Shown here: positions 1 to 64,000 of the stretch, piece by piece | Layout: each line of letters opens with the position of its first letter | How positions within the stretch are numbered: position 1 is the first letter of the stretch | From: Synechococcus sp. CS-1332 | GTDB taxonomy: Bacteria; Cyanobacteriota; Cyanobacteriia; PCC-6307; Cyanobiaceae | Direction of reading: 5' to 3' | Assembly: GCF_025127995.1 (NCBI RefSeq) | Contig: NZ_JAHLYP010000050.1 | Span: forward strand, 62,001-126,000 | Length of the DNA stretch: 64,000 nucleotides | Made by a program: the position numbers and the translations under genes | Notes under the pieces: generated by a model | Database searches by the model: none | What the model was told of the DNA's origin: nothing | The model's input: the letters and a program-made list of their open reading frames with translations, nothing else

Positions 1-2187
1 GCCCAGCACGTCGACTCCAGAGGCTTTGATCCGGCGACTGGCCTGGGGAGCGAGTTCACGACTCACTTTGCCCAGTCCCACAAGGAAGAGAATGCCATCC
101 AGCTTCTCCCCGAGAAGAATCGGATCTGCCAGCATCAGGCAGGGAGGTGCATCAACAACAATGATGTCGTAGCCAGGGAGGGCACGAATCTCTTCCATGA
201 CATCTTTACAACGACTGGAATTCAGCAGTTTGGCCGGATCGGGTGGCTTCGGACCGGCCGGCAACACATCCATGTTTTCAGCAACGGAGTGAATGAATTC
301 CGCTGGCTTTCGAGCCGATTCCGACAACAGGGTTGAAAGACCATCACCCTGTTCCACTCCCAGATATCTGGCCTGCATGGGCAGACGCATGTCGGAATCA
401 ACGACAAGCACCTTCAGGCCGAGATCAGCAAGCGTCCGGGCGAAGACAGCCACCGCAGTGGACTTTCCCTCCCCCTGGGTAGAGGACGTGATCCCCACCA
501 TGCGAATGCTGCTGTCGGCACGAAGCAGGCGGAAGGTGGTGAACAGGCTACGCAGGGACTCCTTGATGGCAAAGCGCTCGCTTGATGACATCTTTGAGAT
601 GCTGGTGGCGATGTCGACACCAGGCTCCAGAGGTAAATAGGGGATCAGACCCAGAACGGGAAGCTGGAGCTCCTTTTCCACCTCCATGGGAGTGTGGAAG
701 ACGTTGTCAGTTCGCTCTCTGAGAATGGCCGCACCAAGTCCCGCCAGGAGACCGATCATGATGGCCCTAAGCAGATTGCGCTGAATATTGGGCTCTACGG
801 GACTGCTGCCGAAGTCAGGGGGACCAATCACTTCCCAGGGGGAGATCGATCGCGCCATTTCCAGGCGATACCGTTCCCTCGCCTGAATGTAAGAGGAGTA
901 TTGCTCTCTGGCGATAGAAAGACGCTGGTTTATATTTTCAAATTCCGACATCTTCTGCGGATTGTTCCTGAAGTTCTCGCTGAGAAGCAGGACCTGGCGG
1001 TTGATCTCGTCCTGCTGGGCCACGTTGGAGAGCAGCCGGGCCTTGACGGCATCCGCGGCCTGGCGCTGGACCACAGGCAACAGCTGGTTGCGCCTCGCAA
1101 GCAGAGACTGCACGATCGGAGAGTTCTCCTTGTAGGTACCTTTTGCGGTGGCCAGTTCCTGCTCAAACTGGTTCAGCAGATCGAGGGGAGTGGCGGTGCC
1201 CCGGGCAGCCTCCGCACCGGAGGAGGCCCGGCCCGGAACGAGAACGCTGTTACGACCAAGCTGCTCGAGGGCCGTGGGAGCGCCACTCGGCGTGAACTGA
1301 AGCTTTCCTGTCTGAATCGACTTCAGTTGGCTGTCCAGCTGCACCTGCTCGTTTTGGAGGGTGCGCAGCTGATTGACGAGACTTTCGCGAGCACCCAGAA
1401 TCTGGCCTGCCGCAGCGGCAGGGTCGACGAAATTGTTCCTTTCGCGGAACTTGAGCATCTCTTGAGAGAGCCTCTGAACCCGGGCCTCGATCGCCGGGGC
1501 CTGTTCATCCAGGAACCGAACACCGGAATTCACAGCGGCTTGGCGCTGGGTGAGGGAGAAAGCGGTGTAATCCTTCGCAAGCTGGCGAAGAATCACCTTG
1601 CCTTTGGCGGGATCGGGCCAGCGCAGGGAAACATTCAGAACATTATCGACGCTTGCCGACTCCTGGCTGATGGACAGGTTGCTCTCAAGGGCTCGTAGCG
1701 GCACACCCTGGCGCTGGGCGACCGGCCCGAGCAGCAAGGGGCTGCGCATCAAGACGATCAGGCTGGGTACATCCGTCTTGATTTCGCTACGGGCAATTCT
1801 CTCCACCGATCCGCCGCCGCCACCACTGCCGGGATTGTCGAAGGGGTTGCTGATCTGCATCTGAAACCCCCCCTGATAAACGGGGGCAAAGATGCGTTGC
1901 CGCAGGGTGTTGATGGCCAGAACACCCGTCACAACAGCGAACGTGATCAGGAAGACGGACTGGCGACGCTTGACTGTCCGAACCAGGCCGCCAAGGCCCC
2001 CCGCACCTCCCTGACTTTCGCCCGTAGGGCTCAGAGGGCTCTGAAGCGACTGGTCGTAAGCGAAGTTCGGGCTTGCCCCCTGGCCAGTGGATGGGGGCAG
2101 AGACAGTGGGCGGGGCGTTCCACCCGGAAAGGTCTCAGGAGGAACACCCGTCGTTGTCACGTTATGAACTGCGGAGAAAGTTGACAC
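1..2187 (-). CDS. Wzc-like polysaccharide co-polymerase / tyrosine autokinase (C-terminus cut by window edge)
   Basis: Inner-membrane protein that controls chain length and export of an exopolysaccharide. The 729 visible residues start with a low-complexity cytoplasmic stretch, then a first membrane segment at about residues 60-84, a long periplasmic coiled-coil region of Wzz type, a second membrane segment near 465-482, and a BY-kinase domain. That domain has a Walker A motif (STQGEGKST, near residue 568), a Walker A' motif (VLVVDSDMR) and a Walker B-like IIVVDAPP. The start is taken as GTG at 2187, before STFSAVHN; no strong Shine-Dalgarno sequence is visible, so the start is uncertain. The end lies outside the window, so a C-terminal tyrosine cluster cannot be checked. 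It is divergent from the Wza-like gene at 2263, the usual partner. Confidence 0.93.
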   Translation of the reverse strand, partial: MSTFSAVHNVTTTGVPPETFPGGTPRPLSLPPSTGQGASPNFAYDQSLQSPLSPTGESQGGAGGLGGLVRTVKRRQSVFLITFAVVTGVLAINTLRQRIFAPVYQGGFQMQISNPFDNPGSGGGGGSVERIARSEIKTDVPSLIVLMRSPLLLGPVAQRQGVPLRALESNLSISQESASVDNVLNVSLRWPDPAKGKVILRQLAKDYTAFSLTQRQAAVNSGVRFLDEQAPAIEARVQRLSQEMLKFRERNNFVDPAAAAGQILGARESLVNQLRTLQNEQVQLDSQLKSIQTGKLQFTPSGAPTALEQLGRNSVLVPGRASSGAEAARGTATPLDLLNQFEQELATAKGTYKENSPIVQSLLARRNQLLPVVQRQAADAVKARLLSNVAQQDEINRQVLLLSENFRNNPQKMSEFENINQRLSIAREQYSSYIQARERYRLEMARSISPWEVIGPPDFGSSPVEPNIQRNLLRAIMIGLLAGLGAAILRERTDNVFHTPMEVEKELQLPVLGLIPYLPLEPGVDIATSISKMSSSERFAIKESLRSLFTTFRLLRADSSIRMVGITSSTQGEGKSTAVAVFARTLADLGLKVLVVDSDMRLPMQARYLGVEQGDGLSTLLSESARKPAEFIHSVAENMDVLPAGPKPPDPAKLLNSSRCKDVMEEIRALPGYDIIVVDAPPCLMLADPILLGEKLDGILFLVGLGKVSRELAPQASRRIKASGVDVLG

Positions 2188-2262
2188 GATGATAATGGCA
2201 ACACGAGAAGAATGCCCTCTTGACTCAGGCGTCTATGGTGGTATTCCGATTAATGTCCGTCG

Positions 2263-3501
2263 GTGGCTTCTCCTTTAAGAACATTTGTACGCCAAGTGCC
2301 CCTCGCTGCCGTGAAGCCTGCCGCAGCTGTAAGGGCCGACGGCGCTCAGCGGCTCGGCCGCAGGAGCAACCATCGCAAGCTTTCCGCCCTGTGTCTTCTG
2401 GGTCTCACCGGCGTGATGGCCCTTCCGACAAGCCTCAGAGCTGCTGAGCCACAGGGGACCACCCCCCGGACGCCGTGGCAGGGATCTGGTCCAGTCAGTG
2501 CTGTCCCCTCCCCTGGCCCCTCCTCCTCAGCACCGCTTCCCCTGTCGGTGACTGAGGTCTACAACGATCTTTACGTCCTCGGCCCAGGAGACGGGCTCCA
2601 ACTCATCTTCACCGACCCTTCCGCCGCCGCCATCGGTGGTCCGGTCGTGATCCTTCCCGATGGCACCTCCACCCTGTCACTGCTGGGATCGGTCCAGCTC
2701 ACGGGCCTGACCATCGGTCAGGCCACCCGTTGGCTGACCTCACTCTATTCAAAACAGTTGGTGCGGCCTGAGCTCATTCTCAGCCTCACCTCTCCCAGGC
2801 CCGTCAAGGTCACCATCATCGGCGAGGTGGGCCGCCCGGGTCTGTATCCGCTGGCCTCCTTTTCCACCCCCGTCTCCGCCATCCAGACGGCCGGTGGAGT
2901 CACCCTCAATGCCGACATCCGCAAGGTGCTGCTGCGGCGGCTGGCTGGGCCCGACGGCAGCCAGAAACAGACTGTCCTGGATCTGGCCCAAGTGTTCCAA
3001 GTGGGCAACCAGCGCCAGAACCCGATCCTTTTCGACGGGGACACGATTGTTATCGCCCGTACCGAGGAGCTGATCCCCGAGGAAATTCTTCAGATCGGAG
3101 CCTCGAACCTGGCCCCAGCCACCATCACCGTTTCGGTGATCGGTGAAGTCAGGAGCCCAGGCACCATCAGCCTGCCCGCCAACACCCCCTTGGCCGAAGC
3201 CATTTTCAGGGCCGGGGGCACGGAGAACTGGCGGGCCAACAAGAACGACATCGAGCTTGTTCGCCTCAATCGCAACGGGACCACCACCCGAGAAGTGTTC
3301 AGCTACAGGGACGGGATCGGCGTCTCCAAGGGGCTGAATCCCCCCCTGCGGGACAGGGACACGATCATCGTGAACCGCACCTTCTACGCCGAGGCTCTCG
3401 ACGTCATCAATCAGGTCATCGTCCCCCTCAGTCAGGCGGCAAGCTCCTATTATTTCTTCCGAGATACTTTCAACGGCAACCGAAACAACAACTTCCGCTG
3501 A
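2263..3501 (+). CDS. Wza/GumB-type polysaccharide export protein (SLBB domains)
   Basis: Periplasmic/outer-membrane component of a capsule or exopolysaccharide exporter, 412 residues. After a basic N-terminus and a hydrophobic stretch (LCLLGLTGVMALP, about residues 43-55) that looks like a signal peptide, a Poly_export domain follows (YVLGPGDGLQLIF, ILPDGTSTL at about 105-190). Two SLBB-like domains come next (VTIIGEVGRPGLYPL and VSVIGEVRSPGTISL), each with the typical GEV.xPG core. The GTG start at 2263 includes the basic n-region; an internal ATG just before the hydrophobic core would remove it. No lipobox cysteine is obvious. It is divergent from the Wzc-like gene and followed by two genes that probably serve the same export route. 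Confidence 0.93.
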   Translation: MASPLRTFVRQVPLAAVKPAAAVRADGAQRLGRRSNHRKLSALCLLGLTGVMALPTSLRAAEPQGTTPRTPWQGSGPVSAVPSPGPSSSAPLPLSVTEVYNDLYVLGPGDGLQLIFTDPSAAAIGGPVVILPDGTSTLSLLGSVQLTGLTIGQATRWLTSLYSKQLVRPELILSLTSPRPVKVTIIGEVGRPGLYPLASFSTPVSAIQTAGGVTLNADIRKVLLRRLAGPDGSQKQTVLDLAQVFQVGNQRQNPILFDGDTIVIARTEELIPEEILQIGASNLAPATITVSVIGEVRSPGTISLPANTPLAEAIFRAGGTENWRANKNDIELVRLNRNGTTTREVFSYRDGIGVSKGLNPPLRDRDTIIVNRTFYAEALDVINQVIVPLSQAASSYYFFRDTFNGNRNNNFR

Positions 3502-3553
3502 CATCCGCTTCATAGCCACCCGCCTCTACTGACAGCCGCTTCTTCCGACAGCC

Positions 3554-4645
3554 ATGAACCGCGAACCCACCATCAGCCCCAAAGCCATCGCCTGGGCTCT
3601 GTTGAGCCAGTCCATCTGGCTGCCGTTGCTGGCCATCGATGCCCACGACCGCTGGCAGGCCAATGTCAAGGACATGGCCATCCCCCAGCCCGCCGATCCC
3701 AAGGGGTCAGATGAGGCGATCGCCTCCCTGCCTGAGCCTGCTGATAAAAGAACCGAGGCGAGCTCCCACGCTGACGCGAGCTCCCCTTCCCCACTCGACG
3801 ATCTTGGTGTCACCACCGGCCATGTGCTCAGTTCGGCCTCCGAGAAGATCGGCTCACTCTTGGATGCACCACTCTCCCGCAGTCTCGACCTGAGCGGACC
3901 CTCCAACTCCTCCCGTGCCAGGCCCGATCCAGGCAGGCGCCCCGCCGTCGCACTCAAGACCGCAAGCCCAGTGACCACCGCCAAGGCTCGCCCCACCACG
4001 GCGTCCTTCCGCATGGAGGGTCCGTCCCTCGGCACCACAGGCTTGGGCAGTGCCAAAACCCTGCTGCAGCGGAATTTCTCCAACTCCGAACTACTCGGTG
4101 GTGTGCTCACGATCCAAGATCTTGGTGCACCCTCCATGCCTCCGGTGGCAAGGGCAGAGAGAGCCCGATGGGCCAGCAGCGGAGATCCGATGGCCCCCCT
4201 GCCCCAGAGCCTGCGGGAACCGATGCGCCAGGCCATCCGAACCCTCCCAGCCCCCACCCCTTCCAAGACGGCCAAACTCCAGCAGGGCCGTGTGATCTAT
4301 GTGCCCTCCACCAGGGTCAGCAAACCCACCCAGGTGCCCCTCGCCGTACAAGCGGACGGCACAGTGGATGTCCTGAGCCAACCCGACGATCCTGCGGTGA
4401 TTGAGGACATCAAGGAGTGGTCGAGCCGCCAACCGGCCCAGGCCCCCGGAACGGTCACACCGACCGTCGTGAACCTGCAGCCGATTCCTGCAGAGGTCAA
4501 GTCCGCCCCTGCTCCTGCAAAGGTCTCACCTGTAGCAAGTGCTCCCATCGCACCGCCGCCGGTTCCAGCGGCAGCCAGCGTGGTCCCAGCAGCGGAAGCA
4601 CCATCGCCTTCCGGAGCCGGTAGTTCCATGGTGTCTCCCCAGTGA
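3554..4645 (+). CDS. Pro/Ala/Ser-rich membrane-anchored protein of the exopolysaccharide export locus
   Basis: No recognised domain. The 363-residue protein has a short N-terminal hydrophobic segment (AIAWALLSQSIWLPLLAI, about residues 11-28) and then a long low-complexity region rich in Pro, Ala, Ser and Thr; the last 80 residues are dominated by PAPA/PVPA runs. This layout (one anchor, then an extended periplasmic linker) resembles TonB-like or periplasm-spanning proteins, but no TonB C-terminal domain is visible. It lies 52 bases after the Wza-like gene, and its stop overlaps the GTG start of the beta-barrel gene by 4 bases, so the two are probably made together. A function in polysaccharide export is inferred from context only. 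Confidence 0.72.
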   Translation: MNREPTISPKAIAWALLSQSIWLPLLAIDAHDRWQANVKDMAIPQPADPKGSDEAIASLPEPADKRTEASSHADASSPSPLDDLGVTTGHVLSSASEKIGSLLDAPLSRSLDLSGPSNSSRARPDPGRRPAVALKTASPVTTAKARPTTASFRMEGPSLGTTGLGSAKTLLQRNFSNSELLGGVLTIQDLGAPSMPPVARAERARWASSGDPMAPLPQSLREPMRQAIRTLPAPTPSKTAKLQQGRVIYVPSTRVSKPTQVPLAVQADGTVDVLSQPDDPAVIEDIKEWSSRQPAQAPGTVTPTVVNLQPIPAEVKSAPAPAKVSPVASAPIAPPPVPAAASVVPAAEAPSPSGAGSSMVSPQ

Positions 4646-5316
4646 GGCGGCCAAGGCTCCACTGCCGCTGCCTTTCCCTGATCGGCCTGGCCTGTCTGAC
4701 CCTGGGCGCTGACCCTGTCAGGGCCCAGGCGCTTCCGGCTGGCCCCGCCCCCTGGGTCCCCATTGCTCCAGAAGCCGCTGCCGCCGGTTGGGAACCCGTG
4801 AGCGACGCCGCCACTCTGCCGGCGGATTATTTGCCACCGCCCGCCAATCGCAACCCAACCGAACTGGCGATCGTGCCGCGCCAAGGCAAGCCCATCGAAA
4901 ATGTGGGCATCTACGGCATTGGTGGAGGCGTCAACTTCGGCAATGATCTACCTAACAGCGGTGTGTTCACAGGCAGGGTGGGTTACAAATTGAACGAGAC
5001 CCTCGCCGTCTCCCTGCGTCCCAGCTTGATCTTCGGCAACCGAGATCTCCTGGGCAGGTACAACGGCGAGACATCTTTCCAATTGCCTCTTACCCTCGAC
5101 CTCTTCCGTCGCTCGGTGGTGTCCCCCTATCTTGGTGGTGGCATCGCCACCAACACGTATTCCACCGGTGAGACCAACGCCATGCTCACCGGGGGTGTCG
5201 ATCTCAATATCACTGAGAATGTGACCCTGGGCTTCAACGTCAACTACATCTTTCTGCCCGATGGCGTTACCTTTGACGCCCTGCAGGCCATGACCCTGCT
5301 TTACGTAAAGTTCTGA
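4642..5316 (+). CDS. Small outer-membrane beta-barrel protein
   Basis: 224 residues, starting at the GTG that overlaps the previous stop (GTGA). An N-terminal signal peptide is clear (CLSLIGLACLTLGADPVRA, ending near residue 28). The rest, from about residue 80, shows alternating polar/hydrophobic strands with aromatic ends (YGIGGGVNFG, GRVGYKLNETLAVSL, YLGGGIATNTY, GFNVNYIF) and finishes with a C-terminal aromatic residue (LLYVKF), as expected for outer-membrane barrels recognised by the BAM complex. The length suggests an OmpA/OmpW-like eight-stranded barrel. Its place after wzc/wza-type genes suggests an outer-membrane partner for polysaccharide secretion; this is inference. Confidence 0.78.
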   Translation: MRRPRLHCRCLSLIGLACLTLGADPVRAQALPAGPAPWVPIAPEAAAAGWEPVSDAATLPADYLPPPANRNPTELAIVPRQGKPIENVGIYGIGGGVNFGNDLPNSGVFTGRVGYKLNETLAVSLRPSLIFGNRDLLGRYNGETSFQLPLTLDLFRRSVVSPYLGGGIATNTYSTGETNAMLTGGVDLNITENVTLGFNVNYIFLPDGVTFDALQAMTLLYVKF

Positions 5317-5335
5317 GCCCAGGCCGGATTCAGCC

Positions 5336-5911
5336 TCAGTCAGCCACCGCATCAATCGCCATGGCGATGGTTTGGCGCTGTTCGGCGTCGTACCCCCAAC
5401 GATCTAGGAAGGCCCTGTCCTCCACCAGCTCCTCCTGATCTCCCCCCTGCTCCTTTGCTGCCGCCAGCAGGGTTTCCAACCGTTGCTTCACGGCCATGGG
5501 CTCCAGGTGCCGCAGCAGTTCCGTGCTGCGGCGCTGCACCCGCTCCGAACCGGCCTGGTGCTCAAGGTCCCCGGCGCGCTGGTGGTGCAGGGTCATGGCT
5601 GTGCTCATGGCCAGATTGCGGGCGGTGAGATCCACCACTCCCTCCCCGGCCTGGCGCAGGGCGGCCACCAGGGCTTCAGGCAGGCGGTCGAGCAACGGAG
5701 CCTCGCCGGTGAGGCTCACCACGAAGAATCCGCGGGCGCCATCCCGGCTGGCCACCAGCTCTCCCACCCGATCAGCCAGCACCTCGTCGCTGAGTTCCCC
5801 GGCCTCCCAGAGGCCGATCCACTGGGCGGCGATGTCCATCGCCTGGGGAAAGCTTGGCGCCAGTGGGGTTTCGGTTCCCGCGGTCTCGTTCAGGGGAGCG
5901 GCATCGGTCAT
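5336..5911 (-). CDS. Conserved hypothetical protein, mostly helical, divergent from era
   Basis: 191 residues starting at ATG 5911 (MTDAAPLNE). An in-frame extension upstream would run into era and was not used. The protein has no signal peptide or membrane segment and is rich in Glu, Ala, Leu and Arg. Recognisable stretches are QWIGLWEAGELSDEVLADRVGEL and a C-terminal RWGYDAEQRQTIAMAIDAVA; a soluble helical protein is expected. Codon use matches its neighbours. I do not recognise a family. It shares a 46-base divergent intergenic region with era and ends 19 bases from the convergent barrel gene. Confidence 0.75.
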   Translation of the reverse strand: MTDAAPLNETAGTETPLAPSFPQAMDIAAQWIGLWEAGELSDEVLADRVGELVASRDGARGFFVVSLTGEAPLLDRLPEALVAALRQAGEGVVDLTARNLAMSTAMTLHHQRAGDLEHQAGSERVQRRSTELLRHLEPMAVKQRLETLLAAAKEQGGDQEELVEDRAFLDRWGYDAEQRQTIAMAIDAVAD

Positions 5912-5957
5912 GGCAAAAGGCGGGCGGCGGAGCCCATGAACTGGCAGTGTTGAGGCT

Positions 5958-6947
5958 ATGGACCCGAGCACCCCGACCGCCAGCCCCGGCGATGCCCAGC
6001 CCAACGACGACAGCAGCGAAGGGGCTCCCTTCCGCTCCGGCTTCGTGGCCCTGATCGGACGGCCCAATGTGGGCAAGTCCACCCTGCTCAATCAGCTGGT
6101 GGGCCAGAAGGTGGCGATCACCTCCCCCGTGGCCCAGACCACCCGCAATCGGCTGCGCGCCATCCTCACCACCCCGGCGGCCCAGCTGATCCTGCTGGAC
6201 ACCCCTGGCATCCACAAACCACATCACCTGCTGGGGGAGCGTCTGGTGCAGAGCGCCCGAGGAGCGATCGGCGAGGTGGATGTGGTGTTGCTGCTGGTGG
6301 ATGCCAGCCAGCCCGCGGGGCGCGGCGACGGCTTCATCATCGACCTGCTGCGCCACTGCCGGGTTCCGGTGCACGTGGCCCTCAACAAGAGCGACCGGGT
6401 GGGGGCCGATGCGGAGGATCTGGCCGCCACCTATCGGGAGATGCTCGCCGCGGCAGACGATCGCCCCGTCGCCTGGCCCCTGCACCCCTGCAGCGCCCTC
6501 AACGGTGACGGCTGCCAGGCCCTGGTGCAGGCCCTGGCGGCCGACCTGCCGCCGGGACCGCTGCTCTACCCGGCCGACACGGTCAGTGACCAGCCGGAGC
6601 AGTTGCTGCTGGCGGAGCTGATTCGTGAACAGGTGCTGACCCTCACCCGGGAGGAGGTGCCCCACTCGGTAGCGGTGCGGATCGAGCGGATCGTGGAGGA
6701 CGAGGGCAAGGTCAAAGGCAAGGAACGCACCGCCGTGCTCGCCACGGTGCTGGTGGAGCGCAGCAGCCAGAAGGGGATCCTGATCGGCAAGGGCGGTCAG
6801 ATGCTCAAGGCCATCGGCCAGGGGGCCCGGCTGCAGATGCAGAAGGTCTTTGACGGCCCGGTGTACCTGGAACTGTTCGTCAAGGTGGTGCCGAACTGGC
6901 GCAGCCATCCGGGCCGGCTGGCGGAGCTGGGCTACCGGGGCGACTGA
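5958..6947 (+). CDS. era: GTPase Era, 16S rRNA maturation / 30S assembly
   Basis: Ras-like GTPase that binds the 3' end of 16S rRNA and checks 30S subunit assembly. G1 is GRPNVGKST (about residues 34-42), G3 is DTPGIH, G4 is NKSD, and the C-terminal KH domain has the GKGGQMLKAIG signature near residue 275. At 329 residues it is slightly longer than the roughly 300 usual, because of a 28-residue acidic/Pro-rich N-terminal extension before the G domain. It is the first gene of a co-directional run with the bilin lyase, trmD and ispF. Confidence 0.97.
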   Translation: MDPSTPTASPGDAQPNDDSSEGAPFRSGFVALIGRPNVGKSTLLNQLVGQKVAITSPVAQTTRNRLRAILTTPAAQLILLDTPGIHKPHHLLGERLVQSARGAIGEVDVVLLLVDASQPAGRGDGFIIDLLRHCRVPVHVALNKSDRVGADAEDLAATYREMLAAADDRPVAWPLHPCSALNGDGCQALVQALAADLPPGPLLYPADTVSDQPEQLLLAELIREQVLTLTREEVPHSVAVRIERIVEDEGKVKGKERTAVLATVLVERSSQKGILIGKGGQMLKAIGQGARLQMQKVFDGPVYLELFVKVVPNWRSHPGRLAELGYRGD

Positions 6948-7033
6948 GCGCGCCGGCGAACCGCGCGCTCCAGCTGGGGGTTTGCGAAGATCCCAACCGG
7001 GTCCACCGGCCCCGATCTCCCGACGCCCCCGCC

Positions 7034-7567
7034 GTGACCAGCGCGACCGAGCCTCCCACCGCAGCGATGATCGCTCCTTTCCCCCCTGAGACGATTGCGG
7101 GCTTTCTGGCCTTCTGCGCCGGGGACTGGCTCTCCCTGCGCAGTCGCTTCAGCCTGGAGGAGGCCAGCGCCGAAGCCCGGCAGGCCGAGCAGGAGGAGGT
7201 CAGCTGGCACAGTTCCGAGCGCGGTGAACTGCAGGTGACCTACCTGGCGCCGGAAGGGGATGGCGAACCGGGGGGGCTGGAGATCACCCCGCCCAGCGGC
7301 GGCAGTCACCGGCTGCTGTTCCTCCCCGACGGAGGCTTCCAGGGCCATGCCCCTGATGGAGCCGTCAGCACGGGCCGCTGGCAGCTCTGGCCGGATGGCA
7401 GCCTGGAGCTGACCAGCGAGCGGGCCGGTACCTCAGTGCAGGAACGGATCTGGTTCACCAAGGCGAATCTGCGCCTGCGCAGCAGCGTGGAGCACCACCC
7501 CGACGGCCGCCCGGGCCGGGCCAGCTTCAGCTCCGAGATCCGGCGGGTCAGCCGACCCGCCAGCTGA
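7034..7567 (+). CDS. CpcS/CpeS-family phycobiliprotein chromophore lyase
   Basis: The best family match by eye is the CpcS/CpeS S-type bilin lyases, which attach phycocyanobilin or phycoerythrobilin to conserved cysteines of phycobiliproteins as lipocalin-like chaperones. Evidence: the N-terminal FCAGDWLSLRSRF corresponds to the family's SAGKW..QRT region, and the C-terminal half carries the typical ERIWFTKANLRLRSSV and ASFSSEIRRV stretches. Length (177) is normal. Differences: the acidic AEARQAEQEEVSW region is more divergent than in canonical CpcS, so a CpcU-like partner or another subgroup is possible; I give no symbol. It is 86 bases after era and 7 before trmD. Confidence 0.82.
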   Translation: MTSATEPPTAAMIAPFPPETIAGFLAFCAGDWLSLRSRFSLEEASAEARQAEQEEVSWHSSERGELQVTYLAPEGDGEPGGLEITPPSGGSHRLLFLPDGGFQGHAPDGAVSTGRWQLWPDGSLELTSERAGTSVQERIWFTKANLRLRSSVEHHPDGRPGRASFSSEIRRVSRPAS

Positions 7568-7574
7568 TCCCACC

Positions 7575-8270
7575 ATGCGTTTCGATGTGGTCAGCCTGGT
7601 GCCAGACGCCTTCACACCCCTTCTGGGGCTGGGGGTGATCGGCCGGGCCTTCGCGGCCGGCATCGCCGAGGTCCACACCCACAACCCGCGCGACCACGCC
7701 ACGGATCGCTATCGCAAAGTGGACGACGTGCCCTATGGCGGCGGGGCCGGCATGGTGCTGAAGCCCGAGCCTGTCTACGCCGCCTTCGAGGCGATTCCGG
7801 TGTTGCCGCGTCGCCGCGTGCTGCTGATGAGCCCCCAGGGCCAGCCGCTCCACCAGCGCGACCTGCGTCGCTGGGCCACCGCGTACGACCAGCTGGTGCT
7901 GCTCTGCGGCCACTACGAGGGCTTCGATGAACGCATTCGGCCCCTGGCGGACGAGGAGGTGTCCCTGGGTGACTTCGTGCTCACCGGTGGCGAACTGCCC
8001 GCCCTGGTGGTCATCAGCGGCGTGGTCCGGCTGTTGCCGGGCACCGTGGGATCGCCGGACTGCCTGGAAGCGGAAAGCCACAGCAGCCTGCTGCTCGAGC
8101 ACCCGCACTACACCCGGCCGGCGGAGTTCCGCGGTATGGCAGTGCCGGAGGTGCTGCGCAGCGGCGACCATGGCGCCATCGCCCGCTGGCGCCAGGAGCA
8201 GCAGGTGGCCCGCACCCGCGAGCGGCGCGCCGACCTGCTGGCTCTTTGGCAGGCGGAGCAGAACCCCTGA
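7575..8270 (+). CDS. trmD: tRNA (guanine-37-N1)-methyltransferase TrmD
   Basis: SPOUT-class enzyme that makes m1G37 next to the anticodon and so prevents +1 frameshifting. 231 residues, the normal length. Typical motifs: [13 protein letters not shown] at the N-terminus, [32 protein letters not shown] and the knot region [16 protein letters not shown], followed by [24 protein letters not shown]. It starts 7 bases after the bilin lyase stop, in the same operon-like run. Confidence 0.98.
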
Positions 8271-8323
8271 CGCCCGCTCTCACCCCCAGACCGGCCAAAC
8301 TGAATCCGCCCCAACCGCCCCCC

Positions 8324-8809
8324 ATGCAGCTGCGCATCGGCAACGGCTACGACATCCACCGGCTTGAGCCCGGTCGGCCCCTGATCCTGGGTGGCGTGCG
8401 TCTGGAGCACCCGGACGGCCTGGGGCTGGCGGGTCACAGTGACGCCGACGTGCTGGTCCACGCCCTGATGGATGCCCTGCTGGGGGCCCTCAGCCTGGGG
8501 GACATCGGCACCCACTTCCCACCGGAGGACGAGCGCTGGCGCGGGGCCGACAGCCTGGTGCTGCTTGAGAAGGTGATGGAGCTGGTGGCGGAACGGGGCT
8601 GGCAGGTGCTCAACGTCGACACGGTGGTGGTGGCGGAGCGCCCCCGCCTCAAACTCCACATCGCCGCCATGCGGCAGGCCATCGCCGAGCGCCTGGGCCT
8701 GGCTCCCGAGCAAGTGGGCGTCAAGGCGACCACCAATGAGGGGCTCGGGCCCACAGGCCGGGAGGAGGGCATCGCCTGCCATGCCGTGGCCTTGCTGCAC
8801 CAGCCATGA
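8324..8809 (+). CDS. ispF: 2-C-methyl-D-erythritol 2,4-cyclodiphosphate synthase IspF
   Basis: MEP-pathway enzyme converting CDP-ME 2-phosphate to MEcPP, with loss of CMP, for isoprenoid (carotenoid, phytol, quinone) synthesis. 161 residues from ATG 8324 ([14 protein letters not shown]); the longer frame from 8246 adds a Pro-rich non-conserved tail overlapping trmD and was rejected. Metal-binding DIH and the [18 protein letters not shown] motif are present, as are GDIGTHFPP and the C-terminal [17 protein letters not shown]. Its stop overlaps the next start by 4 bases (ATGA). Confidence 0.98.
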
Positions 8810-9300
8810 ACCGTGCCCCCCTCAGCCATCTGACTAGCTGTCTGGCCGGAATTTGCCTGGTGGTGCTCGTGCTGGCCGGCCTTCCTGGCGATGCCGACGC
8901 CCTCAGCCCGCCGTACGGCGGCCAGGATGGGAGCGAGGGCCCCGCAGCGGTGGTGGAGCTCCTCAGGGTGAAGGTGCCCGCCGGCGCCCGGGGGGCCTGG
9001 CTGCAGGCGGAGCAGGAGAGCTGGGGACCCTGGCTGCGGCGCCAGGACGGCTTCCTGGGCAGGGATCTGCTCTGGGACGCTGAACAGGAGGAGGGCCTGT
9101 TGCTGATCCGCTGGCGCAGCCGCCGCCAGTGGCTGGCCATTTCCAACGAGGAGATCGAAGCGGTACAGGTCCAGTTCGAGGCTGCCGCGCGCCGGGCCCT
9201 GGCCCTCGATAAGGTCCCCAACCCCTTTCCCCTCGTCGATGCCGGCGAGCTGGAGTGGGTGGGGCTGACCCCGGCCGCTGCCGCCAAGGAGCTGCGGTGA
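8806..9300 (+). CDS. TIGR03792-like cyanobacterial protein with signal peptide
   Basis: 164 residues. The N-terminus is a signal peptide or membrane anchor ([20 protein letters not shown], residues 13-32). The body ([18 protein letters not shown], about residues 49-66, then [12 protein letters not shown] and [12 protein letters not shown]) resembles the small uncharacterised cyanobacterial family TIGR03792, which has an antibiotic-biosynthesis-monooxygenase-like ferredoxin fold. The function is unknown. ATG overlaps the ispF stop (ATGA), and its own stop overlaps the GTG of larB (GTGA), so ispF, this gene and larB are probably translationally coupled. Confidence 0.75.
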
Positions 9301-10016
9301 GCGAGGACATCCGGCTCGACCTGGGCCGCCGCCAACGGATTGGCATGGTGGAGGCGGTGTGGGGGGAGCACAAAAGTGCCGACCAGATCACCGCCGTGAT
9401 GCTCGGTCTGCACCGGGCCGGGGAGCTGGCCCTGGTGACGCGTGTCACGGCTGAGAAGGCCGCGGAGGTGGAGCGGCAGCTCGCGGACCATATCGGCACC
9501 GATGGGGCTGTCCCACCGCCCGAGCACCATCCCCTGGCCCGTTGCCTCACCTGGCCCGGTCCGCCGCCAGCCGATCCGGCCTTCGGGCGGGTGGCGGTAC
9601 TGAGCGGCGGCACCAGCGATCTGGCCGTGGCCTCGGAGGCCCGGCTGGCCCTCGCCTGCCATGGGGTGGCCAGCGACCTCGTGCTCGATGTGGGCGTGGC
9701 CGGGCTGCATCGGCTGCTGGGGGAGCTGGAGGGGCTGCGACGGGCCAAGGTGCTGATCGCCTGCGCCGGGATGGAGGGGGCCCTGCCCACCGTGCTGGCC
9801 GGGCTGCTGCCCCAACCGGTGATCGGGGTGCCGGTGGCCGTCGGCTACGGGGTGAGCGCCGGGGGACAGGCCGCCCTGATGGGCATGCTGGCCAGCTGCG
9901 CCCCTGGGCTCACCGTGGTGAACATCGACAACGGCTATGGCGCCGCCATGGCGGCCCTGCGGATCCTGCTGCTGGGCAGTGGGGAAACTTCAGCCACCAG
10001 GGAGCAGGGGCCCTGA
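9297..10016 (+). CDS. larB: LarB, pyridinium-3,5-biscarboxylic acid mononucleotide synthase
   Basis: 239 residues from GTG 9297. LarB carboxylates and hydrolyses nicotinic acid adenine dinucleotide in the first step of the nickel-pincer cofactor of lactate racemase and related enzymes. The C-terminal half is a PurE/AIR-carboxylase-like domain: VAVLSGGTSDLAVASEA, DVGVAGLHRLL, VLIACAGMEGALPTVLAGL and PVIGVPVAVGYGVSAGGQAALMGML. The N-terminal R..R.G..EAVWGEHK stretch is typical of the family. larC and larE are not in the window. The 3' end overlaps a possible small gene on the other strand. Confidence 0.9.
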   Translation: MSEDIRLDLGRRQRIGMVEAVWGEHKSADQITAVMLGLHRAGELALVTRVTAEKAAEVERQLADHIGTDGAVPPPEHHPLARCLTWPGPPPADPAFGRVAVLSGGTSDLAVASEARLALACHGVASDLVLDVGVAGLHRLLGELEGLRRAKVLIACAGMEGALPTVLAGLLPQPVIGVPVAVGYGVSAGGQAALMGMLASCAPGLTVVNIDNGYGAAMAALRILLLGSGETSATREQGP

Positions 10017-10148
10017 GGGAGGTCCCTCAAGGTCGAGCACGGTCTGCAACCAGAGAGTGAGGGAGCGGGGCAGACGGCCCTGCTCGTAGCGCTCGATCGC
10101 CTCGATCAGGACCGGTGTATTGATCCAGCTGATCCGATGGGGAATCAT
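9990..10148 (-). CDS. Possible small protein of 52 residues
   Basis: Open frame from ATG 10148 to TGA 9990, below usual length cut-offs. The predicted sequence begins MIPHRISWINTPVLIEAIE and continues with RLPRSLTLWLQTVLDLE. Third codon positions are mostly G/C, like the neighbouring genes, and the amphipathic helical pattern looks protein-like. It follows the DUF1517 gene on the same strand with a 63-base gap and overlaps the 3' end of larB by 27 bases. No family is recognised, and the start could lie slightly upstream. Confidence 0.45.
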   Translation of the reverse strand: MIPHRISWINTPVLIEAIERYEQGRLPRSLTLWLQTVLDLEGPPSGPLLPGG

Positions 10149-10211
10149 CGGCGCCTGAGACTTCTGAAGGGCAGTGTGAGTGATCCGACCCGGCCTGGCA
10201 AGGCAGAAAAC

Positions 10212-11171
10212 TCAGAGGTGCTGCAGGTCGGGGTAGGCGGTGATCACCTGTTCGGTGCTGAGCACCTCTCCAGCCCCTTCCGGCTGCCAGATCACCTCCA
10301 GGGCCAGCAGATCATCCGCACCGATCGCGCCGAGTTTCTGGAGCGAATCACGCAGGTCCTCGGCGGAGCGGGCCCCCTTGATCGCCAGACGCTGGCGAGT
10401 GGCCACCAGCAGGGTCACGACGATGAAGTCGCTGGCCGCATCGCTGGCCCCAGGAGCCACAGGCGCCGGCTCGCTGAAACGGCGACCCGCCACATTGGCG
10501 GTGAGTTCCCGCTCCAGCTTGCTGCGCTCCTGCATGGAGAGGCGGTTGAACGTGGACTCGGCACTGGCGAAGGGCACCTGGCCCACTTCGCCATTCGCGT
10601 ACACCCAGAGATCGGGGTGGCGCAACAGGGAAAGACTTGTTTCCTGCAGAACCCGCTGAAGGCCGGAGCTGCTGGAGGTATCGGAGGAGCCGGCCAGACG
10701 GCGCAGGTCGTCCTGAAGGTCGCGGGCGGACGCCAGCAGACCGACCTGGATCTGGGCGACAGACACTGGACCGTCCGGGCGGGGGTTGTAGGCCAGATCA
10801 GATCCGGAGCCGGCTAAGGCCGGCCCCCCGCCGCCACCCCTCAGGGCGTTGACCACGACGCCCGCCACCGCCATCAGGATCAGAAAACCGAACAACCCGC
10901 CGCCGCCGAAGCCGAAGATCGGCACGATGAAGGGGAAACCCATGCCCCCACCCCGGTAGCCACCGCCGTACCCACCGCCGTAGCTGCCCCGATAGCCTCC
11001 GCCACCGCCGCCGTAGTTGCGGGGCATGGAAGGAGCCGAACGGAAGCTGCCGCCGCCGATGCGGCCGCCGCTGGCCGCCTGGGCCGGCGCCGGAGCTGCC
11101 ATCACCAGACCCGCGACCAGGACAGGGACGACCATCAGACCGGCGAGGCGCCGGAACAAGCGGGAACCCAT
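10212..11171 (-). CDS. DUF1517 family membrane protein
   Basis: 319 residues. A signal peptide or anchor (LMVVPVLVAGLVMAAPAPAQA) is followed by an RIGGGSFRSAP motif and a Gly/Tyr-rich stretch (about residues 50-80), then a hydrophobic segment (FPFIVPIFGF... LFGFLILMAVAGVVVNAL). The soluble domain begins near residue 135 (VSVAQIQVGLLASARDLQDDL) and ends with ALEVIWQPEGAGEVLSTEQVI, which is diagnostic of DUF1517, a cyanobacterial and chloroplast family of unknown role. Transcribed in the same direction as thiE-thiS, 27 bases after thiS. Confidence 0.88.
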   Translation of the reverse strand: MGSRLFRRLAGLMVVPVLVAGLVMAAPAPAQAASGGRIGGGSFRSAPSMPRNYGGGGGGYRGSYGGGYGGGYRGGGMGFPFIVPIFGFGGGGLFGFLILMAVAGVVVNALRGGGGGPALAGSGSDLAYNPRPDGPVSVAQIQVGLLASARDLQDDLRRLAGSSDTSSSSGLQRVLQETSLSLLRHPDLWVYANGEVGQVPFASAESTFNRLSMQERSKLERELTANVAGRRFSEPAPVAPGASDAASDFIVVTLLVATRQRLAIKGARSAEDLRDSLQKLGAIGADDLLALEVIWQPEGAGEVLSTEQVITAYPDLQHL

Positions 11172-11198
11172 GTCGAAGGACGTTTAGTTGGCAGGAAT

Positions 11199-11435
11199 CT
11201 AGGAACCCCCTCCCACGATGGTGACCACTTCCAGCACATCGGATTCCCCCACAGGCTGGGCGGGCCAGCGGTCCCTGGGCAGGATCTCGCCGTTGAACTC
11301 CACCACCACCAGGCGCGGCTGGTACCCGAGGGAGACCAGCACGGCATCGAGGCAGAGGCCCGCAGGGCAGGGGCGCGATTCTCCGTTGACCCGCAGCCGC
11401 AGGGCCTCCGGCTCATTCGCGGCTTGCGCTTCCAT
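11199..11435 (-). CDS. thiS: Sulfur carrier protein ThiS
   Basis: 78-residue ubiquitin-like sulfur carrier for thiazole synthesis in the thiamine pathway. Features are LRLRVNGESRPCP, LDAVLVSLGYQPRLVVVEFNGEILPRD and the C-terminal SDVLEVVTIVGGGS. The ATG at 11435 shares one base with the thiE stop (TGATG), so they are coupled. The frame continues upstream in non-conserved sequence inside thiE, which was rejected. Oddity: the protein ends GGGS rather than a bare GG, the tail that must be adenylated. Confidence 0.92.
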   Translation of the reverse strand: MEAQAANEPEALRLRVNGESRPCPAGLCLDAVLVSLGYQPRLVVVEFNGEILPRDRWPAQPVGESDVLEVVTIVGGGS

Positions 11436-12538
11436 CACGCCACCGCCTCCAGCCCCGCCAGCAGGGCGGCAGCGACGGCCCCGGGATCCTTTGCCTGGGT
11501 GATGACCCGCACCACCGCCACCCGATCCGCTCCGGCCTCGCGCACGGCGGCCAGGTTGGTCAGATCGATGCCGCCGATGGCAAAGAAAGGCAAGGGACAT
11601 GCCGCCGCCGCCTGGGCCACGTAGGCCAGCCCCACCGGTTCGCGGCCAGGCTTGGTGGGCGTGGCGTTGACAGGCCCCACCCCGATGTAGTCGCAGCCAT
11701 CGGCGACCGCCTGGCGCAGGTCTGCAAGGCCGTGGGTGCTGCGGCCGATCAGCCGGTCCGGCCCCAGCAGGCGGCGGGCCACGGCCGGCGGCAGGTCGCC
11801 CTGGCCGAGGTGGACGCCATCGGCCCCCACCGCCAGGGCCAGATCGATGCGGTCGTTGACCAGAAACAGGGCCCCGTGGCGATGGCAGAGCTGGCGCAGG
11901 GCGCTCGCCTGCGCGAAGCGACCCCGATCATTCGGAGCGGCACCGGCTGAACCGAGGGCGTCATCGGGTTTGGCGCGGTACTGCACCAGGCGCACTCCCG
12001 CCGCCAGGGCGGCGGCCACCACGGCCTCCAGCCCGCTCACCGGACTGGTCACCAGATAGACATGGCAACGGCGCAGCAGGGCACGGCGTTCGTCGCCGCC
12101 ACGGCCGGCCTGGAGCAGATCCACCTCCAGGTCGTAGAGGGCGTAGCGGATTGTCGCCGCCTCCGCCGCCAGCACGGGATCTTCGAGCCGACCGAACTCC
12201 TCCAGCACCCGCAGGGCCTCCTGCACCCGGCCCGCATTGGCGGCCAGCACACTGGCGCCGTCCTGCCGTTCAGCCTGGGCAGGATGGGACATGCCGGCGG
12301 CGGGATCGGTGGCGGTGTGCCGCGCCAGCTTGTAGCGCTCCTGGTGGAGGCGCCCCAGACGCTGGCGCAGGTCCTTGCTGCGGGCGACCAAGTCGGGGCG
12401 GTCCAGGGCGAAGCGGGCCCAGTCCTCCAGGACCCGCAGCCCCTCGCGGGCCCGATCGAGGTTGGCATCGAGGAGGCGCTCAATGGCGGCACGCTCGTTG
12501 CCGGTGGTCGACGGCGGAACTGGGGGCTGCGGCGTCAC
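11435..12538 (-). CDS. thiE: Thiamine phosphate synthase ThiE with cyanobacterial N-terminal domain
   Basis: Couples HMP-PP and thiazole phosphate to thiamine phosphate. 367 residues from GTG 12538 (VTPQPPVPP). The N-terminal 150 residues (ERLLDANLDRAREGLRVLEDWARF, HQERYKLARHTATDPAA) form the extra helical domain seen in cyanobacterial ThiE. The TIM-barrel ThiE domain begins at CHVYLVTSPV and contains VQYRAK, LFLVNDRIDLALAVGADGVHLGQ, GRSTH, DYIGVGPVNATPTKPG and FFAIGGID. The start is a GTG after the end of the upstream membrane-protein gene; longer frames run into that gene. Coupled to thiS. Confidence 0.95.
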   Translation of the reverse strand: MTPQPPVPPSTTGNERAAIERLLDANLDRAREGLRVLEDWARFALDRPDLVARSKDLRQRLGRLHQERYKLARHTATDPAAGMSHPAQAERQDGASVLAANAGRVQEALRVLEEFGRLEDPVLAAEAATIRYALYDLEVDLLQAGRGGDERRALLRRCHVYLVTSPVSGLEAVVAAALAAGVRLVQYRAKPDDALGSAGAAPNDRGRFAQASALRQLCHRHGALFLVNDRIDLALAVGADGVHLGQGDLPPAVARRLLGPDRLIGRSTHGLADLRQAVADGCDYIGVGPVNATPTKPGREPVGLAYVAQAAAACPLPFFAIGGIDLTNLAAVREAGADRVAVVRVITQAKDPGAVAAALLAGLEAVA

Positions 12539-12581
12539 CGGACCGGCGCGGGTGAGGCCTCCAGGGTATGGGAGGGGTTTG

Positions 12582-13520
12582 TCAGGCGGGAGGGGTGGGC
12601 TGGGCGGCGGGGTCCGGTCCCAGGGCCAGCGCCAGGAGGGCGAGGAGCACCTCGTCAAGCAGATAAAGCACCCGATGCACGGCCACCACCACCAGGGAGG
12701 TGTCTGAGGCGACGAAGGGGTCGAGGGCTAGGGCCAGCACCACCTCCCTCACCCCCAGACCCGCCGGTGCGAAGGGCACCAGGTACCCCGCCACCCAGGC
12801 GAGGCAGTACACCCCGATCACCGCCGGCAAGGACGGTCCCCCGCCCAGGAACGGCCGCAGGCAGACCCAGAAGGAGGCCCCGAGGGCGAACCAGCCCAGC
12901 GACAGCGTCGCCCAGGCCCCCCATGGGGGGCGCAGCCGGAGCAGCCAGGGCCGCAGCCGGGACCCACGACGGCGCAGCCACAGCAAGGCCCCAACCAGAC
13001 CCAGCAGTGCAGCCGCCGCGAGCAGCCCCTGCAGGGCGGCAGGGGCGCGCGCAGCGGCTCCCAGGAGCCGTTGGAAGAATCCCGGCTGGGCCAGCCCCAG
13101 CAGGGCGCCACCGATCAGCAACGCCGAACCGATCACCCAGCCGTTCTCGGCGAGCATCGAATCGCGGATGGCGCTGGCGGGGGCCTGCCGGGCCCGCAGC
13201 ATGGCGATGCGACTGACGAACTGCCAGATCGATCCGGGCACGTACTTGGCCAGCTGGGCCAGGTTGTACATGTAAAAGCCATCCCGGACGCTCACCGTTA
13301 TGGCGCAGTGGCGTGTTGCCAGCAGCATCGTGGCATTCATCCCCAGCTTTCCAACCAGGAGCAGGGCCGCCACGGCCACCAGTTCCTGGGGGGAGAAGCG
13401 AGCGAGGTCTTGAACGATCACCTGCCGGCGGCTGATGGCGAAACCAGCCACGGCGACCGCCACCAGGCCGAGCCAGGCCCACTTCGCCAGCAGGGCCACG
13501 GGACCGGCGGGCCGCTTCAA
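12582..13520 (-). CDS. Flippase-like integral membrane protein (LPG synthase TM / UPF0104 type)
   Basis: 312 residues with about eight hydrophobic segments. Family-like motifs are YNLAQLAKYVPGSIWQFVSR (about residues 84-103) and the C-terminal GYLVPFAPAGLGVREVVLALAL, typical of lysylphosphatidylglycerol-synthase-like transmembrane proteins (AglD/DUF2029-like flippases) in polysaccharide clusters. The start is TTG 13520, overlapping the pyruvyl-transferase stop (TTGA). It is the last cluster member before thiE. A role in lipid-linked sugar or lipid transfer is inferred from context. Confidence 0.8.
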   Translation of the reverse strand: MKRPAGPVALLAKWAWLGLVAVAVAGFAISRRQVIVQDLARFSPQELVAVAALLLVGKLGMNATMLLATRHCAITVSVRDGFYMYNLAQLAKYVPGSIWQFVSRIAMLRARQAPASAIRDSMLAENGWVIGSALLIGGALLGLAQPGFFQRLLGAAARAPAALQGLLAAAALLGLVGALLWLRRRGSRLRPWLLRLRPPWGAWATLSLGWFALGASFWVCLRPFLGGGPSLPAVIGVYCLAWVAGYLVPFAPAGLGVREVVLALALDPFVASDTSLVVVAVHRVLYLLDEVLLALLALALGPDPAAQPTPPA

Positions 13521-14779
13521 AGGGCGAGCAGGTCCTGCACCGCGTCGAACTGAAGCGAGGCGAGCGCCTTCACGTCCGGCAGGGCCGCCACGATGCGGAC
13601 GCGTCGATCCGCCCGCTCCGTGAGCAGCTGCTGGATCAACGCCACGGTGCGGGGGCGGTCGAGATCGGCGCCATCGAACACCATGTCGGCCTGACCGAAG
13701 CGTTCCATCACCTCCAGGTATTTGTGGCTCCAGCCCATCACCAGCACCGGGACCCCCACCACCAGAGCCCCCACCATGGCGTGAAAGCGGGACACCGCAT
13801 GGACGTCACAGGCTCCGAGGATGCGGTGGATCTGGCCGGCGTTCCAGCCCTCCTCGAAACCCACCACGGCCTCGGCCACGGCCGGCTCGAGGCGGGTCAG
13901 GATGCCCCGCAACAGGGGTAAGTCGTTGTTGTGGAGCCTGGTTTCGCCACGGCCGCGGGTGGCGTTGGGGAACAGGGCCACCCCGTGGCCCAGCCCCACC
14001 AGCTCATCGATCAGGCCCGCCATCCAGCCTGGATAGTCGTGGCCTCCTTCCGCCGCCCGACGGGCGATCACGGCGCTGGGGCAGAGGCCGATGATCGGGC
14101 GGCCCCGGTCACGTAGGACCTGCAAAGCCGCCAGGTGCCCATCGAGGCCTGGTGCTGGGGTGCTGAGGCAGAACCGAGCTTCGAAAAGAAAGGCCACGTC
14201 ATCGCTGCGCCCATAGTTGCCCCTTGGGCCCAGCAGAGAGGCCACGTGGTCCTGGCTCACCGCGCCACGGGTATGGAGGCGATGGCAGCGGCCAAGGAAT
14301 AAGTTGGCCAGGGGACGGTTGGGCCAGCTTCGGAACGGCCCCATCGCCTGGGACATCTTGACGACGGGCACCCTGAGGATCATCGCCGGCCAGATCGTGG
14401 CGATGTTGAAAGGCAGGAACTTGGCCCGGCCATCGATGAAGGAGACCCCCGCAAGGCAGAGCAGGGCCCGGGAGCGGGCCAGGGCCCGCACCGATGCCGG
14501 CAGCAGCCCCTGCAACCGGTGCAACCTCAGGCCGCCCAGCAAGCGATGCAGCAGGGCCCCCGGCACCAGCACCAGCACCAGGTAGGCAGGCGTGGAGGAG
14601 AAGATCCGCACCCGAGCGTCCGAGACCAGCTCGCGATCGGCCTCGGGGTAATAGCTGAACACCTCAAAGCGCATCTGAGGGCCGCAGCGATCGGCCAGCA
14701 CCCCGATGGTGGTACTCAGCATCGCCTCAGCACCGCGGTTGCCGTGGAAGGTGGCCGCGATGATCGCCACGGAATTCAT
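13517..14779 (-). CDS. Polysaccharide pyruvyl transferase family protein
   Basis: 420 residues from ATG 14779 (MNSVAIIAATFHGNRGAEAML); the extra 19 residues upstream look non-coding. The N-terminal GNRGAEAML glycine-rich turn, the central LAGVSFIDGRA, IIGLCPSAVIARR and the C-terminal CDVHAVSRFHAMVGALVVGVPVLVMGWSHKY match the CsaB/WcaK pyruvyl transferase superfamily, in which the xSRFH and GWSHKY segments are landmarks. Such enzymes add ketal pyruvate from PEP to exopolysaccharide sugars. It is next to an FrhB-like gene, a recurring pairing in polysaccharide loci. Confidence 0.9.
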   Translation of the reverse strand: MNSVAIIAATFHGNRGAEAMLSTTIGVLADRCGPQMRFEVFSYYPEADRELVSDARVRIFSSTPAYLVLVLVPGALLHRLLGGLRLHRLQGLLPASVRALARSRALLCLAGVSFIDGRAKFLPFNIATIWPAMILRVPVVKMSQAMGPFRSWPNRPLANLFLGRCHRLHTRGAVSQDHVASLLGPRGNYGRSDDVAFLFEARFCLSTPAPGLDGHLAALQVLRDRGRPIIGLCPSAVIARRAAEGGHDYPGWMAGLIDELVGLGHGVALFPNATRGRGETRLHNNDLPLLRGILTRLEPAVAEAVVGFEEGWNAGQIHRILGACDVHAVSRFHAMVGALVVGVPVLVMGWSHKYLEVMERFGQADMVFDGADLDRPRTVALIQQLLTERADRRVRIVAALPDVKALASLQFDAVQDLLAL

Positions 14780-14792
14780 CGGGACCCCCGCT

Positions 14793-15917
14793 TCATTTGA
14801 CCGACTCCAGACCCTTCTTGAGATACAGCAGGCCACGGATCACAGGGCGCGGCATCGCGAAGATCAGACGGCGCCCCCAGGGCGACTCACTCAGGCGCAC
14901 GTTGGCCAGGGTCCAGAGGGCATTGAGCTGATCGTGCCAGGTGACCTCCGCCTGCACCCGATCGGGGATGCGCAGGCCCAGCCAGCGACCGGCTCGGGTC
15001 CGGGCGGTGACGTTGTAATGGGCCGGGCCGATGCGGGCCTGGCCGTCCATGATGTCGCGAATGTCGAGGCCACTGGCCGCCACGGCACCTGCCCCAGTGG
15101 CAGCATCAAACAGAGCCTGCCCCGCAGCGGTGCGGATGATCACGGCCGTGTGTTTGATCGGGTCATCCTTCAGACGGAACAGCCAGATGTCCCCCATGGT
15201 GAGATCGGCTGCATAGCCATAGTGGTCGTGGCAGGAAAGACATTTGCGCTCACAGAAGAAGAACATGTTCTGGTAATCGTTGAACATCTTCGTGGGCTTG
15301 CGCAGCAGGGAGCCATCGGCGAACTCCGCCTCCAGATGGCCGCGCCAATGGCCGATGCGGAAGCGGTAGGCACGCAACGGCTGGCCGGCCTGCTTCTCCA
15401 GCCTGGCCGTGACGGCATCGATGAGGGGGGTGCGGGAATTGTGGCCGCAGACCAGGGCGATGGTCACGGCCAGCTTGGCCGCGAGGACAGGATCAGACTG
15501 GGCGCGCTGGCGCAGGGCAGCAATGTCACAGGGCAGGCCCACCACCGCCACACGCCCCTGGAAGGCGCGCAGCAGGGGAAGAACCGACGGCAGAAAGCGC
15601 GATTCCACATACTTGCTGCCGCGGGCAGCCAGGATCTGGGCCGGCTCGGTGGCGATCTGGAAGCGGGGACGCACCTTGCCGTCCTCCACCACCGCCATGC
15701 AGACCACGGCACCTTCGAACAGCCCCTGGCGCAGACCTTCGATCAGCACGGCGCTGGTGGTTCCACCCGAAGCGGCCCGTTCGCGGATGGCGTCCTCAGA
15801 GGCATGGGTGAGCCACGCCTCCCGGTACGTACCCACATACCGATCGATGTCGGACGGGCTCCAGCGCTTCTTGAGGAAGCGATCCAGGACGGTGCCGAAG
15901 CTGCGAGGTTCCGCCAT
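14793..15917 (-). CDS. Coenzyme F420 hydrogenase/dehydrogenase beta-subunit-like protein
   Basis: 374 residues. The conserved ASGGTTSAVLIEGLRQGLF (about residues 49-67), SRFLPSVLPLLRAFQGRVAVVGLPCDIAALR, the cysteine cluster CERKCLSCHDHYG and ADLTMGDIW match the FrhB/FdhB N- and C-terminal domains. Family members bind FAD and Fe-S clusters; the Cys pattern and GLPCDI suggest they are retained. In bacteria such proteins often sit in polysaccharide clusters beside pyruvyl transferases, as here, and probably carry out a sugar redox step or support it. The start is ATG 15917, one base after the GT2 gene ends. Confidence 0.9.
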   Translation of the reverse strand: MAEPRSFGTVLDRFLKKRWSPSDIDRYVGTYREAWLTHASEDAIRERAASGGTTSAVLIEGLRQGLFEGAVVCMAVVEDGKVRPRFQIATEPAQILAARGSKYVESRFLPSVLPLLRAFQGRVAVVGLPCDIAALRQRAQSDPVLAAKLAVTIALVCGHNSRTPLIDAVTARLEKQAGQPLRAYRFRIGHWRGHLEAEFADGSLLRKPTKMFNDYQNMFFFCERKCLSCHDHYGYAADLTMGDIWLFRLKDDPIKHTAVIIRTAAGQALFDAATGAGAVAASGLDIRDIMDGQARIGPAHYNVTARTRAGRWLGLRIPDRVQAEVTWHDQLNALWTLANVRLSESPWGRRLIFAMPRPVIRGLLYLKKGLESVK

Positions 15918-15919
15918 CG

Positions 15920-16855
15920 TCAGGAGCGGCTGCGGCGGAACTCGAAGCGCAGATCCTCGAGCAGTTTGCGATTGGCCGCGATCACATCGGTGACGAAGGC
16001 AACGAGGAAAGACTGGAAGCCGGCCACCAACAGCACGGAGGCCAGGATCAGTGACTGGATGTGGCCGCTGCCGCGGCCGATCGAGACCATGAAGAGATAA
16101 CGGAGGCCGATCACGGCGCCAATGCCGAAGAGAAAGGTTCCCAGCAGCGAAAAGAAACGAAAAGGCCGGTAGATCACGAAGATCCGAATGATCGTGACGA
16201 TGCTCCGTTGGATGTAGGAGGGGATGCTCTTGACCAGGCGGGAAGGCCGCTGATAGCCATTCACCCGCACCGGCACCGACATGATGCCGATGTTCTTCTG
16301 GCCCGCCTGGATGATCGTTTCCAGGGTGTAGGTGTAGTCGCTGAACACCATCAACTGCTGAGCCGCCCGCCGGCTCATAGCCCTGAATCCACTCGGCGCA
16401 TCGACAATGTCCGCGCCGCTCAGGCTGCGAACAACGCCACTGCCGATTTTCTGGAGCAGCTTCTTGACTGGGGAGAAGTGCTGGATCTGGCCGATCGGAC
16501 GTGACCCCACGACCATCTCAGCCTGCTGATCGAGAATTGGGGCCACCAGCAGGGGGATGTCACGGGCGTCATACTGGTTGTCGGCATCGGTGTTGACGAT
16601 GACATCGGCGCCGCGGGCCAGGCAGGCATCAAGGCCCGTCATGAAGCCCCGCGCCAGTCCCTTGTTATGGAAGTGGCGCACCACATGATCCACGCCATGG
16701 GCGAGGGCAACCGAGGCGGTGTCGTCGTGGCTGCCATCGTCGATGACCAACCATTCCACCTGATCAAAGCCCTCGACATGCCGCGGTAGCGCCGCCAGCG
16801 CCACCGGCAGGCAGGCGGCCTCGTTGAAGCAGGGAATCTGAATGATGAGCTTCAT
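15920..16855 (-). CDS. Family 2 glycosyltransferase (membrane-anchored, DPM/DolP-Man-like)
   Basis: 311 residues from ATG 16855 (MKLIIQIPCFNEA). The GT-A fold motifs are IIQIPCFNEAACLP, LVIDDGSHDDT, HFHNKGLARGFMTGLDACLARGAD and the metal-binding VNTDADNQYD. Two C-terminal membrane segments (FFSLLGTFLFGIGAVIGLRYLF and SLILASVLLVAGFQSFLVAFVTDVI) are followed by a basic tail. Such enzymes transfer a sugar to a polyprenyl phosphate. It sits between the FrhB-like gene and the membrane glycosyltransferase gene at 17007-18608, which may use its product. Confidence 0.92.
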   Translation of the reverse strand: MKLIIQIPCFNEAACLPVALAALPRHVEGFDQVEWLVIDDGSHDDTASVALAHGVDHVVRHFHNKGLARGFMTGLDACLARGADVIVNTDADNQYDARDIPLLVAPILDQQAEMVVGSRPIGQIQHFSPVKKLLQKIGSGVVRSLSGADIVDAPSGFRAMSRRAAQQLMVFSDYTYTLETIIQAGQKNIGIMSVPVRVNGYQRPSRLVKSIPSYIQRSIVTIIRIFVIYRPFRFFSLLGTFLFGIGAVIGLRYLFMVSIGRGSGHIQSLILASVLLVAGFQSFLVAFVTDVIAANRKLLEDLRFEFRRSRS

Positions 16856-17006
16856 GGCATGAACCATGGAATGGACGTCCTGCGTGGGGAGAGGCAAGCG
16901 ACAACCAGCATCAGGACAGCCAAAACCAGCGGGTCGTCAATTCTGTCGGCGGTGGTGGACGGATGGCGACGCCAGACCATGACACTCCAGCACAGTGACG
17001 TCATGA

Positions 17007-18608
17007 TCACATGTCAACCACGGAATTGCCTGCGGATGCGTCCAATGGCCGAGCAGGCATGGAAGAGCGGCCCACCAGAATCACAAGGGAAAGTATCGTC
17101 AGCGGAATCGCCGGAGCCGAGTAGCGAGGAATGTTGTGGGTGAGTAAGCCATAGGCGAGCAGCATGCCAATGGGCAAGATGGTGATGGCAAGAAAACTCG
17201 AGTTTCTACGAATCACACCCAGCAGAAAGAGCGCAAAGAGAGACATATAGGAAACAAGTGCCAGCAGATCCTTAGCCGCAACATAAACGGGATTGGCCTT
17301 GAAGGTCACTCCCACATTGGGCCAGGACCAGATACCCCGCCACAGAAACAGAGGCGTCATCAGCAGATGCCTCGCAGGCTGGGAGGCGATCATCACCCTG
17401 GCCCTTTTCCCAACGGCCTTCTCTGCCAGGAGATAGGAGTCGGGCGCACCCCGCTGGGACAAGGCAAAGGTCAACCGATTCACCTCGGCACCCACCTTGC
17501 GGTGGTAACTGATCACATCATCAGGCCGACCCGACAGCGCAGCCTTCAGATCAGCCGCCTGAAAATCCGACCCATAGCGGTTGATGCGCTGGTAGCGGCC
17601 TCCAGCCTGAAAATCGCGGAGCGTGGCCCCAAAGCCAAGCCGCGCGGAGGCGTGCTGGTAGATAGATGGCCCCCAGAAATACAGGGCTCCAGGGATTTCA
17701 GCAGCAGGCATCTGGTTTTTGATGGCCCGTGCATAAAGCACACGCCCGCCCCGCTGGGTGAGTTGGGCTGTTCCCAGCTGCAGCTTGTTGCGGACCATCC
17801 AGGGCATCACTGTCACGCTGAAACCCATCAGCAAGGCCACACAACCAGCCAGCGGAGGCCATGGACGTCGCCGGCGGGCCGCCCAGAGCGCCTGCAAAAA
17901 CATGGTTGCGGTAATCAACAGGCAGATATAGAAGAAGATCGCCTTTGTCAGGCTCATCAGACCAAAGCAGACGCCAACAACAAGGAACCAACGGCGACGG
18001 CCTGTGCGGACGGCCAGCAACAGAAACAGACTCGACCACAGCAGCATCACACTGGCTTGGAGTTCCGTGTAGAGCGTGTCGACGAACATCGGCACGGCAA
18101 AGAAGAAGTACCCCACCATCACCGTGCTGATCAGCACCAGCAGCAGGCTTCCCGTCAGCGACTGAATCAGCAGCACCGTGGCCACTAGACCGAGCGTCAC
18201 CCAGGCAAGATTGACAACCTTGACAGCGCGGGCGCCGGGCCCCTGGACCAGCTCCCCGTAGGACGGGGTGTGTCCACCGAGGGCCATCAGTTTCAGATGG
18301 CCGGCCGTGACGAGATTCGGGATCGGTTCGCGCGCATTGGAAGCTGAGAAGGGAGCACGATCGGCCGTGGAAAGAACGCCATGATGGGCAAGGTTATGGG
18401 CCATCCGCAGATTCACAAGGGCATCCTTCTGACTCTCGGAACCAGTGATCTGCGTAGCGCTTAGTGCCACCATCGCAACAATCAGCAGCCCCACAATCAG
18501 CAGCTTCAAGCGATCGATCCGAAGCCCAAGCCGACAGGAAAGCCTGTCCATCCAGACATCGAAACGAAGGGAACAGATTGTGTCGAAGCTGGCAAAGTTG
18601 CCGCCCAT
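17007..18608 (-). CDS. Polytopic membrane glycosyltransferase (PMT/ArnT-like, GT-C)
   Basis: About 533 residues with at least ten hydrophobic stretches. After the first membrane segment (LLIVGLLIVAMVALSATQI) comes a large loop with SESQKDALVNLRMAHNLAHHGVLS and PSYGELVQGPGARAVK, as in GT-C transferases that use lipid-linked sugars. Later segments include LLLVLISTVMVGYFFFAVPMFVDTL and GLMSLTKAIFFYICLLITATMFL. Start is uncertain: ATG 18608 was chosen, but TTG 18644 and ATG 18551 are also in frame. Codon and base composition is somewhat less GC-rich than the flanks. First gene of the minus-strand polysaccharide run; the 150 bases to the GT2 gene (16856-17006) hold no other gene. Confidence 0.85.
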   Translation of the reverse strand: MGGNFASFDTICSLRFDVWMDRLSCRLGLRIDRLKLLIVGLLIVAMVALSATQITGSESQKDALVNLRMAHNLAHHGVLSTADRAPFSASNAREPIPNLVTAGHLKLMALGGHTPSYGELVQGPGARAVKVVNLAWVTLGLVATVLLIQSLTGSLLLVLISTVMVGYFFFAVPMFVDTLYTELQASVMLLWSSLFLLLAVRTGRRRWFLVVGVCFGLMSLTKAIFFYICLLITATMFLQALWAARRRRPWPPLAGCVALLMGFSVTVMPWMVRNKLQLGTAQLTQRGGRVLYARAIKNQMPAAEIPGALYFWGPSIYQHASARLGFGATLRDFQAGGRYQRINRYGSDFQAADLKAALSGRPDDVISYHRKVGAEVNRLTFALSQRGAPDSYLLAEKAVGKRARVMIASQPARHLLMTPLFLWRGIWSWPNVGVTFKANPVYVAAKDLLALVSYMSLFALFLLGVIRRNSSFLAITILPIGMLLAYGLLTHNIPRYSAPAIPLTILSLVILVGRSSMPARPLDASAGNSVVDM

Positions 18609-18670
18609 TTCCCTACGTCCGTTCCACCCAGACAGTATCAGCAAAGAACTTCAAACGCCACGATGGTCCA

Positions 18671-19666
18671 TCAATCATCCAGTTGTCCGGATCGCTGGTC
18701 ACAGGCGTTCCTCGCATCCTGCAGAGCCTGGCCGGCATCCAGGCGGATCTGCCGGCTGAGGTCATCAAGGCTCGCGAACGCCTGCTGCCGGCGCAACAAC
18801 CTCAGGGGCTGCACGGTCAGTCGGACGCCCGCCAGCTCAAGGCTTCGCTCCAGCAGGTGCACCTCCACCGCCGAAGGAGCCAGGGGATCCACCGTGGGCT
18901 GGGGGCCGAGGTTCATCACAGCCGCCATCGCCCCGTCCTCGCCGTCCCGCCAGGCCAGGGCCGCATAGACCCCTTCCAGCGGCAGAAACTTGCGTCCATC
19001 CACCGCCAGATTGGCGGTGGGCCAGCCCAGCTGGCGGCCCAGGCCGCGGCCGCGCACCACATGGCCGCTGAAGCGGTAGGGACGCTCCAGCAGGCGAGCG
19101 GCCTCCTCGATGTCGCCGGCCGCCAGGGCGCGCCGGATGCGGCTGCTGCTCACCCGTTCGGACCCATCCCAGAGCATGGGCAGTACCCGCACGTCGATAC
19201 CGAGGGCGGCGCCGATGCGGGCCAGATCATCAACATCTCCGCTGCGGTCGACCCCGAAGCGAAAGTTGGTCCCCACGGCAATTCGCCGGGCCTGGAGCCG
19301 ATCGGCCAGAACCTCACGCACGAAAGGCTCCGGGCTCAGCGCCGCCAGCTCCCTGCTGAAGGGCACCAGCACCAGCTGCTCGATGCCGAGGGGTTCGAGC
19401 AGCTCCAGCTTCTCCTCGGGCAGATCCAGCCGCAGACGCGTCTCGCCATGCAGCACCTCCCGGGGGTGGGGCCAGAAACTGACCACCGTGGGGACCACCG
19501 GCTCCTGCTCCGCCGGCTGCGATTCGGTGATAACGCTGATCACCCGGCGGTGGCCCCGATGCAACCCATCGAAGCTGCCCAGGGCGATGGCGGTGGGACG
19601 CTCGGCGCTGATGGGGTCGTGAAGCGGAATCAACGGCGTGCGCCCTCGCCGCGAGGATCCTCCCAT
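18671..19666 (-). CDS. ribF: Bifunctional riboflavin kinase / FMN adenylyltransferase RibF
   Basis: 331 residues from ATG 19666. The N-terminal FAD synthetase domain has IALGSFDGLHRGHRRVI, VSFWPHP, VGTNFRFGVDRSGD and SSSRIRRALAAGDI. The C-terminal flavokinase domain has GHVVRGRGLGRQLGWPTANL, LEGVYAAL, MNLGPQPTV and EVHLL. It makes FMN and FAD from riboflavin. The frame is open much further upstream on this strand, but that extension runs antisense through the DUF3611 gene and has no RibF homology. Divergent from the DUF3611 gene, 30 bases apart. Confidence 0.96.
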   Translation of the reverse strand: MGGSSRRGRTPLIPLHDPISAERPTAIALGSFDGLHRGHRRVISVITESQPAEQEPVVPTVVSFWPHPREVLHGETRLRLDLPEEKLELLEPLGIEQLVLVPFSRELAALSPEPFVREVLADRLQARRIAVGTNFRFGVDRSGDVDDLARIGAALGIDVRVLPMLWDGSERVSSSRIRRALAAGDIEEAARLLERPYRFSGHVVRGRGLGRQLGWPTANLAVDGRKFLPLEGVYAALAWRDGEDGAMAAVMNLGPQPTVDPLAPSAVEVHLLERSLELAGVRLTVQPLRLLRRQQAFASLDDLSRQIRLDAGQALQDARNACDQRSGQLDD

Positions 19667-19696
19667 GCCAAGTTTGGAGCCTTCGATGCTTCCCCC

Positions 19697-20278
19697 ATGG
19701 TCGACCCGCTGGATCTGCAGCGCATGGCCGATGCCCTCCGCCGCATGGGCTGGGTGCGCTTCTGGGTCCAACTGGCCCTCGGCGTGGTGGTGGTGGGGGT
19801 GCTGATCTTCAACAACATCGGCGGCCAGATGGCGGCCAATTCCTCCCGCGCCCTGGGGCTGGGCCCTGGCCTGTCCCTCACCACCCTGTCGTTCCTGCTG
19901 TTGCTCTGGAGTCTGTGGCAATCCTGGCTGGTGGTGCGCTGCGGCCGCGCCCTGGCCAGCCCGGCACGTCCCAGCAAGGGGGAAACCTCGCGATTGGTGA
20001 AGAGGGGGCTGCTGGCCGACCTGAGCGGGCTCACCCTGGCGGCGGTGGGCTATCAGGCCCTGGCCGGCAGCCTGTTCGTGCAGGCCTCTCAGCAGGTGCC
20101 GGGCTTCTTCGGGGCCCAGATGCAGGGGGGGCCAGGCAGCGGTGGCCGGGTGGTGGGGCTGCCGATCACCTCGATCGAGATGCTGTCGGTGCTCAGCAAC
20201 ACCCAGGTGCTGTTTGCCCACCTGATCGCACTGATCATCAGCCTGTGGCTGCTGCAGCGGATCTATCGCAAGAGCTGA
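19697..20278 (+). CDS. DUF3611 family membrane protein
   Basis: 193 residues from ATG 19697. Four membrane segments: [63 protein letters not shown] and the C-terminal [19 protein letters not shown]. The layout and the [13 protein letters not shown]-like N-terminus match DUF3611, a cyanobacterial/plastid membrane family of unknown role. The 3' end overlaps convergent surE by 16 bases. Confidence 0.85.
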
Positions 20279-21081
20279 TCGGACAGGCCCAGGGCTTCCA
20301 CGGCCGGCAGCGACGCGACGGAGCCCCGCCAGAAGAGTTCCGGCTGCAGGGGCGTCAGCGACGAGCCACCCTGCTGCACCCAGGCCACATCGGTGGGCCA
20401 GTCGGCCGGGCCTGCTCCGGTTCCGTCGAGATCGTCCACCACTTCGCCGGCCAGCCAGTAGTAGGTGCGGCCGCGGGGGTCGGTGCGCTTCTCGAACTGA
20501 TCGATGTAGCGCCGCACCGCCGTGCGGCACCAGCGCAGGGGGGCGAGGGCTTCGGCGGGACGCGGGGGCACGTTGAGGTTCAGCAGCAGCCCCTCGGGCC
20601 AACCGCCGGCGTGCATCCGCTCGGCCACATCGACGGCCATGGCGGCCGCCGCCTCGAAGCGGCGCCAGTGGAAATCAGCACTGCTCACGGCCAGGGCCGG
20701 CAGTCCCTCGATCGTCCCCTCCATCGCCGCCGACACAGTGCCTGAATAGAGCACGTCAGTGCCGAGGTTGGGGCCGTGGTTGATGCCGGAGAGCACCAGG
20801 TCCGGCGCCTGCTCCAGCAGCCTGAACAGGGCCAGCTTGACGCAGTCGGAGGGGGTGCCGCTGCAGGCCCAGGCGGTGACACCCTCGGCGAAGAGTTCAT
20901 CGGCCCGCTCCGCCCGCAAGGGGGTCTGCAGCGTGAGGCCATGGCCGGTGGCGGAGCGTTCCCGGTCAGGGCAGACCACGGTGACCGCATGGCCGCGGCC
21001 CACCGCCTCGGCGGCCAGGGCCTGGATGCCGTCAGCAAAGACTCCGTCATCGTTGCTGATCAGGATCCTGAGCGGTGCCAT
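20263..21081 (-). CDS. surE: 5'/3'-nucleotidase SurE
   Basis: Metal-dependent nucleoside monophosphate phosphatase. 272 residues from ATG 21081 ([19 protein letters not shown]). The metal-binding SNDDG, the [14 protein letters not shown] loop, [38 protein letters not shown] and the Asn-rich [11 protein letters not shown] are all present. Convergent with the DUF3611 gene and divergent from pheS (73 bases between the starts). Confidence 0.97.
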
Positions 21082-21154
21082 CGGCCTTGACCGCGGGGAC
21101 TGGCGGCAAGCTAGACGCTGCTGCCTACAGTCGCTTCCTTCCCCGACCTGTCCC

Positions 21155-22162
21155 GTGAGCGCCACCGTCAGCCTGCAGCAGCTCACCGACCAGCTGGAGC
21201 ACCTGGAGGCGGAGGCCGCCGCTGCCATCGCCAACGCCAGCGACGCCGCAGCACTCGAGGAGCTGCGGGTGGGGCTCCTGGGCAAGAAGGGACGTCTCTC
21301 GGGGGTGCTGGGGGCCATGGGCCGGCTTCCCGGTGAGGAGCGCCCCCTGGTGGGCCAGCGGGCCAACCTGCTCAAGGACCAGGTGCAGCAGCTGCTCGGC
21401 GCCAGGCTCGAGGACGTGCGCAACGCCGCCATGGTGGAGCGGCTGGAGCGGGAACGGATCGATGTGACGGCGGGCTGCAGCTACGTGCCCCCCGGCCACC
21501 GCCATCCCCTGCAGAGCACGATCGAAGAAATCGTCGACATTTTTGCCGGCCTCGGCTATCGGGTCTCGGAGGGGCCCGAAATCGAGACCGACCACTACAA
21601 CTTCACCGCCCTCAACATCCCGGAGCACCACCCGGCGCGGGATATGCAGGACACCTTCTACCTGGGGGGAGACCGGCTGCTGCGCACCCACACCTCCCCC
21701 GTACAGATCCGCCACCTGGAGGCCAACCCCCCACCGGTGCGGGTCATCGCCCCCGGCAGGGTGTATCGCCGCGATGCGGTGGATGCCACCCACTCCCCTG
21801 TGTTCCACCAGGTGGAGGTGCTCGCCCTCGACGAGGGGCTGGATTTCAGCCACCTGCGCGGCACCGTCACCACCTTCCTGCAGCAGTTCTTCGGCGATCT
21901 GCCAGTGCGTTTCCGGGCCAGCTACTTCCCATTCACCGAGCCCTCCGCCGAGGTGGACGTGCAGTGGCGAGGCCGCTGGCTGGAGGTTATGGGCTGCGGC
22001 ATGGTCGATCCGGCGGTGCTCGAGGGCCTGGGCCTCGACCCGGAGCGCTGGAGCGGCTTCGCCGCCGGCCTGGGGGTGGAACGCTTCTGCATGGTGCGCC
22101 ACGGCATCGACGACATCCGCAGGCTGTTCAGCAGCGATCTGCGCTTCCTGGAGCAGTTCTGA
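21155..22162 (+). CDS. pheS: Phenylalanyl-tRNA synthetase alpha subunit
   Basis: Class II synthetase subunit that charges tRNA-Phe together with PheT (not in this window). 335 residues from GTG 21155 ([18 protein letters not shown]), giving the usual N-terminal coiled coil. The catalytic core shows [66 protein letters not shown] and the motif-3 region [18 protein letters not shown]. Upstream in-frame starts lie inside the surE antisense region and were rejected. Confidence 0.97.
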
Positions 22163-22203
22163 TCTCCCCCCATAAACTCGTTGGGCTCCCATGCCCGCGA
22201 TCG

Positions 22204-23130
22204 GTGCCCCGGGTTGGACTGATCGTCAACGACGGCAAGGATCTGGCGATCAACACCGCCAACCTGATCGAGAGCCGGCTGAGAGCCGCGGGCCTGGAGG
22301 TGGCACGGGTCAGCAGCTCCGGTGGCGTGGTGGGTTTCGCCAATCCTGACCAGCACCTGCGCTCCAGGGGCTATGCCGCCTGCGTCCCCGCCAGCTTCGA
22401 TGAAGAGATGGCCCTGGCGGTGGTGCTGGGGGGGGACGGCACGGTGCTCTCCGCGGCCCGCCAGACCGCCCCGATCGGCGTGCCGATCCTGACGATCAAT
22501 ACCGGCCATCTGGGCTTCCTGGCCGAGGCCTACCTGAAGGACCTCGACCAGGCCCTGGCCCAGGTGGTGGCAGGGGAGTGGACCGTCGAGGAGCGATCCA
22601 TGCTCGTGGTCAGCGTGATGCGCGGCGAGCAGCGGCGCTGGGAGGTGCTCTGTCTCAACGAGATGGCCCTGCACCGGGAGCCCCTCACCAGCATGTGCCA
22701 CTTCGAAGTCGCCATTGGCCGCCACGCCCCCGTCGACATCGCCGCTGACGGGGTGATCCTCTCCTCCCCCACCGGCTCCACGGCCTACGCCCTCAGCGCC
22801 GGCGGCCCGGTGATCACCCCCGACTGTCCGGTGCTGCAGCTCACACCGATCGCCGCCCACTCCCTTGCCTCCCGGGCCCTGGTGTTCAGCGACCAGGAGC
22901 CGGTGACGGTGTTCCCAGCCACCCCCGAGCGGTTGATGATGGTGGTGGACGGCAGCGCCGGTTGTTACGTCTGGCCCGAGGACCGGGTGCTGGTGCGGCG
23001 CAGCGAACATCCGGTGCGCTTCGTGCGGCTGGCCGATCACGAGTTCTTCCAGGTGCTGCGCAACAAGCTGGGCTGGGGCCTGCCGCACGTGGCCAAGCCC
23101 TCCAGCAACCACGCCGACGCGCCGCTGTGA
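22204..23130 (+). CDS. nadK: NAD kinase
   Basis: ATP-dependent phosphorylation of NAD to NADP. 308 residues from GTG 22204 ([15 protein letters not shown]). Motifs: [14 protein letters not shown] (about residue 76 on), [44 protein letters not shown] and the late SDQEPVTVF. The N-terminus matches cyanobacterial NadK proteins. The stop overlaps the GTG of the regulator gene by 4 bases (GTGA). Confidence 0.96.
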
Positions 23131-23819
23131 CGACAGCCCCCACGACCACTCCCGCACCGGTTGCGGTGCTGCTGGTGGGTCCGGAGGCCACCGGCCTCGG
23201 CCCCCGGCTCGAGCTCTCCGGCTACCGGCCCCTGGAGCAGGACTCCGGCGATGAACTCCCCGCAGCCATGATCCTTTCGCCCGGCAGCGAGGCGCGAATC
23301 CCTGAGCTGCGCCGCAGGCTTGGGGCCCGCCCCTTGCTGCTCGGCATCACCAACGACAGCGTCGAAAGCCGCAGCCACTGCCTGGAATGGGGCGCCGATG
23401 ATTTCTGGCTGCCCAGCCTCGGCACCAGCGATTTGCTAACCCGCTTGCGGCTGCACCTGGCCCTGGCCCAGCGTCAGGCCCCCACACCGGTGTCCGCCCA
23501 GCTGAAGCTGGCGGATCTGCGGATCGACCCGGTGGCCTGCCAGGGATGGCGCGGGCAGCGCCAGCTCAGCCTGACGGCCCGGGAGTATCAGCTGCTCCTG
23601 CTGTTGCTGCGCCATCGGGGATCGGTGGTGAGCCGCGAGCGCATCCTTGAGGCGATCTGGGCCGACCAGGGCGGGGGCGCCAGCAACGTGATTGAGGTGT
23701 ATGTGCGCTATCTGCGCCAGAAACTGGAACAGGACGGCGAATCCCGGCTGATCCACACCGTCAGGGGCCTCGGGTACTGCCTCAGCGACGGCCGCCCACC
23801 CATGGGGCCCAAGCCATGA
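23127..23819 (+). CDS. OmpR/PhoB-type DNA-binding regulator with degenerate receiver domain
   Basis: 230 residues from GTG 23127. The C-terminal winged helix is clear from about residue 120: [45 protein letters not shown] and [11 protein letters not shown]. The N-terminal domain has receiver length and fold pattern, but where the phospho-acceptor Asp is expected the sequence is AAMILSPGS, and the acidic pocket at the start ([10 protein letters not shown]) is also missing. It should therefore not be controlled by ordinary Asp phosphorylation. Coupled to nadK upstream (GTGA) and the DUF192 gene downstream (ATGA). Targets are unknown. Confidence 0.88.
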
Positions 23820-24325
23820 AGACTTCTCTCCTGTGGCCCTGGCCCCTCGCAGGCACGCTCCTGCTGGTCGGCTGCACCCCGGGCCTGACCCAGAGCCCGC
23901 CCCAGTTCCTGCCGATCACCGCCCAGTGGTGCCTGGAAGGCCCACCGCCGCCGCGTTGCATCCAGCTCGAGGTGCCCCGGGGCGAGCGCCAGCAGGCCAT
24001 GGGGTTGCAGCTGCGGCCGCCCCTGCCCCACCTGCGCGGCATGTGGTTTCCCTACGTCACGCCCGTGTTGGCCAGATTCTGGATGCACCGCACGCCGGAA
24101 CCCCTCGACATGCTGTTCATCCACGACGGGCGCGTGATTGCCCTCGAGAGCGCCGTCCCCCCCTGCATGAACCTGCCCTGCCGCAGCTACGGCCCCGACA
24201 CGCCGGTGGACGGGGTGCTGGAACTGGCGGCCGGCCAGGCCTCGGTGCTCGGCATCACCGTGGGCACCCCCGTGCGGATCACCCCGCTGCCGGGCACGTT
24301 CCCTTCAGCACCAGCACCGGATTGA
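23816..24325 (+). CDS. DUF192 family lipoprotein-like protein
   Basis: 169 residues. The signal sequence ends in a lipobox-like LLLVGC (Cys at about residue 20), so attachment to the membrane by lipid is likely. The DUF192 domain contains QQAMGLQLRPPLPHLRGMWFPY, RFWMHRTPEPLDMLFI, DGRVIALESAVPPC and VDGVLELAAGQASVLGI. DUF192 proteins (ArhA-like) are small periplasmic proteins of unknown activity. The start overlaps the regulator stop (ATGA); the 3' end overlaps convergent cobL by 47 bases, an unusually long overlap. Confidence 0.88.
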   Translation: MKTSLLWPWPLAGTLLLVGCTPGLTQSPPQFLPITAQWCLEGPPPPRCIQLEVPRGERQQAMGLQLRPPLPHLRGMWFPYVTPVLARFWMHRTPEPLDMLFIHDGRVIALESAVPPCMNLPCRSYGPDTPVDGVLELAAGQASVLGITVGTPVRITPLPGTFPSAPAPD

Positions 24326-25574
24326 GAGGGGCCAGGCGAGTACCGTCCGCCAGGGGAGCACCACGCCAGGCCTGGATCTGGGTGACCATCACGTCCAAGC
24401 CGGCCTGCTCCAGCTGGGGACGCAACAGGGCCAGACCTTCCACCGTGGCCAGGGGGATGACCACCACCCCACCGGGCCGCAAGCGGCCCAGCACCGCCTG
24501 CAACAGCGCGCTGCGGTCACCACCGCCACCTCCGATCAGCACCCGATCGGGGTTGGGTAGCCGCGCCAGTGCCGCCGGTGCCTCCCCTTCCAGCACCCCC
24601 ACGGGCCGCACGCCCAGCCGGGACGCATTGGCGCCGATTAGGGCGGCGGCCCCAGCCCGGCGCTCCACGGCCCACAGGGCCAGCCCGGGGCGCAAGCGCA
24701 GCGCCTCCAGCCCCACCGATCCCACTCCGGCACCGATGTCCCACAGCACGCCCGTCTCGGGCAGATCCAGATCGGCCAGCAGCTGGATGCGCACCTCCCG
24801 TTTGGTCATCAGTCCTGGCTGGTCGGGGTGCTGCAGCCAGAGGCCATCGGCCAGACCGAACAGGGGCAGGGCCGCCGGCGCGGGCGCGGCAGGCTCGGTG
24901 GCGATCAGCAGCACCAGGTGCAGGGGATCGAGATCCGTCGGCAGGGGGTCGTCGGGCGCCAGTTGCTGCAGGCGCTCCGCGGGATGGCCGAGGCGCTCTC
25001 CCAGCCAGAATTGATAGGCGGCCTCCAGCCCCGAAGCCCGCAGGATCCCGCGCACCTCGGCAGCGCCCCCCCGAGCCGGATCGGTCAGCACCGCCAAGGC
25101 GGCGGGCCGCTGCTGCAGCCGCGCCGCCAGGGGCTCGGGATCACGGCCATGAAGGCTGATCCAGGAGGCGTCCTGCCAGGGGCGGCCCAGGCGGGCGAAG
25201 GCCAGCTGCAGGGAGGTGGGGGCAGGATGGAAACGGAGGCGCTCAGCGGGAAGGTGTTGCAGCAGCAGGCGGCCAACGCCGAACCAGAGGGGATCGCCGC
25301 TGGCGAGCAGCACCACCTTCTCGCCAGCGGCGAGAGCCAGCTGCAGCCGCGGCAGCAGCTCCCCAGGCCTGTCGCTGGCCAGCAGCTCCGGCGCTGGGGC
25401 GCCGCCGCGCCAGGCCTCGAGATCCGCCAACAGACGCCGGGGGGCCGCCACCAGATCGGCCCGCAGGATCTGCTCCTGCCAGTGGCGGGAAAGGCCCGCC
25501 ATCCCGGCGGCATCGGTGCCCAGCACCTCCAGCAGCGAACCCTCCAGCCGTGCCCCTGCGCCACTGCTGGCCAT
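24279..25574 (-). CDS. cobL: Precorrin-6Y C5,15-methyltransferase (decarboxylating), CbiE-CbiT fusion
   Basis: 431-residue two-domain cobalamin (or pseudocobalamin) pathway enzyme. The N-terminal CbiE-type tetrapyrrole methylase (residues 1 to about 215) includes VVLLASGDPLWFGVGRLLL and FHPAPTSLQLAFARLG. The C-terminal CbiT SAM methyltransferase starts near TKREVRIQLLADLDL and has VLWDIGAGVGSVGLEAL, AVERRAGAA and RVLIGGGGG. ATG 25574 is preceded by GGGGAG at a suitable distance, so it is preferred to the GTG four codons upstream. It is a lone cobalamin gene here. Confidence 0.94.
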   Translation of the reverse strand: MASSGAGARLEGSLLEVLGTDAAGMAGLSRHWQEQILRADLVAAPRRLLADLEAWRGGAPAPELLASDRPGELLPRLQLALAAGEKVVLLASGDPLWFGVGRLLLQHLPAERLRFHPAPTSLQLAFARLGRPWQDASWISLHGRDPEPLAARLQQRPAALAVLTDPARGGAAEVRGILRASGLEAAYQFWLGERLGHPAERLQQLAPDDPLPTDLDPLHLVLLIATEPAAPAPAALPLFGLADGLWLQHPDQPGLMTKREVRIQLLADLDLPETGVLWDIGAGVGSVGLEALRLRPGLALWAVERRAGAAALIGANASRLGVRPVGVLEGEAPAALARLPNPDRVLIGGGGGDRSALLQAVLGRLRPGGVVVIPLATVEGLALLRPQLEQAGLDVMVTQIQAWRGAPLADGTRLAPLNPVLVLKGTCPAAG

Positions 25575-25612
25575 GATGCTCCCCACCAGCGCCGGTCACA
25601 CTCCCCTGCCCA

Positions 25613-25876
25613 ATGAGCGATCGACGCCAGCGGATCCACGCCCTGGTGCTGGCCCTGCTGGCCCACCAGAACGATCTCGAACTGCTCGATGACGATCGGG
25701 CCGGCGCGGGCGGCAGCCCCCTTGGGGGCGGCGGTGACCCGGGCAGCTGGCTGGAGCGCAATCGACGCGTGGTGCAGCGCTACCAGTCCTTGGTGAGAAG
25801 CGCCGTCACCCTTGATGCCCTGATCGAGCAGGAGCTGGGCAGTGATCAGCTCGGGGGCGGCTCCACGTCCGTCTGA
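25613..25876 (+). CDS. Small hypothetical protein (87 residues)
   Basis: Frame from ATG 25613 (MSDRRQRIHALVLALLAHQND). Mostly helical and charged, with a Gly-rich insertion (GAGGSPLGGGGDPG) in the middle and a second helix (WLERNRRVVQRYQSLVRSAVTLDALIEQELG). No signal peptide or membrane segment. Codon third positions are G/C-rich as expected for a real gene. Divergent from cobL by 38 bases and overlapping the convergent acyltransferase gene by 31 bases. I do not recognise the family. Confidence 0.6.
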   Translation: MSDRRQRIHALVLALLAHQNDLELLDDDRAGAGGSPLGGGGDPGSWLERNRRVVQRYQSLVRSAVTLDALIEQELGSDQLGGGSTSV

Positions 25877-27969
25877 TCGGCGAGGAAGGCCATCAAACGC
25901 GGATATAGCAGTAGGGCCCCTGCGTTGGTGAGGTGGGTCTCGTCGCTGTAGAGCAGCACGCCGGCGCGGACGCTGGAGCAGATCCGCTGCTCCGGTGGGC
26001 AGAGGCTGTCGAAGGGACTGAACAGACGCGTGCCGCTCAGGTCACCGCTAATGCGCTCCTGCAGGCGCTGCACCGGCGCGATCGCGGCCAACTCCTGCTG
26101 CCGTGGCCGCAGGACCGGCTGGCACTGGGGACCCAGGGACGAGGCGGGACGAAACCATTCCGCCTGGCAGAGGGTGAGCGGACCGCCGATCTTCTCCTGG
26201 GGGAAGGTGGGAAGGGAACCGAACAGCACCAGTTCCGCGCCGCGACGGCGCACCTGGCCGTCGAGCTGGCGGAGGGAGGTGGCATAGGAAGCCTCGACGC
26301 TCGGGCGTGCCTGGCCTTCGACACCGCCCAGGTAACCGGCAAGATTCGACACCAACACGACACGGTCGCCCGGGCGCAGACGGGCCAGCACCCGGCGCAA
26401 CTCGTTGTCCGCGTACGGACGGCAGCGGCGGTAGCGGGGCGGCACCTGGGCGTCCTCCCCCCAGCGGGAGAAGAAGGGCACCGGGCAGCCGCCCCGGGCC
26501 ATGAAGGCCACATTGAAGCGGCCACTGGCCAGTAGCTTCTCTCCCAGGGGAATCAGCACGTGGGTGTGGCTGTCCCCCAGGAAGAACAGGGTGGGCAGGC
26601 CCTTCCGCTTTGTGGCCGTGCAGGGATCGGGACCCTCCCACCTGGCGATCGGATCGGTCGGTTCCTGGAAACAGTGAACCGTGTCGACGGTCGTGCCGCC
26701 GATCCGCTTCATGTTGGCGGTGGTGCCGACGGCGTGGCTCCGCTTGCCGAGGAACAGGCTGCCCAGAAGGGGGCCTTGCAGGCCGGCGCTGAACACGGCG
26801 ACCAGCACCGTCATCGCCGGGTAGGCCAGGCCTGGGCGTCCCAGGCCGGGGATGGCGGGGTGGCCGTAGCGGAACAGACACTCGAGCCGGTAGGACAGCG
26901 CCGTGCAGAGGGTGATCAGCACCAGGACCGGCAGCAGGGTCAGGGCGTTGAGGCCCACCGTCCAGCGAGCCAGGACGATCACCGGCCAGTGCCACAGATA
27001 CAGCGAGTAGGACACCATGCCGATGGCCAGGCTGACGGGGTGGCACAGCCAGCGCCCGAGGCTCGTGGTGGGCCGCACCAGCAGCAGCAGGACCACCGTC
27101 AGCGCCGTGATCCCCAGGGTGGTGGCCACCCGCCAGGCCTCCGGCAGAACCAGCAGCACCAGCAACCCCAGGGCCGCCAGCAGGCTCAGGGGGTGCCGCC
27201 ACCGGGGCAGCGCCAGCCTTTGGCCGAGATCGCGGGCACTGCCACTGCCCCGGTGCAACAGGTAGGCCCCGCATCCCGCCGTCAGTTCCCAGAACCGGCC
27301 GGTGGTAAGGAAAAAAGCCCGCTCGGAATTCCCCCGGAGGCTCAGTCCCAGGAACAGCACCAGGGACAGGGCCAGCAGCAACAGGCTGGCGATCTTGAGC
27401 CGCCGCAAGGAGCCGCTGCCGGCCCCGGCCACCCCCAGACCACAGAGCAGCAGCACCGCCGGCCAGACGAGATAGAACTGCTCCTCCACCCCCAGCGACC
27501 AGGTGTGCATGAAGGCGTTGAAGTGGTTGTCGGTGGCGAAGTAGTTCGAGCCCTGCCGCAGCAGGTAAAGATTGGACACCCCGAACAGGGCAGCGGTGCC
27601 GGTCCGCATCACCGGCGCGAAGAAATCATCGAGTGGCGAGACCAGCATCGAGAACAGGGCCGAGACGACGGCGATGTTCACCACCAGCGCCGGCATCAGG
27701 CGCCGGATGCGGCGTCCGTAGAAGCGGCGCAGGAACTGCCAGCGGCTGCCGTCCCGCCGCGCCAGCAGGGAGGACGTCACCACGTAGCCCGAGATGACGA
27801 AGAAGATGTCCACCCCGAGGAAGCCACCCGGCAGCCAGCGGGGATCGAGGTGGTTGATCAGCACCGCGATGACGGCCACGGCCCGCAGACCATCGATCTC
27901 GGGCCGGTAGACCCTCGAGCGCTGCGGCGGCAAGATGCCCGCGCCGAAAAGCCGCACCAGAGAATTCAC
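25846..27969 (-). CDS. OafA/YrhL-type acyltransferase 3 with C-terminal SGNH-like domain
   Basis: 707 residues from GTG 27969 (VNSLVRLFGAGILPP). The membrane domain (about residues 20-400) begins with YRPEIDGLRAVAVIAVLINHL and contains FLGVDIFFVISGYVVTSSLL, RRFYGRRIRRLMPAL and HTWSLGVEEQFYLVWPAVLLL, the hallmarks of acyltransferase 3. The C-terminal part is a predicted periplasmic SGNH domain: FFLGDSHTHVLIPLGE gives the GDSH nucleophile block and YSDETHLTNAGALLLYPRL the DxxH block. Such enzymes O-acetylate lipopolysaccharide or other surface glycans. The longer frame upstream overlaps the GH116 gene antisense and was rejected. Confidence 0.94.
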   Translation of the reverse strand: MNSLVRLFGAGILPPQRSRVYRPEIDGLRAVAVIAVLINHLDPRWLPGGFLGVDIFFVISGYVVTSSLLARRDGSRWQFLRRFYGRRIRRLMPALVVNIAVVSALFSMLVSPLDDFFAPVMRTGTAALFGVSNLYLLRQGSNYFATDNHFNAFMHTWSLGVEEQFYLVWPAVLLLCGLGVAGAGSGSLRRLKIASLLLLALSLVLFLGLSLRGNSERAFFLTTGRFWELTAGCGAYLLHRGSGSARDLGQRLALPRWRHPLSLLAALGLLVLLVLPEAWRVATTLGITALTVVLLLLVRPTTSLGRWLCHPVSLAIGMVSYSLYLWHWPVIVLARWTVGLNALTLLPVLVLITLCTALSYRLECLFRYGHPAIPGLGRPGLAYPAMTVLVAVFSAGLQGPLLGSLFLGKRSHAVGTTANMKRIGGTTVDTVHCFQEPTDPIARWEGPDPCTATKRKGLPTLFFLGDSHTHVLIPLGEKLLASGRFNVAFMARGGCPVPFFSRWGEDAQVPPRYRRCRPYADNELRRVLARLRPGDRVVLVSNLAGYLGGVEGQARPSVEASYATSLRQLDGQVRRRGAELVLFGSLPTFPQEKIGGPLTLCQAEWFRPASSLGPQCQPVLRPRQQELAAIAPVQRLQERISGDLSGTRLFSPFDSLCPPEQRICSSVRAGVLLYSDETHLTNAGALLLYPRLMAFLADQTDVEPPPS

Positions 27970-28064
27970 GCCGCCCCGACGATTGCAGGCAGGGTAATGG
28001 CGGTCTGCCGGGGCCCTCGCTGAGAGGCCAGTTCTGACAAGCTGGGCCCACCTCGTCTGGCCCC

Positions 28065-30572
28065 ATGGCGCCCTTCGGCCTCTCCGCTCTCCAGAACCTG
28101 CGGCGCGGCAGGACTCCCTGGCAACCTCCCGAGGCCAGCTGGTCGCGGCCCTTCGGCCAGGGCTGGAGCCAGCCCTACACGGTGCGCTACGCCAGCAACC
28201 TCGACGACGGCCCAAACCACGGCATGCCCCTGGGGGGCTTCGGCGCCGGCTGCCTGGGGCGGGGCCTCGACGGCGCCTTCAACCTCTGGCACCTCGACGG
28301 GGGTGAGCACTGGTTCGGCGTGCTGCCCGACTGCCAGTTCGCCCTCTTCGAGCAGGACGGCGACGGACGGCGGGCCCATGCCCTGGCCACAGCGCCCCAG
28401 GCCGACGATTCCCGTCCGGGGACTGGCGAGCCCCTCTCCGCCTGGAGCTGGTATCCCGCCGCCAGCACCGAGCAGCCGAGCGGCACCGTGGCGGTGCGCT
28501 ATCCGGTCAGCTCCCACCACTACGCCTCGGTGTTCAGCGCCGAGGTGCGCTGCGAGGCCTTCAGCCCGATCCTGCCCGGCGATTACCGGCGCACCAGCTA
28601 CCCGGTCGCCGTCTTCGCCTGGACCCTGAGCAACCCCACCAACCAGCCGCTGGAGCTGTCGTTGCTGCTGAGCTGGCGCAACACCGTGGGCTGGTTCACC
28701 AACACCGACCCATCGGCGGAGGTTCACTTCCGGGACGACGGCAGCCCGGAGCACAACTACGTGCCGGCGATCGGCCGGGGCCGGGGACAGCGCAACCGCT
28801 GGGTCGACGCGGACGGTCTGAAGGGCCTCCTGCTGGAGGGGGAACGCTCCCAGCCCCTGGCCGAAGGGGAAGGGCAGTGGTGTCTGGCGGTGCCCGACGA
28901 GGCGGCGCTGAACCACCCGGGGGTGGAGGTGTTCCGCTGCAGCCGCTGGGACCCCAGCGGCGATGGGGCAGAGATCTGGGAACCCTTCAGCCGCGACGGC
29001 TCCATCCCCGACAGTGACAACGACCGCCGCAACACCAGCGACGACCCGATCAGCGCCGCCTTGGCGGTTCGCTTCCGGCTGGAGCCCGGCGCCTCGCTCG
29101 AGATCCCGGTGGTGATCAGCTGGGATCTGCCCGTGACGGCCTTCGCCACCGGCACCCGGGCCCTGCGTCGCTACACCGACTTCTTCTCAGCCGACGGCGA
29201 CAACGCCGCCGCCATCGCTGGTGAAGCCCTGGCCGAGTGGCGCGACTGGCAGGCTGCGATCGAAGCCTGGCAGGCACCGGTGGTGCAACGTCACGACCTG
29301 GCGGAGCCGTTGCGCATGGCCCTGCTCAACGAGCTCTACGACCTGGCCAGCGGCGGCAGCCTCTGGACCGCCGCCAGCGCGGAGGATCCGGTGGGACGCT
29401 TCGGGGTACTGGAGTGCCTCGACTACGCCTGGTACGAAAGCCTCGACGTGCGGCTGTACGGCTCCTTCGCCCTGCTGCAGCTCTGGCCCGAGCTCGACAA
29501 GGCCGTGTTGCGCAGCTTCGCCCGCGCCATCCCCGCCGCCGATCCGACGCCGCGGCCGATCGGCTGGTACTTCACCCAGGGGCGGGGCCGGGTGGAGGCG
29601 GCGCGCAAGGTGGCGGGGGCCACCCCCCACGACCTCGGGGCCCCCAACGAGCGCCCCTTCGACGCCACCAACTACACCGCCTACCAGGACTGCAACCTCT
29701 GGAAGGACCTCGCCAGCGATTTCGTTCTGCAGGTCTGGCGCACCTACAAGCTGGCCCCCGGTGGCCCGGACATCCGCTTCCTGGCGGACTGCTGGCCGGC
29801 GGCGGTGGTCGCCCTCGACTACCTCAAGCAGTTCGACGTGAACGACGACGGGCTGCCCGACAACGGCGGCGCCCCGGACCAGACCTTCGACGACTGGCCC
29901 CTGCAGGGGGTGAGCGCCTACTGCGGCGCCCTCTGGATCGCCGCCCTGGAGGCGGCCCTGGCCATCGGCCAGCAGCTGCAGCTGGAGCTGGGGCTGGACA
30001 CCGCCGAGGAGCAACGGCGGTTCGGCGGCTGGCTGGAGCAGTCCCGCAGCCACTTCGATGCCCTGCTCTGGAACGGCGAGTACTACAAAATCGATGCCGG
30101 CAGCGGCACCCCGGTGGTGATGGCCGACCAGCTCTGCGGCGACTTCTACGCCCGCCTGCTGGGGCTGCCGCCGGTGGTGGCCGACGACCGCGCCCTCTCC
30201 TCCCTGAACGCCATCCGTCAGGCCTGCTTCGAGGCCTTCGAGGGCGGCCGCCTCGGGGTGGCCAATGGCCTGTGCCGCGATGGCACCCCCCTCGATCCCC
30301 AGGGCACCCATCCGCTGGAGGTCTGGACCGGCATCAACTTCGGCCTGGCTGCCTACTACCGGCTGATGGGGCAGAACGGCACCGCCTTCGCCATCACCGG
30401 CGCCGTCGTGCGTCAGGTGTATGAGGGGGGCCTGCAGTTCCGGACGCCGGAGGCGATCACCGCCGCCGGCACCTTCCGAGCCTGCCACTACCTGCGGGCC
30501 ATGGCGATCTGGGCCCTGTGGGCCACCCACACCGGCTGGCAGCCGATCCCCGGGGCCGACCGCCAGCCATGA
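28065..30572 (+). CDS. GH116-family glycosidase (bile-acid beta-glucosidase / GBA2-like)
   Basis: 835 residues. The N-terminal beta-sandwich domain starts with GPNHGMPLGGFGAGCLGRGLDG, and the C-terminal (alpha/alpha)6 domain has VLECLDYAWYESLDVRLYGSFALL, NLWKDLASDFVLQVWR, GLPDNGGAPDQTFDDW, YCGALWIAALEAAL, EVWTGINFGLAA and FRTPEAITAAGTFRACHYLR. By comparison with human GBA2 (from memory), E450 in VLECLDY is the likely nucleophile and D609 in TFDDW the acid/base; both are present. No signal peptide, so a cytoplasmic enzyme acting on beta-glucosides or glucosyl lipids is expected. Its stop overlaps the DUF3122 gene start (ATGA). Confidence 0.93.
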   Translation: MAPFGLSALQNLRRGRTPWQPPEASWSRPFGQGWSQPYTVRYASNLDDGPNHGMPLGGFGAGCLGRGLDGAFNLWHLDGGEHWFGVLPDCQFALFEQDGDGRRAHALATAPQADDSRPGTGEPLSAWSWYPAASTEQPSGTVAVRYPVSSHHYASVFSAEVRCEAFSPILPGDYRRTSYPVAVFAWTLSNPTNQPLELSLLLSWRNTVGWFTNTDPSAEVHFRDDGSPEHNYVPAIGRGRGQRNRWVDADGLKGLLLEGERSQPLAEGEGQWCLAVPDEAALNHPGVEVFRCSRWDPSGDGAEIWEPFSRDGSIPDSDNDRRNTSDDPISAALAVRFRLEPGASLEIPVVISWDLPVTAFATGTRALRRYTDFFSADGDNAAAIAGEALAEWRDWQAAIEAWQAPVVQRHDLAEPLRMALLNELYDLASGGSLWTAASAEDPVGRFGVLECLDYAWYESLDVRLYGSFALLQLWPELDKAVLRSFARAIPAADPTPRPIGWYFTQGRGRVEAARKVAGATPHDLGAPNERPFDATNYTAYQDCNLWKDLASDFVLQVWRTYKLAPGGPDIRFLADCWPAAVVALDYLKQFDVNDDGLPDNGGAPDQTFDDWPLQGVSAYCGALWIAALEAALAIGQQLQLELGLDTAEEQRRFGGWLEQSRSHFDALLWNGEYYKIDAGSGTPVVMADQLCGDFYARLLGLPPVVADDRALSSLNAIRQACFEAFEGGRLGVANGLCRDGTPLDPQGTHPLEVWTGINFGLAAYYRLMGQNGTAFAITGAVVRQVYEGGLQFRTPEAITAAGTFRACHYLRAMAIWALWATHTGWQPIPGADRQP

Positions 30573-31093
30573 GCGCAGCCAGCCGGGTAAGGCGTCTGAC
30601 GGGGGGGCTCGTGGGTCTGATCCTGGCCCCCCTCCTGGGCCTGTTGCTGGCCCTGGCCCCTGCGCCGGCCCTGGCCCAGGTGCACGCCCACCCGGATGCC
30701 GATGGCACCCCGGTGGTGCGCAGCCTGGAAAGCCTGCGCGACCTCGATGACCAGAGCTGGCAGGTGGTGGCCTACCGGGAGGGGCCACCCGGCGGCCCCC
30801 TGCGGCTGCGGATCGTCGGCTACCCCGGCAAGGTGCGCCTCGACCATCCCACCGCCCTGGAGGTGCGCAGCGGCCGTCAGGTCTGGGCGCTCGAGGATGT
30901 GACCCTCAACAGTGCAGTCCTCGCCGGCGACACCCGTTCCGCCGCAGCCGAGTTCGACCTGGCGCCGCTGCTGGGCGATCTGGAGCGGAACCGTCCCCTG
31001 CGCCTGCGGCTTCCGCGGGTCTTCAGCGAGCTAGCGGTGCCGCCCTACGTGGTGGCGGAGTGGCGCAGCCTCCCGGACGCCCCGGCCGCGTGA
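30569..31093 (+). CDS. DUF3122-like secreted protein
   Basis: 174 residues from ATG 30569, overlapping the GH116 stop. The signal peptide is long (GLVGLILAPLLGLLLALAPAPALAQ, cleavage near residue 37). The mature part begins VHAHPDADGTPVVRSLESLRDLDDQSWQ and continues LRLRIVGYPGKVRLDHPTALEV, which resembles the cyanobacterial DUF3122 family. No catalytic motif is visible. The stop overlaps the ribD GTG (GTGA), so GH116, this gene and ribD are in one coupled run, although the first two have no evident link to riboflavin synthesis. Confidence 0.8.
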   Translation: MSAASRVRRLTGGLVGLILAPLLGLLLALAPAPALAQVHAHPDADGTPVVRSLESLRDLDDQSWQVVAYREGPPGGPLRLRIVGYPGKVRLDHPTALEVRSGRQVWALEDVTLNSAVLAGDTRSAAAEFDLAPLLGDLERNRPLRLRLPRVFSELAVPPYVVAEWRSLPDAPAA

Positions 31094-32220
31094 GCGTCGC
31101 CTCGCCCTGGCAACCGTGGATGGCCAGGGCCCTGCAGCTGGCCACCCTCGGTGAGGGCCGCACCAGCCCCAACCCCCTGGTGGGCGCCGTGATCCTCGAC
31201 GTCGGCGGCCAGCTGGTGGGGGAAGGGTTCCATGCCCGCGCCGGTGCTCCCCATGCGGAGGTGGGCGCCCTGGCCCAGGCCGGCGAGAGGGCCCGGGGCG
31301 GCACCCTGATCGTCACCCTGGAACCCTGCTGCCACCATGGCCGCACCCCCCCCTGCAGCGAGGCAGTGCTCGCCGCCGGCATCGCCCGGGTGGTGCTGGC
31401 CATGGCCGACCCCAACCCGCTGGTGAGCGGCGGCGGCATCGCCCGGCTGCGGGCGGCGGGCCTGGAGGTGATCGAAGGGGTGATGGAAGCCGAAGCCCGC
31501 CGGCTCAACCACGCCTTCCTGCACCGGATCGCCACGGGCCGCCCCCTGGGGATCCTCAAGTGGGCGATGAGCCTGGATGGCCGCACGGCGTTGCCCAACG
31601 GCGTCAGCCAGTGGATCAGCGGGCCGCAGGCCCGGGGCTGGGTGCACCGCCTGCGCGCCCGTTGCGATGCGGTGATCGTGGGAGGCGGCACGGTGCGGGC
31701 CGACGACCCCCTGCTCACCAGCCGGGGGCAGCGCGATCCCGAACCACTGCGGGTGGTGCTGAGCCGGAGCCTTGATCTGCCGACGCAGACCCGCCTTTGG
31801 GACACGGCCGCCGCCGCGACCCTGCTGGTCCATGGCCCGGAGGCACCGGTGGAGCGCTGCGACCGTTTTGACGCACTGGGCGTGGAGCGCCTGGCCCTGG
31901 AGATCTGCGAGCCGGGGGCCCTGGCCCTCGCCCTGGCCCAGCGGGGCTGCAACCAGGTGCTTTGGGAATGCGGGCCGGTGCTGGCGGCGGCGGCCCTGCG
32001 CCAGGGTTGCGTGCAGCAACTGGCCGCAGTGATCGCCCCCAAACTGCTCGGCGGCCTTCCGGCCCGCACGGCCCTGGGGGATCTGGGCCTGGAACGCCTG
32101 GATGGGCCCTGGGCCCTGCAGGGGCTGGACATCCGCTGGCTGGGCCCGGACCTCCTCTGGCAGGGGCGCCTGGACGGGGCCGCGCTCAGCGCAGTTCCGG
32201 ATGCAGGGGGTCCCCCTTGA
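31090..32220 (+). CDS. ribD: Riboflavin biosynthesis deaminase/reductase RibD
   Basis: 376 residues from GTG 31090 (VSVASPWQPWMARAL). N-terminal deaminase: SPNPLVGAVI, zinc site HAEV with PCCHHGRTPPC, ADPNPLVSGGGI. C-terminal reductase from about residue 150: LKWAMSLDGRTALPNGVSQWISG, DAVIVGGGTVRADDPLLTSR, VLWECGPVLAAAAL and PKLLGG. It deaminates and then reduces the pyrimidine intermediate of riboflavin synthesis. The 3' end overlaps the convergent DUF427 gene by 35 bases. Confidence 0.96.
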   Translation: MSVASPWQPWMARALQLATLGEGRTSPNPLVGAVILDVGGQLVGEGFHARAGAPHAEVGALAQAGERARGGTLIVTLEPCCHHGRTPPCSEAVLAAGIARVVLAMADPNPLVSGGGIARLRAAGLEVIEGVMEAEARRLNHAFLHRIATGRPLGILKWAMSLDGRTALPNGVSQWISGPQARGWVHRLRARCDAVIVGGGTVRADDPLLTSRGQRDPEPLRVVLSRSLDLPTQTRLWDTAAAATLLVHGPEAPVERCDRFDALGVERLALEICEPGALALALAQRGCNQVLWECGPVLAAAALRQGCVQQLAAVIAPKLLGGLPARTALGDLGLERLDGPWALQGLDIRWLGPDLLWQGRLDGAALSAVPDAGGPP

Positions 32221-32668
32221 AGGGCCCTTCGACGGCACTGGTGATCCAACCCCCGTAGAACCCACCGGGCTGGGGGATCACGCGTTCTCCATCCACCCAG
32301 CAGCCGTCCATCAGCGCCGGGTAACAGGCCAGCCAACCGGCCAGGGGCGCGAAGCTCGGCGTGGGCGATGGGTAGCACCAGAGGGCTCGACGAAGGCGTT
32401 GCTCCTGGCCCGCCCCGTTCGTGGCCACAAGATCGAAGTAACTGGCCAGACCCTTCCATTCGCAGAAGCTTGCGCCGGCAACGGGCTCCAGCAGGCTCAG
32501 GTCGACATCCTCCGGGCAGAGGTAGAAGACCGGGGGATGGAAGGTTTCGAGTACCCGCTGGCTGCGGTGGGTGTCACACAGCAGCCGACCCAGGGCCTCC
32601 ACCCGCACGTGCTGGGTGCAGGGCAGCAGCGCCGGGGGGCGTGGATAGGCGGCAACGCGCTCAGCCAT
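32186..32668 (-). CDS. DUF427 domain protein
   Basis: 160 residues from ATG 32668 (MAERVAAYPRPPALLP). The DUF427 core is visible: the opening region with HVRVEALGRLLCDTHRSQRVLETFHPPVFYLCPEDVDLSLL, then the typical FCEWKGLASYFDL, and near the C-terminus YPALMDGCWVDGERVIPQPGGFYGGWIT. The family forms a small beta-barrel of unknown role. It lies 4 bases after the Nif11-like gene on the same strand and overlaps ribD at its 3' end. Confidence 0.9.
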   Translation of the reverse strand: MAERVAAYPRPPALLPCTQHVRVEALGRLLCDTHRSQRVLETFHPPVFYLCPEDVDLSLLEPVAGASFCEWKGLASYFDLVATNGAGQEQRLRRALWCYPSPTPSFAPLAGWLACYPALMDGCWVDGERVIPQPGGFYGGWITSAVEGPFKGDPLHPELR

Positions 32669-32672
32669 GGGA

Positions 32673-32927
32673 TCAGCCGGGAATGAAGTGGCGCAGACGC
32701 CGTGCCTCGGCGCCGGCGCGGGCCTGGAGCTCCTCGTCGCTGAGGCTGGCTTCGGCCCGTTGCTGGGCGGCGATCACATCGGCCTCCTCGACGGCGAAAC
32801 CGGCGGCGCGGGCCAGGGCCAGGAAGGCCGCCAGATCCGGGGGATCGGCGGGGTCGTGCAGGCGTTGATCAAGGGTGGCATCGGCCCGGGCGTGGGCCAG
32901 GAAGGCATCCAGCTGGTCGAGGCTCAT
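32673..32927 (-). CDS. Nif11-like leader domain protein without a recognisable core peptide
   Basis: 84 residues from ATG 32927 (MSLDQLDAFLAHARADATLDQRL). The pattern of an N-terminal helix SxxQLxAFLAxxxxDxxLxxxL, then LAAFLALARAAGFAVEEADVI and a late LSDEELQARAG matches the Nif11 leader family (TIGR03798), including prochlorosin leaders whose typical end is LSDEELEGVAGG. Here the double-Gly region reads AGAEA, and only about eleven residues follow (RRLRHFIPG at the end), with no Cys, so it cannot be a lanthipeptide precursor in this form. It may be a stand-alone Nif11 protein. It is flanked by DUF427 and SRAP genes; no modifying enzyme is nearby. Confidence 0.78.
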   Translation of the reverse strand: MSLDQLDAFLAHARADATLDQRLHDPADPPDLAAFLALARAAGFAVEEADVIAAQQRAEASLSDEELQARAGAEARRLRHFIPG

Positions 32928-32953
32928 GGGACCGGCGTCAGGGCCTGTCCTCT

Positions 32954-33658
32954 CTAGCCGCCGGCGGGGGCGTCCGGGGCCCGGTCCAGCAAATCCAGCT
33001 GAACACCCGCCGCCGGGCTCAGCTCCAGCTTCACCGCCTCCCACGCCGCCGGATCCCAGGGGGCCATCAGGGGCTCCAGGGCCCGCAGTTCCGGTCCGTC
33101 GACAGACGCCAGCCAGGCCTCCTCCAGACCGTCGGGAATGACCACCGGCATGCGGTCGTGCACCCTGGCCAGCAGATCGTTGGGGGCCGTGGTGAGGACC
33201 ACGCAGGTCTCGAGTTCACCGCCATCGCCTCCCAGCCAGCGCTCCCAGAGCCCGCCGAGCCAGAAGGGGCGTTGATCGCGACGGCGGAACAGCCAGGGCT
33301 GCTTGAAGGGCCGGCCCTCCACCGTTTTGGTCTGCCATTCGTAGAAGCCATCGGCGGGGATCAGGGCCCGGCGGTGACGCCAGGCGCCGCGAAAGAAGGG
33401 TTTCTCCCCCACGGTTTCGCTGCGGGCGTTGATGGGCCGGCGGCGGGCCGTCGGGTCGGGACACCAGTCCGGCACCAGCCCCCACAGAGCCAGGGCCACC
33501 TCCAGGCGGCCGTGCTCCTGGCGCTGCAGCAGCACCGGCTCGCCTGGCCGCACCTGGGGCCGGGGGGCGTAATGGTCGACCAACCCCGGCGGCATCGGCC
33601 CCTTCAGCCGGGGCAGCAGTCGATCGAGGCGGGTGGCCAGGGAGTAGCGGCCGCACAT
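32954..33658 (-). CDS. SRAP-domain protein (YedK/HMCES-like abasic-site DNA-protein crosslinker)
   Basis: 234 residues from ATG 33658 (MCGRYSLATRLDRLLPRL). Cys2, the residue that forms a thiazolidine with abasic sites in single-stranded DNA, follows the initiator Met. Other family landmarks: ALWGLVPDWCPDP, RRRPINARSETVGEKPFFR, RRALIPADGFYEWQ, VVLTTAPNDLLARVHDRMPVVI. The frame is open far upstream, but only as the antisense of ftsH. It starts divergently from ftsH with 108 bases between them. Confidence 0.95.
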   Translation of the reverse strand: MCGRYSLATRLDRLLPRLKGPMPPGLVDHYAPRPQVRPGEPVLLQRQEHGRLEVALALWGLVPDWCPDPTARRRPINARSETVGEKPFFRGAWRHRRALIPADGFYEWQTKTVEGRPFKQPWLFRRRDQRPFWLGGLWERWLGGDGGELETCVVLTTAPNDLLARVHDRMPVVIPDGLEEAWLASVDGPELRALEPLMAPWDPAAWEAVKLELSPAAGVQLDLLDRAPDAPAGG

Positions 33659-33766
33659 GGATGGGGATGGAGCCGAAGGGGTGGGTCGTTCGGTTCTCCC
33701 GACCGGGGGGTGGAACGCCCGTTGACGACCAGACCTAGCTTGGGCCCATACGCCGTTTTGCGCAGC

Positions 33767-35662
33767 ATGGCCATCCGTCAGGACGACAACCGCCCCAACC
33801 GGAGGTTCGGTCTCGTCAACCTGCTCCTGATCGGTTTCGGCGTGCTGCTCCTCTTCAGCAATTTCCTGCCCAATCCCGCCACCCAGGTGCCGCGGGTGCC
33901 CTATTCCCTGTTCATCGACCAGGTGAACGGCGACAACGTCAAGCGGGCCTACATCACCCAGGATCAGATTCGCTACGAGCTCACCAAGGCTCCTGAGGAG
34001 GGGGCCCCCACGGTGCTCTCCACCACACCGATCTTCGACATGGAGCTGCCCCAGCGCCTGGAGCAGCACGGGGTCGAGTTCGCGGCCGCGCCGCCGAAGC
34101 GGCCCAGCTTCCTCACCACGGCCCTGAGCTGGGTGGTGCCGCCGTTGATCTTCATCCTGGTGCTGCAGTTCTTCGCCCGCCGCAGCGGCATGGGTGGCGG
34201 AGGCGCCCAGGGGGCCCTGAGCTTCACCAAATCGAAGGCCAAGGTCTACGTGCCCGATGAGGAATCCAGGGTCACCTTCGCCGACGTGGCCGGTGTGGAC
34301 GAAGCCAAGACCGAGCTCACCGAGATCGTCGACTTCCTCAAGACTCCCCAGCGCTACATGGACATCGGCGCCCGTATCCCCAAGGGCGTGCTGCTGGTGG
34401 GCCCTCCGGGCACCGGCAAGACCCTGCTCTCCAAGGCCGTGGCCGGTGAAGCCAGCGTGCCCTTCTTCATCATCTCCGGCTCCGAATTCGTGGAGCTGTT
34501 CGTGGGCGCCGGCGCCGCCCGGGTTCGCGATCTGTTCGAGGAGGCCAAGAAGAAGGCGCCCTGCATCATTTTCATCGACGAGCTTGACGCCATCGGCAAG
34601 AGCCGCTCGGGCTCCATGGGCGTGGTGGGCGGCAACGACGAACGCGAGCAGACCCTCAACCAGCTGCTCACCGAGATGGACGGCTTCACCGCCCAGGACA
34701 AGCCTGTGATCGTGCTGGCGGCCACCAACCAGCCGGAAACCCTCGATGCCGCCCTGCTGCGTCCGGGCCGTTTCGACCGCCAGGTGCTGGTGGATCGCCC
34801 CGACCTCTCCGGCCGCAAGATGATCCTCGACATCTATGGCAAGAAGGTGAAGCTGGCCGATGGGGTGGATCTCGACAAGATCGCCCAGGCCACCAGCGGC
34901 TTCGCCGGCGCCGACCTGGCCAATCTGGTCAACGAAGCGGCCCTGCTGGCGGCCCGGGTGTATCGCACCGAGGTGGAGCAGGCCGACCTCAACGAAGCCA
35001 TCGAACGGGTGGTGGCGGGTCTGGAGAAGAAGAGCCGGGTGCTGCAGCCCGACGAAAAGAAGGTGGTGGCTTATCACGAAGTGGGCCACGCGATCGTGGG
35101 GCACCTGATGCCCGGCGGCAGCAAGGTGGCCAAGATCTCGATCGTGCCCCGCGGCATGGCGGCCCTGGGCTACACCCTGCAGCTGCCCACCGAGGAACGC
35201 TTCCTCAATTCCAAGGAGGATCTCGAAGGCCAGATCGCCACCCTGCTGGGAGGCCGTTCCGCCGAGGAAGTGGTCTTCGGTGAGGTGACCACTGGCGCCG
35301 CCAACGACCTGCAACGGGCCACCGACATCGCCGAGCAGATGATCGGCACCTACGGCATGAGTGAGACCCTCGGCCCCCTGGCCTACGACAAGCAGGGCGG
35401 CAGCCGCTTCCTGGGGGGTAACTCCAACCCCCGCCGGGCCGTGAGCGATGCCACCGCCCTGGAGATCGACAAGGAAGTGCGTGGGCTGGTGGACCGGGCC
35501 CACGACCGGGCCCTGGCGATCCTGCACCACAACAGAGAGCTGCTGGAGGCCATTTCCCACAAGATCCTCGAGAAGGAAGTGATCGAGGGCGACGAGCTCA
35601 AGCATCTGCTGGCCTCCAGCCGCCTGCCCGAGACGCCGGTGCTGGAGGGTGCTGCCGCCTGA
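33767..35662 (+). CDS. ftsH: ATP-dependent zinc metalloprotease FtsH
   Basis: Membrane-bound AAA+ protease for quality control, in cyanobacteria including photosystem II repair. 631 residues from ATG 33767. Two membrane segments ([19 protein letters not shown] near residue 20, and [16 protein letters not shown] near 125), Walker A GPPGTGKT (about residue 211), Walker [12 protein letters not shown], the second region of homology [20 protein letters not shown], and a zinc site HEVGH (about 437-441) with the distal Asp in [11 protein letters not shown]. The central [11 protein letters not shown] and HEVGH (rather than the commoner HEAGH) suggest one particular FtsH subgroup. The next gene may start on its stop codon. 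Confidence 0.97.
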
Positions 35663-35826
35663 GCCCCGATCCGTCCCAACGACTGCACTCCCTCAGAAGT
35701 TGGTCAACGCTCAGCCACCAGAGGGTTCAGCTCGTCATCAGTGGCGGGCTGATCCTTTTTTTCCTATGGGCCGCCAGTCGCGGCCTGGGTGAGAACTATT
35801 CCTACTGGGCTGATGAGCTCTGGTCG

Positions 35827-37224
35827 GTGTCCGCCAGCCGGGCCGACTGGGGCGTGATGCTGCGGGACTGGCTGATTCCCGACACCCATCCCCCCCTCTA
35901 CCAGACCCTGCTCAAGCTCTGGATCGGCTTCACCGGCAGCGGCGAAATGGCCACCCGGAGCCTGAGTCTGCTGATGGCCGGCACCGGCCTGGTGGCCACG
36001 GCGCTGTTTGCCTCAGGCCGGGGGCCAGGCCGCCGCCTGGTGAGCGTGGCCTTCCTGGGCACCAGTCCGGCCTTTCTGTTCTACGCGCAGGAATCCCGCA
36101 GCTATGCCACATCCCTGGCCCTGTCGGCCGTGATGCTGGGATCGGCCCTGGAACTGAGGCAACGGCGTCTGGGTGGCTCCAGCAACAGCCTTTTGGTCGG
36201 CTGGAGCGAGCGGGCCCTGCGGCGTCTGTTCAGCCTTGCCTGCCTGCTGCTATCCCTCAGCCACTACTTCTCGCTGCTGTTCGTCCTGGTGGTGCTGGCG
36301 GTGGTCTGCGCTGAAGGCCTGGTATGGCGTCGACGCCAGCAGGTGCTGCCCCTGCTCCTGGGCGTGTTGGCCTGGCCCATGGCCCATCTGCTGTCGAGTT
36401 CGCTCTCGAACAAGTTGGAGCGTCTCGACTGGATCCAGGTGACGCCGATCAGCGGCACCTTCAGCGAGTTCCTGGGCGGCACCCTGCCGCTGCTGGTTCC
36501 GGGCCGCGCGGGACCGGAAGGGCTGCTGATCGCGTTGGGGGTGTCCATGGCCCTGATGGTCGCGCTCACGGCCGCCCGGCGACATCCGGAGTCCGCAGCG
36601 GCAGCCCCGTCGGGCCTGGCGGTTGGCGAAGCCCGGTTCCTGCTGCTGGCGATCGGTGGCTTCGTCGCGCTGATGCTGCCGATCGACCTGGTCAAACCCC
36701 TGTCCCAGGCCAGGTATTACATCGTCGTGCTGCCCGCCCTGGCCTACCTCTGCGGCGATGGCTGGGAGCTGGGCCAGCGGTTCTCCCATGGCCGGCGGCT
36801 CGCCCTTACCGCACTGCTGGTGGTCTGGTTGCTTCTGCAATGGCAGATGGGCCAGCGGGAGCTGGACGAGAAAAGGGCGCCCCTGCAAAACGTCAAGCTG
36901 ATGGGCAGATTCGTCGAGCGCAGCGGCGTCTGCGACAGGGGCTGCTGGAGCAACGGCTGGCTCTTGGAGGCCCTCAGCCCCCTTTACTTCCAGCCCGGCC
37001 AGCTGCAGCCATTCCCTGGCGATTCGCTGGCCCCCGACCAGCCCCTGCAGCAGCCGTTCCTCGGTTTTCACGGGGCCTCCAAGGACCGACCAGCCCTTCG
37101 CGCCGCCAACCCCTCCATGACCTGTTGGGAGGCACCCGGGGCCTGGCCCAGCACGCCCTTCATCCTGCTCCCCGGCACCAGCGCCGTGCAGCCCGCGCAG
37201 CATGGCCTGCGTCCCTGCTCTTGA
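35827..37224 (+). CDS. GT39-like membrane glycosyltransferase (N-terminus probably longer)
   Basis: Polytopic GT-C protein, at least 465 residues. From the first standard start (GTG 35827) it reads VSASRADWGVML, then DTHPPLYQTLLKLWIGFTG and FLFYAQESRSYATSLAL, typical of dolichyl-phosphate-mannose-type transferases. The frame upstream of the GTG is clearly coding: it encodes a membrane segment (GGLILFFLWAASRGLG) and the family's YWADELWSV, the acidic first-loop motif expected in these enzymes. That segment has no ATG, GTG or TTG; the only candidate is CTG 35659 on the ftsH stop (CTGA). Coordinates give the conservative start. The sugar and acceptor are unknown. Confidence 0.85.
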   Translation: MSASRADWGVMLRDWLIPDTHPPLYQTLLKLWIGFTGSGEMATRSLSLLMAGTGLVATALFASGRGPGRRLVSVAFLGTSPAFLFYAQESRSYATSLALSAVMLGSALELRQRRLGGSSNSLLVGWSERALRRLFSLACLLLSLSHYFSLLFVLVVLAVVCAEGLVWRRRQQVLPLLLGVLAWPMAHLLSSSLSNKLERLDWIQVTPISGTFSEFLGGTLPLLVPGRAGPEGLLIALGVSMALMVALTAARRHPESAAAAPSGLAVGEARFLLLAIGGFVALMLPIDLVKPLSQARYYIVVLPALAYLCGDGWELGQRFSHGRRLALTALLVVWLLLQWQMGQRELDEKRAPLQNVKLMGRFVERSGVCDRGCWSNGWLLEALSPLYFQPGQLQPFPGDSLAPDQPLQQPFLGFHGASKDRPALRAANPSMTCWEAPGAWPSTPFILLPGTSAVQPAQHGLRPCS

Positions 37225-37270
37225 CGTGGGGGGGGTCGATCTCGCATAAGGGTTCTTTGGGACGTGGGCC

Positions 37271-38233
37271 ATGGTGTCCCCCTCAGCCCCACTCGCCGCC
37301 CTCAAGGGCCGCGACCTGCTTTCCTCCGCCGACCTTGACGGTCTCCAGACTCTCGCCCTGCTGGAACTGGCCCGCCAGCTGAAGAGCGGTGAACGACGCA
37401 TCGACCTGGCCGGCCGGGTGCTGGGACTGATCTTCTCCAAGGCCTCCACCCGCACCCGGGTCAGCTTCATCGTCGCCATGGCCAGGCTCGGCGGTCAGAC
37501 GATCGACCTCAATCCGGCCGTCACCCAGGTGGGCAGGGGCGAACCGATCGCCGACACGGCCCGGGTCCTGAGCCGCTACTGCGATGCCCTGGCGATCCGT
37601 ACCTTCGCCCAGGAGGACCTGGTCGACTACGCCCACTGGGCCTCGATCCCGGTGATCAATGCCCTCACCGACCTGGAGCACCCCTGCCAGGCCCTGGCCG
37701 ACGCCCTGACGATCCAGGAAAGCTTCGGCCATGGACCCACCGACCTGCAGGGCCTGACCCTGGCCTACGTGGGCGACGGCAACAACATGGCCCACTCGCT
37801 GATGCTCGTCGGGGCCCTGCTGGGGATGGACGTGCGCATCGGCTGCCCCGACGGTTTCTCCCCCAGTCCAGCCGTGGTGGCCCAGGCCCGGGCCCTCGCC
37901 GGTGAGCGCGCCGCCATCACCGTGCTGCAGGAGCCCCTGGCCACGGTCCGCGGCGCCCATGTCCTCTACACCGACGTCTGGGCCTCGATGGGCCAGGAGC
38001 AGGAGCAGGCCCAGCGGGAGCAGGCCTTCAGCGGCTGGTGCCTCGACGAGGACCTGCTGGCCGAAGCCGATCCACGGGCGATCGTGCTGCACTGCCTGCC
38101 CGCCCACCGGGGCGAGGAGATCAGCGCCGGTGTGATCGAAGGGGCCGCCAGCCGGGTGTTCGACCAGGCGGAGAACCGCCTGCACGTGCAGCAGGCCCTG
38201 CTGGCCACCCTGCTGGGGGGCGTCAGCGACTGA
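37271..38233 (+). CDS. argF: Ornithine carbamoyltransferase
   Basis: Forms citrulline from ornithine and carbamoyl phosphate in arginine synthesis. 320 residues from ATG 37271. Motifs: SKASTRTRVSF (carbamoyl-phosphate binding STRT), LSRYCDALAIRTF, LTDLEHPCQALADALT (HPCQ), LAYVGDGNNMAHSLM, TDVWASMGQE and HCLPAHRGEEI (catalytic Cys). Start is 46 bases after the glycosyltransferase gene. Confidence 0.98.
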   Translation: MVSPSAPLAALKGRDLLSSADLDGLQTLALLELARQLKSGERRIDLAGRVLGLIFSKASTRTRVSFIVAMARLGGQTIDLNPAVTQVGRGEPIADTARVLSRYCDALAIRTFAQEDLVDYAHWASIPVINALTDLEHPCQALADALTIQESFGHGPTDLQGLTLAYVGDGNNMAHSLMLVGALLGMDVRIGCPDGFSPSPAVVAQARALAGERAAITVLQEPLATVRGAHVLYTDVWASMGQEQEQAQREQAFSGWCLDEDLLAEADPRAIVLHCLPAHRGEEISAGVIEGAASRVFDQAENRLHVQQALLATLLGGVSD

Positions 38234-38312
38234 GGGGAGGGGCCGGCGGCCCGGGGGAGTGGACAAACCGGCCACGGGATGGCAGAAAGGGACTGGTTCA
38301 TTCGTACTGCCC

Positions 38313-38927
38313 GTGTTCGCCACCCTCCAGGAGCTCACCGAGGCCCAGCGGGAGCTCTACGACTGGCTTGCCGACTACATCGGCAGTCACCGCCACAGCC
38401 CGTCGATCCGCCAGATGATGGAGGCCATGGGCTTGCGCTCGCCGGCGCCGATCCAGAGCCGCCTGCGCCACCTGCAGCAGAAGGGCTGGATCACCTGGCA
38501 GGAGGGGCAGGCCCGCACCCTGCAGCTGCTCGGTAACGCCCCCACAGGCATTCCGGTGCTCGGGGCCGTCGCCGCCGGCGGACTGGTGGAAACCTTCGAT
38601 GACGTGCAGGAGCACCTCGACCTGGCCCCAGTGCTCGACACCCGCGGCCTGTTCGCCCTCACCGTCAACGGCGACTCGATGGTGGACGCCCACATCGCCG
38701 ATGGCGACGTGGTGCTGATGGAGCCCGTTCCCGACCCTTCAAGGCTGCGGGAAGGCACGATCGTGAGCGCCCTGGTGCCGGGCAGCGGCACCACCCTCAA
38801 GCATTTCCACCGCCAGGGCAGCCAGGTGCGCCTGGAGGCCGCCAACCCGGCCTACGCACCAATCCTCCTGCCCGCCGACCAGGTGAGCGTGCAGGGTCGC
38901 CTGGTGGCCGTCTGGCGCCAGGTCTGA
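38313..38927 (+). CDS. lexA: LexA-type repressor with intact self-cleavage residues
   Basis: 204 residues from GTG 38313. The N-terminal winged helix (LTEAQRELYDWLADYIGSHRHSPSIRQMMEAMGLRSPAPIQSRL broken by turns; helix-turn-helix near residues 28-48) is followed by a peptidase S24 domain. The cleavage site Ala-Gly lies in VLGAVAAGGLVETF, the catalytic Ser in LTVNGDSMVDAHI and the Lys in TTLKHFHR. Some cyanobacterial LexA proteins have lost these residues, so their presence here predicts a RecA-responsive repressor. I found no convincing LexA operator in its 79-base upstream region. The alternative ATG at 38259 adds 18 non-conserved residues. Confidence 0.95.
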   Translation: MFATLQELTEAQRELYDWLADYIGSHRHSPSIRQMMEAMGLRSPAPIQSRLRHLQQKGWITWQEGQARTLQLLGNAPTGIPVLGAVAAGGLVETFDDVQEHLDLAPVLDTRGLFALTVNGDSMVDAHIADGDVVLMEPVPDPSRLREGTIVSALVPGSGTTLKHFHRQGSQVRLEAANPAYAPILLPADQVSVQGRLVAVWRQV

Positions 38928-38993
38928 GGGGTGCCTGGGGGGCGATCGGCCACGTTGTAAGCTCCACAAGCACCGGTTCGCCGGCGCATCAAT

Positions 38994-39066
38994 GGGGCCA
39001 TAGCTCAGCTGGTAGAGCACCTGCATGGCATGCAGGGGGTCAGCGGTTCGAATCCGCTTGGCTCCA
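38994..39066 (+). tRNA. tRNA-Ala (anticodon GGC)
   Basis: 73 bases that fold as a full cloverleaf: acceptor GGGGCCA/TGGCTCC with one G-T pair, D arm GCTC...GAGC, anticodon stem CCTGC/GCAGG around loop ATGGCAT (anticodon GGC at loop positions 3-5, reading GCC), T arm AGCGG/CCGCT with TTCGAAT, discriminator A. The CCA is not encoded beyond the A. A terminator hairpin follows 10 bases later. Confidence 0.97.
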
Positions 39067-39076
39067 TCCCCTGAAA

Positions 39077-39105
39077 ACCCCGGCTTTGCTGGGGTCTTCT
39101 TGTTT
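39077..39105 (+). terminator. Rho-independent terminator after tRNA-Ala
   Basis: Stem ACCCCGGC (39077-39084) with GCTGGGGT (39088-39095), 8 pairs including one G-T, loop TTT, followed by a T-rich tail (CTTCTTGTTT). Its place just after the tRNA gene fits its use. Confidence 0.85.
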
Positions 39106-40070
39106 CTGGGATGCCGCACCCATTGCGAGATTCGCTGTGCGGTCGTAAAAGCGGTCGTCATACAGCGGGTGCTCCTCTCTCAGAGCTTCGGGGCCGTCGA
39201 GCCGCCCCCGATCACCAGCCCACGCCCATTCGCGGCCATCGGGGCCCTCGACCGGTGGGCCTTTTCCATGGGAATTCTCAGCGTTGCTGATCACTTCCGA
39301 CACGAGGAAGCCCGGCGACTAGGGCCACCGGGCTTGGATCGTGTGGTTGTGGGGTCGGAGCCGCTGGCGCTGGCACCTGGGGCCAGGTGTCTAGTGGGAC
39401 GTTCCGTTGGGTCCGGGGCACCTGAGTCGGTGCAGTGGACGGCGACAGCGTGACACGCCTGGAACGTCAGAGATCCGTTGAGAGTGTTGGAGCAGGGGCC
39501 GGATCGTCAGCGCGCTCCTGACGCCTGCTCCGGGGGGGTGTCTTCCATCAATGAAGCCTCCGAATCCCGATGCCATCACCATCGTTCAGCCGACCGACGC
39601 GGGCAAGAGCATCTGGTTGATCGACACCTGTCTTCATTGGCGGCAACGGGTCTTCATGAAACGAGCTGCGGCAACACCGGCCATGGCGATGGGTAGGGCC
39701 AATGACATTCTGCCAGGGAGGGAAGAAGTTGGGCTTGTGCATACCCCATCCTCTCGTCCGGATCCATTGCAGTCACAAGGATCTGGACAGATTTGTCAGC
39801 GACTGAGGCGAGGCTGGGCGCGATCTATGTGCAACAGGCTCCTATTTAAAACGTAGGTAGGAACCGGTGGTGATGTGACGAGCAAGCTGAAAATGCTGGG
39901 CCTTAGTGGTGCCGTGGATATGAGGCACATCTACAGCAGTTAAACACCTCTTTCAGGCCCATAGTGAAGGGAGAGGAGCAAAGGCGTGACAAGCGAAAGG
40001 ATGTGCTCTGGCAGCGATCCGGTCGCTCCATCTGCTCTGGCATTGATCCCAGATCCTTGCGGACTTGATC
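39106..40070. other. About 1 kb without a convincing gene downstream of tRNA-Ala
   Basis: Several short frames exist on both strands, but none has a recognisable domain, coding-like third positions over its length, or a sensible start site. Composition drops toward lower GC from about 39,540 on, approaching the small-protein cluster. A perfect 8-base inverted repeat lies at 39308-39335, and a longer-range pair GACGTTCC/GGAACGTC at about 39,400 and 39,463. No integrase and no second copy of the tRNA 3' end was found. Confidence 0.55.
39308..39335. repeat. Perfect inverted repeat / hairpin
   Basis: AAGCCCGG (39308-39315) and CCGGGCTT (39328-39335) are perfect complements with a 12-base loop. 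Neither strand has a T run after the stem, so it is not a classic terminator; it may be a structured RNA element or a regulatory hairpin. Confidence 0.5.
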
Positions 40071-40256
40071 ATGAACAAACTCCAGTTCAAAGGTGAATGG
40101 CATGAGTTGAAAGGAAAGCTCAGGCAGAAGTTTGCCGATCTCACCGATGACGATGTGGCCTACACCGAGGGCCAAGAAGAGGAATTACTTGGCCATCTGC
40201 AGAAGAAGCTCGGCAAGAGTCAACAAGAGATTACCCAGCTCATAAACACCCCTTAG
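40071..40256 (+). CDS. CsbD family stress-response protein
   Basis: 61 residues from ATG 40071 ([20 protein letters not shown]); the TTG two codons upstream is less likely. The CsbD pattern is clear: [39 protein letters not shown] broken by a short turn, then [10 protein letters not shown]. CsbD-like proteins are small, soluble and induced by general stress in many bacteria; the biochemical role is unknown. It is the first of four small genes in the island downstream of tRNA-Ala, 10 bases before the DUF1328 gene. Confidence 0.88.
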
Positions 40257-40266
40257 GAGACCCGTC

Positions 40267-40431
40267 ATGCTGAACTACTCGATAAGCTTTTTTGTCATTG
40301 CGATCGTCGCTGCCGTCTTGGGCTTCAGTGGTATCGCCGGCTCAGCTGCGAGCATCGCCCAGGTTCTGTTTCTTGTGTTTCTCGTGCTGGCCGTGGTCTC
40401 TTTCCTCACCGGCCGGCGTAGCGTGACATGA
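40267..40431 (+). CDS. DUF1328 (YtjA-like) small membrane protein
   Basis: 54 residues, below common length cut-offs. Begins [20 protein letters not shown], then [20 protein letters not shown] and ends in TGRRSVT. Two membrane segments around a central GxAG turn are diagnostic of DUF1328. The start is preceded by TAGGAGACCCGTC, where AGGAG is a good ribosome binding site. It probably forms an operon with the CsbD gene. Confidence 0.88.
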
Positions 40432-40582
40432 ATAGCTGTCTGAATCACGATGTTCCTATCTGATCATTGTGATGAGAGCTTCATCATCAGTCTTTACTGA
40501 TGATAAAGCTCTCCTGGACAGGCAGCGTTGGTTGCCACAGTTTTTTATCTCTACAACTCCTTTCCCCCTCGCCATCGTCACC

Positions 40583-40909
40583 ATGAAGCACCAACTACGT
40601 TTTCTGCGCGAGCTGGCCGCCACTTGCCTTGGCCTGGCCTTCAGCCTGCTGGTGTTGATCGGCACGCCGGCCTTAAGCGCACCCGCCCAGGCCTCAGGAT
40701 CCTTCACCCTCAGCGCCTTCCCCGTGCCCCTGGCCGCCACCGCCGGCCGCGTCAAGGCTGGCGCCAAGGACTTCGAGGGCAAGACTCAGGAATCGATTGG
40801 CAACGTCACGGGCAACCAGGGAGATCGCCTCGCCGGCAAGGCCAAGCAGGCCGAGGCCAAAGTCCGTAATGCTGTCGAAGATGTCAAGGACAAGGCCGGA
40901 ATGGGCTGA
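40583..40909 (+). CDS. Secreted CsbD-like protein
   Basis: 108 residues from ATG 40583 (MKHQLRFLRELAAT). It has a clear signal peptide (CLGLAFSLLVLIGTPALSAPAQA, cleavage near residue 37), followed by a CsbD-like repeat region: GRVKAGAKDFEGKTQESIGNV, then TGNQGDRLAGKAKQAEAKVRNAVEDVKDK. Exported CsbD versions are unusual compared with the common cytoplasmic form. A second CsbD gene lies 326 bases upstream. The frame is also open before the ATG, but that part is not conserved. Confidence 0.85.
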   Translation: MKHQLRFLRELAATCLGLAFSLLVLIGTPALSAPAQASGSFTLSAFPVPLAATAGRVKAGAKDFEGKTQESIGNVTGNQGDRLAGKAKQAEAKVRNAVEDVKDKAGMG

Positions 40910-40957
40910 GCCCAGATCCGCAACGCGGCCTGCAACGGGTCCTCCAAACTGTCAAAT

Positions 40958-40990
40958 CCTGCCGAGAAAGGAGACAAGGGCCTCGGCAGG
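40958..40990. repeat. Perfect 9-base inverted repeat after the secreted CsbD gene
   Basis: CCTGCCGAG (40958-40966) pairs with CTCGGCAGG (40982-40990) around a 15-base loop. It could be a terminator stem for the gene ending at 40909, but no T run follows on either side. The rest of 40910-41217 shows only the low-confidence reading frame at 41018-41206. Confidence 0.5.
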
Positions 40991-41017
40991 GAAACCCACT
41001 CGGTCCCAATTCCATTA

Positions 41018-41206
41018 CTACTGAAGGTAGAGGCCAAGCAGGTAGACGCCCCAGGAATGAAAGCCTAGGTCACCCTTGAAAAAGGAGCCCAGACCATCCC
41101 CCACAAGGCCCATGGGGCGACCGATTAGATGTTTGATCACTTCGACTGCGCGACCAATAGCCACCGATTCTTTGGTTGGCCAACTCCCATCCACTATCAC
41201 CTGCAA
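41018..41206 (-). CDS. Possible small protein, possibly a gene remnant
   Basis: 62-residue frame with a sensible-looking second half: AVEVIKHLIGRPMGLVGDG, then LGSFFKGDLGFHSWGVYLLG. The Gly/aromatic spacing looks more protein-like than the opposite strand. Against it, composition is less GC-rich than in core genes, no family is recognised and no ribosome binding site stands out. It is divergent from the Lmo0937-like gene. Confidence 0.3.
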   Translation of the reverse strand: MQVIVDGSWPTKESVAIGRAVEVIKHLIGRPMGLVGDGLGSFFKGDLGFHSWGVYLLGLYLQ

Positions 41207-41217
41207 TGAGGTAGGCC

Positions 41218-41364
41218 ATGATTTACACGATTATCGTTGTGCTCGCCGCTCTCTGGCTGCTGGGAGTGGTTAGTTCCTTTACAGCAGGCGGACTAGTTCA
41301 TCTGCTGCTGGTCATTGCTTTGGTCCTGCTGGTAGTGAATCTGCTGCAGGGACGAACGGTCTAA
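41218..41364 (+). CDS. Lmo0937 family small membrane protein
   Basis: 48 residues: MIYTIIVVLAALWLLGVVSS, then FTAGGLVHLLLVIALVLLVV and NLLQGRTV. Two membrane helices joined by an F/YTxGG turn and a basic C-terminus (LLQGR) are the signature of this widespread tiny family. AATGAGGTAGGCC before the ATG contains a GAGGT ribosome binding site. Like DUF1328 and CsbD proteins, it is usually linked to envelope or general stress. Confidence 0.87.
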   Translation: MIYTIIVVLAALWLLGVVSSFTAGGLVHLLLVIALVLLVVNLLQGRTV

Positions 41365-41415
41365 GTTCGAAACGATTGGATGCGCAGAGCTAACGAACGG
41401 CCCCAAGACGAGATT

Positions 41416-41442
41416 CGAAGGCATGACGGCTAGGTGCCTTCG
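41416..41442. terminator. Hairpin, possible terminator of the Lmo0937-like gene
   Basis: CGAAGGCA (41416-41423) and TGCCTTCG (41435-41442) form a perfect 8-base stem with an 11-base loop, 51 bases after the stop at 41364. The following sequence, TGCCTTTGG, has only a short T tract, so termination would be weak. The rest of 41365-41698 shows no gene. Confidence 0.45.
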
Positions 41443-41698
41443 TGCCTTTGGCCTGAACTGTGCCATTGGTTGACGGACTAGCGATGACGAGGCAGAAGAT
41501 TAACGTAAAATCTTAAAGGCCAAACGTATTTCTCGACGAGATCATACAAATAAGACGCCTGAAGTACCTTGTATGCACGAGAATCAGCGGATCAGAATCC
41601 CCACATCGAAGGTCAAGAATTAGACCACTGATGTTTGCCCGATCGCGGGTTGGTCACCGATGCACTGTCTGGTGGTCATGGCGTGACCCATACCGGCC

Positions 41699-41889
41699 TG
41701 TCCACAGAACCGGGGGAACCTCACACACGTCAGCGACGCTCATGCCCTTGTTGAACACCTGCTCCGCGATGCGCAGCTTGCGGATGATCTGCTCGGGATC
41801 GTGGGGCTTTCGTTTCATAGGGCTTCCCCTGGCCAAGTCTGGCCAGGTGGGAGGCTCCCATCAGGGTCGAATCAGGTTTTCGGGGTCCA
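41699..41889 (-). mobile_element. Internally deleted remnant of an IS3-like insertion sequence
   Basis: A 191-base block beginning TGTCCACAGAACC and ending GGTTTTCGGGGTCCA on the plus strand, that is 5'-TG...CA-3' with imperfect inverted ends, as in IS3-family elements. It contains the first 34 or so codons of an OrfA transposase on the minus strand, followed directly by what looks like the other IS end, so most of orfA and all of orfB are missing. No matching direct repeats were found at the edges. The boundaries are inferred. Confidence 0.5.
41712..41818 (-). pseudogene. Truncated IS3-family transposase OrfA
   Basis: From ATG 41818: MKRKPHDPEQIIRKLRIAEQ, then VFNKGMSVADVC, a close match to the helix-turn-helix start of IS3-type OrfA. 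After the last Cys the expected continuation (an EVSxxTYHRW-like segment) is replaced by unrelated sequence, and the frame runs on only to 41654. The remnant cannot encode a working transposase. Confidence 0.75.
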
Positions 41890-42017
41890 CGTCAGCTCTG
41901 TTGCTGCGCGGTGGGGCCACTCCCCCATCCCCGCCGGTAGCCCTGCTCCGGCTCCGTCATGGTGCTGTGACCAAGCTGGCTCAGCGGGAAACCCCTGCCA
42001 TTGGCTCAGAAGACAGG

Positions 42018-42419
42018 ATGGCCGGATCCCCTGCCCCCTGCCCTTTGTCTGCCCGTCTCCCCTGCCCCCAGTGGTGGCAACGCTGTGCCAGCGGCCTCGC
42101 CTTGAGCCTGGCGCTGCTTGTTCCGGCCATTGGCCGGGCGGAAGGGATCGTGGAACCCGGCAACGGCTCCCTGGCGCCGATCGACCGGGAAGCCTTCCGG
42201 CAGCAGTACGGCCAGGAAGGCCTGTTCCGGCTGCGGCTGGGGCTGGAGGCGGCCGAACGCACCAGCGCCGCTGGAGCCGCTCCCCAGCCCTGCCCCGCCG
42301 CCGCCTGGGCGGGCTCGCTGCAGAAGCAGCACTACGACGCGGCGATGAGCCTGCGGAAGTACTACGCCGCTGGAGAGGCCCTGGGGGAATGGAGGCGGCT
42401 GTGTCCTGCCAGGCTCTGA
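42018..42419 (+). CDS. Small secreted hypothetical protein
   Basis: 133 residues from ATG 42018 (MAGSPAPCPLSARLPCPQWW); earlier in-frame starts would translate the IS remnant. A signal peptide (CASGLALSLALLVPAIGRAEG) ends near residue 43. The mature part includes APIDREAFRQQYGQEGLFRL and LQKQHYDAAMSLRKYYAAGEALG, with two Cys residues. Family unknown. It is convergent with the sulfatase gene, 27 bases apart. Confidence 0.55.
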   Translation: MAGSPAPCPLSARLPCPQWWQRCASGLALSLALLVPAIGRAEGIVEPGNGSLAPIDREAFRQQYGQEGLFRLRLGLEAAERTSAAGAAPQPCPAAAWAGSLQKQHYDAAMSLRKYYAAGEALGEWRRLCPARL

Positions 42420-42446
42420 GCCGCGTCGGGGCCGTGGGCCCCCTGC

Positions 42447-44990
42447 TCACTCACTGACGGCCTTGGTGCGCAGTGCCGCCTCCAGGCTCTTGATGTCCTC
42501 AGGGGACAACTGGGGGCGATTGAGCTTGAGGGTGAGCTTGTTGAGCTTGCCGGTGAAGCGGAACGGTGGCTGGTAGTCGGCGTCGTTGACGCCGGTGAGG
42601 GTGTCGGAGCCGATATCAAAACTCTCGTCCCACTGCAGGATCATCGGCAGGGTTTTGGCCATGGTCTTGGTGGCCACCGCCTTGCCGTCGACTTTGAGGG
42701 TGCCGGTGCCGGGGCGGCCGACACCGCTGAAGTTGTTGAAGGCCAGGGTGCCGGCCCCCTTGCCGTCGTAGACGAAATCGAACTCCACCTTGTGCTTGCC
42801 AGGGGAGAGGGGATCGGTGCCCTCCCACTTGAGTCGCTCCAGATCGACCATGTTCCACACCCACACGGGCTTGCTGTTCTTCAGGTAGAAGCCGTAGCCG
42901 CCGAAGCGGCCGCCCGAGGTGAGCAGCATGCCCTCGGCGCCGACGGCCGGCACCTCGATGTCGGCGGTGACGGTGTAGGAGGTGTTGAGCAGCATGGGCG
43001 AAGCGCCCTGGGGCAGCCCCACCATCGGATGGGTGTAGACGAACTCGGAACGGCCGGCGGTGATGTTGGGCCGGGGCGCCACGATCCTCGCCGCCACCGA
43101 AGCATCGAGAGGGAACACCTGATACTTCTTGGCCTCGGCGATGAACGCCGCCTTCATCTCCTTCACCTTCTGCGGATTCTGGGTCGCCAGGTCGGTGGTC
43201 TGGCTGAAATCCGTGTTGAGGTTGTACAGCTCCAGGGTCTGGTTGTTGAGCGGATCCGGGTTGGCCGGGCCGAAGGCGTCCCAGGGGGCCCGGTTCACCT
43301 TGGTGCTCAGCAACCAACCTTCGTCGTAGAGCGCCCACTGGCCCATCATCTCGAAATACTGGGTCTTGTGGCGCGAGGGCAATTTGGCATTCTTGCCATC
43401 GAAGGTGTAGAGGAAACTGGTGCCTTCTATCGGCTTCTGCGGGAAGCCGTCCACCACCTCCGGCGCCCGCAGACCGGCGGCCTCGAGGATCGTCGGCACC
43501 ACATCGATCACGTGCACGAACTGCTCGCGCAGGCCTCCTTTGTCCTTGATGCGCGCCGGCCACGACACCACCATGTTCTGGTTGACACCACCAAGCCTGG
43601 AGGCGTTCTGCTTGAACCAGCTGAACGGGGTATCGAAGGCCCACGACCAGCCCGCCGACATGTGGTTGTAGGTGAACTCGGTGCCCCAGACGTCGTAGAA
43701 CTTCATCTGCACCTCAACCGGCAGTTTGTTGAGGCCGTTGAACCAGGCCACCTCATTGGGGGTGCCCAACGGCCCGCCTTCGGCGCTGGTGCCGTTGTCG
43801 CCGTTGATATAGACGATCAGCGTGTTGTCGAGCTTGCCGAGATCGTCGAACTGCTGGATCACCCGGCCGATTTCGTAGTCGCTGTAAGCGGCAAAGGCGG
43901 CGAACACCTCCACCTGGCGAATGAACAGTTTCTGGGCTTCCGGGCTCAGCTTGTCCCAGGGGGTGATCACATCGGCGGGCCAGGGATCGAGTTTGGCGTC
44001 TTTGGGAATCACGCCGAGTTTCTTCTGGTTTGCGAAAATACGCTCCCTCAGTTTCTCGTAGCCATCATCAAACAGATGCATGGCATGAATTTTTTCGACC
44101 CACTCCTTGGTGGGGTGGTGGGGCGCGTGGGTGGCCCCGGGGGCGTACTTGATGAACAGCGGCTTGCTGGGATTGGTCTGGTGCATCCGGCTCATGTAGT
44201 CGATGGCGTCATCGGCCATCGCCGTCACCAAATTCCAGCTGCCGGCAGCCTTGCCCTCAAACGGATAGATCTGGGTGGTGTTGCGGAACAGGTTGGGCTG
44301 CCACTGGTTGGCGTCACCGCCCACGAAGCCGTAGAAGTATTCGAACCCCATGCCAGTGGGCCACTGATCAAACGGCCCGCTCTGGCTGGCTTGGAAGGCG
44401 GGGGTGTTGTGGTCCTTGCCGAACCAGGCCGTGGAATAGCCGTTGTCCTTGAGCAGCCGGCCGATCGTGGCCTTGTCGCGCTCGATGATGCTGTTGTAGC
44501 CGGGGAAGCCGGTGGACTGCTCCGAGACCACCCCGAAACCGGCGGAGTGGTGGTTGCGGCCGGTGATCAGGGCGGCGCGGGTGGGGGAGCACAACGCTGT
44601 TGAAAACATGCGGTTGTAACGCAGTCCCGCCTTGGCAACGCGGTCCATCGCCGGCGTGGGGATCACGCCGCCGAAGGTGCTGGGCACCCCGAAACCGGCG
44701 TCATCGGTGATGATCAGCAGCACGTTGGGCGCGCTCTGCGGCGGCACGATCCGCGGCGCCCACCAGGGCTTCGACTGCAGGGCGCCGTCCTGGATCACCC
44801 CGCCGAAGGGTGGCGCCGGGGCCGGCAGCTGGTTGCCGGCGAGCGTGGTGGTGGCGTTGGGGGCTCCCGGCGTGCCGGTGATCTTCTGGGCCAGGGCCGG
44901 CAGGCCACCCATGGGCCAGGCCACCAGCAGCGCCACCAGGGCCAGCACGGCCAGGCGAACGTTCAGGGAGCCGAAGGGACGCTTAGCCAT
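42447..44990 (-). CDS. Secreted sulfatase (arylsulfatase type, Cys-type formylglycine site)
   Basis: 847 residues. Signal peptide LAVLALVALLVAWPMGGLPALAQ, then the alkaline-phosphatase fold: NVLLIITDDAGFG (metal Asp pair), ALCSPTRAALITGRN with C134 in the CSPTR formylglycine signature, WFGKDHNTP, GATHAPHHPTKEWVEKIH and YINGDNGTSAEGG. The C-terminal 200 residues, rich in beta-strands (GMLLTSGGRFGGYGFYL, HKVEFDFVYDGKGAG), look like a lectin-like accessory domain, as in large periplasmic arylsulfatases. C134 needs conversion to formylglycine; the gene for that enzyme lies directly upstream and overlaps by 8 bases. The substrate could be a sulfated polysaccharide or a sulfate ester used in sulfur scavenging. 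Confidence 0.95.
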   Translation of the reverse strand: MAKRPFGSLNVRLAVLALVALLVAWPMGGLPALAQKITGTPGAPNATTTLAGNQLPAPAPPFGGVIQDGALQSKPWWAPRIVPPQSAPNVLLIITDDAGFGVPSTFGGVIPTPAMDRVAKAGLRYNRMFSTALCSPTRAALITGRNHHSAGFGVVSEQSTGFPGYNSIIERDKATIGRLLKDNGYSTAWFGKDHNTPAFQASQSGPFDQWPTGMGFEYFYGFVGGDANQWQPNLFRNTTQIYPFEGKAAGSWNLVTAMADDAIDYMSRMHQTNPSKPLFIKYAPGATHAPHHPTKEWVEKIHAMHLFDDGYEKLRERIFANQKKLGVIPKDAKLDPWPADVITPWDKLSPEAQKLFIRQVEVFAAFAAYSDYEIGRVIQQFDDLGKLDNTLIVYINGDNGTSAEGGPLGTPNEVAWFNGLNKLPVEVQMKFYDVWGTEFTYNHMSAGWSWAFDTPFSWFKQNASRLGGVNQNMVVSWPARIKDKGGLREQFVHVIDVVPTILEAAGLRAPEVVDGFPQKPIEGTSFLYTFDGKNAKLPSRHKTQYFEMMGQWALYDEGWLLSTKVNRAPWDAFGPANPDPLNNQTLELYNLNTDFSQTTDLATQNPQKVKEMKAAFIAEAKKYQVFPLDASVAARIVAPRPNITAGRSEFVYTHPMVGLPQGASPMLLNTSYTVTADIEVPAVGAEGMLLTSGGRFGGYGFYLKNSKPVWVWNMVDLERLKWEGTDPLSPGKHKVEFDFVYDGKGAGTLAFNNFSGVGRPGTGTLKVDGKAVATKTMAKTLPMILQWDESFDIGSDTLTGVNDADYQPPFRFTGKLNKLTLKLNRPQLSPEDIKSLEAALRTKAVSE

Positions 44991-46002
44991 GGGTGGAGAG
45001 GAGCGGGGAAGCGAGACGGAAACCGATGTGGGAGGTGCCGGTGTCGGGGCTTTCGGCCTCCCGGGCGGCGGGCCGGTAACGGCTGCAGAAGTTGGGGGCG
45101 CACAGGAAGGACCCCCCCTTGATGACGTGCTTGGCCACCCCGGGCTCCCGCGGATCGCTGCTGGCGGCGCGCTCGGCCAGCAGGGGATCGTCCTTGCCGG
45201 CGAGGCGATCGTGGCCAGGCCGGTACCAGTCCGCCGTCCACTCCCAGACGTTGCCGGTCATGTCGCGCAGGCCGTAGCCATTGGGGGGGAAGCGTCCCAC
45301 CGGAGCCGTGCCGAGGTAGCCATCCTCGCCGGTGTTGCTGACGGGGAATTCCCCCTGCCAGGTGTTGGCCAGGCCCGCTCGCCAGCGGTCGCCCCAGCTG
45401 AAGGCCCGATCCCTCAGTCCGCCCCGGGCGGCGAACTCCCACTGGACTTCGCTGGGCAGGGCAGCGCCGGCCCAGGCCGCATAGGCCTCGGCATCCGCCA
45501 GCGACACCTGCACCACCGGATGGTCGAGCCGGTCGTCAATCGAACTGCCGGGCCCCTCGGGGTGGCGCCAGTCGGCACCTGGCACCCATTGCCACCAGCT
45601 GAGTTCCTGCAAGGGTTCCCCTGGGGTGGGGGGCCGGAACGCCACCGAGCCCGGGCGGCGCTCGGCGGCGGAGAGCTCCGGGAACTGCTCCTGGGGCAGG
45701 GGCCTTTCCGCCTGGGTGCGGTAGCCGGTGGCGGCCACGAAGGCGGCGAACTCGCGGTTGGTCACCTCGGTGCGGGCGATGCAGAAGGGCCGCAGCCGCA
45801 CCGGCGCCTCCGCCTCCTCCGGCAGGAGGCCCGCCGCACCGATGCGGTAGCGGCCGCCAGGGATCGGCGCCATCGACGGCGGGCAGCTGTCCGCCGCCCG
45901 GGCAGGGGCTGGCCCGAGGACCAGAAGGCCGATCCCCACAGCCAGGGTCAGCAGAACCAGGAGGATCGCCCACGGCAGGGCATCGGGACGGGGGAGGGGC
46001 AC
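44983..46002 (-). CDS. Formylglycine-generating enzyme (sulfatase-modifying factor)
   Basis: About 339 residues from GTG 46002, chosen because it begins directly before a signal-anchor (DALPWAILLVLLTLAVGIGLLVL...PARAAD); a GTG at 46167 would add 55 unconserved residues. The FGE-sulfatase domain shows MAPIPGGRYRIG, RTEVTNREFAAFV, SWWQWVPGADWRHPEGPGSS, HPVVQVSLADAEAYAAWAG, LPSEVQWEFAARGG, GNVWEWTADWY and KGGSFLCAPNFCSRYRPAAR. The last carries the two copper-binding catalytic cysteines five residues apart. It oxidises the Cys of the sulfatase motif to formylglycine and is co-transcribed with that sulfatase. Confidence 0.94.
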   Translation of the reverse strand: MPLPRPDALPWAILLVLLTLAVGIGLLVLGPAPARAADSCPPSMAPIPGGRYRIGAAGLLPEEAEAPVRLRPFCIARTEVTNREFAAFVAATGYRTQAERPLPQEQFPELSAAERRPGSVAFRPPTPGEPLQELSWWQWVPGADWRHPEGPGSSIDDRLDHPVVQVSLADAEAYAAWAGAALPSEVQWEFAARGGLRDRAFSWGDRWRAGLANTWQGEFPVSNTGEDGYLGTAPVGRFPPNGYGLRDMTGNVWEWTADWYRPGHDRLAGKDDPLLAERAASSDPREPGVAKHVIKGGSFLCAPNFCSRYRPAAREAESPDTGTSHIGFRLASPLLSTHG

Positions 46003-46250
46003 CGGATCGATGGGCTGGCTGAAGAACGGGGCCGCAGGACATTGAAGCGAGCGCGCCGCTGGCTCCAAGTGCAGCTCGGCACATTCTTCACAGCGAACCC
46101 CGAGCCGGGATGGGCGTTCACCGCTCGGGGCCAGCACCGACCAGGGCGGCTGCAGCAACGATGCCACCCATGCGAGGAGCCGATCGCTACCGACAAGCCC
46201 CCCCTCGCAGACTTAGAGCGTTGCCATCGTCCTTCCCCCTGCGCACGCCG

Positions 46251-46871
46251 ATGTCCACCTCCTTCTCCCAGGCGGTCGAGGCCCTCGCGGCCCAGGCCCA
46301 GAAGCTGATCGCCGCCACCACCGGCGAAGTCGACGCCCTGCGCGAGGAACTGGAGCAGGAGCGGCGCTTCCGGCGCCACGTGGAGGCCAACGCCGCCGCC
46401 AGGGCCCATGAGTTGGCCGCCCAGCAGGACGAGGCCCGTCGGGTGCGGGAACGGCTCGAGGCCGAACTGGCCGAGGCCCGGGAGGGCCAGCGCCAGGCCG
46501 AAGCGGAGGTGGAGCGCTTCCACGAGGCCGTCCGCCAGCAACTCGCCATCGCCGAACAGGAGCAGGCGGACCTGGAGGAGGCCGAGCGGGAACGGGATCG
46601 CCTGCGCCAGGAGGCCGCCGAACGGCAGTGCCAGGTGCTGGTGCAGGAGCTGGAGCAGGAACAACAGGCACGCCTGAGGCTGGAGCGACGCCTCTCGGGG
46701 GTGCGCCAGGCCGTGCTCGATCTGCTCGAACCCCAGGACGACGAGGGAGAGGCAGCGGCCACCGCCATCGCTGCGGACTTGGAGCACGCCGACGCGGCCG
46801 CACGCCTCTCCCTGCGCAAGATCCTGGTAGCGCGGCCAGCCAGCCAGGGCTCCCAGCCTGTCCTTACCTGA
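46251..46871 (+). CDS. Coiled-coil protein
   Basis: 206 residues from ATG 46251 (MSTSFSQAVEALAAQAQKL). Residues 25-160 are an almost unbroken Glu/Arg/Ala/Gln-rich coiled coil (LREELEQERRFRRHVEA, QAEAEVERFHEAVRQQLAI, AERERDRLRQEAAERQ). The last 40 residues are less charged. No signal peptide or membrane segment. The frame is open upstream to 46110 but loses conservation-like features. Divergent from the FGE gene and directly before the first MscS-type gene, which may start on its stop codon. Confidence 0.8.
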   Translation: MSTSFSQAVEALAAQAQKLIAATTGEVDALREELEQERRFRRHVEANAAARAHELAAQQDEARRVRERLEAELAEAREGQRQAEAEVERFHEAVRQQLAIAEQEQADLEEAERERDRLRQEAAERQCQVLVQELEQEQQARLRLERRLSGVRQAVLDLLEPQDDEGEAAATAIAADLEHADAAARLSLRKILVARPASQGSQPVLT

Positions 46872-46921
46872 GCCCTGCCCTGCCGTGGCGCCCCTGGGCC
46901 GGTCGCCGCCGAAGCCGTCTG

Positions 46922-48496
46922 GTGATCCTGGCCAGCCTGATGGCCCTGGCCGTCCTGCTGGTGGTGGCCCCCTTCGCTGGGGCCAGTGCCCAGGAGCGGC
47001 CGGAAGCCCCGGCCTTCCTGGAGCTGGACGGCAACCGTCTGTTCCCGGTCGCCACCTCAAAGGACTACACGGCCGAGCAACGGGTGGAGCGGGCCAATCG
47101 GCTGATCCAGGACGCGGTGGCGACCCTCAGCCCGGCCACGATCGGCGTGGAGGAGCTCCACAACCTGCCGGTGATCACCCTCGATGACGAGGTGATCCTC
47201 ACGGTGACCCGCCGCGACGCGCCGGAGAGCCTGGCGGTGGAAAGGCAGGCCGAACTCTGGCGCCAAAGCCTCACGGCGGCCATCCACCGGGGGCGCTTCG
47301 AACGTCAGCCCGCCTACGTGGCCCGCATGATCCCCATCTCCCTGGGCATCCTGGCGGCCACGTTCCTGCTGCAACGGCTCCTGTGGCTGATGTGGCAGCG
47401 CTATCTGCCTTCGGCCCTCACCCAGCCGATGCTGAGCGAACCCGGCAGCAGCCGACCGCTGCGGCCCAAAGACTGGCTGTTCCACGGCGTGCTGGTGCTC
47501 CTGCGGCTGGGCCTCTGGGTGGCGGCGATTCTGGTGATCACGGGTTTTTTCCCGCTCACGCGGCTGCTGATCAGCCGCCTGCTGGAGGCCCTCACCGAAA
47601 GCCTGGGCTCCCCCTTCCTGCCCCTGGGGGGACGCCGCTACTCCGTGCTCGACGCCGTCGTCCTGGTGGCGCTGTTCCTGGTGCTGGTGCGCGGGGTGGC
47701 GTTCCTCAAGGGCCTGCTCCGCATCCGCGTCCTGCAGCGCACAGGGATCGAGCCGGGCTCCCAGGAGGCGATCGCCTTCATCCTTCAGTACGGCCTGCTG
47801 TTCCTCGGGACGCTTGTACTGCTGCAGCTCTGGGGCCTCGATCTCACCTCCCTTGCCCTGTTCGCCAGCGTCCTGGGGGTGGGGGTGGGCCTGGGCCTGC
47901 AGGGCATCGCCAAGAACCTGATCAGTGGCCTGATCATCATGTTCGAGCGGCCCATCAAGGTGAATGACTTCGTCGAAGTGGGCGACCTGCAGGGCACCGT
48001 GACCCGCGTCAATCTGCGCAGCACCGAGGTGGTGACCCTCGACCGCATCTCGATCATCGTTCCCAATGTGGAGTTTCTCGAGTCCCGCGTCGTCAACTGG
48101 AGCCATGGCAGCTCGGTGGCCCGCCTGCGGATACCGGTGGGTCTGGCCTTCGGCTCCGATTCCCAGGTGGTGCGCAACGCCCTGCTGGAGGCCTGCCAGG
48201 ACCTGCCCGATATCCTGGAGACCCCACCACCGCAGGTGTTCTTCAAGGGCTTTGGGGAGAGCTCCCTGGAGTTTCTGCTGCTGGTCTGGATCAACCAGCC
48301 CCGCCGCCAGTACGAGATCCGCAGCGAGCTGAATTTCCGCATCGAAGCCATCCTGCGCCAGCACGACCTGACGATGCCCTTCCCCCAGCGGGATCTGCAT
48401 CTGCGCAACGAACGCCTCGAGGTGGCCTTCCCCGCCGAGATCACCGACGCCCTGTTGAACCGGCTGACGCCATCGCCGCCGGACGGAGAGGACTGA
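46922..48496 (+). CDS. MscS-type mechanosensitive channel with periplasmic N-terminal part (start probably upstream)
   Basis: At least 524 residues. N-terminal signal sequence (VILASLMALAVLLVVAPFAGASAQ), a periplasmic stretch with RDAPESLAVERQAELWRQSL, then about five membrane segments. The pore helix and beta domain are clear: GVGVGLGLQGIAKNLISGLI, FERPIKVNDFVEVGDLQGTV and IIVPNVEFLESRVVNWSHG. From GTG 46922 the signal peptide would lack its basic n-region; the upstream in-frame codons encode RPWAGRRRSRL, and the only possible start is CTG 46868 on the previous stop (CTGA). Coordinates give the conservative GTG. It would relieve osmotic pressure. Confidence 0.9.
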   Translation: MILASLMALAVLLVVAPFAGASAQERPEAPAFLELDGNRLFPVATSKDYTAEQRVERANRLIQDAVATLSPATIGVEELHNLPVITLDDEVILTVTRRDAPESLAVERQAELWRQSLTAAIHRGRFERQPAYVARMIPISLGILAATFLLQRLLWLMWQRYLPSALTQPMLSEPGSSRPLRPKDWLFHGVLVLLRLGLWVAAILVITGFFPLTRLLISRLLEALTESLGSPFLPLGGRRYSVLDAVVLVALFLVLVRGVAFLKGLLRIRVLQRTGIEPGSQEAIAFILQYGLLFLGTLVLLQLWGLDLTSLALFASVLGVGVGLGLQGIAKNLISGLIIMFERPIKVNDFVEVGDLQGTVTRVNLRSTEVVTLDRISIIVPNVEFLESRVVNWSHGSSVARLRIPVGLAFGSDSQVVRNALLEACQDLPDILETPPPQVFFKGFGESSLEFLLLVWINQPRRQYEIRSELNFRIEAILRQHDLTMPFPQRDLHLRNERLEVAFPAEITDALLNRLTPSPPDGED

Positions 48497-48545
48497 GGCT
48501 TGGCGGAGGCCACCGCAGCTGGGGGATGGCCATCAGCCGATCACA

Positions 48546-49643
48546 ATGAATGGCTTTGAAGCGATGGGCCCGATCCTGAACCCATCGCTGCAGGCTGCGG
48601 GATTCGCCCTCCTCATGGCCCTGGCCAGGGTGTTGCTGGGCTCGGCGGCCGTCTGGCTGCTGGTGCGGGCACTGCGCCGCTGGCTCCGGCGCGCCGCGCC
48701 TCGCCCCGACACCCTGCCCGACGGCCTGATCGCGCCCCTGCTGCTGAACAGCCTGGCGTCGCTCGGCTATCTGGCCATGGTGGTCTGGGGCTGGCGGTCG
48801 CTGGTGCGCGGCTGGGACGTGCTGCGCTTCGATCCCGGGCCCGATCGGCTGGTGGAAGGCGCCGCCCTGCTGGTGGCCGTCGTCGTGGTGGTGCGGCTGA
48901 TCAACCGAAGCCTGCTTCTGCTGCTGGAACGCTCCCTGCAGCGCCTGGGGCGGGAGGAGCAGACCAGCACCCTGCGGGCGCTGGCTCCCATGATCCGCGC
49001 CCTCTTCTGGGGGCTCGGCAGCCTGGTGTTCCTGCAGAAGCAGGGGGTGCCCCTCGGTGCCATCTACGCCTCCCTGGCCGGGGCGGGCATCGGCCTCGGG
49101 CTGGCCCTGCGGGGGCCGTTGAGCCACTTCCTCAGCTACCTCACCATCGTCATCGACAAACCGTTCCAGATCGGCGATCTGATCGGTTTTGCCGATGTCC
49201 TCGGGCCGGTGGAGCGGGTGGGGATCCGCTCCTCCTCCATCCGCAGCCTGGGTGGCGAGCGGATCGTGATCGGCAACGAGGAACTCCTGCAGAAGACGAT
49301 CCGCAACTTCGGGGATCTGCCCCGTCGCAGGGTCGCCCACTCCCTGCGCCTGTCCGATCAGCTGCCGGCGGAGCAAGCCGCCGCCATTCCTGGGCTCGTG
49401 GAGGGGGTGGTCAGGGCCCATCCGCCGGCCACGTTCGACCGTTGCCACTTCACCCGCTTCGCCGACGGCGCCCTCGAATTCCAGTTCGTGTTCTTTGTTC
49501 CCGACAGCAGCGTCGTGGTGTATCTCGATCTGCAGCAAGCCATCAATCTGGGCATCCTGCAGGCTTTCCAGGTGGAGGGGATCGCGTTCGCCGCGCCTCC
49601 CAAGGACCCCCCTGCGCCAGCGCTCAGCGGCTCTCCCGGCTGA
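48546..49643 (+). CDS. Second MscS-type small-conductance channel
   Basis: 365 residues from ATG 48546. Four N-terminal membrane segments, then the pore helix ASLAGAGIGLGLALRGPLSHFLSYL and the beta domain FQIGDLIGFADVLGPVERVGI, RSLGGERIVIGNEELLQKTI. The C-terminal alpha-beta part contains CHFTRFADGALEFQFVFF. It differs from the upstream channel in lacking a signal peptide and periplasmic domain, so the two are not a recent duplicate. The 3' end overlaps convergent lnt by 20 bases. Confidence 0.92.
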   Translation: MNGFEAMGPILNPSLQAAGFALLMALARVLLGSAAVWLLVRALRRWLRRAAPRPDTLPDGLIAPLLLNSLASLGYLAMVVWGWRSLVRGWDVLRFDPGPDRLVEGAALLVAVVVVVRLINRSLLLLLERSLQRLGREEQTSTLRALAPMIRALFWGLGSLVFLQKQGVPLGAIYASLAGAGIGLGLALRGPLSHFLSYLTIVIDKPFQIGDLIGFADVLGPVERVGIRSSSIRSLGGERIVIGNEELLQKTIRNFGDLPRRRVAHSLRLSDQLPAEQAAAIPGLVEGVVRAHPPATFDRCHFTRFADGALEFQFVFFVPDSSVVVYLDLQQAINLGILQAFQVEGIAFAAPPKDPPAPALSGSPG

Positions 49644-51156
49644 AAGTCCCCGCCCCATCGGGGGCCACCGGAGTGCCACCGCCGGCAGCGGCGATCCAGC
49701 GCCAGGCGGCCGCCAGCAGGGCGATGCCGATCAAGGGCCCCTCGCCCCAGCGGTCGTAGGGGGTGAGCTGGGCGCGCTGCTGCACGGTGAGCAGGCCGGT
49801 GGCGGGACGGCCGGCAGGCAGTTGCTCCAGCACCCGACCCCCCGCGTCCACCAGCAGGCTCGGCCCGGTGTTGGCGGAACTGACCAGCCAGCGGCCGGTC
49901 TCGATCGCGCGCAGCTGGGCCAGGGCGGCGAACTGGCCCTGCAACTGCTCGGGGTAGGGGTCCAGGTTGGCACTGGCCAGCAGCCAGCGGGCCCCCTCGC
50001 GGGTGGCGGCGGCCAGGGCCGCCCCATCGGAGAGCTCGTAGCAGATGGCCACCCCCACATCCCCTCCGGGCCGCGCCAGCAGGCGGGAGGCCGTTCCGGG
50101 CTCCACGCCCCCCACCGCCGAGAGGCCGCTCCATCGCCACAGGTGTGCCAGGGGCACCCATTCACCGAGGGGCACCACCCGATGCTTGTCGATCCAGCGG
50201 CCTGGCTCGCGCTGGCCGGGTTCAAAGCGCAGCAGGCTGCTGCGCAGCTCCACGCCCTCGCGGCGGAAGCCACCGCTGAGCACCTCCACCGGCGCCGCCT
50301 CCGGCAGGGGCTGGCCAAGGGCCAGGGAGCCCTCGGGGAGCAGCACCCCCTGCACCGGCGGTTCGGCCGTGGCGGCACGCCGCTGGGCCAGGGCCAGCCG
50401 CTGCAGCAGACGCCGCTGCTGATCGGCCTCGAACTTCTGGCGGGTGGGAATGGCGGGCTGCAGCACCAACCAGCGCTCGGCCCTGCCGCCAGGGGCTGCG
50501 GCCTGGTCCAGCAGGGCCAGCCCGGCCAGATGGCAGGAGGCCACCAGCACCAGGCTGCTCAGCAGCCAGCGGTTCCGGCGGGCGGGCAGGGCCAGCAGGG
50601 CCCGCCAGAGGCCCCAGCCGATGAGCAACTGAATCGCCGCCAGAAAACCTGCTCCCCCCAGGGCCGCCAGGCCCGCCAGGGCCCGATCCCCCGGCAGCGC
50701 CGCCGAGCCCAGCCCCAGCCAGAACAGGGGACCGCGGGCCAGCAGCACCTCCGCCAACCCCCACAGGGCCGCCGCCAGCAGCGCCGTGCTGGGCCGTCCG
50801 GGATCGAGCCGGCCCACCAGCGCCGTCCAGGCCCCCACCAGCAGAGCGGCGGCCAGACCGATGGCCAGCCACAGGGCCAGACAGATCGGCAGGCTCAGGG
50901 GGCCGGGAACACCGATCCAGTCGAGGGGATGCAGCCACAGCAGCCAGCGGTGGCTCACCAGCACCGCTGCCAGCCCCCACAGCCCGCCGCGCCAGAACCT
51001 TGCCGGTGCGATGCCGCCGCGACTCCCCGTCAGGGACCAGAGCACCACCAGGGCGGGCCAGATCAGCCAGGGCCAGCCCAGGGGAGGCAGGGCCACACCT
51101 GCCAGGAGCCCGGCGGCCCCGGCGATGACCCAACCGGCACGCCGGTCATTGCCCAT
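49624..51156 (-). CDS. lnt: Apolipoprotein N-acyltransferase
   Basis: Adds the third acyl chain to outer-membrane lipoproteins. 510 residues: about seven N-terminal membrane segments (LLAGVALPPLGWPWLIWPALVVL onward), a periplasmic nitrilase-fold domain, and a final membrane helix (LIGIALLAAAWRWIA). The catalytic triad is recognisable: Glu in VLLPEGSLAL, Lys in WIDKHRVVPLGEWVP and Cys in VGVAICYELSDG. ATG start at 51156, divergent from the small protein gene at 51225. Confidence 0.95.
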   Translation of the reverse strand: MGNDRRAGWVIAGAAGLLAGVALPPLGWPWLIWPALVVLWSLTGSRGGIAPARFWRGGLWGLAAVLVSHRWLLWLHPLDWIGVPGPLSLPICLALWLAIGLAAALLVGAWTALVGRLDPGRPSTALLAAALWGLAEVLLARGPLFWLGLGSAALPGDRALAGLAALGGAGFLAAIQLLIGWGLWRALLALPARRNRWLLSSLVLVASCHLAGLALLDQAAAPGGRAERWLVLQPAIPTRQKFEADQQRRLLQRLALAQRRAATAEPPVQGVLLPEGSLALGQPLPEAAPVEVLSGGFRREGVELRSSLLRFEPGQREPGRWIDKHRVVPLGEWVPLAHLWRWSGLSAVGGVEPGTASRLLARPGGDVGVAICYELSDGAALAAATREGARWLLASANLDPYPEQLQGQFAALAQLRAIETGRWLVSSANTGPSLLVDAGGRVLEQLPAGRPATGLLTVQQRAQLTPYDRWGEGPLIGIALLAAAWRWIAAAGGGTPVAPDGAGTFSRESR

Positions 51157-51224
51157 GGTCGCCTGGCGCGGGAGGCGCCAAGGTCAAGGGAGAGTCACGC
51201 CGTTTCCCCAAGGAAACCTCTTTC

Positions 51225-51566
51225 ATGGACCAGGGCAATCTGCTGCAGATGCTGCTGCTGCGCGGCCTCGGCACCACCTCGCTGGTGGCCGACCGTCTCA
51301 AGTACGTCAGCCAGGAATGGGTGAGCAGCGGCCGCCTTGATCCCAACCACGCCTCCGCGCTGGTCGAGGACGTCATGCGCGCCCTGCGGGGCGAGACGCC
51401 GGAAGTGGAACAACAGGCGGAACGCCAGCTGGAGCGCAACCGCGACCAGCTGCTGCAGGACCTGGGCCTGGCCCGCCAGCGGGAGCTGGACGAACTGCGT
51501 GGCCGCATCGACCGCCTGGAGCAGGCCCTGCGCCAGCGCCAGAACAGCGGCGAGAGCAGCGACTGA
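51225..51566 (+). CDS. Small phasin-like coiled-coil protein
   Basis: 113 residues from ATG 51225. The N-terminal half ([42 protein letters not shown]) resembles the start of phasin-like proteins; the second half is an amphipathic coiled coil ([41 protein letters not shown]). The start is preceded by CAAGGAAAC, a fair ribosome binding site. Function unknown; it might bind granules or membranes by analogy with phasins. Confidence 0.75.
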
Positions 51567-51604
51567 TCGCACTGGCAGAATCGCCCCATCCAGGGACTTT
51601 CCGC

Positions 51605-52255
51605 ATGCGCGACATCCTGATCAGCTCGTTCGTCTGTGTGGCCTGCCTGATGCTGGCCCTGGTGAGCCAACTGGTGTCCCCCTCGGTGGTGGAAGCGGCG
51701 TCGCCGGCCCCCGCCGCCGCCGGCGTTGAGCAGGCCCTGGCCCGCTCCGGCCCTGCCCCCACCGCGCCCCAGGCCAGCCCCGCTGTGGCGGCGCCCCTTG
51801 AACTCGACCCCGACGTCCCCAACCCCACCCTGTTCACCATGGCCCCCGATTCCTCCAGCGCCGAGATGGCTTCCAGCGGCGCTGCGGCCCTGGGCGGGGA
51901 GCTCGTCTCCCCCACCGAGCGCACCACCCCCAGCGGCCTGCGCATCACCGACCTGGCCTTGGGCGAGGGCGCCGAAGCCAAGAGCGGCCAGACCGTGGTC
52001 GTCAACTACCGCGGCACCCTCACCAACGGCAAGGAATTCGACAGCAGCTACGGCCGCGGTCCGTTCAGCTTTCCCCTCGGCGCCGGCCGGGTGATCCGGG
52101 GCTGGGACGAGGGCGTGGCCGGGATGAAGGTGGGCGGCAAGCGCAAGCTGGTCATTCCCCCCGATCTGGCCTACGGCGAGCGCGGTGCGGGTGGCGTGAT
52201 CCCCCCGAACGCCACCCTGGTGTTCGAGGTGGAACTGCTGGACGTGAAGGGCTGA
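51605..52255 (+). CDS. FKBP-type peptidyl-prolyl isomerase, exported
   Basis: 216 residues. A signal peptide or anchor ([25 protein letters not shown]) is followed by an Ala/Pro-rich linker, then an FKBP domain from about residue 105: [95 protein letters not shown]. The active-site aromatic and Asp positions appear intact. It probably acts in the periplasm or thylakoid lumen. It starts 38 bases after the phasin-like gene; sodB follows. Confidence 0.95.
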
Positions 52256-52325
52256 GCAACGGCGCTGCAGCTGCCTTCCCCAGGGTTGCAATCGTTACAA
52301 TGGCGCGTAGACCCCTCCCTCTCCC

Positions 52326-52925
52326 ATGGCTCACCAGCTGCCCGAACTGCCCTACGGCCTCGACGCACTCGAGCCGCATATCTCCCGGCAGACCCTCGAG
52401 TTCCACCACGGCAAGCACCACGCCGCCTACGTCACCAACCTCAACAAGCTGATCGAAGGGGGCGACCTCGAAAGCAAGAGCCTCGAAGAGGTGATCCTGG
52501 CCGTCGCCGGTGACGCCACCAAGGCCGGGGTGTTCAACAACGCCGCCCAGGTCTGGAACCACAGCTTCTACTGGCAGTGCATCAAGCCCGGTGGCGGCGG
52601 CGCCCCCACCGGTGCTCTGGCCGACAAGATCGCCGCCGACTTCGGCAGCTTCGAGGCCTTCAGCGAGCAGTTCAAGACCGCCGGCGCCACCCAGTTCGGC
52701 AGCGGCTGGGCCTGGCTGGTGCTCGATGGCGGCACCCTGAAGATCACCAAGACGGCCAACGCCGATCTGCCCCTCGCCCATGGCCAGAAGGCCCTGCTCA
52801 CCATGGATGTGTGGGAGCACGCCTACTACCTCGACTACCAGAACCGCCGTCCCGACTACATGACCACCTACCTCGACAAGCTGGTCAACTGGGACTTCGT
52901 GGCCGGAAACCTGGCCTCCGCCTGA
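52326..52925 (+). CDS. sodB: Superoxide dismutase (Fe type)
   Basis: 199 residues. Metal ligands are the His in LEPHISRQTLEFHHGKHH, the His in AAQVWNHSFYW, and the Asp and His in MDVWEHAYYLDY. Iron-type signatures: FHHGKHHAAYVTNLN, NNAAQVWNHSFYWQCIKP, GATQFGSGWAWLV. It detoxifies superoxide made by photosynthetic electron transport. The upstream AATCGTTACAATGGCG contains a plausible -10 (TACAAT). A strong terminator follows 47 bases after the stop. Confidence 0.98.
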   Translation: MAHQLPELPYGLDALEPHISRQTLEFHHGKHHAAYVTNLNKLIEGGDLESKSLEEVILAVAGDATKAGVFNNAAQVWNHSFYWQCIKPGGGGAPTGALADKIAADFGSFEAFSEQFKTAGATQFGSGWAWLVLDGGTLKITKTANADLPLAHGQKALLTMDVWEHAYYLDYQNRRPDYMTTYLDKLVNWDFVAGNLASA

Positions 52926-52972
52926 TTCTCAACCAGCACATCTGGGAATTCATCAACCCCATTCTGCCTATA

Positions 52973-52999
52973 GCCCCTGCATTTTGCGGGGGCATTTTT
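52973..52999 (+). terminator. Rho-independent terminator after sodB
   Basis: Stem GCCCCTGCA (52973-52981) with TGCGGGGGC (52985-52993), nine pairs with one T-G pair, loop TTT, followed by ATTTTTAT. It marks the end of the sodB transcript and the edge of the lower-GC CBS-EAL region. Confidence 0.88.
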
Positions 53000-53241
53000 A
53001 TAGCAGCTATAACATGTTCGCCCTCTCATCAGGGAATGGCCACAACTCTCTGCGGAATGGCATCGTTGCCCACTTGTAGCAAGGGCCGCTGCTAGAGGCC
53101 CAGCTAGAATCAGAAGCGATTAATATCCCTAATGGTTTTAGCATCATCCTGCCCCACCATGAGAGCAGATCTTCCTCATTGCCTAAAGCAGAAAATGATC
53201 CTAGAATTATAGAATCTGTCATGGGCAGGATCATTGGATAA

Positions 53242-54423
53242 AAACAACCGGCCAAAGGGCCCAATTTCAACTCCGATGATCCCAGGCAAGCCATTCTAAA
53301 GGATGTCGCTATTGCCTCTCCCGATACCTCGCTTGATGCGGCCTTTACCCTGATCAGAGGCAATGCCGCTTCCTGCGACCTGAACCAGCTCCACAAGGAT
53401 AACCTTGATTCCACAATTGCCCAGGCAGCAAAACGCAAAACTGGCTGCCTGTTAATAGCCAATGCAGATCAGCGCATCATTGGGATCCTCAAAGAGCTGG
53501 ACTTACTAAAACTAATTATCAGCGATTCACCCGGCTCTTCTACAACAGTGGAAGAGGTGATGACCACCCCAGTTGTCACGATTCAGCTAGAGGAGTACAA
53601 AGATATCTTTGTAGCAAATCGAATAATGAAAGCCCGGAAAATTCGCTATCTGCCAGTCGTTGACAGTGATGGCAGACTGGAAGGACTGATTACGCAATCA
53701 AGCCTGCGACAACTGCTGAAGGAAAGCCACTTTCTGCGCTTGCGTAAAGTGTGTGAAATCATGACGAGCACCGTCGTCACGGCTTCACCTTCGGACACCC
53801 TGCAGCTTGTAGCCAGATTGATGGTCAACAAACAGGTCAGCTGCATCGTGATTTGCAGCGGTGCCAGCATCGAGCCGGAAGATCAAATTCCCGTTGGAAT
53901 ACTCACAGAAGGGGATCTCGTACAGCTAAACAGATTAGGTGTTGATTTCAATTCCGTTGAAGCAGCGCAGATCATGAGCACTCCGCTGACCTTCGCTCAA
54001 ACCAATGACTCCATAGGGGTTGTACTGAGTCTCATGGCTTCTCTCCATGTGAGGCGCTTGGTCATTAAATCCCAAAATGGAACCCTTGCCGGGATCGTAA
54101 CCGAGACCAGCCTTACCAGTGTCCTTGAACCCCAGGAGCTCTATGGAGTCATGGAGATCATGCAGTCTACCGTCAATCACTTGAGGGCGGAGCGTACAAA
54201 GCTTCTCCTCCAGATGGATCTAGATCTGGAGCAAGGCTTTCGGAACTCGGAATTCCATATGGTCTGCCAACCTCAGCTCAATCTAAGTAGTGGAAGAGTC
54301 TGCGGCGCCGAAGCCCTGATCCGGTGGCAATGCCAGGGTCGGGGGAGCATTCCCCCCCAATCACTTCATTCCCTTGGCCGAAGAGAGCGGATTGATCGTA
54401 GACCTTGGCTATTGGATCCTTGA
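53242..54423 (+). pseudogene. CBS-EAL signalling protein, 5' part (frameshifted)
   Basis: First standard start in this frame is GTG 53548, but the reading frame is protein-like from 53242, just after an in-frame TAA, with a CBS repeat already under way (AFTLIRGNAASCDLN, TGCLLIANADQRIIGILKELD). CBS domains follow: VEEVMTTPVVTIQLEEYKDIF, KVCEIMTSTVVTASPSDTL and AAQIMSTPLTFAQTNDSIGV. The EAL domain then starts (FHMVCQPQLNLSSGRVCGAEALIRW). After GRGSIPP the frame shifts at a seven-C run (54352-54358) and ends at 54423. Low GC and codon use unlike its neighbours suggest transfer. 53000-53241 has no other gene. Confidence 0.8.
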
Positions 54424-55009
54424 GCAGGCCTGCAAGCAGGGGCAAACATGGCTGAAGTCATCGGTACAACCGATCAGCATGGCTGTGAACGTGTCCAGCA
54501 TTCAGCTGGAGGATCCAAATTTCATTCAGCGAGTTTCAGAAATCACTTGCGAAACAGGCTTCCCAAGTGAATTGCTGCATCTTGAGCTCACCGAGAGTGT
54601 GCTGGCTGAGAACTTTGAGGGCCTTGCAAAAGTTCTCGACAATTTGCAGTCACAAGGAATCAAGATTGTCATCGACGACTTTGGCACTGGTTTCTCGTCT
54701 CTGGCTTATCTTCAGCATTTCAACTTTAACTCCCTGAAGATCGATCGCTCCTTCGTTACCGGCATTGAAGGCAAACCACGAAATCAAGCCATCGTGGATT
54801 CCATCATCCAGCTTTCGAGCGTTCTCTCTTTTGATGTGGTGGGTGAAGGAGTTGAAACAGAGGCGGAATTTGATCTGCTGCGGAACAAGGGCTGCCACGT
54901 CATCCAGGGCTACCTGTTCAGTCGACCATTGGGCGTGGTTGGGTGGGCCGACTTCACCGCTGACCTGGAGGATTTCGCTCTGAATCCTTTGAGTCTTCGG
55001 ACGGAGTAA
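54359..55009 (+). pseudogene. CBS-EAL signalling protein, 3' part (rest of EAL phosphodiesterase domain)
   Basis: The continuing EAL domain in the next frame: NHFIPLAEESGLIVDLGYWI, MAVNVSSIQLEDPNFIQR, LLHLELTESVLAEN, KIVIDDFGTGFSSLAYLQHF, LKIDRSFVTGIEG and FDVVGEGVETEAEFDLL. The residues that bind magnesium and cyclic di-GMP (EAL, N, E of ELTES, DD, K, E of GEGVE) are all present if both parts are joined. With one C fewer in the run, the two frames read IPPNHFIPLAEESG, exactly as expected. A stand-alone product could start only at TTG 54374. The 3' end overlaps convergent queA by 56 bases. Confidence 0.82.
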
Positions 55010-56126
55010 CCCCGGGGGGCAGCACCGCTGCCGGAGGAATCCACATCGCATCGCCATAGGAAAAGAACCGATAGCCACCGGCGATCGCTTCGCCGTAGAG
55101 CTCCAGCAGCCGCCGGCGACCGATCAGGGCGCTCACCAGCAGCAACAGGGAGCTCCTGGGCAGGTGGAAGTTCGTGAGCAGCCCCTGCACCACTTGGAAG
55201 CGGAAGCCCGGCTGGATCACCAGGTTCACTGGGCCCGCATAGGGCGCCAGCACGCCCCCCCCCATGGCCGCGACCCCTTCGAGAGAGCGGACACTGGTGG
55301 TGCCGATGGCGATCACCCGGCCGCCCTCCCGCTGGCAACGGGCCACCGCCTCCACCAGCTCAGGGCTCACCTCTACCCACTCGCTGTGGAGTTCCAACTC
55401 ACTGAGATCCTCCGTTTCAATCGGCCGGAAGGTGCCCAGACCCACATGCAGAGTGGTGCGGGCGATCGTCACCCCCCTGGCCCTGATCTCAGACAGCAAC
55501 TCGTCACTGAGGTGGAGCCCGGCCGTTGGGGCGGCCACGGCACCTGGCCGCTCGGCGTAACGGGTCTGGTAGCGCTCGTCGTCGCTCGGGTCGTGGCTGT
55601 GGATGTAGGGCGGCAGTGGGATGGTGCCGTAGCGCTGCAGCAACCCCTCGATCGCCTCGGCCGTGGCGCGATCGGAGGGGAAGCGGAGGATGCGGCCACC
55701 ACTGGCGGGATCCTCCCCCACCACCTCGACCGGGAGTGGAGCCTCACCTGGGGCCTCCAGTTGCAACAGTTCTCCAGGGCGCAGGCGCCGGGCCGGCCGG
55801 GCCAGGGCCAGCCAGAGACCATCGCCGAGAGGGTTGATCAGCAGCAACTCCACGGCGCCGCCGCTGGCGCGGCGCGCCGCCAGCCGCGCCTTGAGCACCC
55901 GGGTGTCGTTGACCACCAGCAGATCACCGGGCCTCAATTCGTGCTGGAGATCCCAGACCTTCACATGACGAGCGCCCGGAGCAGGTGTATCCGGTGGCTC
56001 GACCGCCAGCAGCCGGGCGGCATGCCGCGGTTCTATCGGCCTCTGGGCAATCCTCTCCTGGGGCAGCTCGAAGTCATAGCTGGAGAGGCGCAGATCCGGA
56101 TCGTCGGCGCCAGCTGCCAGGGCCAT
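54954..56126 (-). CDS. queA: S-adenosylmethionine:tRNA ribosyltransferase-isomerase QueA
   Basis: Makes epoxyqueuosine in tRNA by transferring the ribosyl group of SAM to preQ1. 390 residues. Motifs: [20 protein letters not shown] near the start, [61 protein letters not shown] and [21 protein letters not shown]. The last 25 residues are a non-conserved tail that overlaps the EAL remnant. Starts 4 bases after the PDH E2 gene ends. Confidence 0.97.
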
Positions 56127-56130
56127 GGGG

Positions 56131-57474
56131 TCAGAGGGCCAGACTTTCGGGCCGGTTCTCGATCAGGTCGGCCAGATCCTTGAGGAAGGCCGCCGCATGG
56201 GTGCCATAGATGACGCGGTGATCGGCGGTGAGGTTTACCTGCATCTGACGCCGCACGGCGATCGACCCGTCCTTGAGGGCCACCACCACGGGCCGGGAGG
56301 CGGCCACCGCCAGGATGGCGCCGGTTCCCGGCGGCAGGATCGCGTCGAAGCGATCGACCCCGAACATGCCCAGGTTGGAGAGGGTGAAGGTGCCGGTGGT
56401 GTACTCCTCCGGCTTGAGCTGCTTGGAACGGGAGCGGGCCACCAGATCGGCCCACAGTCGCGACAGCGCGTAGAGGTCGGTGCGGTCGGCGCCGGCCAGC
56501 ACCGGGGTGATCAGGCCGCCGTCATCCATGGCCACCGCCACCGCCACGTTGATGGCCGCCGGGTAGGCCATGCCGGCGTCGCTGGCCGAAGCATTCAGCT
56601 GGGGATGGCGGGCCAGGGTGATGCCCACCGCCTTGGCCAGCAGGGCCGTCATCGTGACCCCCTTGGACTTCACCTGCTTGTAGAAGCCGTCGAGCCGGTC
56701 GGTGGTGATCGTGTAGCCGACGTGGAAGCAGGGGACCGCCAGGCTGGCGTTCATGTTGCGATTGACGGCCTGCTGCAGGGTGTTGAAGGCCACCGTCTCA
56801 CCGGGGCGGCCAAAGGCCTGACCAGCGGGCGCGGCAGGAGCGGCGGCGGCGCCATTGCCAGCGGCGACCGCCATGGCCGGAGCGGTGCCCTCGGCCACCC
56901 GCGGAATGCTCACCGGTTGGCCGGTGGCCTGCTCCACGTCCTCGGCCTGGATCCTGCCGTTGGGTCCGGTGCCCCGCACAGAAGCCAGGGCCACGCCCAG
57001 CTGGGCCGCCAGTTTGCGGGCCCGGGGGGTGGCCACCACGCGGCCGTCGCCGGCGCCGGCTGGCACAGCCACTGGTGCCGGTGCAACGACCGGGGCCGCC
57101 ACTGGGGCCGCAGGGGCCACCGGCGCTGGTGCCGGGGCAGGAGGCACGGCAGTGGGTACCGCCGGAGCCGGGGCCGCCGCCACCGCAGCAGCCGGTACGG
57201 GGGCCGCCGCCTTGGCCGCGGCGATCTCCGCTTCGGTTTCCACAATCAGACCGATCGTTTCACCCACCGGAGCGGTGCTGCCCGCCTCCATGAGCACGGC
57301 CGCCAGGAAGCCTTCCTGAAAGGCCTCCACATCCATGTCCGCCTTGTCGGACTCGACCACGAGCACGGATTCTCCGCGTTCGACGCGTTCCCCGGGCTTC
57401 TTGAGCCACTCCACGATCTTGCCCTCCGTCATGGTGGAGCTGAGGGCCGGCATGAAGATTTCGTGGGTGGCCAA
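56131..57474 (-). CDS. pdhC: Pyruvate dehydrogenase E2, dihydrolipoamide acetyltransferase
   Basis: 447 residues. The N-terminal lipoyl domain has the modified Lys in [13 protein letters not shown]; an Ala/Pro-rich linker (about residues 90-145) leads to the peripheral subunit-binding domain ([34 protein letters not shown]) and the catalytic domain ([38 protein letters not shown]). The usual HxxxDG active-site motif reads HRVIYG, with Tyr in place of Asp, as I recall for plastid and cyanobacterial E2 proteins. It transfers acetyl groups to CoA and forms the core of the complex. Confidence 0.95.
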
Positions 57475-57520
57475 CGGGGGACTGCCTCTGTGATGGGGGG
57501 GATTTTAGGCGGCGGAAGGA

Positions 57521-57964
57521 TCAGCCCCCCTCGATCGCCTCAATCACGCCGTCCCGCACCAAGACCGACACCTGCAGCTTCTGCACCAGGTTGTCGCCCA
57601 CCTGGACGTCGCAGAAGCTCTCGATCTGCCCCTGTTCCACCACCTGCTCCATCTCCAGTTCCCGCACCTGGCGCTGCTGCTCCAGCACCTGGCGCTTCTG
57701 CTCCTCGAACTCGGCTCGCTTGGCCGCCACCTGTTGCTGCACCGAACCGACCTGTTCCTGCACCCGTGGATCAAGGGGATTGGCGCTCTGGCGGCGGATC
57801 TCGTCGATCAGCCGTTGCCCCTCCTGCTCCAGCTGGGCCAGCTGCTGGTCGAAGTTGGTGAGCGCGGTGCTGAGCTCCCGCTCCGCATCTTCCTTCCAGC
57901 GCGGCGTGACCACGGCTCGCACCGTGATCGATCGCTTGATGTTCAGGCTGTTGCCGTCGGCCAT
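57521..57964 (-). CDS. YlqD-like coiled-coil protein
   Basis: 147 residues from ATG 57964 (MADGNSLNIKRSITVRAVVT). Pattern: short beta region (IKRSITVRAVVTPRWKEDA), long charged coiled coil (LSTALTNFDQQLAQLEQEGQ, QEQVGSVQQQVAAKRAEFEEQ), and a C-terminal beta part (VQVGDNLVQKLQVSVLVRDG, VIEAIEGG) with an OB-like appearance. This matches the YlqD family, whose function is unknown. 46 bases before the PDH E2 gene, same strand. Confidence 0.85.
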   Translation of the reverse strand: MADGNSLNIKRSITVRAVVTPRWKEDAERELSTALTNFDQQLAQLEQEGQRLIDEIRRQSANPLDPRVQEQVGSVQQQVAAKRAEFEEQKRQVLEQQRQVRELEMEQVVEQGQIESFCDVQVGDNLVQKLQVSVLVRDGVIEAIEGG

Positions 57965-58023
57965 GGGAGTGCAGGTGCAGGGCTCAGGCTGTCAGGCCAC
58001 GGGCGATCCGGTCAACCATGGGG

Positions 58024-59952
58024 TCAGCTCTCCCCGTAAAGCGCGGCAATGGCGGCCCTGTCCCGGTCGGCGATGCGATCCCGTCGTTGCTTCAGGGTCT
58101 GGGTGAGCAGGCCGTTGTCGATGCTGAAGGGCTCCACCAGGGTCACCGCTCCGAGCCGCTCATCCGGGCGGGACGCCGGGCGGGCCGCCAGCAGGCGATT
58201 GCACTCACGGCAGAGGGCCCGCAGCAGGGCCGGGTCGGCACCCGGGTACGGCAGGTTTGCCTCGGCGGCAAAGGCCTGCAGGGCCTCCGCCTTCGGCACC
58301 ACCAGGGCACCGAGCTGCTTGCGGTCCTGGCCCACCAGCATCACCTGCTCCACCAGGGGCGACGCCACCAGGGCCTCCTCCAGGGGTCCGGGCTCGATGT
58401 TCTCGCCGCTGCTGAGCACGATCGTGTCCTTGGCCCGGCCGGTCAGCACCAGGGTTCCATCCGCCAGCAGCAGGCCCAGATCGCCGGTATCGAACCAGCC
58501 CTCCCCGTCCAGCACCTTGGCCGTGGCGTCGGGCTTGTTGTGGTAGCCCGCCATCACCTGGGGGCCCTTCGCCAGCACCAGCCCCCGCTCACCCACGGCG
58601 AGAGGGGCCCTGCCCTGCGGATCCACCACCTTCAGGGCCGTGTCCGGCAGGGGCAACCCGGCACTGCCGCGACGGTTGCTCCAGGGCCGCCGGCAGGCGA
58701 GCACCGGGCTGGTCTCGGTGAGTCCATAGCCCACCAGCAGCTCGATGCCGACGGCCTCGAAGAAGCCGTCGACGTGGATGGCCAGGGCACCGCCACCGCT
58801 GATGGCGGTGCGCAGCCGCCCCCCCACCAGCTGGCCGCGCACCTTCGGCCAGAGCAGTGCACCGGCCGTGGCATGCAGCGGCCAGAGCAGCAGGGCACCC
58901 GCCGCGGCCACAAGCCGGGTGGCGGGAGATTCCTGTTTCAAGGTGAGATCGAGGGCCACCCGCTTGCGCCGGTGGAAGGTTCGGCTGACGGCCAGGGCCT
59001 TACCCAGAAGGCGCTGGCGTGACGTCGGCATGGCCGCCAGGGCATCCTCAAAGCCAGAGAGCAGGGCCTCCCACAGCCGCGGCACGCTGATCAGATACTG
59101 GGGCCGCACCTTCTGCAGGTCGGAGCGCAGCTGCTTGAGGGTGGTGTAGGTCTGGCGGCAGCCGCAGCTCAGCAGGAAGTATTCGGCGGTGCGCTCATAG
59201 GCATGCCAGATCGGCAGCACGGAGAGCACGTGATCCCCCGGACTCGGCGACACCGCCACCCCGAGGGTGCGCAGCTGGTGCAGCAGGTTGGCGTGGCTGA
59301 GGGGCACCCCCTTGGGCTGGCCCGTAGTGCCGGAGGTGTACAGCAGGGTGGCCAGCCGCTCGGGCCCACCCGTGGGGACAGGCGGCAAGGCCTTGGAGGC
59401 GCCAAGGGCCTGGAAGGTGTCCCAGGTGAGGCAGGGCAACGCCACCGGCGCGGTGGGGGCCTCGCCCTCCAGCAGCAGCACGAAGCGCAGCCGCCCGAGG
59501 GCCTGCCCATCGAGCGCCAGTCGCTCCAGCAGGGCGGCCGACTCCAGCACCAGGCCCACGGCGCCGGCGTCCTCGAGGATGTAACGCAGCTCCTCGGCCG
59601 GCGCCGCGCTGCCCCGCACCGCATCGGCCGCACCTGCCCGCATCAGCCCCTGGTCGGCCACGAGCCAACGGGGACCGTTTTCGGCGAACAGGGCCACCAC
59701 GTCGCCATCGGCCACCCCCAGATCGGCGAAGGCCGCCGCGGCCCGGTCGATCGCTTGGCGCAACTCATCGAAGCGCAGCGTTTCAGGGTGGCGGCCATGG
59801 GGCGCGTCCAACGCCACCTGGGAGCCATACAGGCGCTCCAGGTCTGGCCAGAGGCCCTCGAGCCCCTCGAGCTGGCTCCAGTCGCGGCGGCGGAGAAGGG
59901 CGCGGCGGTCCTGGGCGCTGCCGCTCCAGTGGATCTCGGCTCTGGCGTTCAT
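58024..59952 (-). CDS. Long-chain acyl-CoA/acyl-ACP synthetase (AMP-forming)
   Basis: 642 residues. ATP/AMP motif LLYTSGTTGQPKGVPLSHANL, then LPIWHAYERTAEYFLLSCGC, LISVPRLWEALLSGFEDAL, GYGLTETSPVLACRR, GWFDTGDLG and LVLTGRAKDTIVLSSGENIEP. The family is the FadD/AAS-type ligase; cyanobacteria have a single acyl-ACP synthetase (Aas) that recycles free fatty acids, and the architecture here fits that, but acyl-CoA versus acyl-ACP specificity cannot be read from sequence alone. ATG start at 59952, 27 bases after lipB ends. Confidence 0.93.
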   Translation of the reverse strand: MNARAEIHWSGSAQDRRALLRRRDWSQLEGLEGLWPDLERLYGSQVALDAPHGRHPETLRFDELRQAIDRAAAAFADLGVADGDVVALFAENGPRWLVADQGLMRAGAADAVRGSAAPAEELRYILEDAGAVGLVLESAALLERLALDGQALGRLRFVLLLEGEAPTAPVALPCLTWDTFQALGASKALPPVPTGGPERLATLLYTSGTTGQPKGVPLSHANLLHQLRTLGVAVSPSPGDHVLSVLPIWHAYERTAEYFLLSCGCRQTYTTLKQLRSDLQKVRPQYLISVPRLWEALLSGFEDALAAMPTSRQRLLGKALAVSRTFHRRKRVALDLTLKQESPATRLVAAAGALLLWPLHATAGALLWPKVRGQLVGGRLRTAISGGGALAIHVDGFFEAVGIELLVGYGLTETSPVLACRRPWSNRRGSAGLPLPDTALKVVDPQGRAPLAVGERGLVLAKGPQVMAGYHNKPDATAKVLDGEGWFDTGDLGLLLADGTLVLTGRAKDTIVLSSGENIEPGPLEEALVASPLVEQVMLVGQDRKQLGALVVPKAEALQAFAAEANLPYPGADPALLRALCRECNRLLAARPASRPDERLGAVTLVEPFSIDNGLLTQTLKQRRDRIADRDRAAIAALYGES

Positions 59953-59979
59953 GGGCGGCCGGCGCAGCGCAACGGATGG

Positions 59980-60660
59980 TCAGGATTCTCCCAGTCCCTC
60001 CTCCGGCCCGGGCTGCCGCAGGGTCAGGCCGAAGCGGCGGGCGAAGGCCGCCAGCAACAGCGGGGCCACCTGCTCCGGGGTGAGGCAGGGCCGCCAGTCC
60101 GCGAGCCGTCCCACCGGCCGGCCGGCCAGACCGCAGGGAACGATCGACCCGAAACCCTCCAGGGAGCCGTTCACGTTCAGGGCCAGGCCGTGCTGGCTGA
60201 TCCAGCGCCGGGCCCCGACTCCGATCGCCGCCAGCTTGCGGCCCTCCAGCCACACCCCTGTCAGCCCCTCGACGCGCTCCCCTTCCAGCCCCAGCTCCGA
60301 CAACACCTCCAGCACGACGTCCTCGAGGGCCCTTAGATAAACGTGCAGGTCGCCGCCGTGGCGCTGGAGGTCGAGCACCGGATAGAGCACCAGCTGGCCG
60401 GGCCCGTGGTGGGTAACCTCCCCGCCCCGATCGATGCGGTAGAGGGGCAGGGGCGGGTGGTCGGCGTCGAAACCGAGGTGGGACAGGCTCGCCCCCCGAC
60501 CCAGGGTGTAGCAGGGAGTGTGCTGGAGCAGCAGCAGGGCGTCGGGGGCGGAGGGATCGTCGAGCCGACGACGCTGCAGACGACGCTGCCAGTCCCAGGC
60601 CAGCGGGAAGGGCACCGGGGCCTTGGATTCAAAAAGAATTGCGGGAGTGTTGGGGGCCAT
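59980..60660 (-). CDS. lipB: Octanoyl-[ACP]:protein octanoyltransferase LipB
   Basis: 226 residues from ATG 60660. Active-site features: [24 protein letters not shown] (His-Gly-Pro-Gly-Gln substrate loop), the Lys in [20 protein letters not shown], and the catalytic Cys in [15 protein letters not shown]. It loads octanoate onto lipoyl domains, the first step of lipoate synthesis; its client, the PDH E2 subunit, is encoded 2.5 kb downstream on the same strand. Divergent from hpf/lrtA (63 bases between). Confidence 0.96.
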
Positions 60661-60723
60661 GCACCTGCGTTCCTAGCTTGGGGATGCCCCAGAGCCAGAA
60701 TTCCTCTGGAGGAGCGAATCCGA

Positions 60724-61311
60724 ATGAAACTGTTGATCCACGGCCGCAATCTCGACGTCACACCAGCGATCAGGGAGTACACCGAAACCAAGCTCAACCG
60801 CGCCATCAGTCACTTCGATGGCATCGTCAAGGAAGCCGACGTGCACCTGTCGGTGGAACGTAACCCCAGGGTTCCGCAGCAGACGGCTGAAGTCACCGTC
60901 TTCGCCAACGGCGTGGTGATCCGAGCCCAGGAACGCAGTGAGAACCTCTACGCCAGCATCGACATGGTGGCCACCAAGCTGAGCCGCCAGCTGACCCGCT
61001 ACAAGGACCGGCTCCAGGAGCGCACCCAGGGACCGGTGCACCGCTCGGCCGCCGCGGAGGAAGCCGGAGCGGCCACACTGCCCAACCCCGGGGACTCGCT
61101 CACCGATGGCCTCGAGCCCGCCGTGCCCCACCGCGGCGTGCGCCGCAAATATTTCGCCATGCCGGCAATGGACCTGGAGGGGGCCCTGCATCAGCTGGAT
61201 CTGATCGATCACGACTTCTACATGTTCCGTGATGCGGGCACGGGCCAGATCCAGGTGGTCTACCGGCGCAACCACGGTGGATTCGGCGTCATCCAGGCCC
61301 GTGACACCTGA
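60724..61311 (+). CDS. hpf: Ribosome hibernation promoting factor, long form (LrtA type)
   Basis: 195 residues from ATG 60724, with GGAGGAG (60708-60714) at ideal distance. The N-terminal S30AE domain (MKLLIHGRNLDVTPAIREYT, EADVHLSVERNPRVPQQTAEV, RSENLYASIDMVATKLSRQL) is joined by a linker to the C-terminal dimerisation domain (VRRKYFAMPAMDLEGALHQL, HDFYMFRDAGTGQIQVVYRR). The long form makes 100S ribosome dimers in stationary phase or darkness; the cyanobacterial homologue was named lrtA as a light-repressed transcript. The stop overlaps the deoC GTG by 11 bases. Confidence 0.95.
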   Translation: MKLLIHGRNLDVTPAIREYTETKLNRAISHFDGIVKEADVHLSVERNPRVPQQTAEVTVFANGVVIRAQERSENLYASIDMVATKLSRQLTRYKDRLQERTQGPVHRSAAAEEAGAATLPNPGDSLTDGLEPAVPHRGVRRKYFAMPAMDLEGALHQLDLIDHDFYMFRDAGTGQIQVVYRRNHGGFGVIQARDT

Positions 61312-61978
61312 GCGGCAGGCGGAACGGCCCGATCTCGCCCCCCTGATCGATCACGCCCTCCTGGACCCCCACCGGGGCCAGGAGGCGATCCTGCGCTGCT
61401 GCGATGAGGCCCGCCATTTCGGCTTCGCCGGCGTGTGCCTGGCCTCCCGCTGGCTGCCGCTGGCCCGCGAACGGCTGCCGGTCGATGGGGCGGTGAAACT
61501 GATCGCCGTGGTGGGGTTCCCCTTCGGAGCCATCCCCGCGGCGATCAAGAGGGCCGAGGCGGAATGGGCTGCCTCCGCCGGTGCCGACGAACTGGACGTG
61601 GTGCCGGATTTCGGCGCCCTCGCCGATGGCGATGGCAGCGCCGTTCTCGACGACCTGGCGGCCATCACCGATCTGGGCCTGCCGGTGAAGGTGATCCTGG
61701 AGGTGGGCCGGCTCGACCCCGAGGCCCTGGCCCTGCTGGTGGAGATCAGCATCGATGCCGGCGTGCGCTACCTCAAGACAGGCAGCGGCTTCGGCCCCCC
61801 GGTGACGACCGATCAGGTGGGCCAGCTGATGGCCCTTGCCAGGGGCCGGGCCGCGGTGAAGGCCTCCGGCGGCATTACCGATCTGGAGCAGGCGCTGGCC
61901 CTGGTGGCCGCCGGAGCCAGCCGGTTGGGCACCAGCCGGGGCGTGGCCCTGATGCAGGCCCTGCGCGCCGGTGCCTGA
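61301..61978 (+). CDS. deoC: Deoxyribose-phosphate aldolase
   Basis: 225 residues from GTG 61301 (VTPERQAERPDLAPLIDHALL), overlapping the hpf end by 11 bases; a longer frame inside hpf was rejected. Catalytic features: LDVVPDFG with the family's Asp, the first Lys in LPVKVILEVG and the Schiff-base Lys in YLKTGSGFGPP, plus AVKASGGIT and GTSRG at the phosphate site. It cleaves deoxyribose 5-phosphate to glyceraldehyde 3-phosphate and acetaldehyde. The stop overlaps the recO start by 8 bases. Confidence 0.95.
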   Translation: MTPERQAERPDLAPLIDHALLDPHRGQEAILRCCDEARHFGFAGVCLASRWLPLARERLPVDGAVKLIAVVGFPFGAIPAAIKRAEAEWAASAGADELDVVPDFGALADGDGSAVLDDLAAITDLGLPVKVILEVGRLDPEALALLVEISIDAGVRYLKTGSGFGPPVTTDQVGQLMALARGRAAVKASGGITDLEQALALVAAGASRLGTSRGVALMQALRAGA

Positions 61979-62777
61979 ACGCCACCTCGAGGGCCTGGCG
62001 CTCACCTGTCGCCCCCTGGGCGAACATGACCGACTGCTCACCCTGCTCAGCGAGAACGAGGGCCTCACCCGGCTGGCGGTGCCAGGCGCGCGGCGGCCGA
62101 AGAGCAGCCTGGCCGCCGCCGTGCCCCTGGCCCACCTGTTTCTTCAGGTGGGGGGCTGCAGCGGCCTGGGGCGGGTGCGCCAGCTGCGGGTGCTACGCAA
62201 TTACACCGGCCTGGCCCAGCGGCTGGAGACCCTGGCCGCCGCCCAGGCCCTGGCTGAGCTGTGCCTGAAACTCGTGCCCAGCGATACGCCGGCCCCGGGG
62301 GTGCTCGCCGACCTGCTGCTCCAACTCGGGCGCCTGGAGGCGGTGGTGAAGGACCGTGCCGATCGGGTGGAGGCCCTGGCGGTGGCTGTGCAGGGAAGCG
62401 TCCACCTGCTGGCCCTGGGGGGCTTCGCCCTGCCCCTGCAGCGCTGCATCCGCAGCGGTGCCCCGCTGGCGCCGCCGATCGGAGACTGGGACTGGCGCTG
62501 CAGCCTGCTGCCCAGCGAGGGACTGGCGATCGGTGCGATCCCCGGTGCCCGGGTGCTGCTCAACCCCTCCGAGCTGGCCCTGCTGCAGCGGCTGACGCGC
62601 CCGAGCCCTCCCCGACGCCGTGACGGCCAGCTGATGGGGCCGGAAGCGGTGTGGCTGCACCTGCTGGATCTGGTGGAGTCCTGGTGCGGGGAGCATCTCG
62701 GTCAGAGACCGCGAGCCTTCAGACTGCTGCGGACCGCCTGCGACTCCATGCCCTCCCAACCGTCCGAGCCAGCATGA
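61971..62777 (+). CDS. recO: DNA repair protein RecO
   Basis: 268 residues from GTG 61971. N-terminal OB fold: LEGLALTCRPLGEHDRLLTLL, GLTRLAVPGARRPKSSLAAAV. The helical remainder has LETLAAAQALAELCLKLVPS and a final region typical of RecO (LMGPEAVWLHLLDLVESW). The zinc-finger cysteines of some RecO proteins are not evident. It loads RecA onto SSB-coated DNA together with RecR. Coupled to deoC (8-base overlap) and to the transporter gene (ATGA). Confidence 0.92.
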   Translation: MPERHLEGLALTCRPLGEHDRLLTLLSENEGLTRLAVPGARRPKSSLAAAVPLAHLFLQVGGCSGLGRVRQLRVLRNYTGLAQRLETLAAAQALAELCLKLVPSDTPAPGVLADLLLQLGRLEAVVKDRADRVEALAVAVQGSVHLLALGGFALPLQRCIRSGAPLAPPIGDWDWRCSLLPSEGLAIGAIPGARVLLNPSELALLQRLTRPSPPRRRDGQLMGPEAVWLHLLDLVESWCGEHLGQRPRAFRLLRTACDSMPSQPSEPA

Positions 62778-64000
62778 GCCCGAGCGGCAAGACCGAGAGG
62801 GGACTGGCCGGAGTCCTGGCCCTGCCGGGGTTTCGGCGGCTCTGGATTGGCCAGGTGTTCTCCCAGCTGGCGGACAAGTTCTACATCGTGTTGATGGTGT
62901 TCCTGATCGCCCAGTACTGGGTGACGGACACCCCCCAGAGCAATGCGGCCCTCGCGGAGGCGGCCGCCGCCTTCCGGATGAGCTTCGAGACCCGGGCCCA
63001 GATGATCACCCTCCTGGCCACTGGGATTTACGTGGCCAACACCGTGCCGGCGATGCTGCTGGGCACGGTGGCGGGCGTCTGGGCCGACCGCTGGCCGAAG
63101 CGCACCGTGATGGTGGCCTCCAACGGCCTGCGCGCCGGATTGGTGATGCTGGCCCCCCTGTGCCTGCTGCCCGGGCCGATGTGGCTGGGGCTCAGCTGGG
63201 GCTACTGGGCCCTGGTGGTCATGACGTTCTTCGAGTCGGTGCTGACCCAGTTCTTCGCCCCGGCCGAGCAGGCGGCCATCCCCCTGCTGGTGAGCTACCC
63301 CCAGTTGCTCGCCGCCAATTCGGTGTACCAGGCCACCAGCATGGCCGCCACCATCGTCGGTTTCGCGCTCGGCGATCCGATCCTGCGCCTGCTTCGCACC
63401 TTGCTGGCCCAGGTGGGGATCCCTGGCGGGGAGTTCGTGCTGTTGCCGCTCTGCTACGGCGCCGCGGCCGTGGCCATCGCCGGGATCGAGATCCACGAAC
63501 CGCCACGGGTGCAGCGCTCCATCTCCGTCTGGGAGGAGATCGGCGAAGGGTTGCAGGTGCTGCGGGAGCGCCCCAACGTGCGCAGCGCCATGATCCAGCT
63601 GGTGCTGCTCTACAGCCTGCTGGCCGCTCTCTATGTGCTGGCGATCAGCCTGGCGGCCGCGATCGGCGGGCTCGGTCCCACCCGCTTCGGGGTTCTGTTG
63701 GCCATGAGCGGGCTGGGGCTGGCCGTGGGGGCCCTGGCCATGGCCCAGCTGGGTGAACGCTTCAGCCGGCGTGCCCTGGCCAGTGCGGGACTGGGGACCA
63801 TTGCCTGGTGCCTGGTGTTGCTGGGCCAGCTGCAGGGAAACCTGGTGTTCACCTTGCTGCTCTGCGGCCTGCTGGGTGTGGGCGCCGCCCTGCTGGCGAT
63901 CCCCGCCCAGACCACGATCCAGGAAGATACCCCGGAGAACCAGCGGGGCCGGGTGTTCGGCCTGCAGAACAACCTGATCAACATCGCCCTCAGCCTTCCC
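62774..64000 (+). CDS. MFS transporter (3' end beyond window)
   Basis: 409 codons visible from ATG 62774, which overlaps the recO stop (ATGA). The start MSPSGKTERGLAGVLALPGF is followed by FRRLWIGQVFSQLADKFYIV, a first-helix pattern of MFS efflux proteins, then IYVANTVPAMLLGTVAGVWADRWPKRTVMVASN with the RWPKR loop between helices 2 and 3, and further helices to the window edge. The overall look is of the drug-export/enterobactin-exporter-like (MFS_3) group. The substrate is unknown. Confidence 0.9.
   Translation, partial: MSPSGKTERGLAGVLALPGFRRLWIGQVFSQLADKFYIVLMVFLIAQYWVTDTPQSNAALAEAAAAFRMSFETRAQMITLLATGIYVANTVPAMLLGTVAGVWADRWPKRTVMVASNGLRAGLVMLAPLCLLPGPMWLGLSWGYWALVVMTFFESVLTQFFAPAEQAAIPLLVSYPQLLAANSVYQATSMAATIVGFALGDPILRLLRTLLAQVGIPGGEFVLLPLCYGAAAVAIAGIEIHEPPRVQRSISVWEEIGEGLQVLRERPNVRSAMIQLVLLYSLLAALYVLAISLAAAIGGLGPTRFGVLLAMSGLGLAVGALAMAQLGERFSRRALASAGLGTIAWCLVLLGQLQGNLVFTLLLCGLLGVGAALLAIPAQTTIQEDTPENQRGRVFGLQNNLINIALSLP

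Follow-up and report, generated by a model that had tools for sequence, protein, structure and literature searches.

A Split CBS-EAL Gene between sodB and queA in Synechococcus sp. CS-1332 Is Probably a Decaying Gene

Results

Frame Change at a Seven-C Run within the EAL Domain

The window, that is, the whole stretch of 64,000 nucleotides analyzed here, carries a CBS-EAL gene between two conserved flanking genes. The genome encodes PsaA/PsaB, which marks the host as a cyanobacterium. Upstream lies a gene that we take to be sodB (52326–52925, forward strand), which also adjoins the CBS-EAL gene in genomes G025 and G559. Downstream and convergent is queA (54954–56126, reverse strand), assigned by synteny and its Pfam match (Queuosine_synth, E = 1.3e-116). 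The upstream frame of the CBS-EAL gene is open from 53242 to 54423. By inspection of frames and starts, a single open frame at 53242–54351 (forward strand) encodes the CBS domains as well as the beginning of the EAL domain; Pfam CBS matches three stretches within its first 369 codons (E = 6.7e-36). At 54352–54358, inside the EAL domain, lies a run of exactly seven Cs on the forward strand, where the reading frame changes. The downstream frame restarts at 54359 as NHFIPLAEESGLIV and ends, stop codon included, at 55009 on the forward strand; it holds the remainder of the EAL domain (Pfam EAL, E = 1e-54, profile positions 49–236 of 236). A whole-genome search for EAL domains likewise detected the gene as two pieces, covering profile positions 3–60 and 41–236. 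The preliminary description had reported an EAL domain that changes frame at the seven-C run, and the two frames that it proposed are confirmed by the CBS match upstream and the EAL match downstream.

The main EAL motifs are spread across both pieces, with the exception of AEGVE, which reads GEGVE. The catalytic motifs of an EAL c-di-GMP phosphodiesterase, expected within one protein, are here divided between two frames.

Absence of a Normal Start Codon

In addition to the frame break noted earlier, the start of the gene appears to be damaged. The CBS frame contains no ATG, GTG, or TTG before the GTG at 53548, which lies 85 codons past the ATT (53293) of a conserved A-I-L, whereas the relatives start ahead of A-I-L. 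The sole ATG upstream in this frame is at 53221 and runs into an in-frame TAA at 53239 after six codons; this stretch (53221–53241, forward strand) encodes M-G-R-I-I-G-stop. The intact G025 protein also opens with M-G-R, at a similar distance to A-I-L, and the upstream DNA alignment of the window with G025 is poor. Judged from these sequences, the ATG at 53221 is probably the old start, now broken. The gene carries more than one independent disabling lesion, the break at the C run and the lack of a normal start, although use of a rare start, for example the ATT at 53293, is possible.

Relatives of the CBS-EAL Gene

The first 369 codons of the CBS frame (P0001) were used as the query for relatives. 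Among the 41 other congener genomes, G025 gave the sole near-full-length match, to an intact protein with 40% identity; 20 of the 42 congeners passed E = 0.001, mostly through short EAL or CBS stretches in larger proteins. At the family level, 5 of 400 drawn genomes passed E = 1e-20, the window's own and G025 counted, and at the class level 182 of 388 passed E = 1e-30, many of these matches being CBS portions of proteins of other lengths. Near relatives sought by pattern among genome contigs and viral contigs gave 11 and 3 matches, respectively, none of which was confirmed.

Eleven relatives, four from the family and the seven best from the class search, were examined for their reading frames. 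In contrast to the window gene, with its two pieces in two frames, nine of them are open throughout; G441 is frameshifted at a run of eight Cs and G105 has one in-frame TAG. None of the 11 breaks frame at the site of the window's run, where the homologous position holds five Cs in G025 and six in G472 and G441, in frame in every case. The intact cyanobacterial proteins (G025, G559, G472, G393, G406, G257, G242, G278, and G204) share the CBS-EAL order and the EAL motifs with the window gene, and G025 and G559 share its chromosomal place as well, but they differ from it in their open frames and in having fewer changes at conserved columns. The TAG in G105 (L077, G105:C56:34000-44000) lies between two CBS stretches and is an unrelated lesion.

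The preliminary description had also considered that slippage might restore some full-length protein. Shifting by +1 at CCC codons is indeed documented, for example at CCC_UGA in E. coli pheL and in Listeria phage genes (PMC5009743), and would favor slippage at the run, whether of the ribosome or during transcription. A conserved site, however, is among the features of programmed frameshifting in PMC3711429 (Table 1), and the break is common to none of the 11 relatives; programmed frameshifting at a conserved slippage device is therefore disfavored and was set aside. The first frame, moreover, continues for about 20 codons past the run and has no stop at the run itself, and the missing start counts against slippage too. 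Taken together, slippage during expression is hardly credible as a source of full-length protein.

Wear and Residual Constraint

In a comparison of ten rows, the window protein was altered at 21 of 121 otherwise invariant columns, whereas each of the nine others was altered at 0 to 9 of 100–109. When every close clade was represented by a single row (eight rows), the values were 22 of 124 for the window and 3 to 11 for the others. The end branch of the window copy (1.75) is the longest, compared with 0.89 for G025 and 0.83 for G559, although the stem of G472 and G441 is likewise long (1.09) and the branching position of the window copy is unsettled. The changed columns and the end branch point to relaxed constraint, even though the asymmetry among codon positions is still kept and resembles that between intact copies. 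No further stop interrupts either piece, which, together with the asymmetry, suggests that the final break is recent or that the damage is less than it appears. The GC content at third codon positions (GC3) is 0.565 and 0.597 in the two pieces and 0.79–0.91 in five neighboring genes. Since the copies in G025 and G559 have values of 0.65 and 0.775, low GC3 is in part characteristic of the family; a foreign origin could also account for part of the low GC3 and of the divergence.

The sodB-queA Place in Other Genomes

The order FKBP-like–sodB–CBS-EAL–queA–odhB is common to the window, G025, and G559. Intact CBS-EAL copies at the sodB-queA place are found in one congener (G025) and in one other genus (G559). 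In G559 (L072), the CBS-EAL gene is immediately followed, at 6790–7095, by a second SodB-like match of 102 residues with 50% identity. All 42 congeners gave a SodB match at E = 1e-40, which in a few was incomplete or fell on a paralogue with about 50% identity, and sodB loci were retrieved for 30 of them. Across these 30 loci the CBS-EAL gene is present in the window and G025. It was not found in 27, and G012 gave the sole match within the gaps searched. In 15 loci no more than about 125 bases separate queA from the SodB match, and in one no more than about 215, with the gene absent; nine have other sequence in the gap, about 0.5 to 1.2 kb long, and two have no queA match in the locus. Weak matches in L099 (1e-4) and L110 (5e-4) were discounted, as they fell on a stretch of the G559 frame ahead of the CBS-EAL part in a search with composition correction off.

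G012, the nearest congener by SodB (98%), keeps at this place an EAL relic of 58 codons that contains an in-frame stop and an altered DDFGTG motif. The relic is 72% identical to G559, 62% to G025, and 47% to the window; that it is closer to the two intact copies than to the window copy indicates that the latter has changed greatly or has another origin. Behind the relic (L083, G012:C10, between sodB and queA) is an open reading frame that by eye we would label a Phd/YefM-type antitoxin. Other open reading frames occupy the gap behind sodB in L097 and L098, presumably phytanoyl-CoA dioxygenase-like, and in L100–L102, L104, L107, and L108, presumably phosphopantetheinyl transferase-like, both again judged by eye. 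The sodB-queA place seems prone to gene turnover.

Other Homopolymer Runs in the Window

A run of seven Cs is not rare here, as the window contains 19 G/C runs of at least seven nucleotides. Eighteen open reading frames of the window that cover such runs were scanned with Pfam. Seven of the other 18 runs fall inside matched Pfam spans and all seven, with lengths of 7–9, are read through in frame; three lie in a matched open reading frame outside the span and eight in no scanned open reading frame with a match. The longest G/C run, nine Cs at 55255–55263, is among those read through and lies inside the intact queA. An assembly that is generally broken in frame is ruled out by these seven testable runs.

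An error confined to the seven-C run, so that the true genome reads through there, would fit a genome (2.97 Mb) in 57 contigs and two pieces that are open at every other position, and homopolymers are the usual sites of sequencing error. It is nonetheless unlikely, given that the comparable runs, up to nine Cs, are in frame. An error at the run would also leave the missing start, the altered conserved residues, and the losses in sister species unexplained.

The Run as a Possible Switch and the G441 Copy

The run could instead be a phase-variable site, with slipped-strand changes in its length turning the gene on or off, and the G441 copy bears on this possibility. This copy (L074, G441:C1:1816000-1828000, reverse strand) comes from a one-contig genome, is broken at eight Cs elsewhere in the gene, and shares 91% DNA identity with the intact copy of G472; the genus is represented here by these two genomes only. 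Between the two copies, dN/dS is 0.15 over the 101 codons ahead of the shift and 0.14 over the 500 codons behind it, so that a copy broken at a homopolymer is otherwise conserved (dN/dS of about 0.14), as phase variation would have it. The seven Cs near the frame break in the window also reach the length at which a homopolymer is counted as a repeat (at least 7 nt) in PMC3711429, as do 18 other runs in the window.

The frame break at a homopolymer is thus shared with phase-variable genes, but the window gene differs from them in its short run, unshared site, and second lesion. The window and G441 are broken at runs in separate parts of the gene, and G025, G472, and G441 are all in frame at the window site. 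Seven is short for a switch, and runs of this length are common in intact genes here. A change in run length alone would leave no normal start, unless a rare start were used, and hence would not yield a complete gene. The window copy is also worn, unlike a maintained switch. Phase variation at the window's run is therefore highly improbable. The eight Cs of G441 are, on the sequences compared, a better candidate, although this break may equally be a recent loss or an error.

Discussion

The locus is best explained as a pseudogene, a gene in decay, whose CBS-EAL product, with its CBS domains, is a putative c-di-GMP phosphodiesterase. This reading, to which we assign a probability of roughly 0.8, is based on the two separate lesions, the 21 altered columns of 121, the longest end branch, and the low GC3, as well as on the relic at the same place in G012 and the losses in congeners, the gene being intact at this place in G025 and G559. 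The genome contains seven further EAL genes uninterrupted by stops, which were counted in favor of dispensability and decay. Against decay stand the retention of the main EAL motifs and the otherwise stop-free pieces.

Selection on a dispensable c-di-GMP phosphodiesterase gene was most likely relaxed, and loss of the start and a slippage indel at the mutable C run would then have followed in either order, with the outcome that the active enzyme would no longer be made. Neither piece should be an active enzyme, as the first covers only positions 3–60 of the EAL profile and the second lacks the EAL signature. Of the four options in the preliminary description, a newly inactivated gene is the best supported, with the amendment that the run is one lesion within a wider decay that extends to the start, the residues, and the losses in sister species. 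The window gene resembles pseudogenes with homopolymer frame breaks, a class described in PMC3711429, in its break, its unshared site, its occurrence in few genera, its further lesion, and the relics and losses in its kin; it differs in being still nearly complete, with two visible lesions only. No title among the matches listed for cyanobacterial phase variation, CBS-EAL and c-di-GMP, homopolymer pseudogenes, or c-di-GMP in Cyanobium names the CBS-EAL gene or its place.

A more far-reaching idea is that poly-C tracts in the CBS-EAL genes of this cyanobacterial family are slippage switches for c-di-GMP turnover, the seven Cs of the window and the eight Cs of G441 representing two off states, the latter in a gene that, compared with the intact G472 copy, is otherwise under purifying selection. 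We regard it as a long shot. If true, free-living cyanobacteria would possess a second-messenger enzyme subject to phase variation, and the G441 copy would matter more if its run of eight Cs were found in mixed lengths. As it stands, the window gene looks like a case of ordinary loss of function rather than a switch. Read as decay, the locus would form part of a series in which a single c-di-GMP enzyme gene is lost step by step from a fixed chromosomal place, with intact, broken, relic, and empty states among related cyanobacteria.
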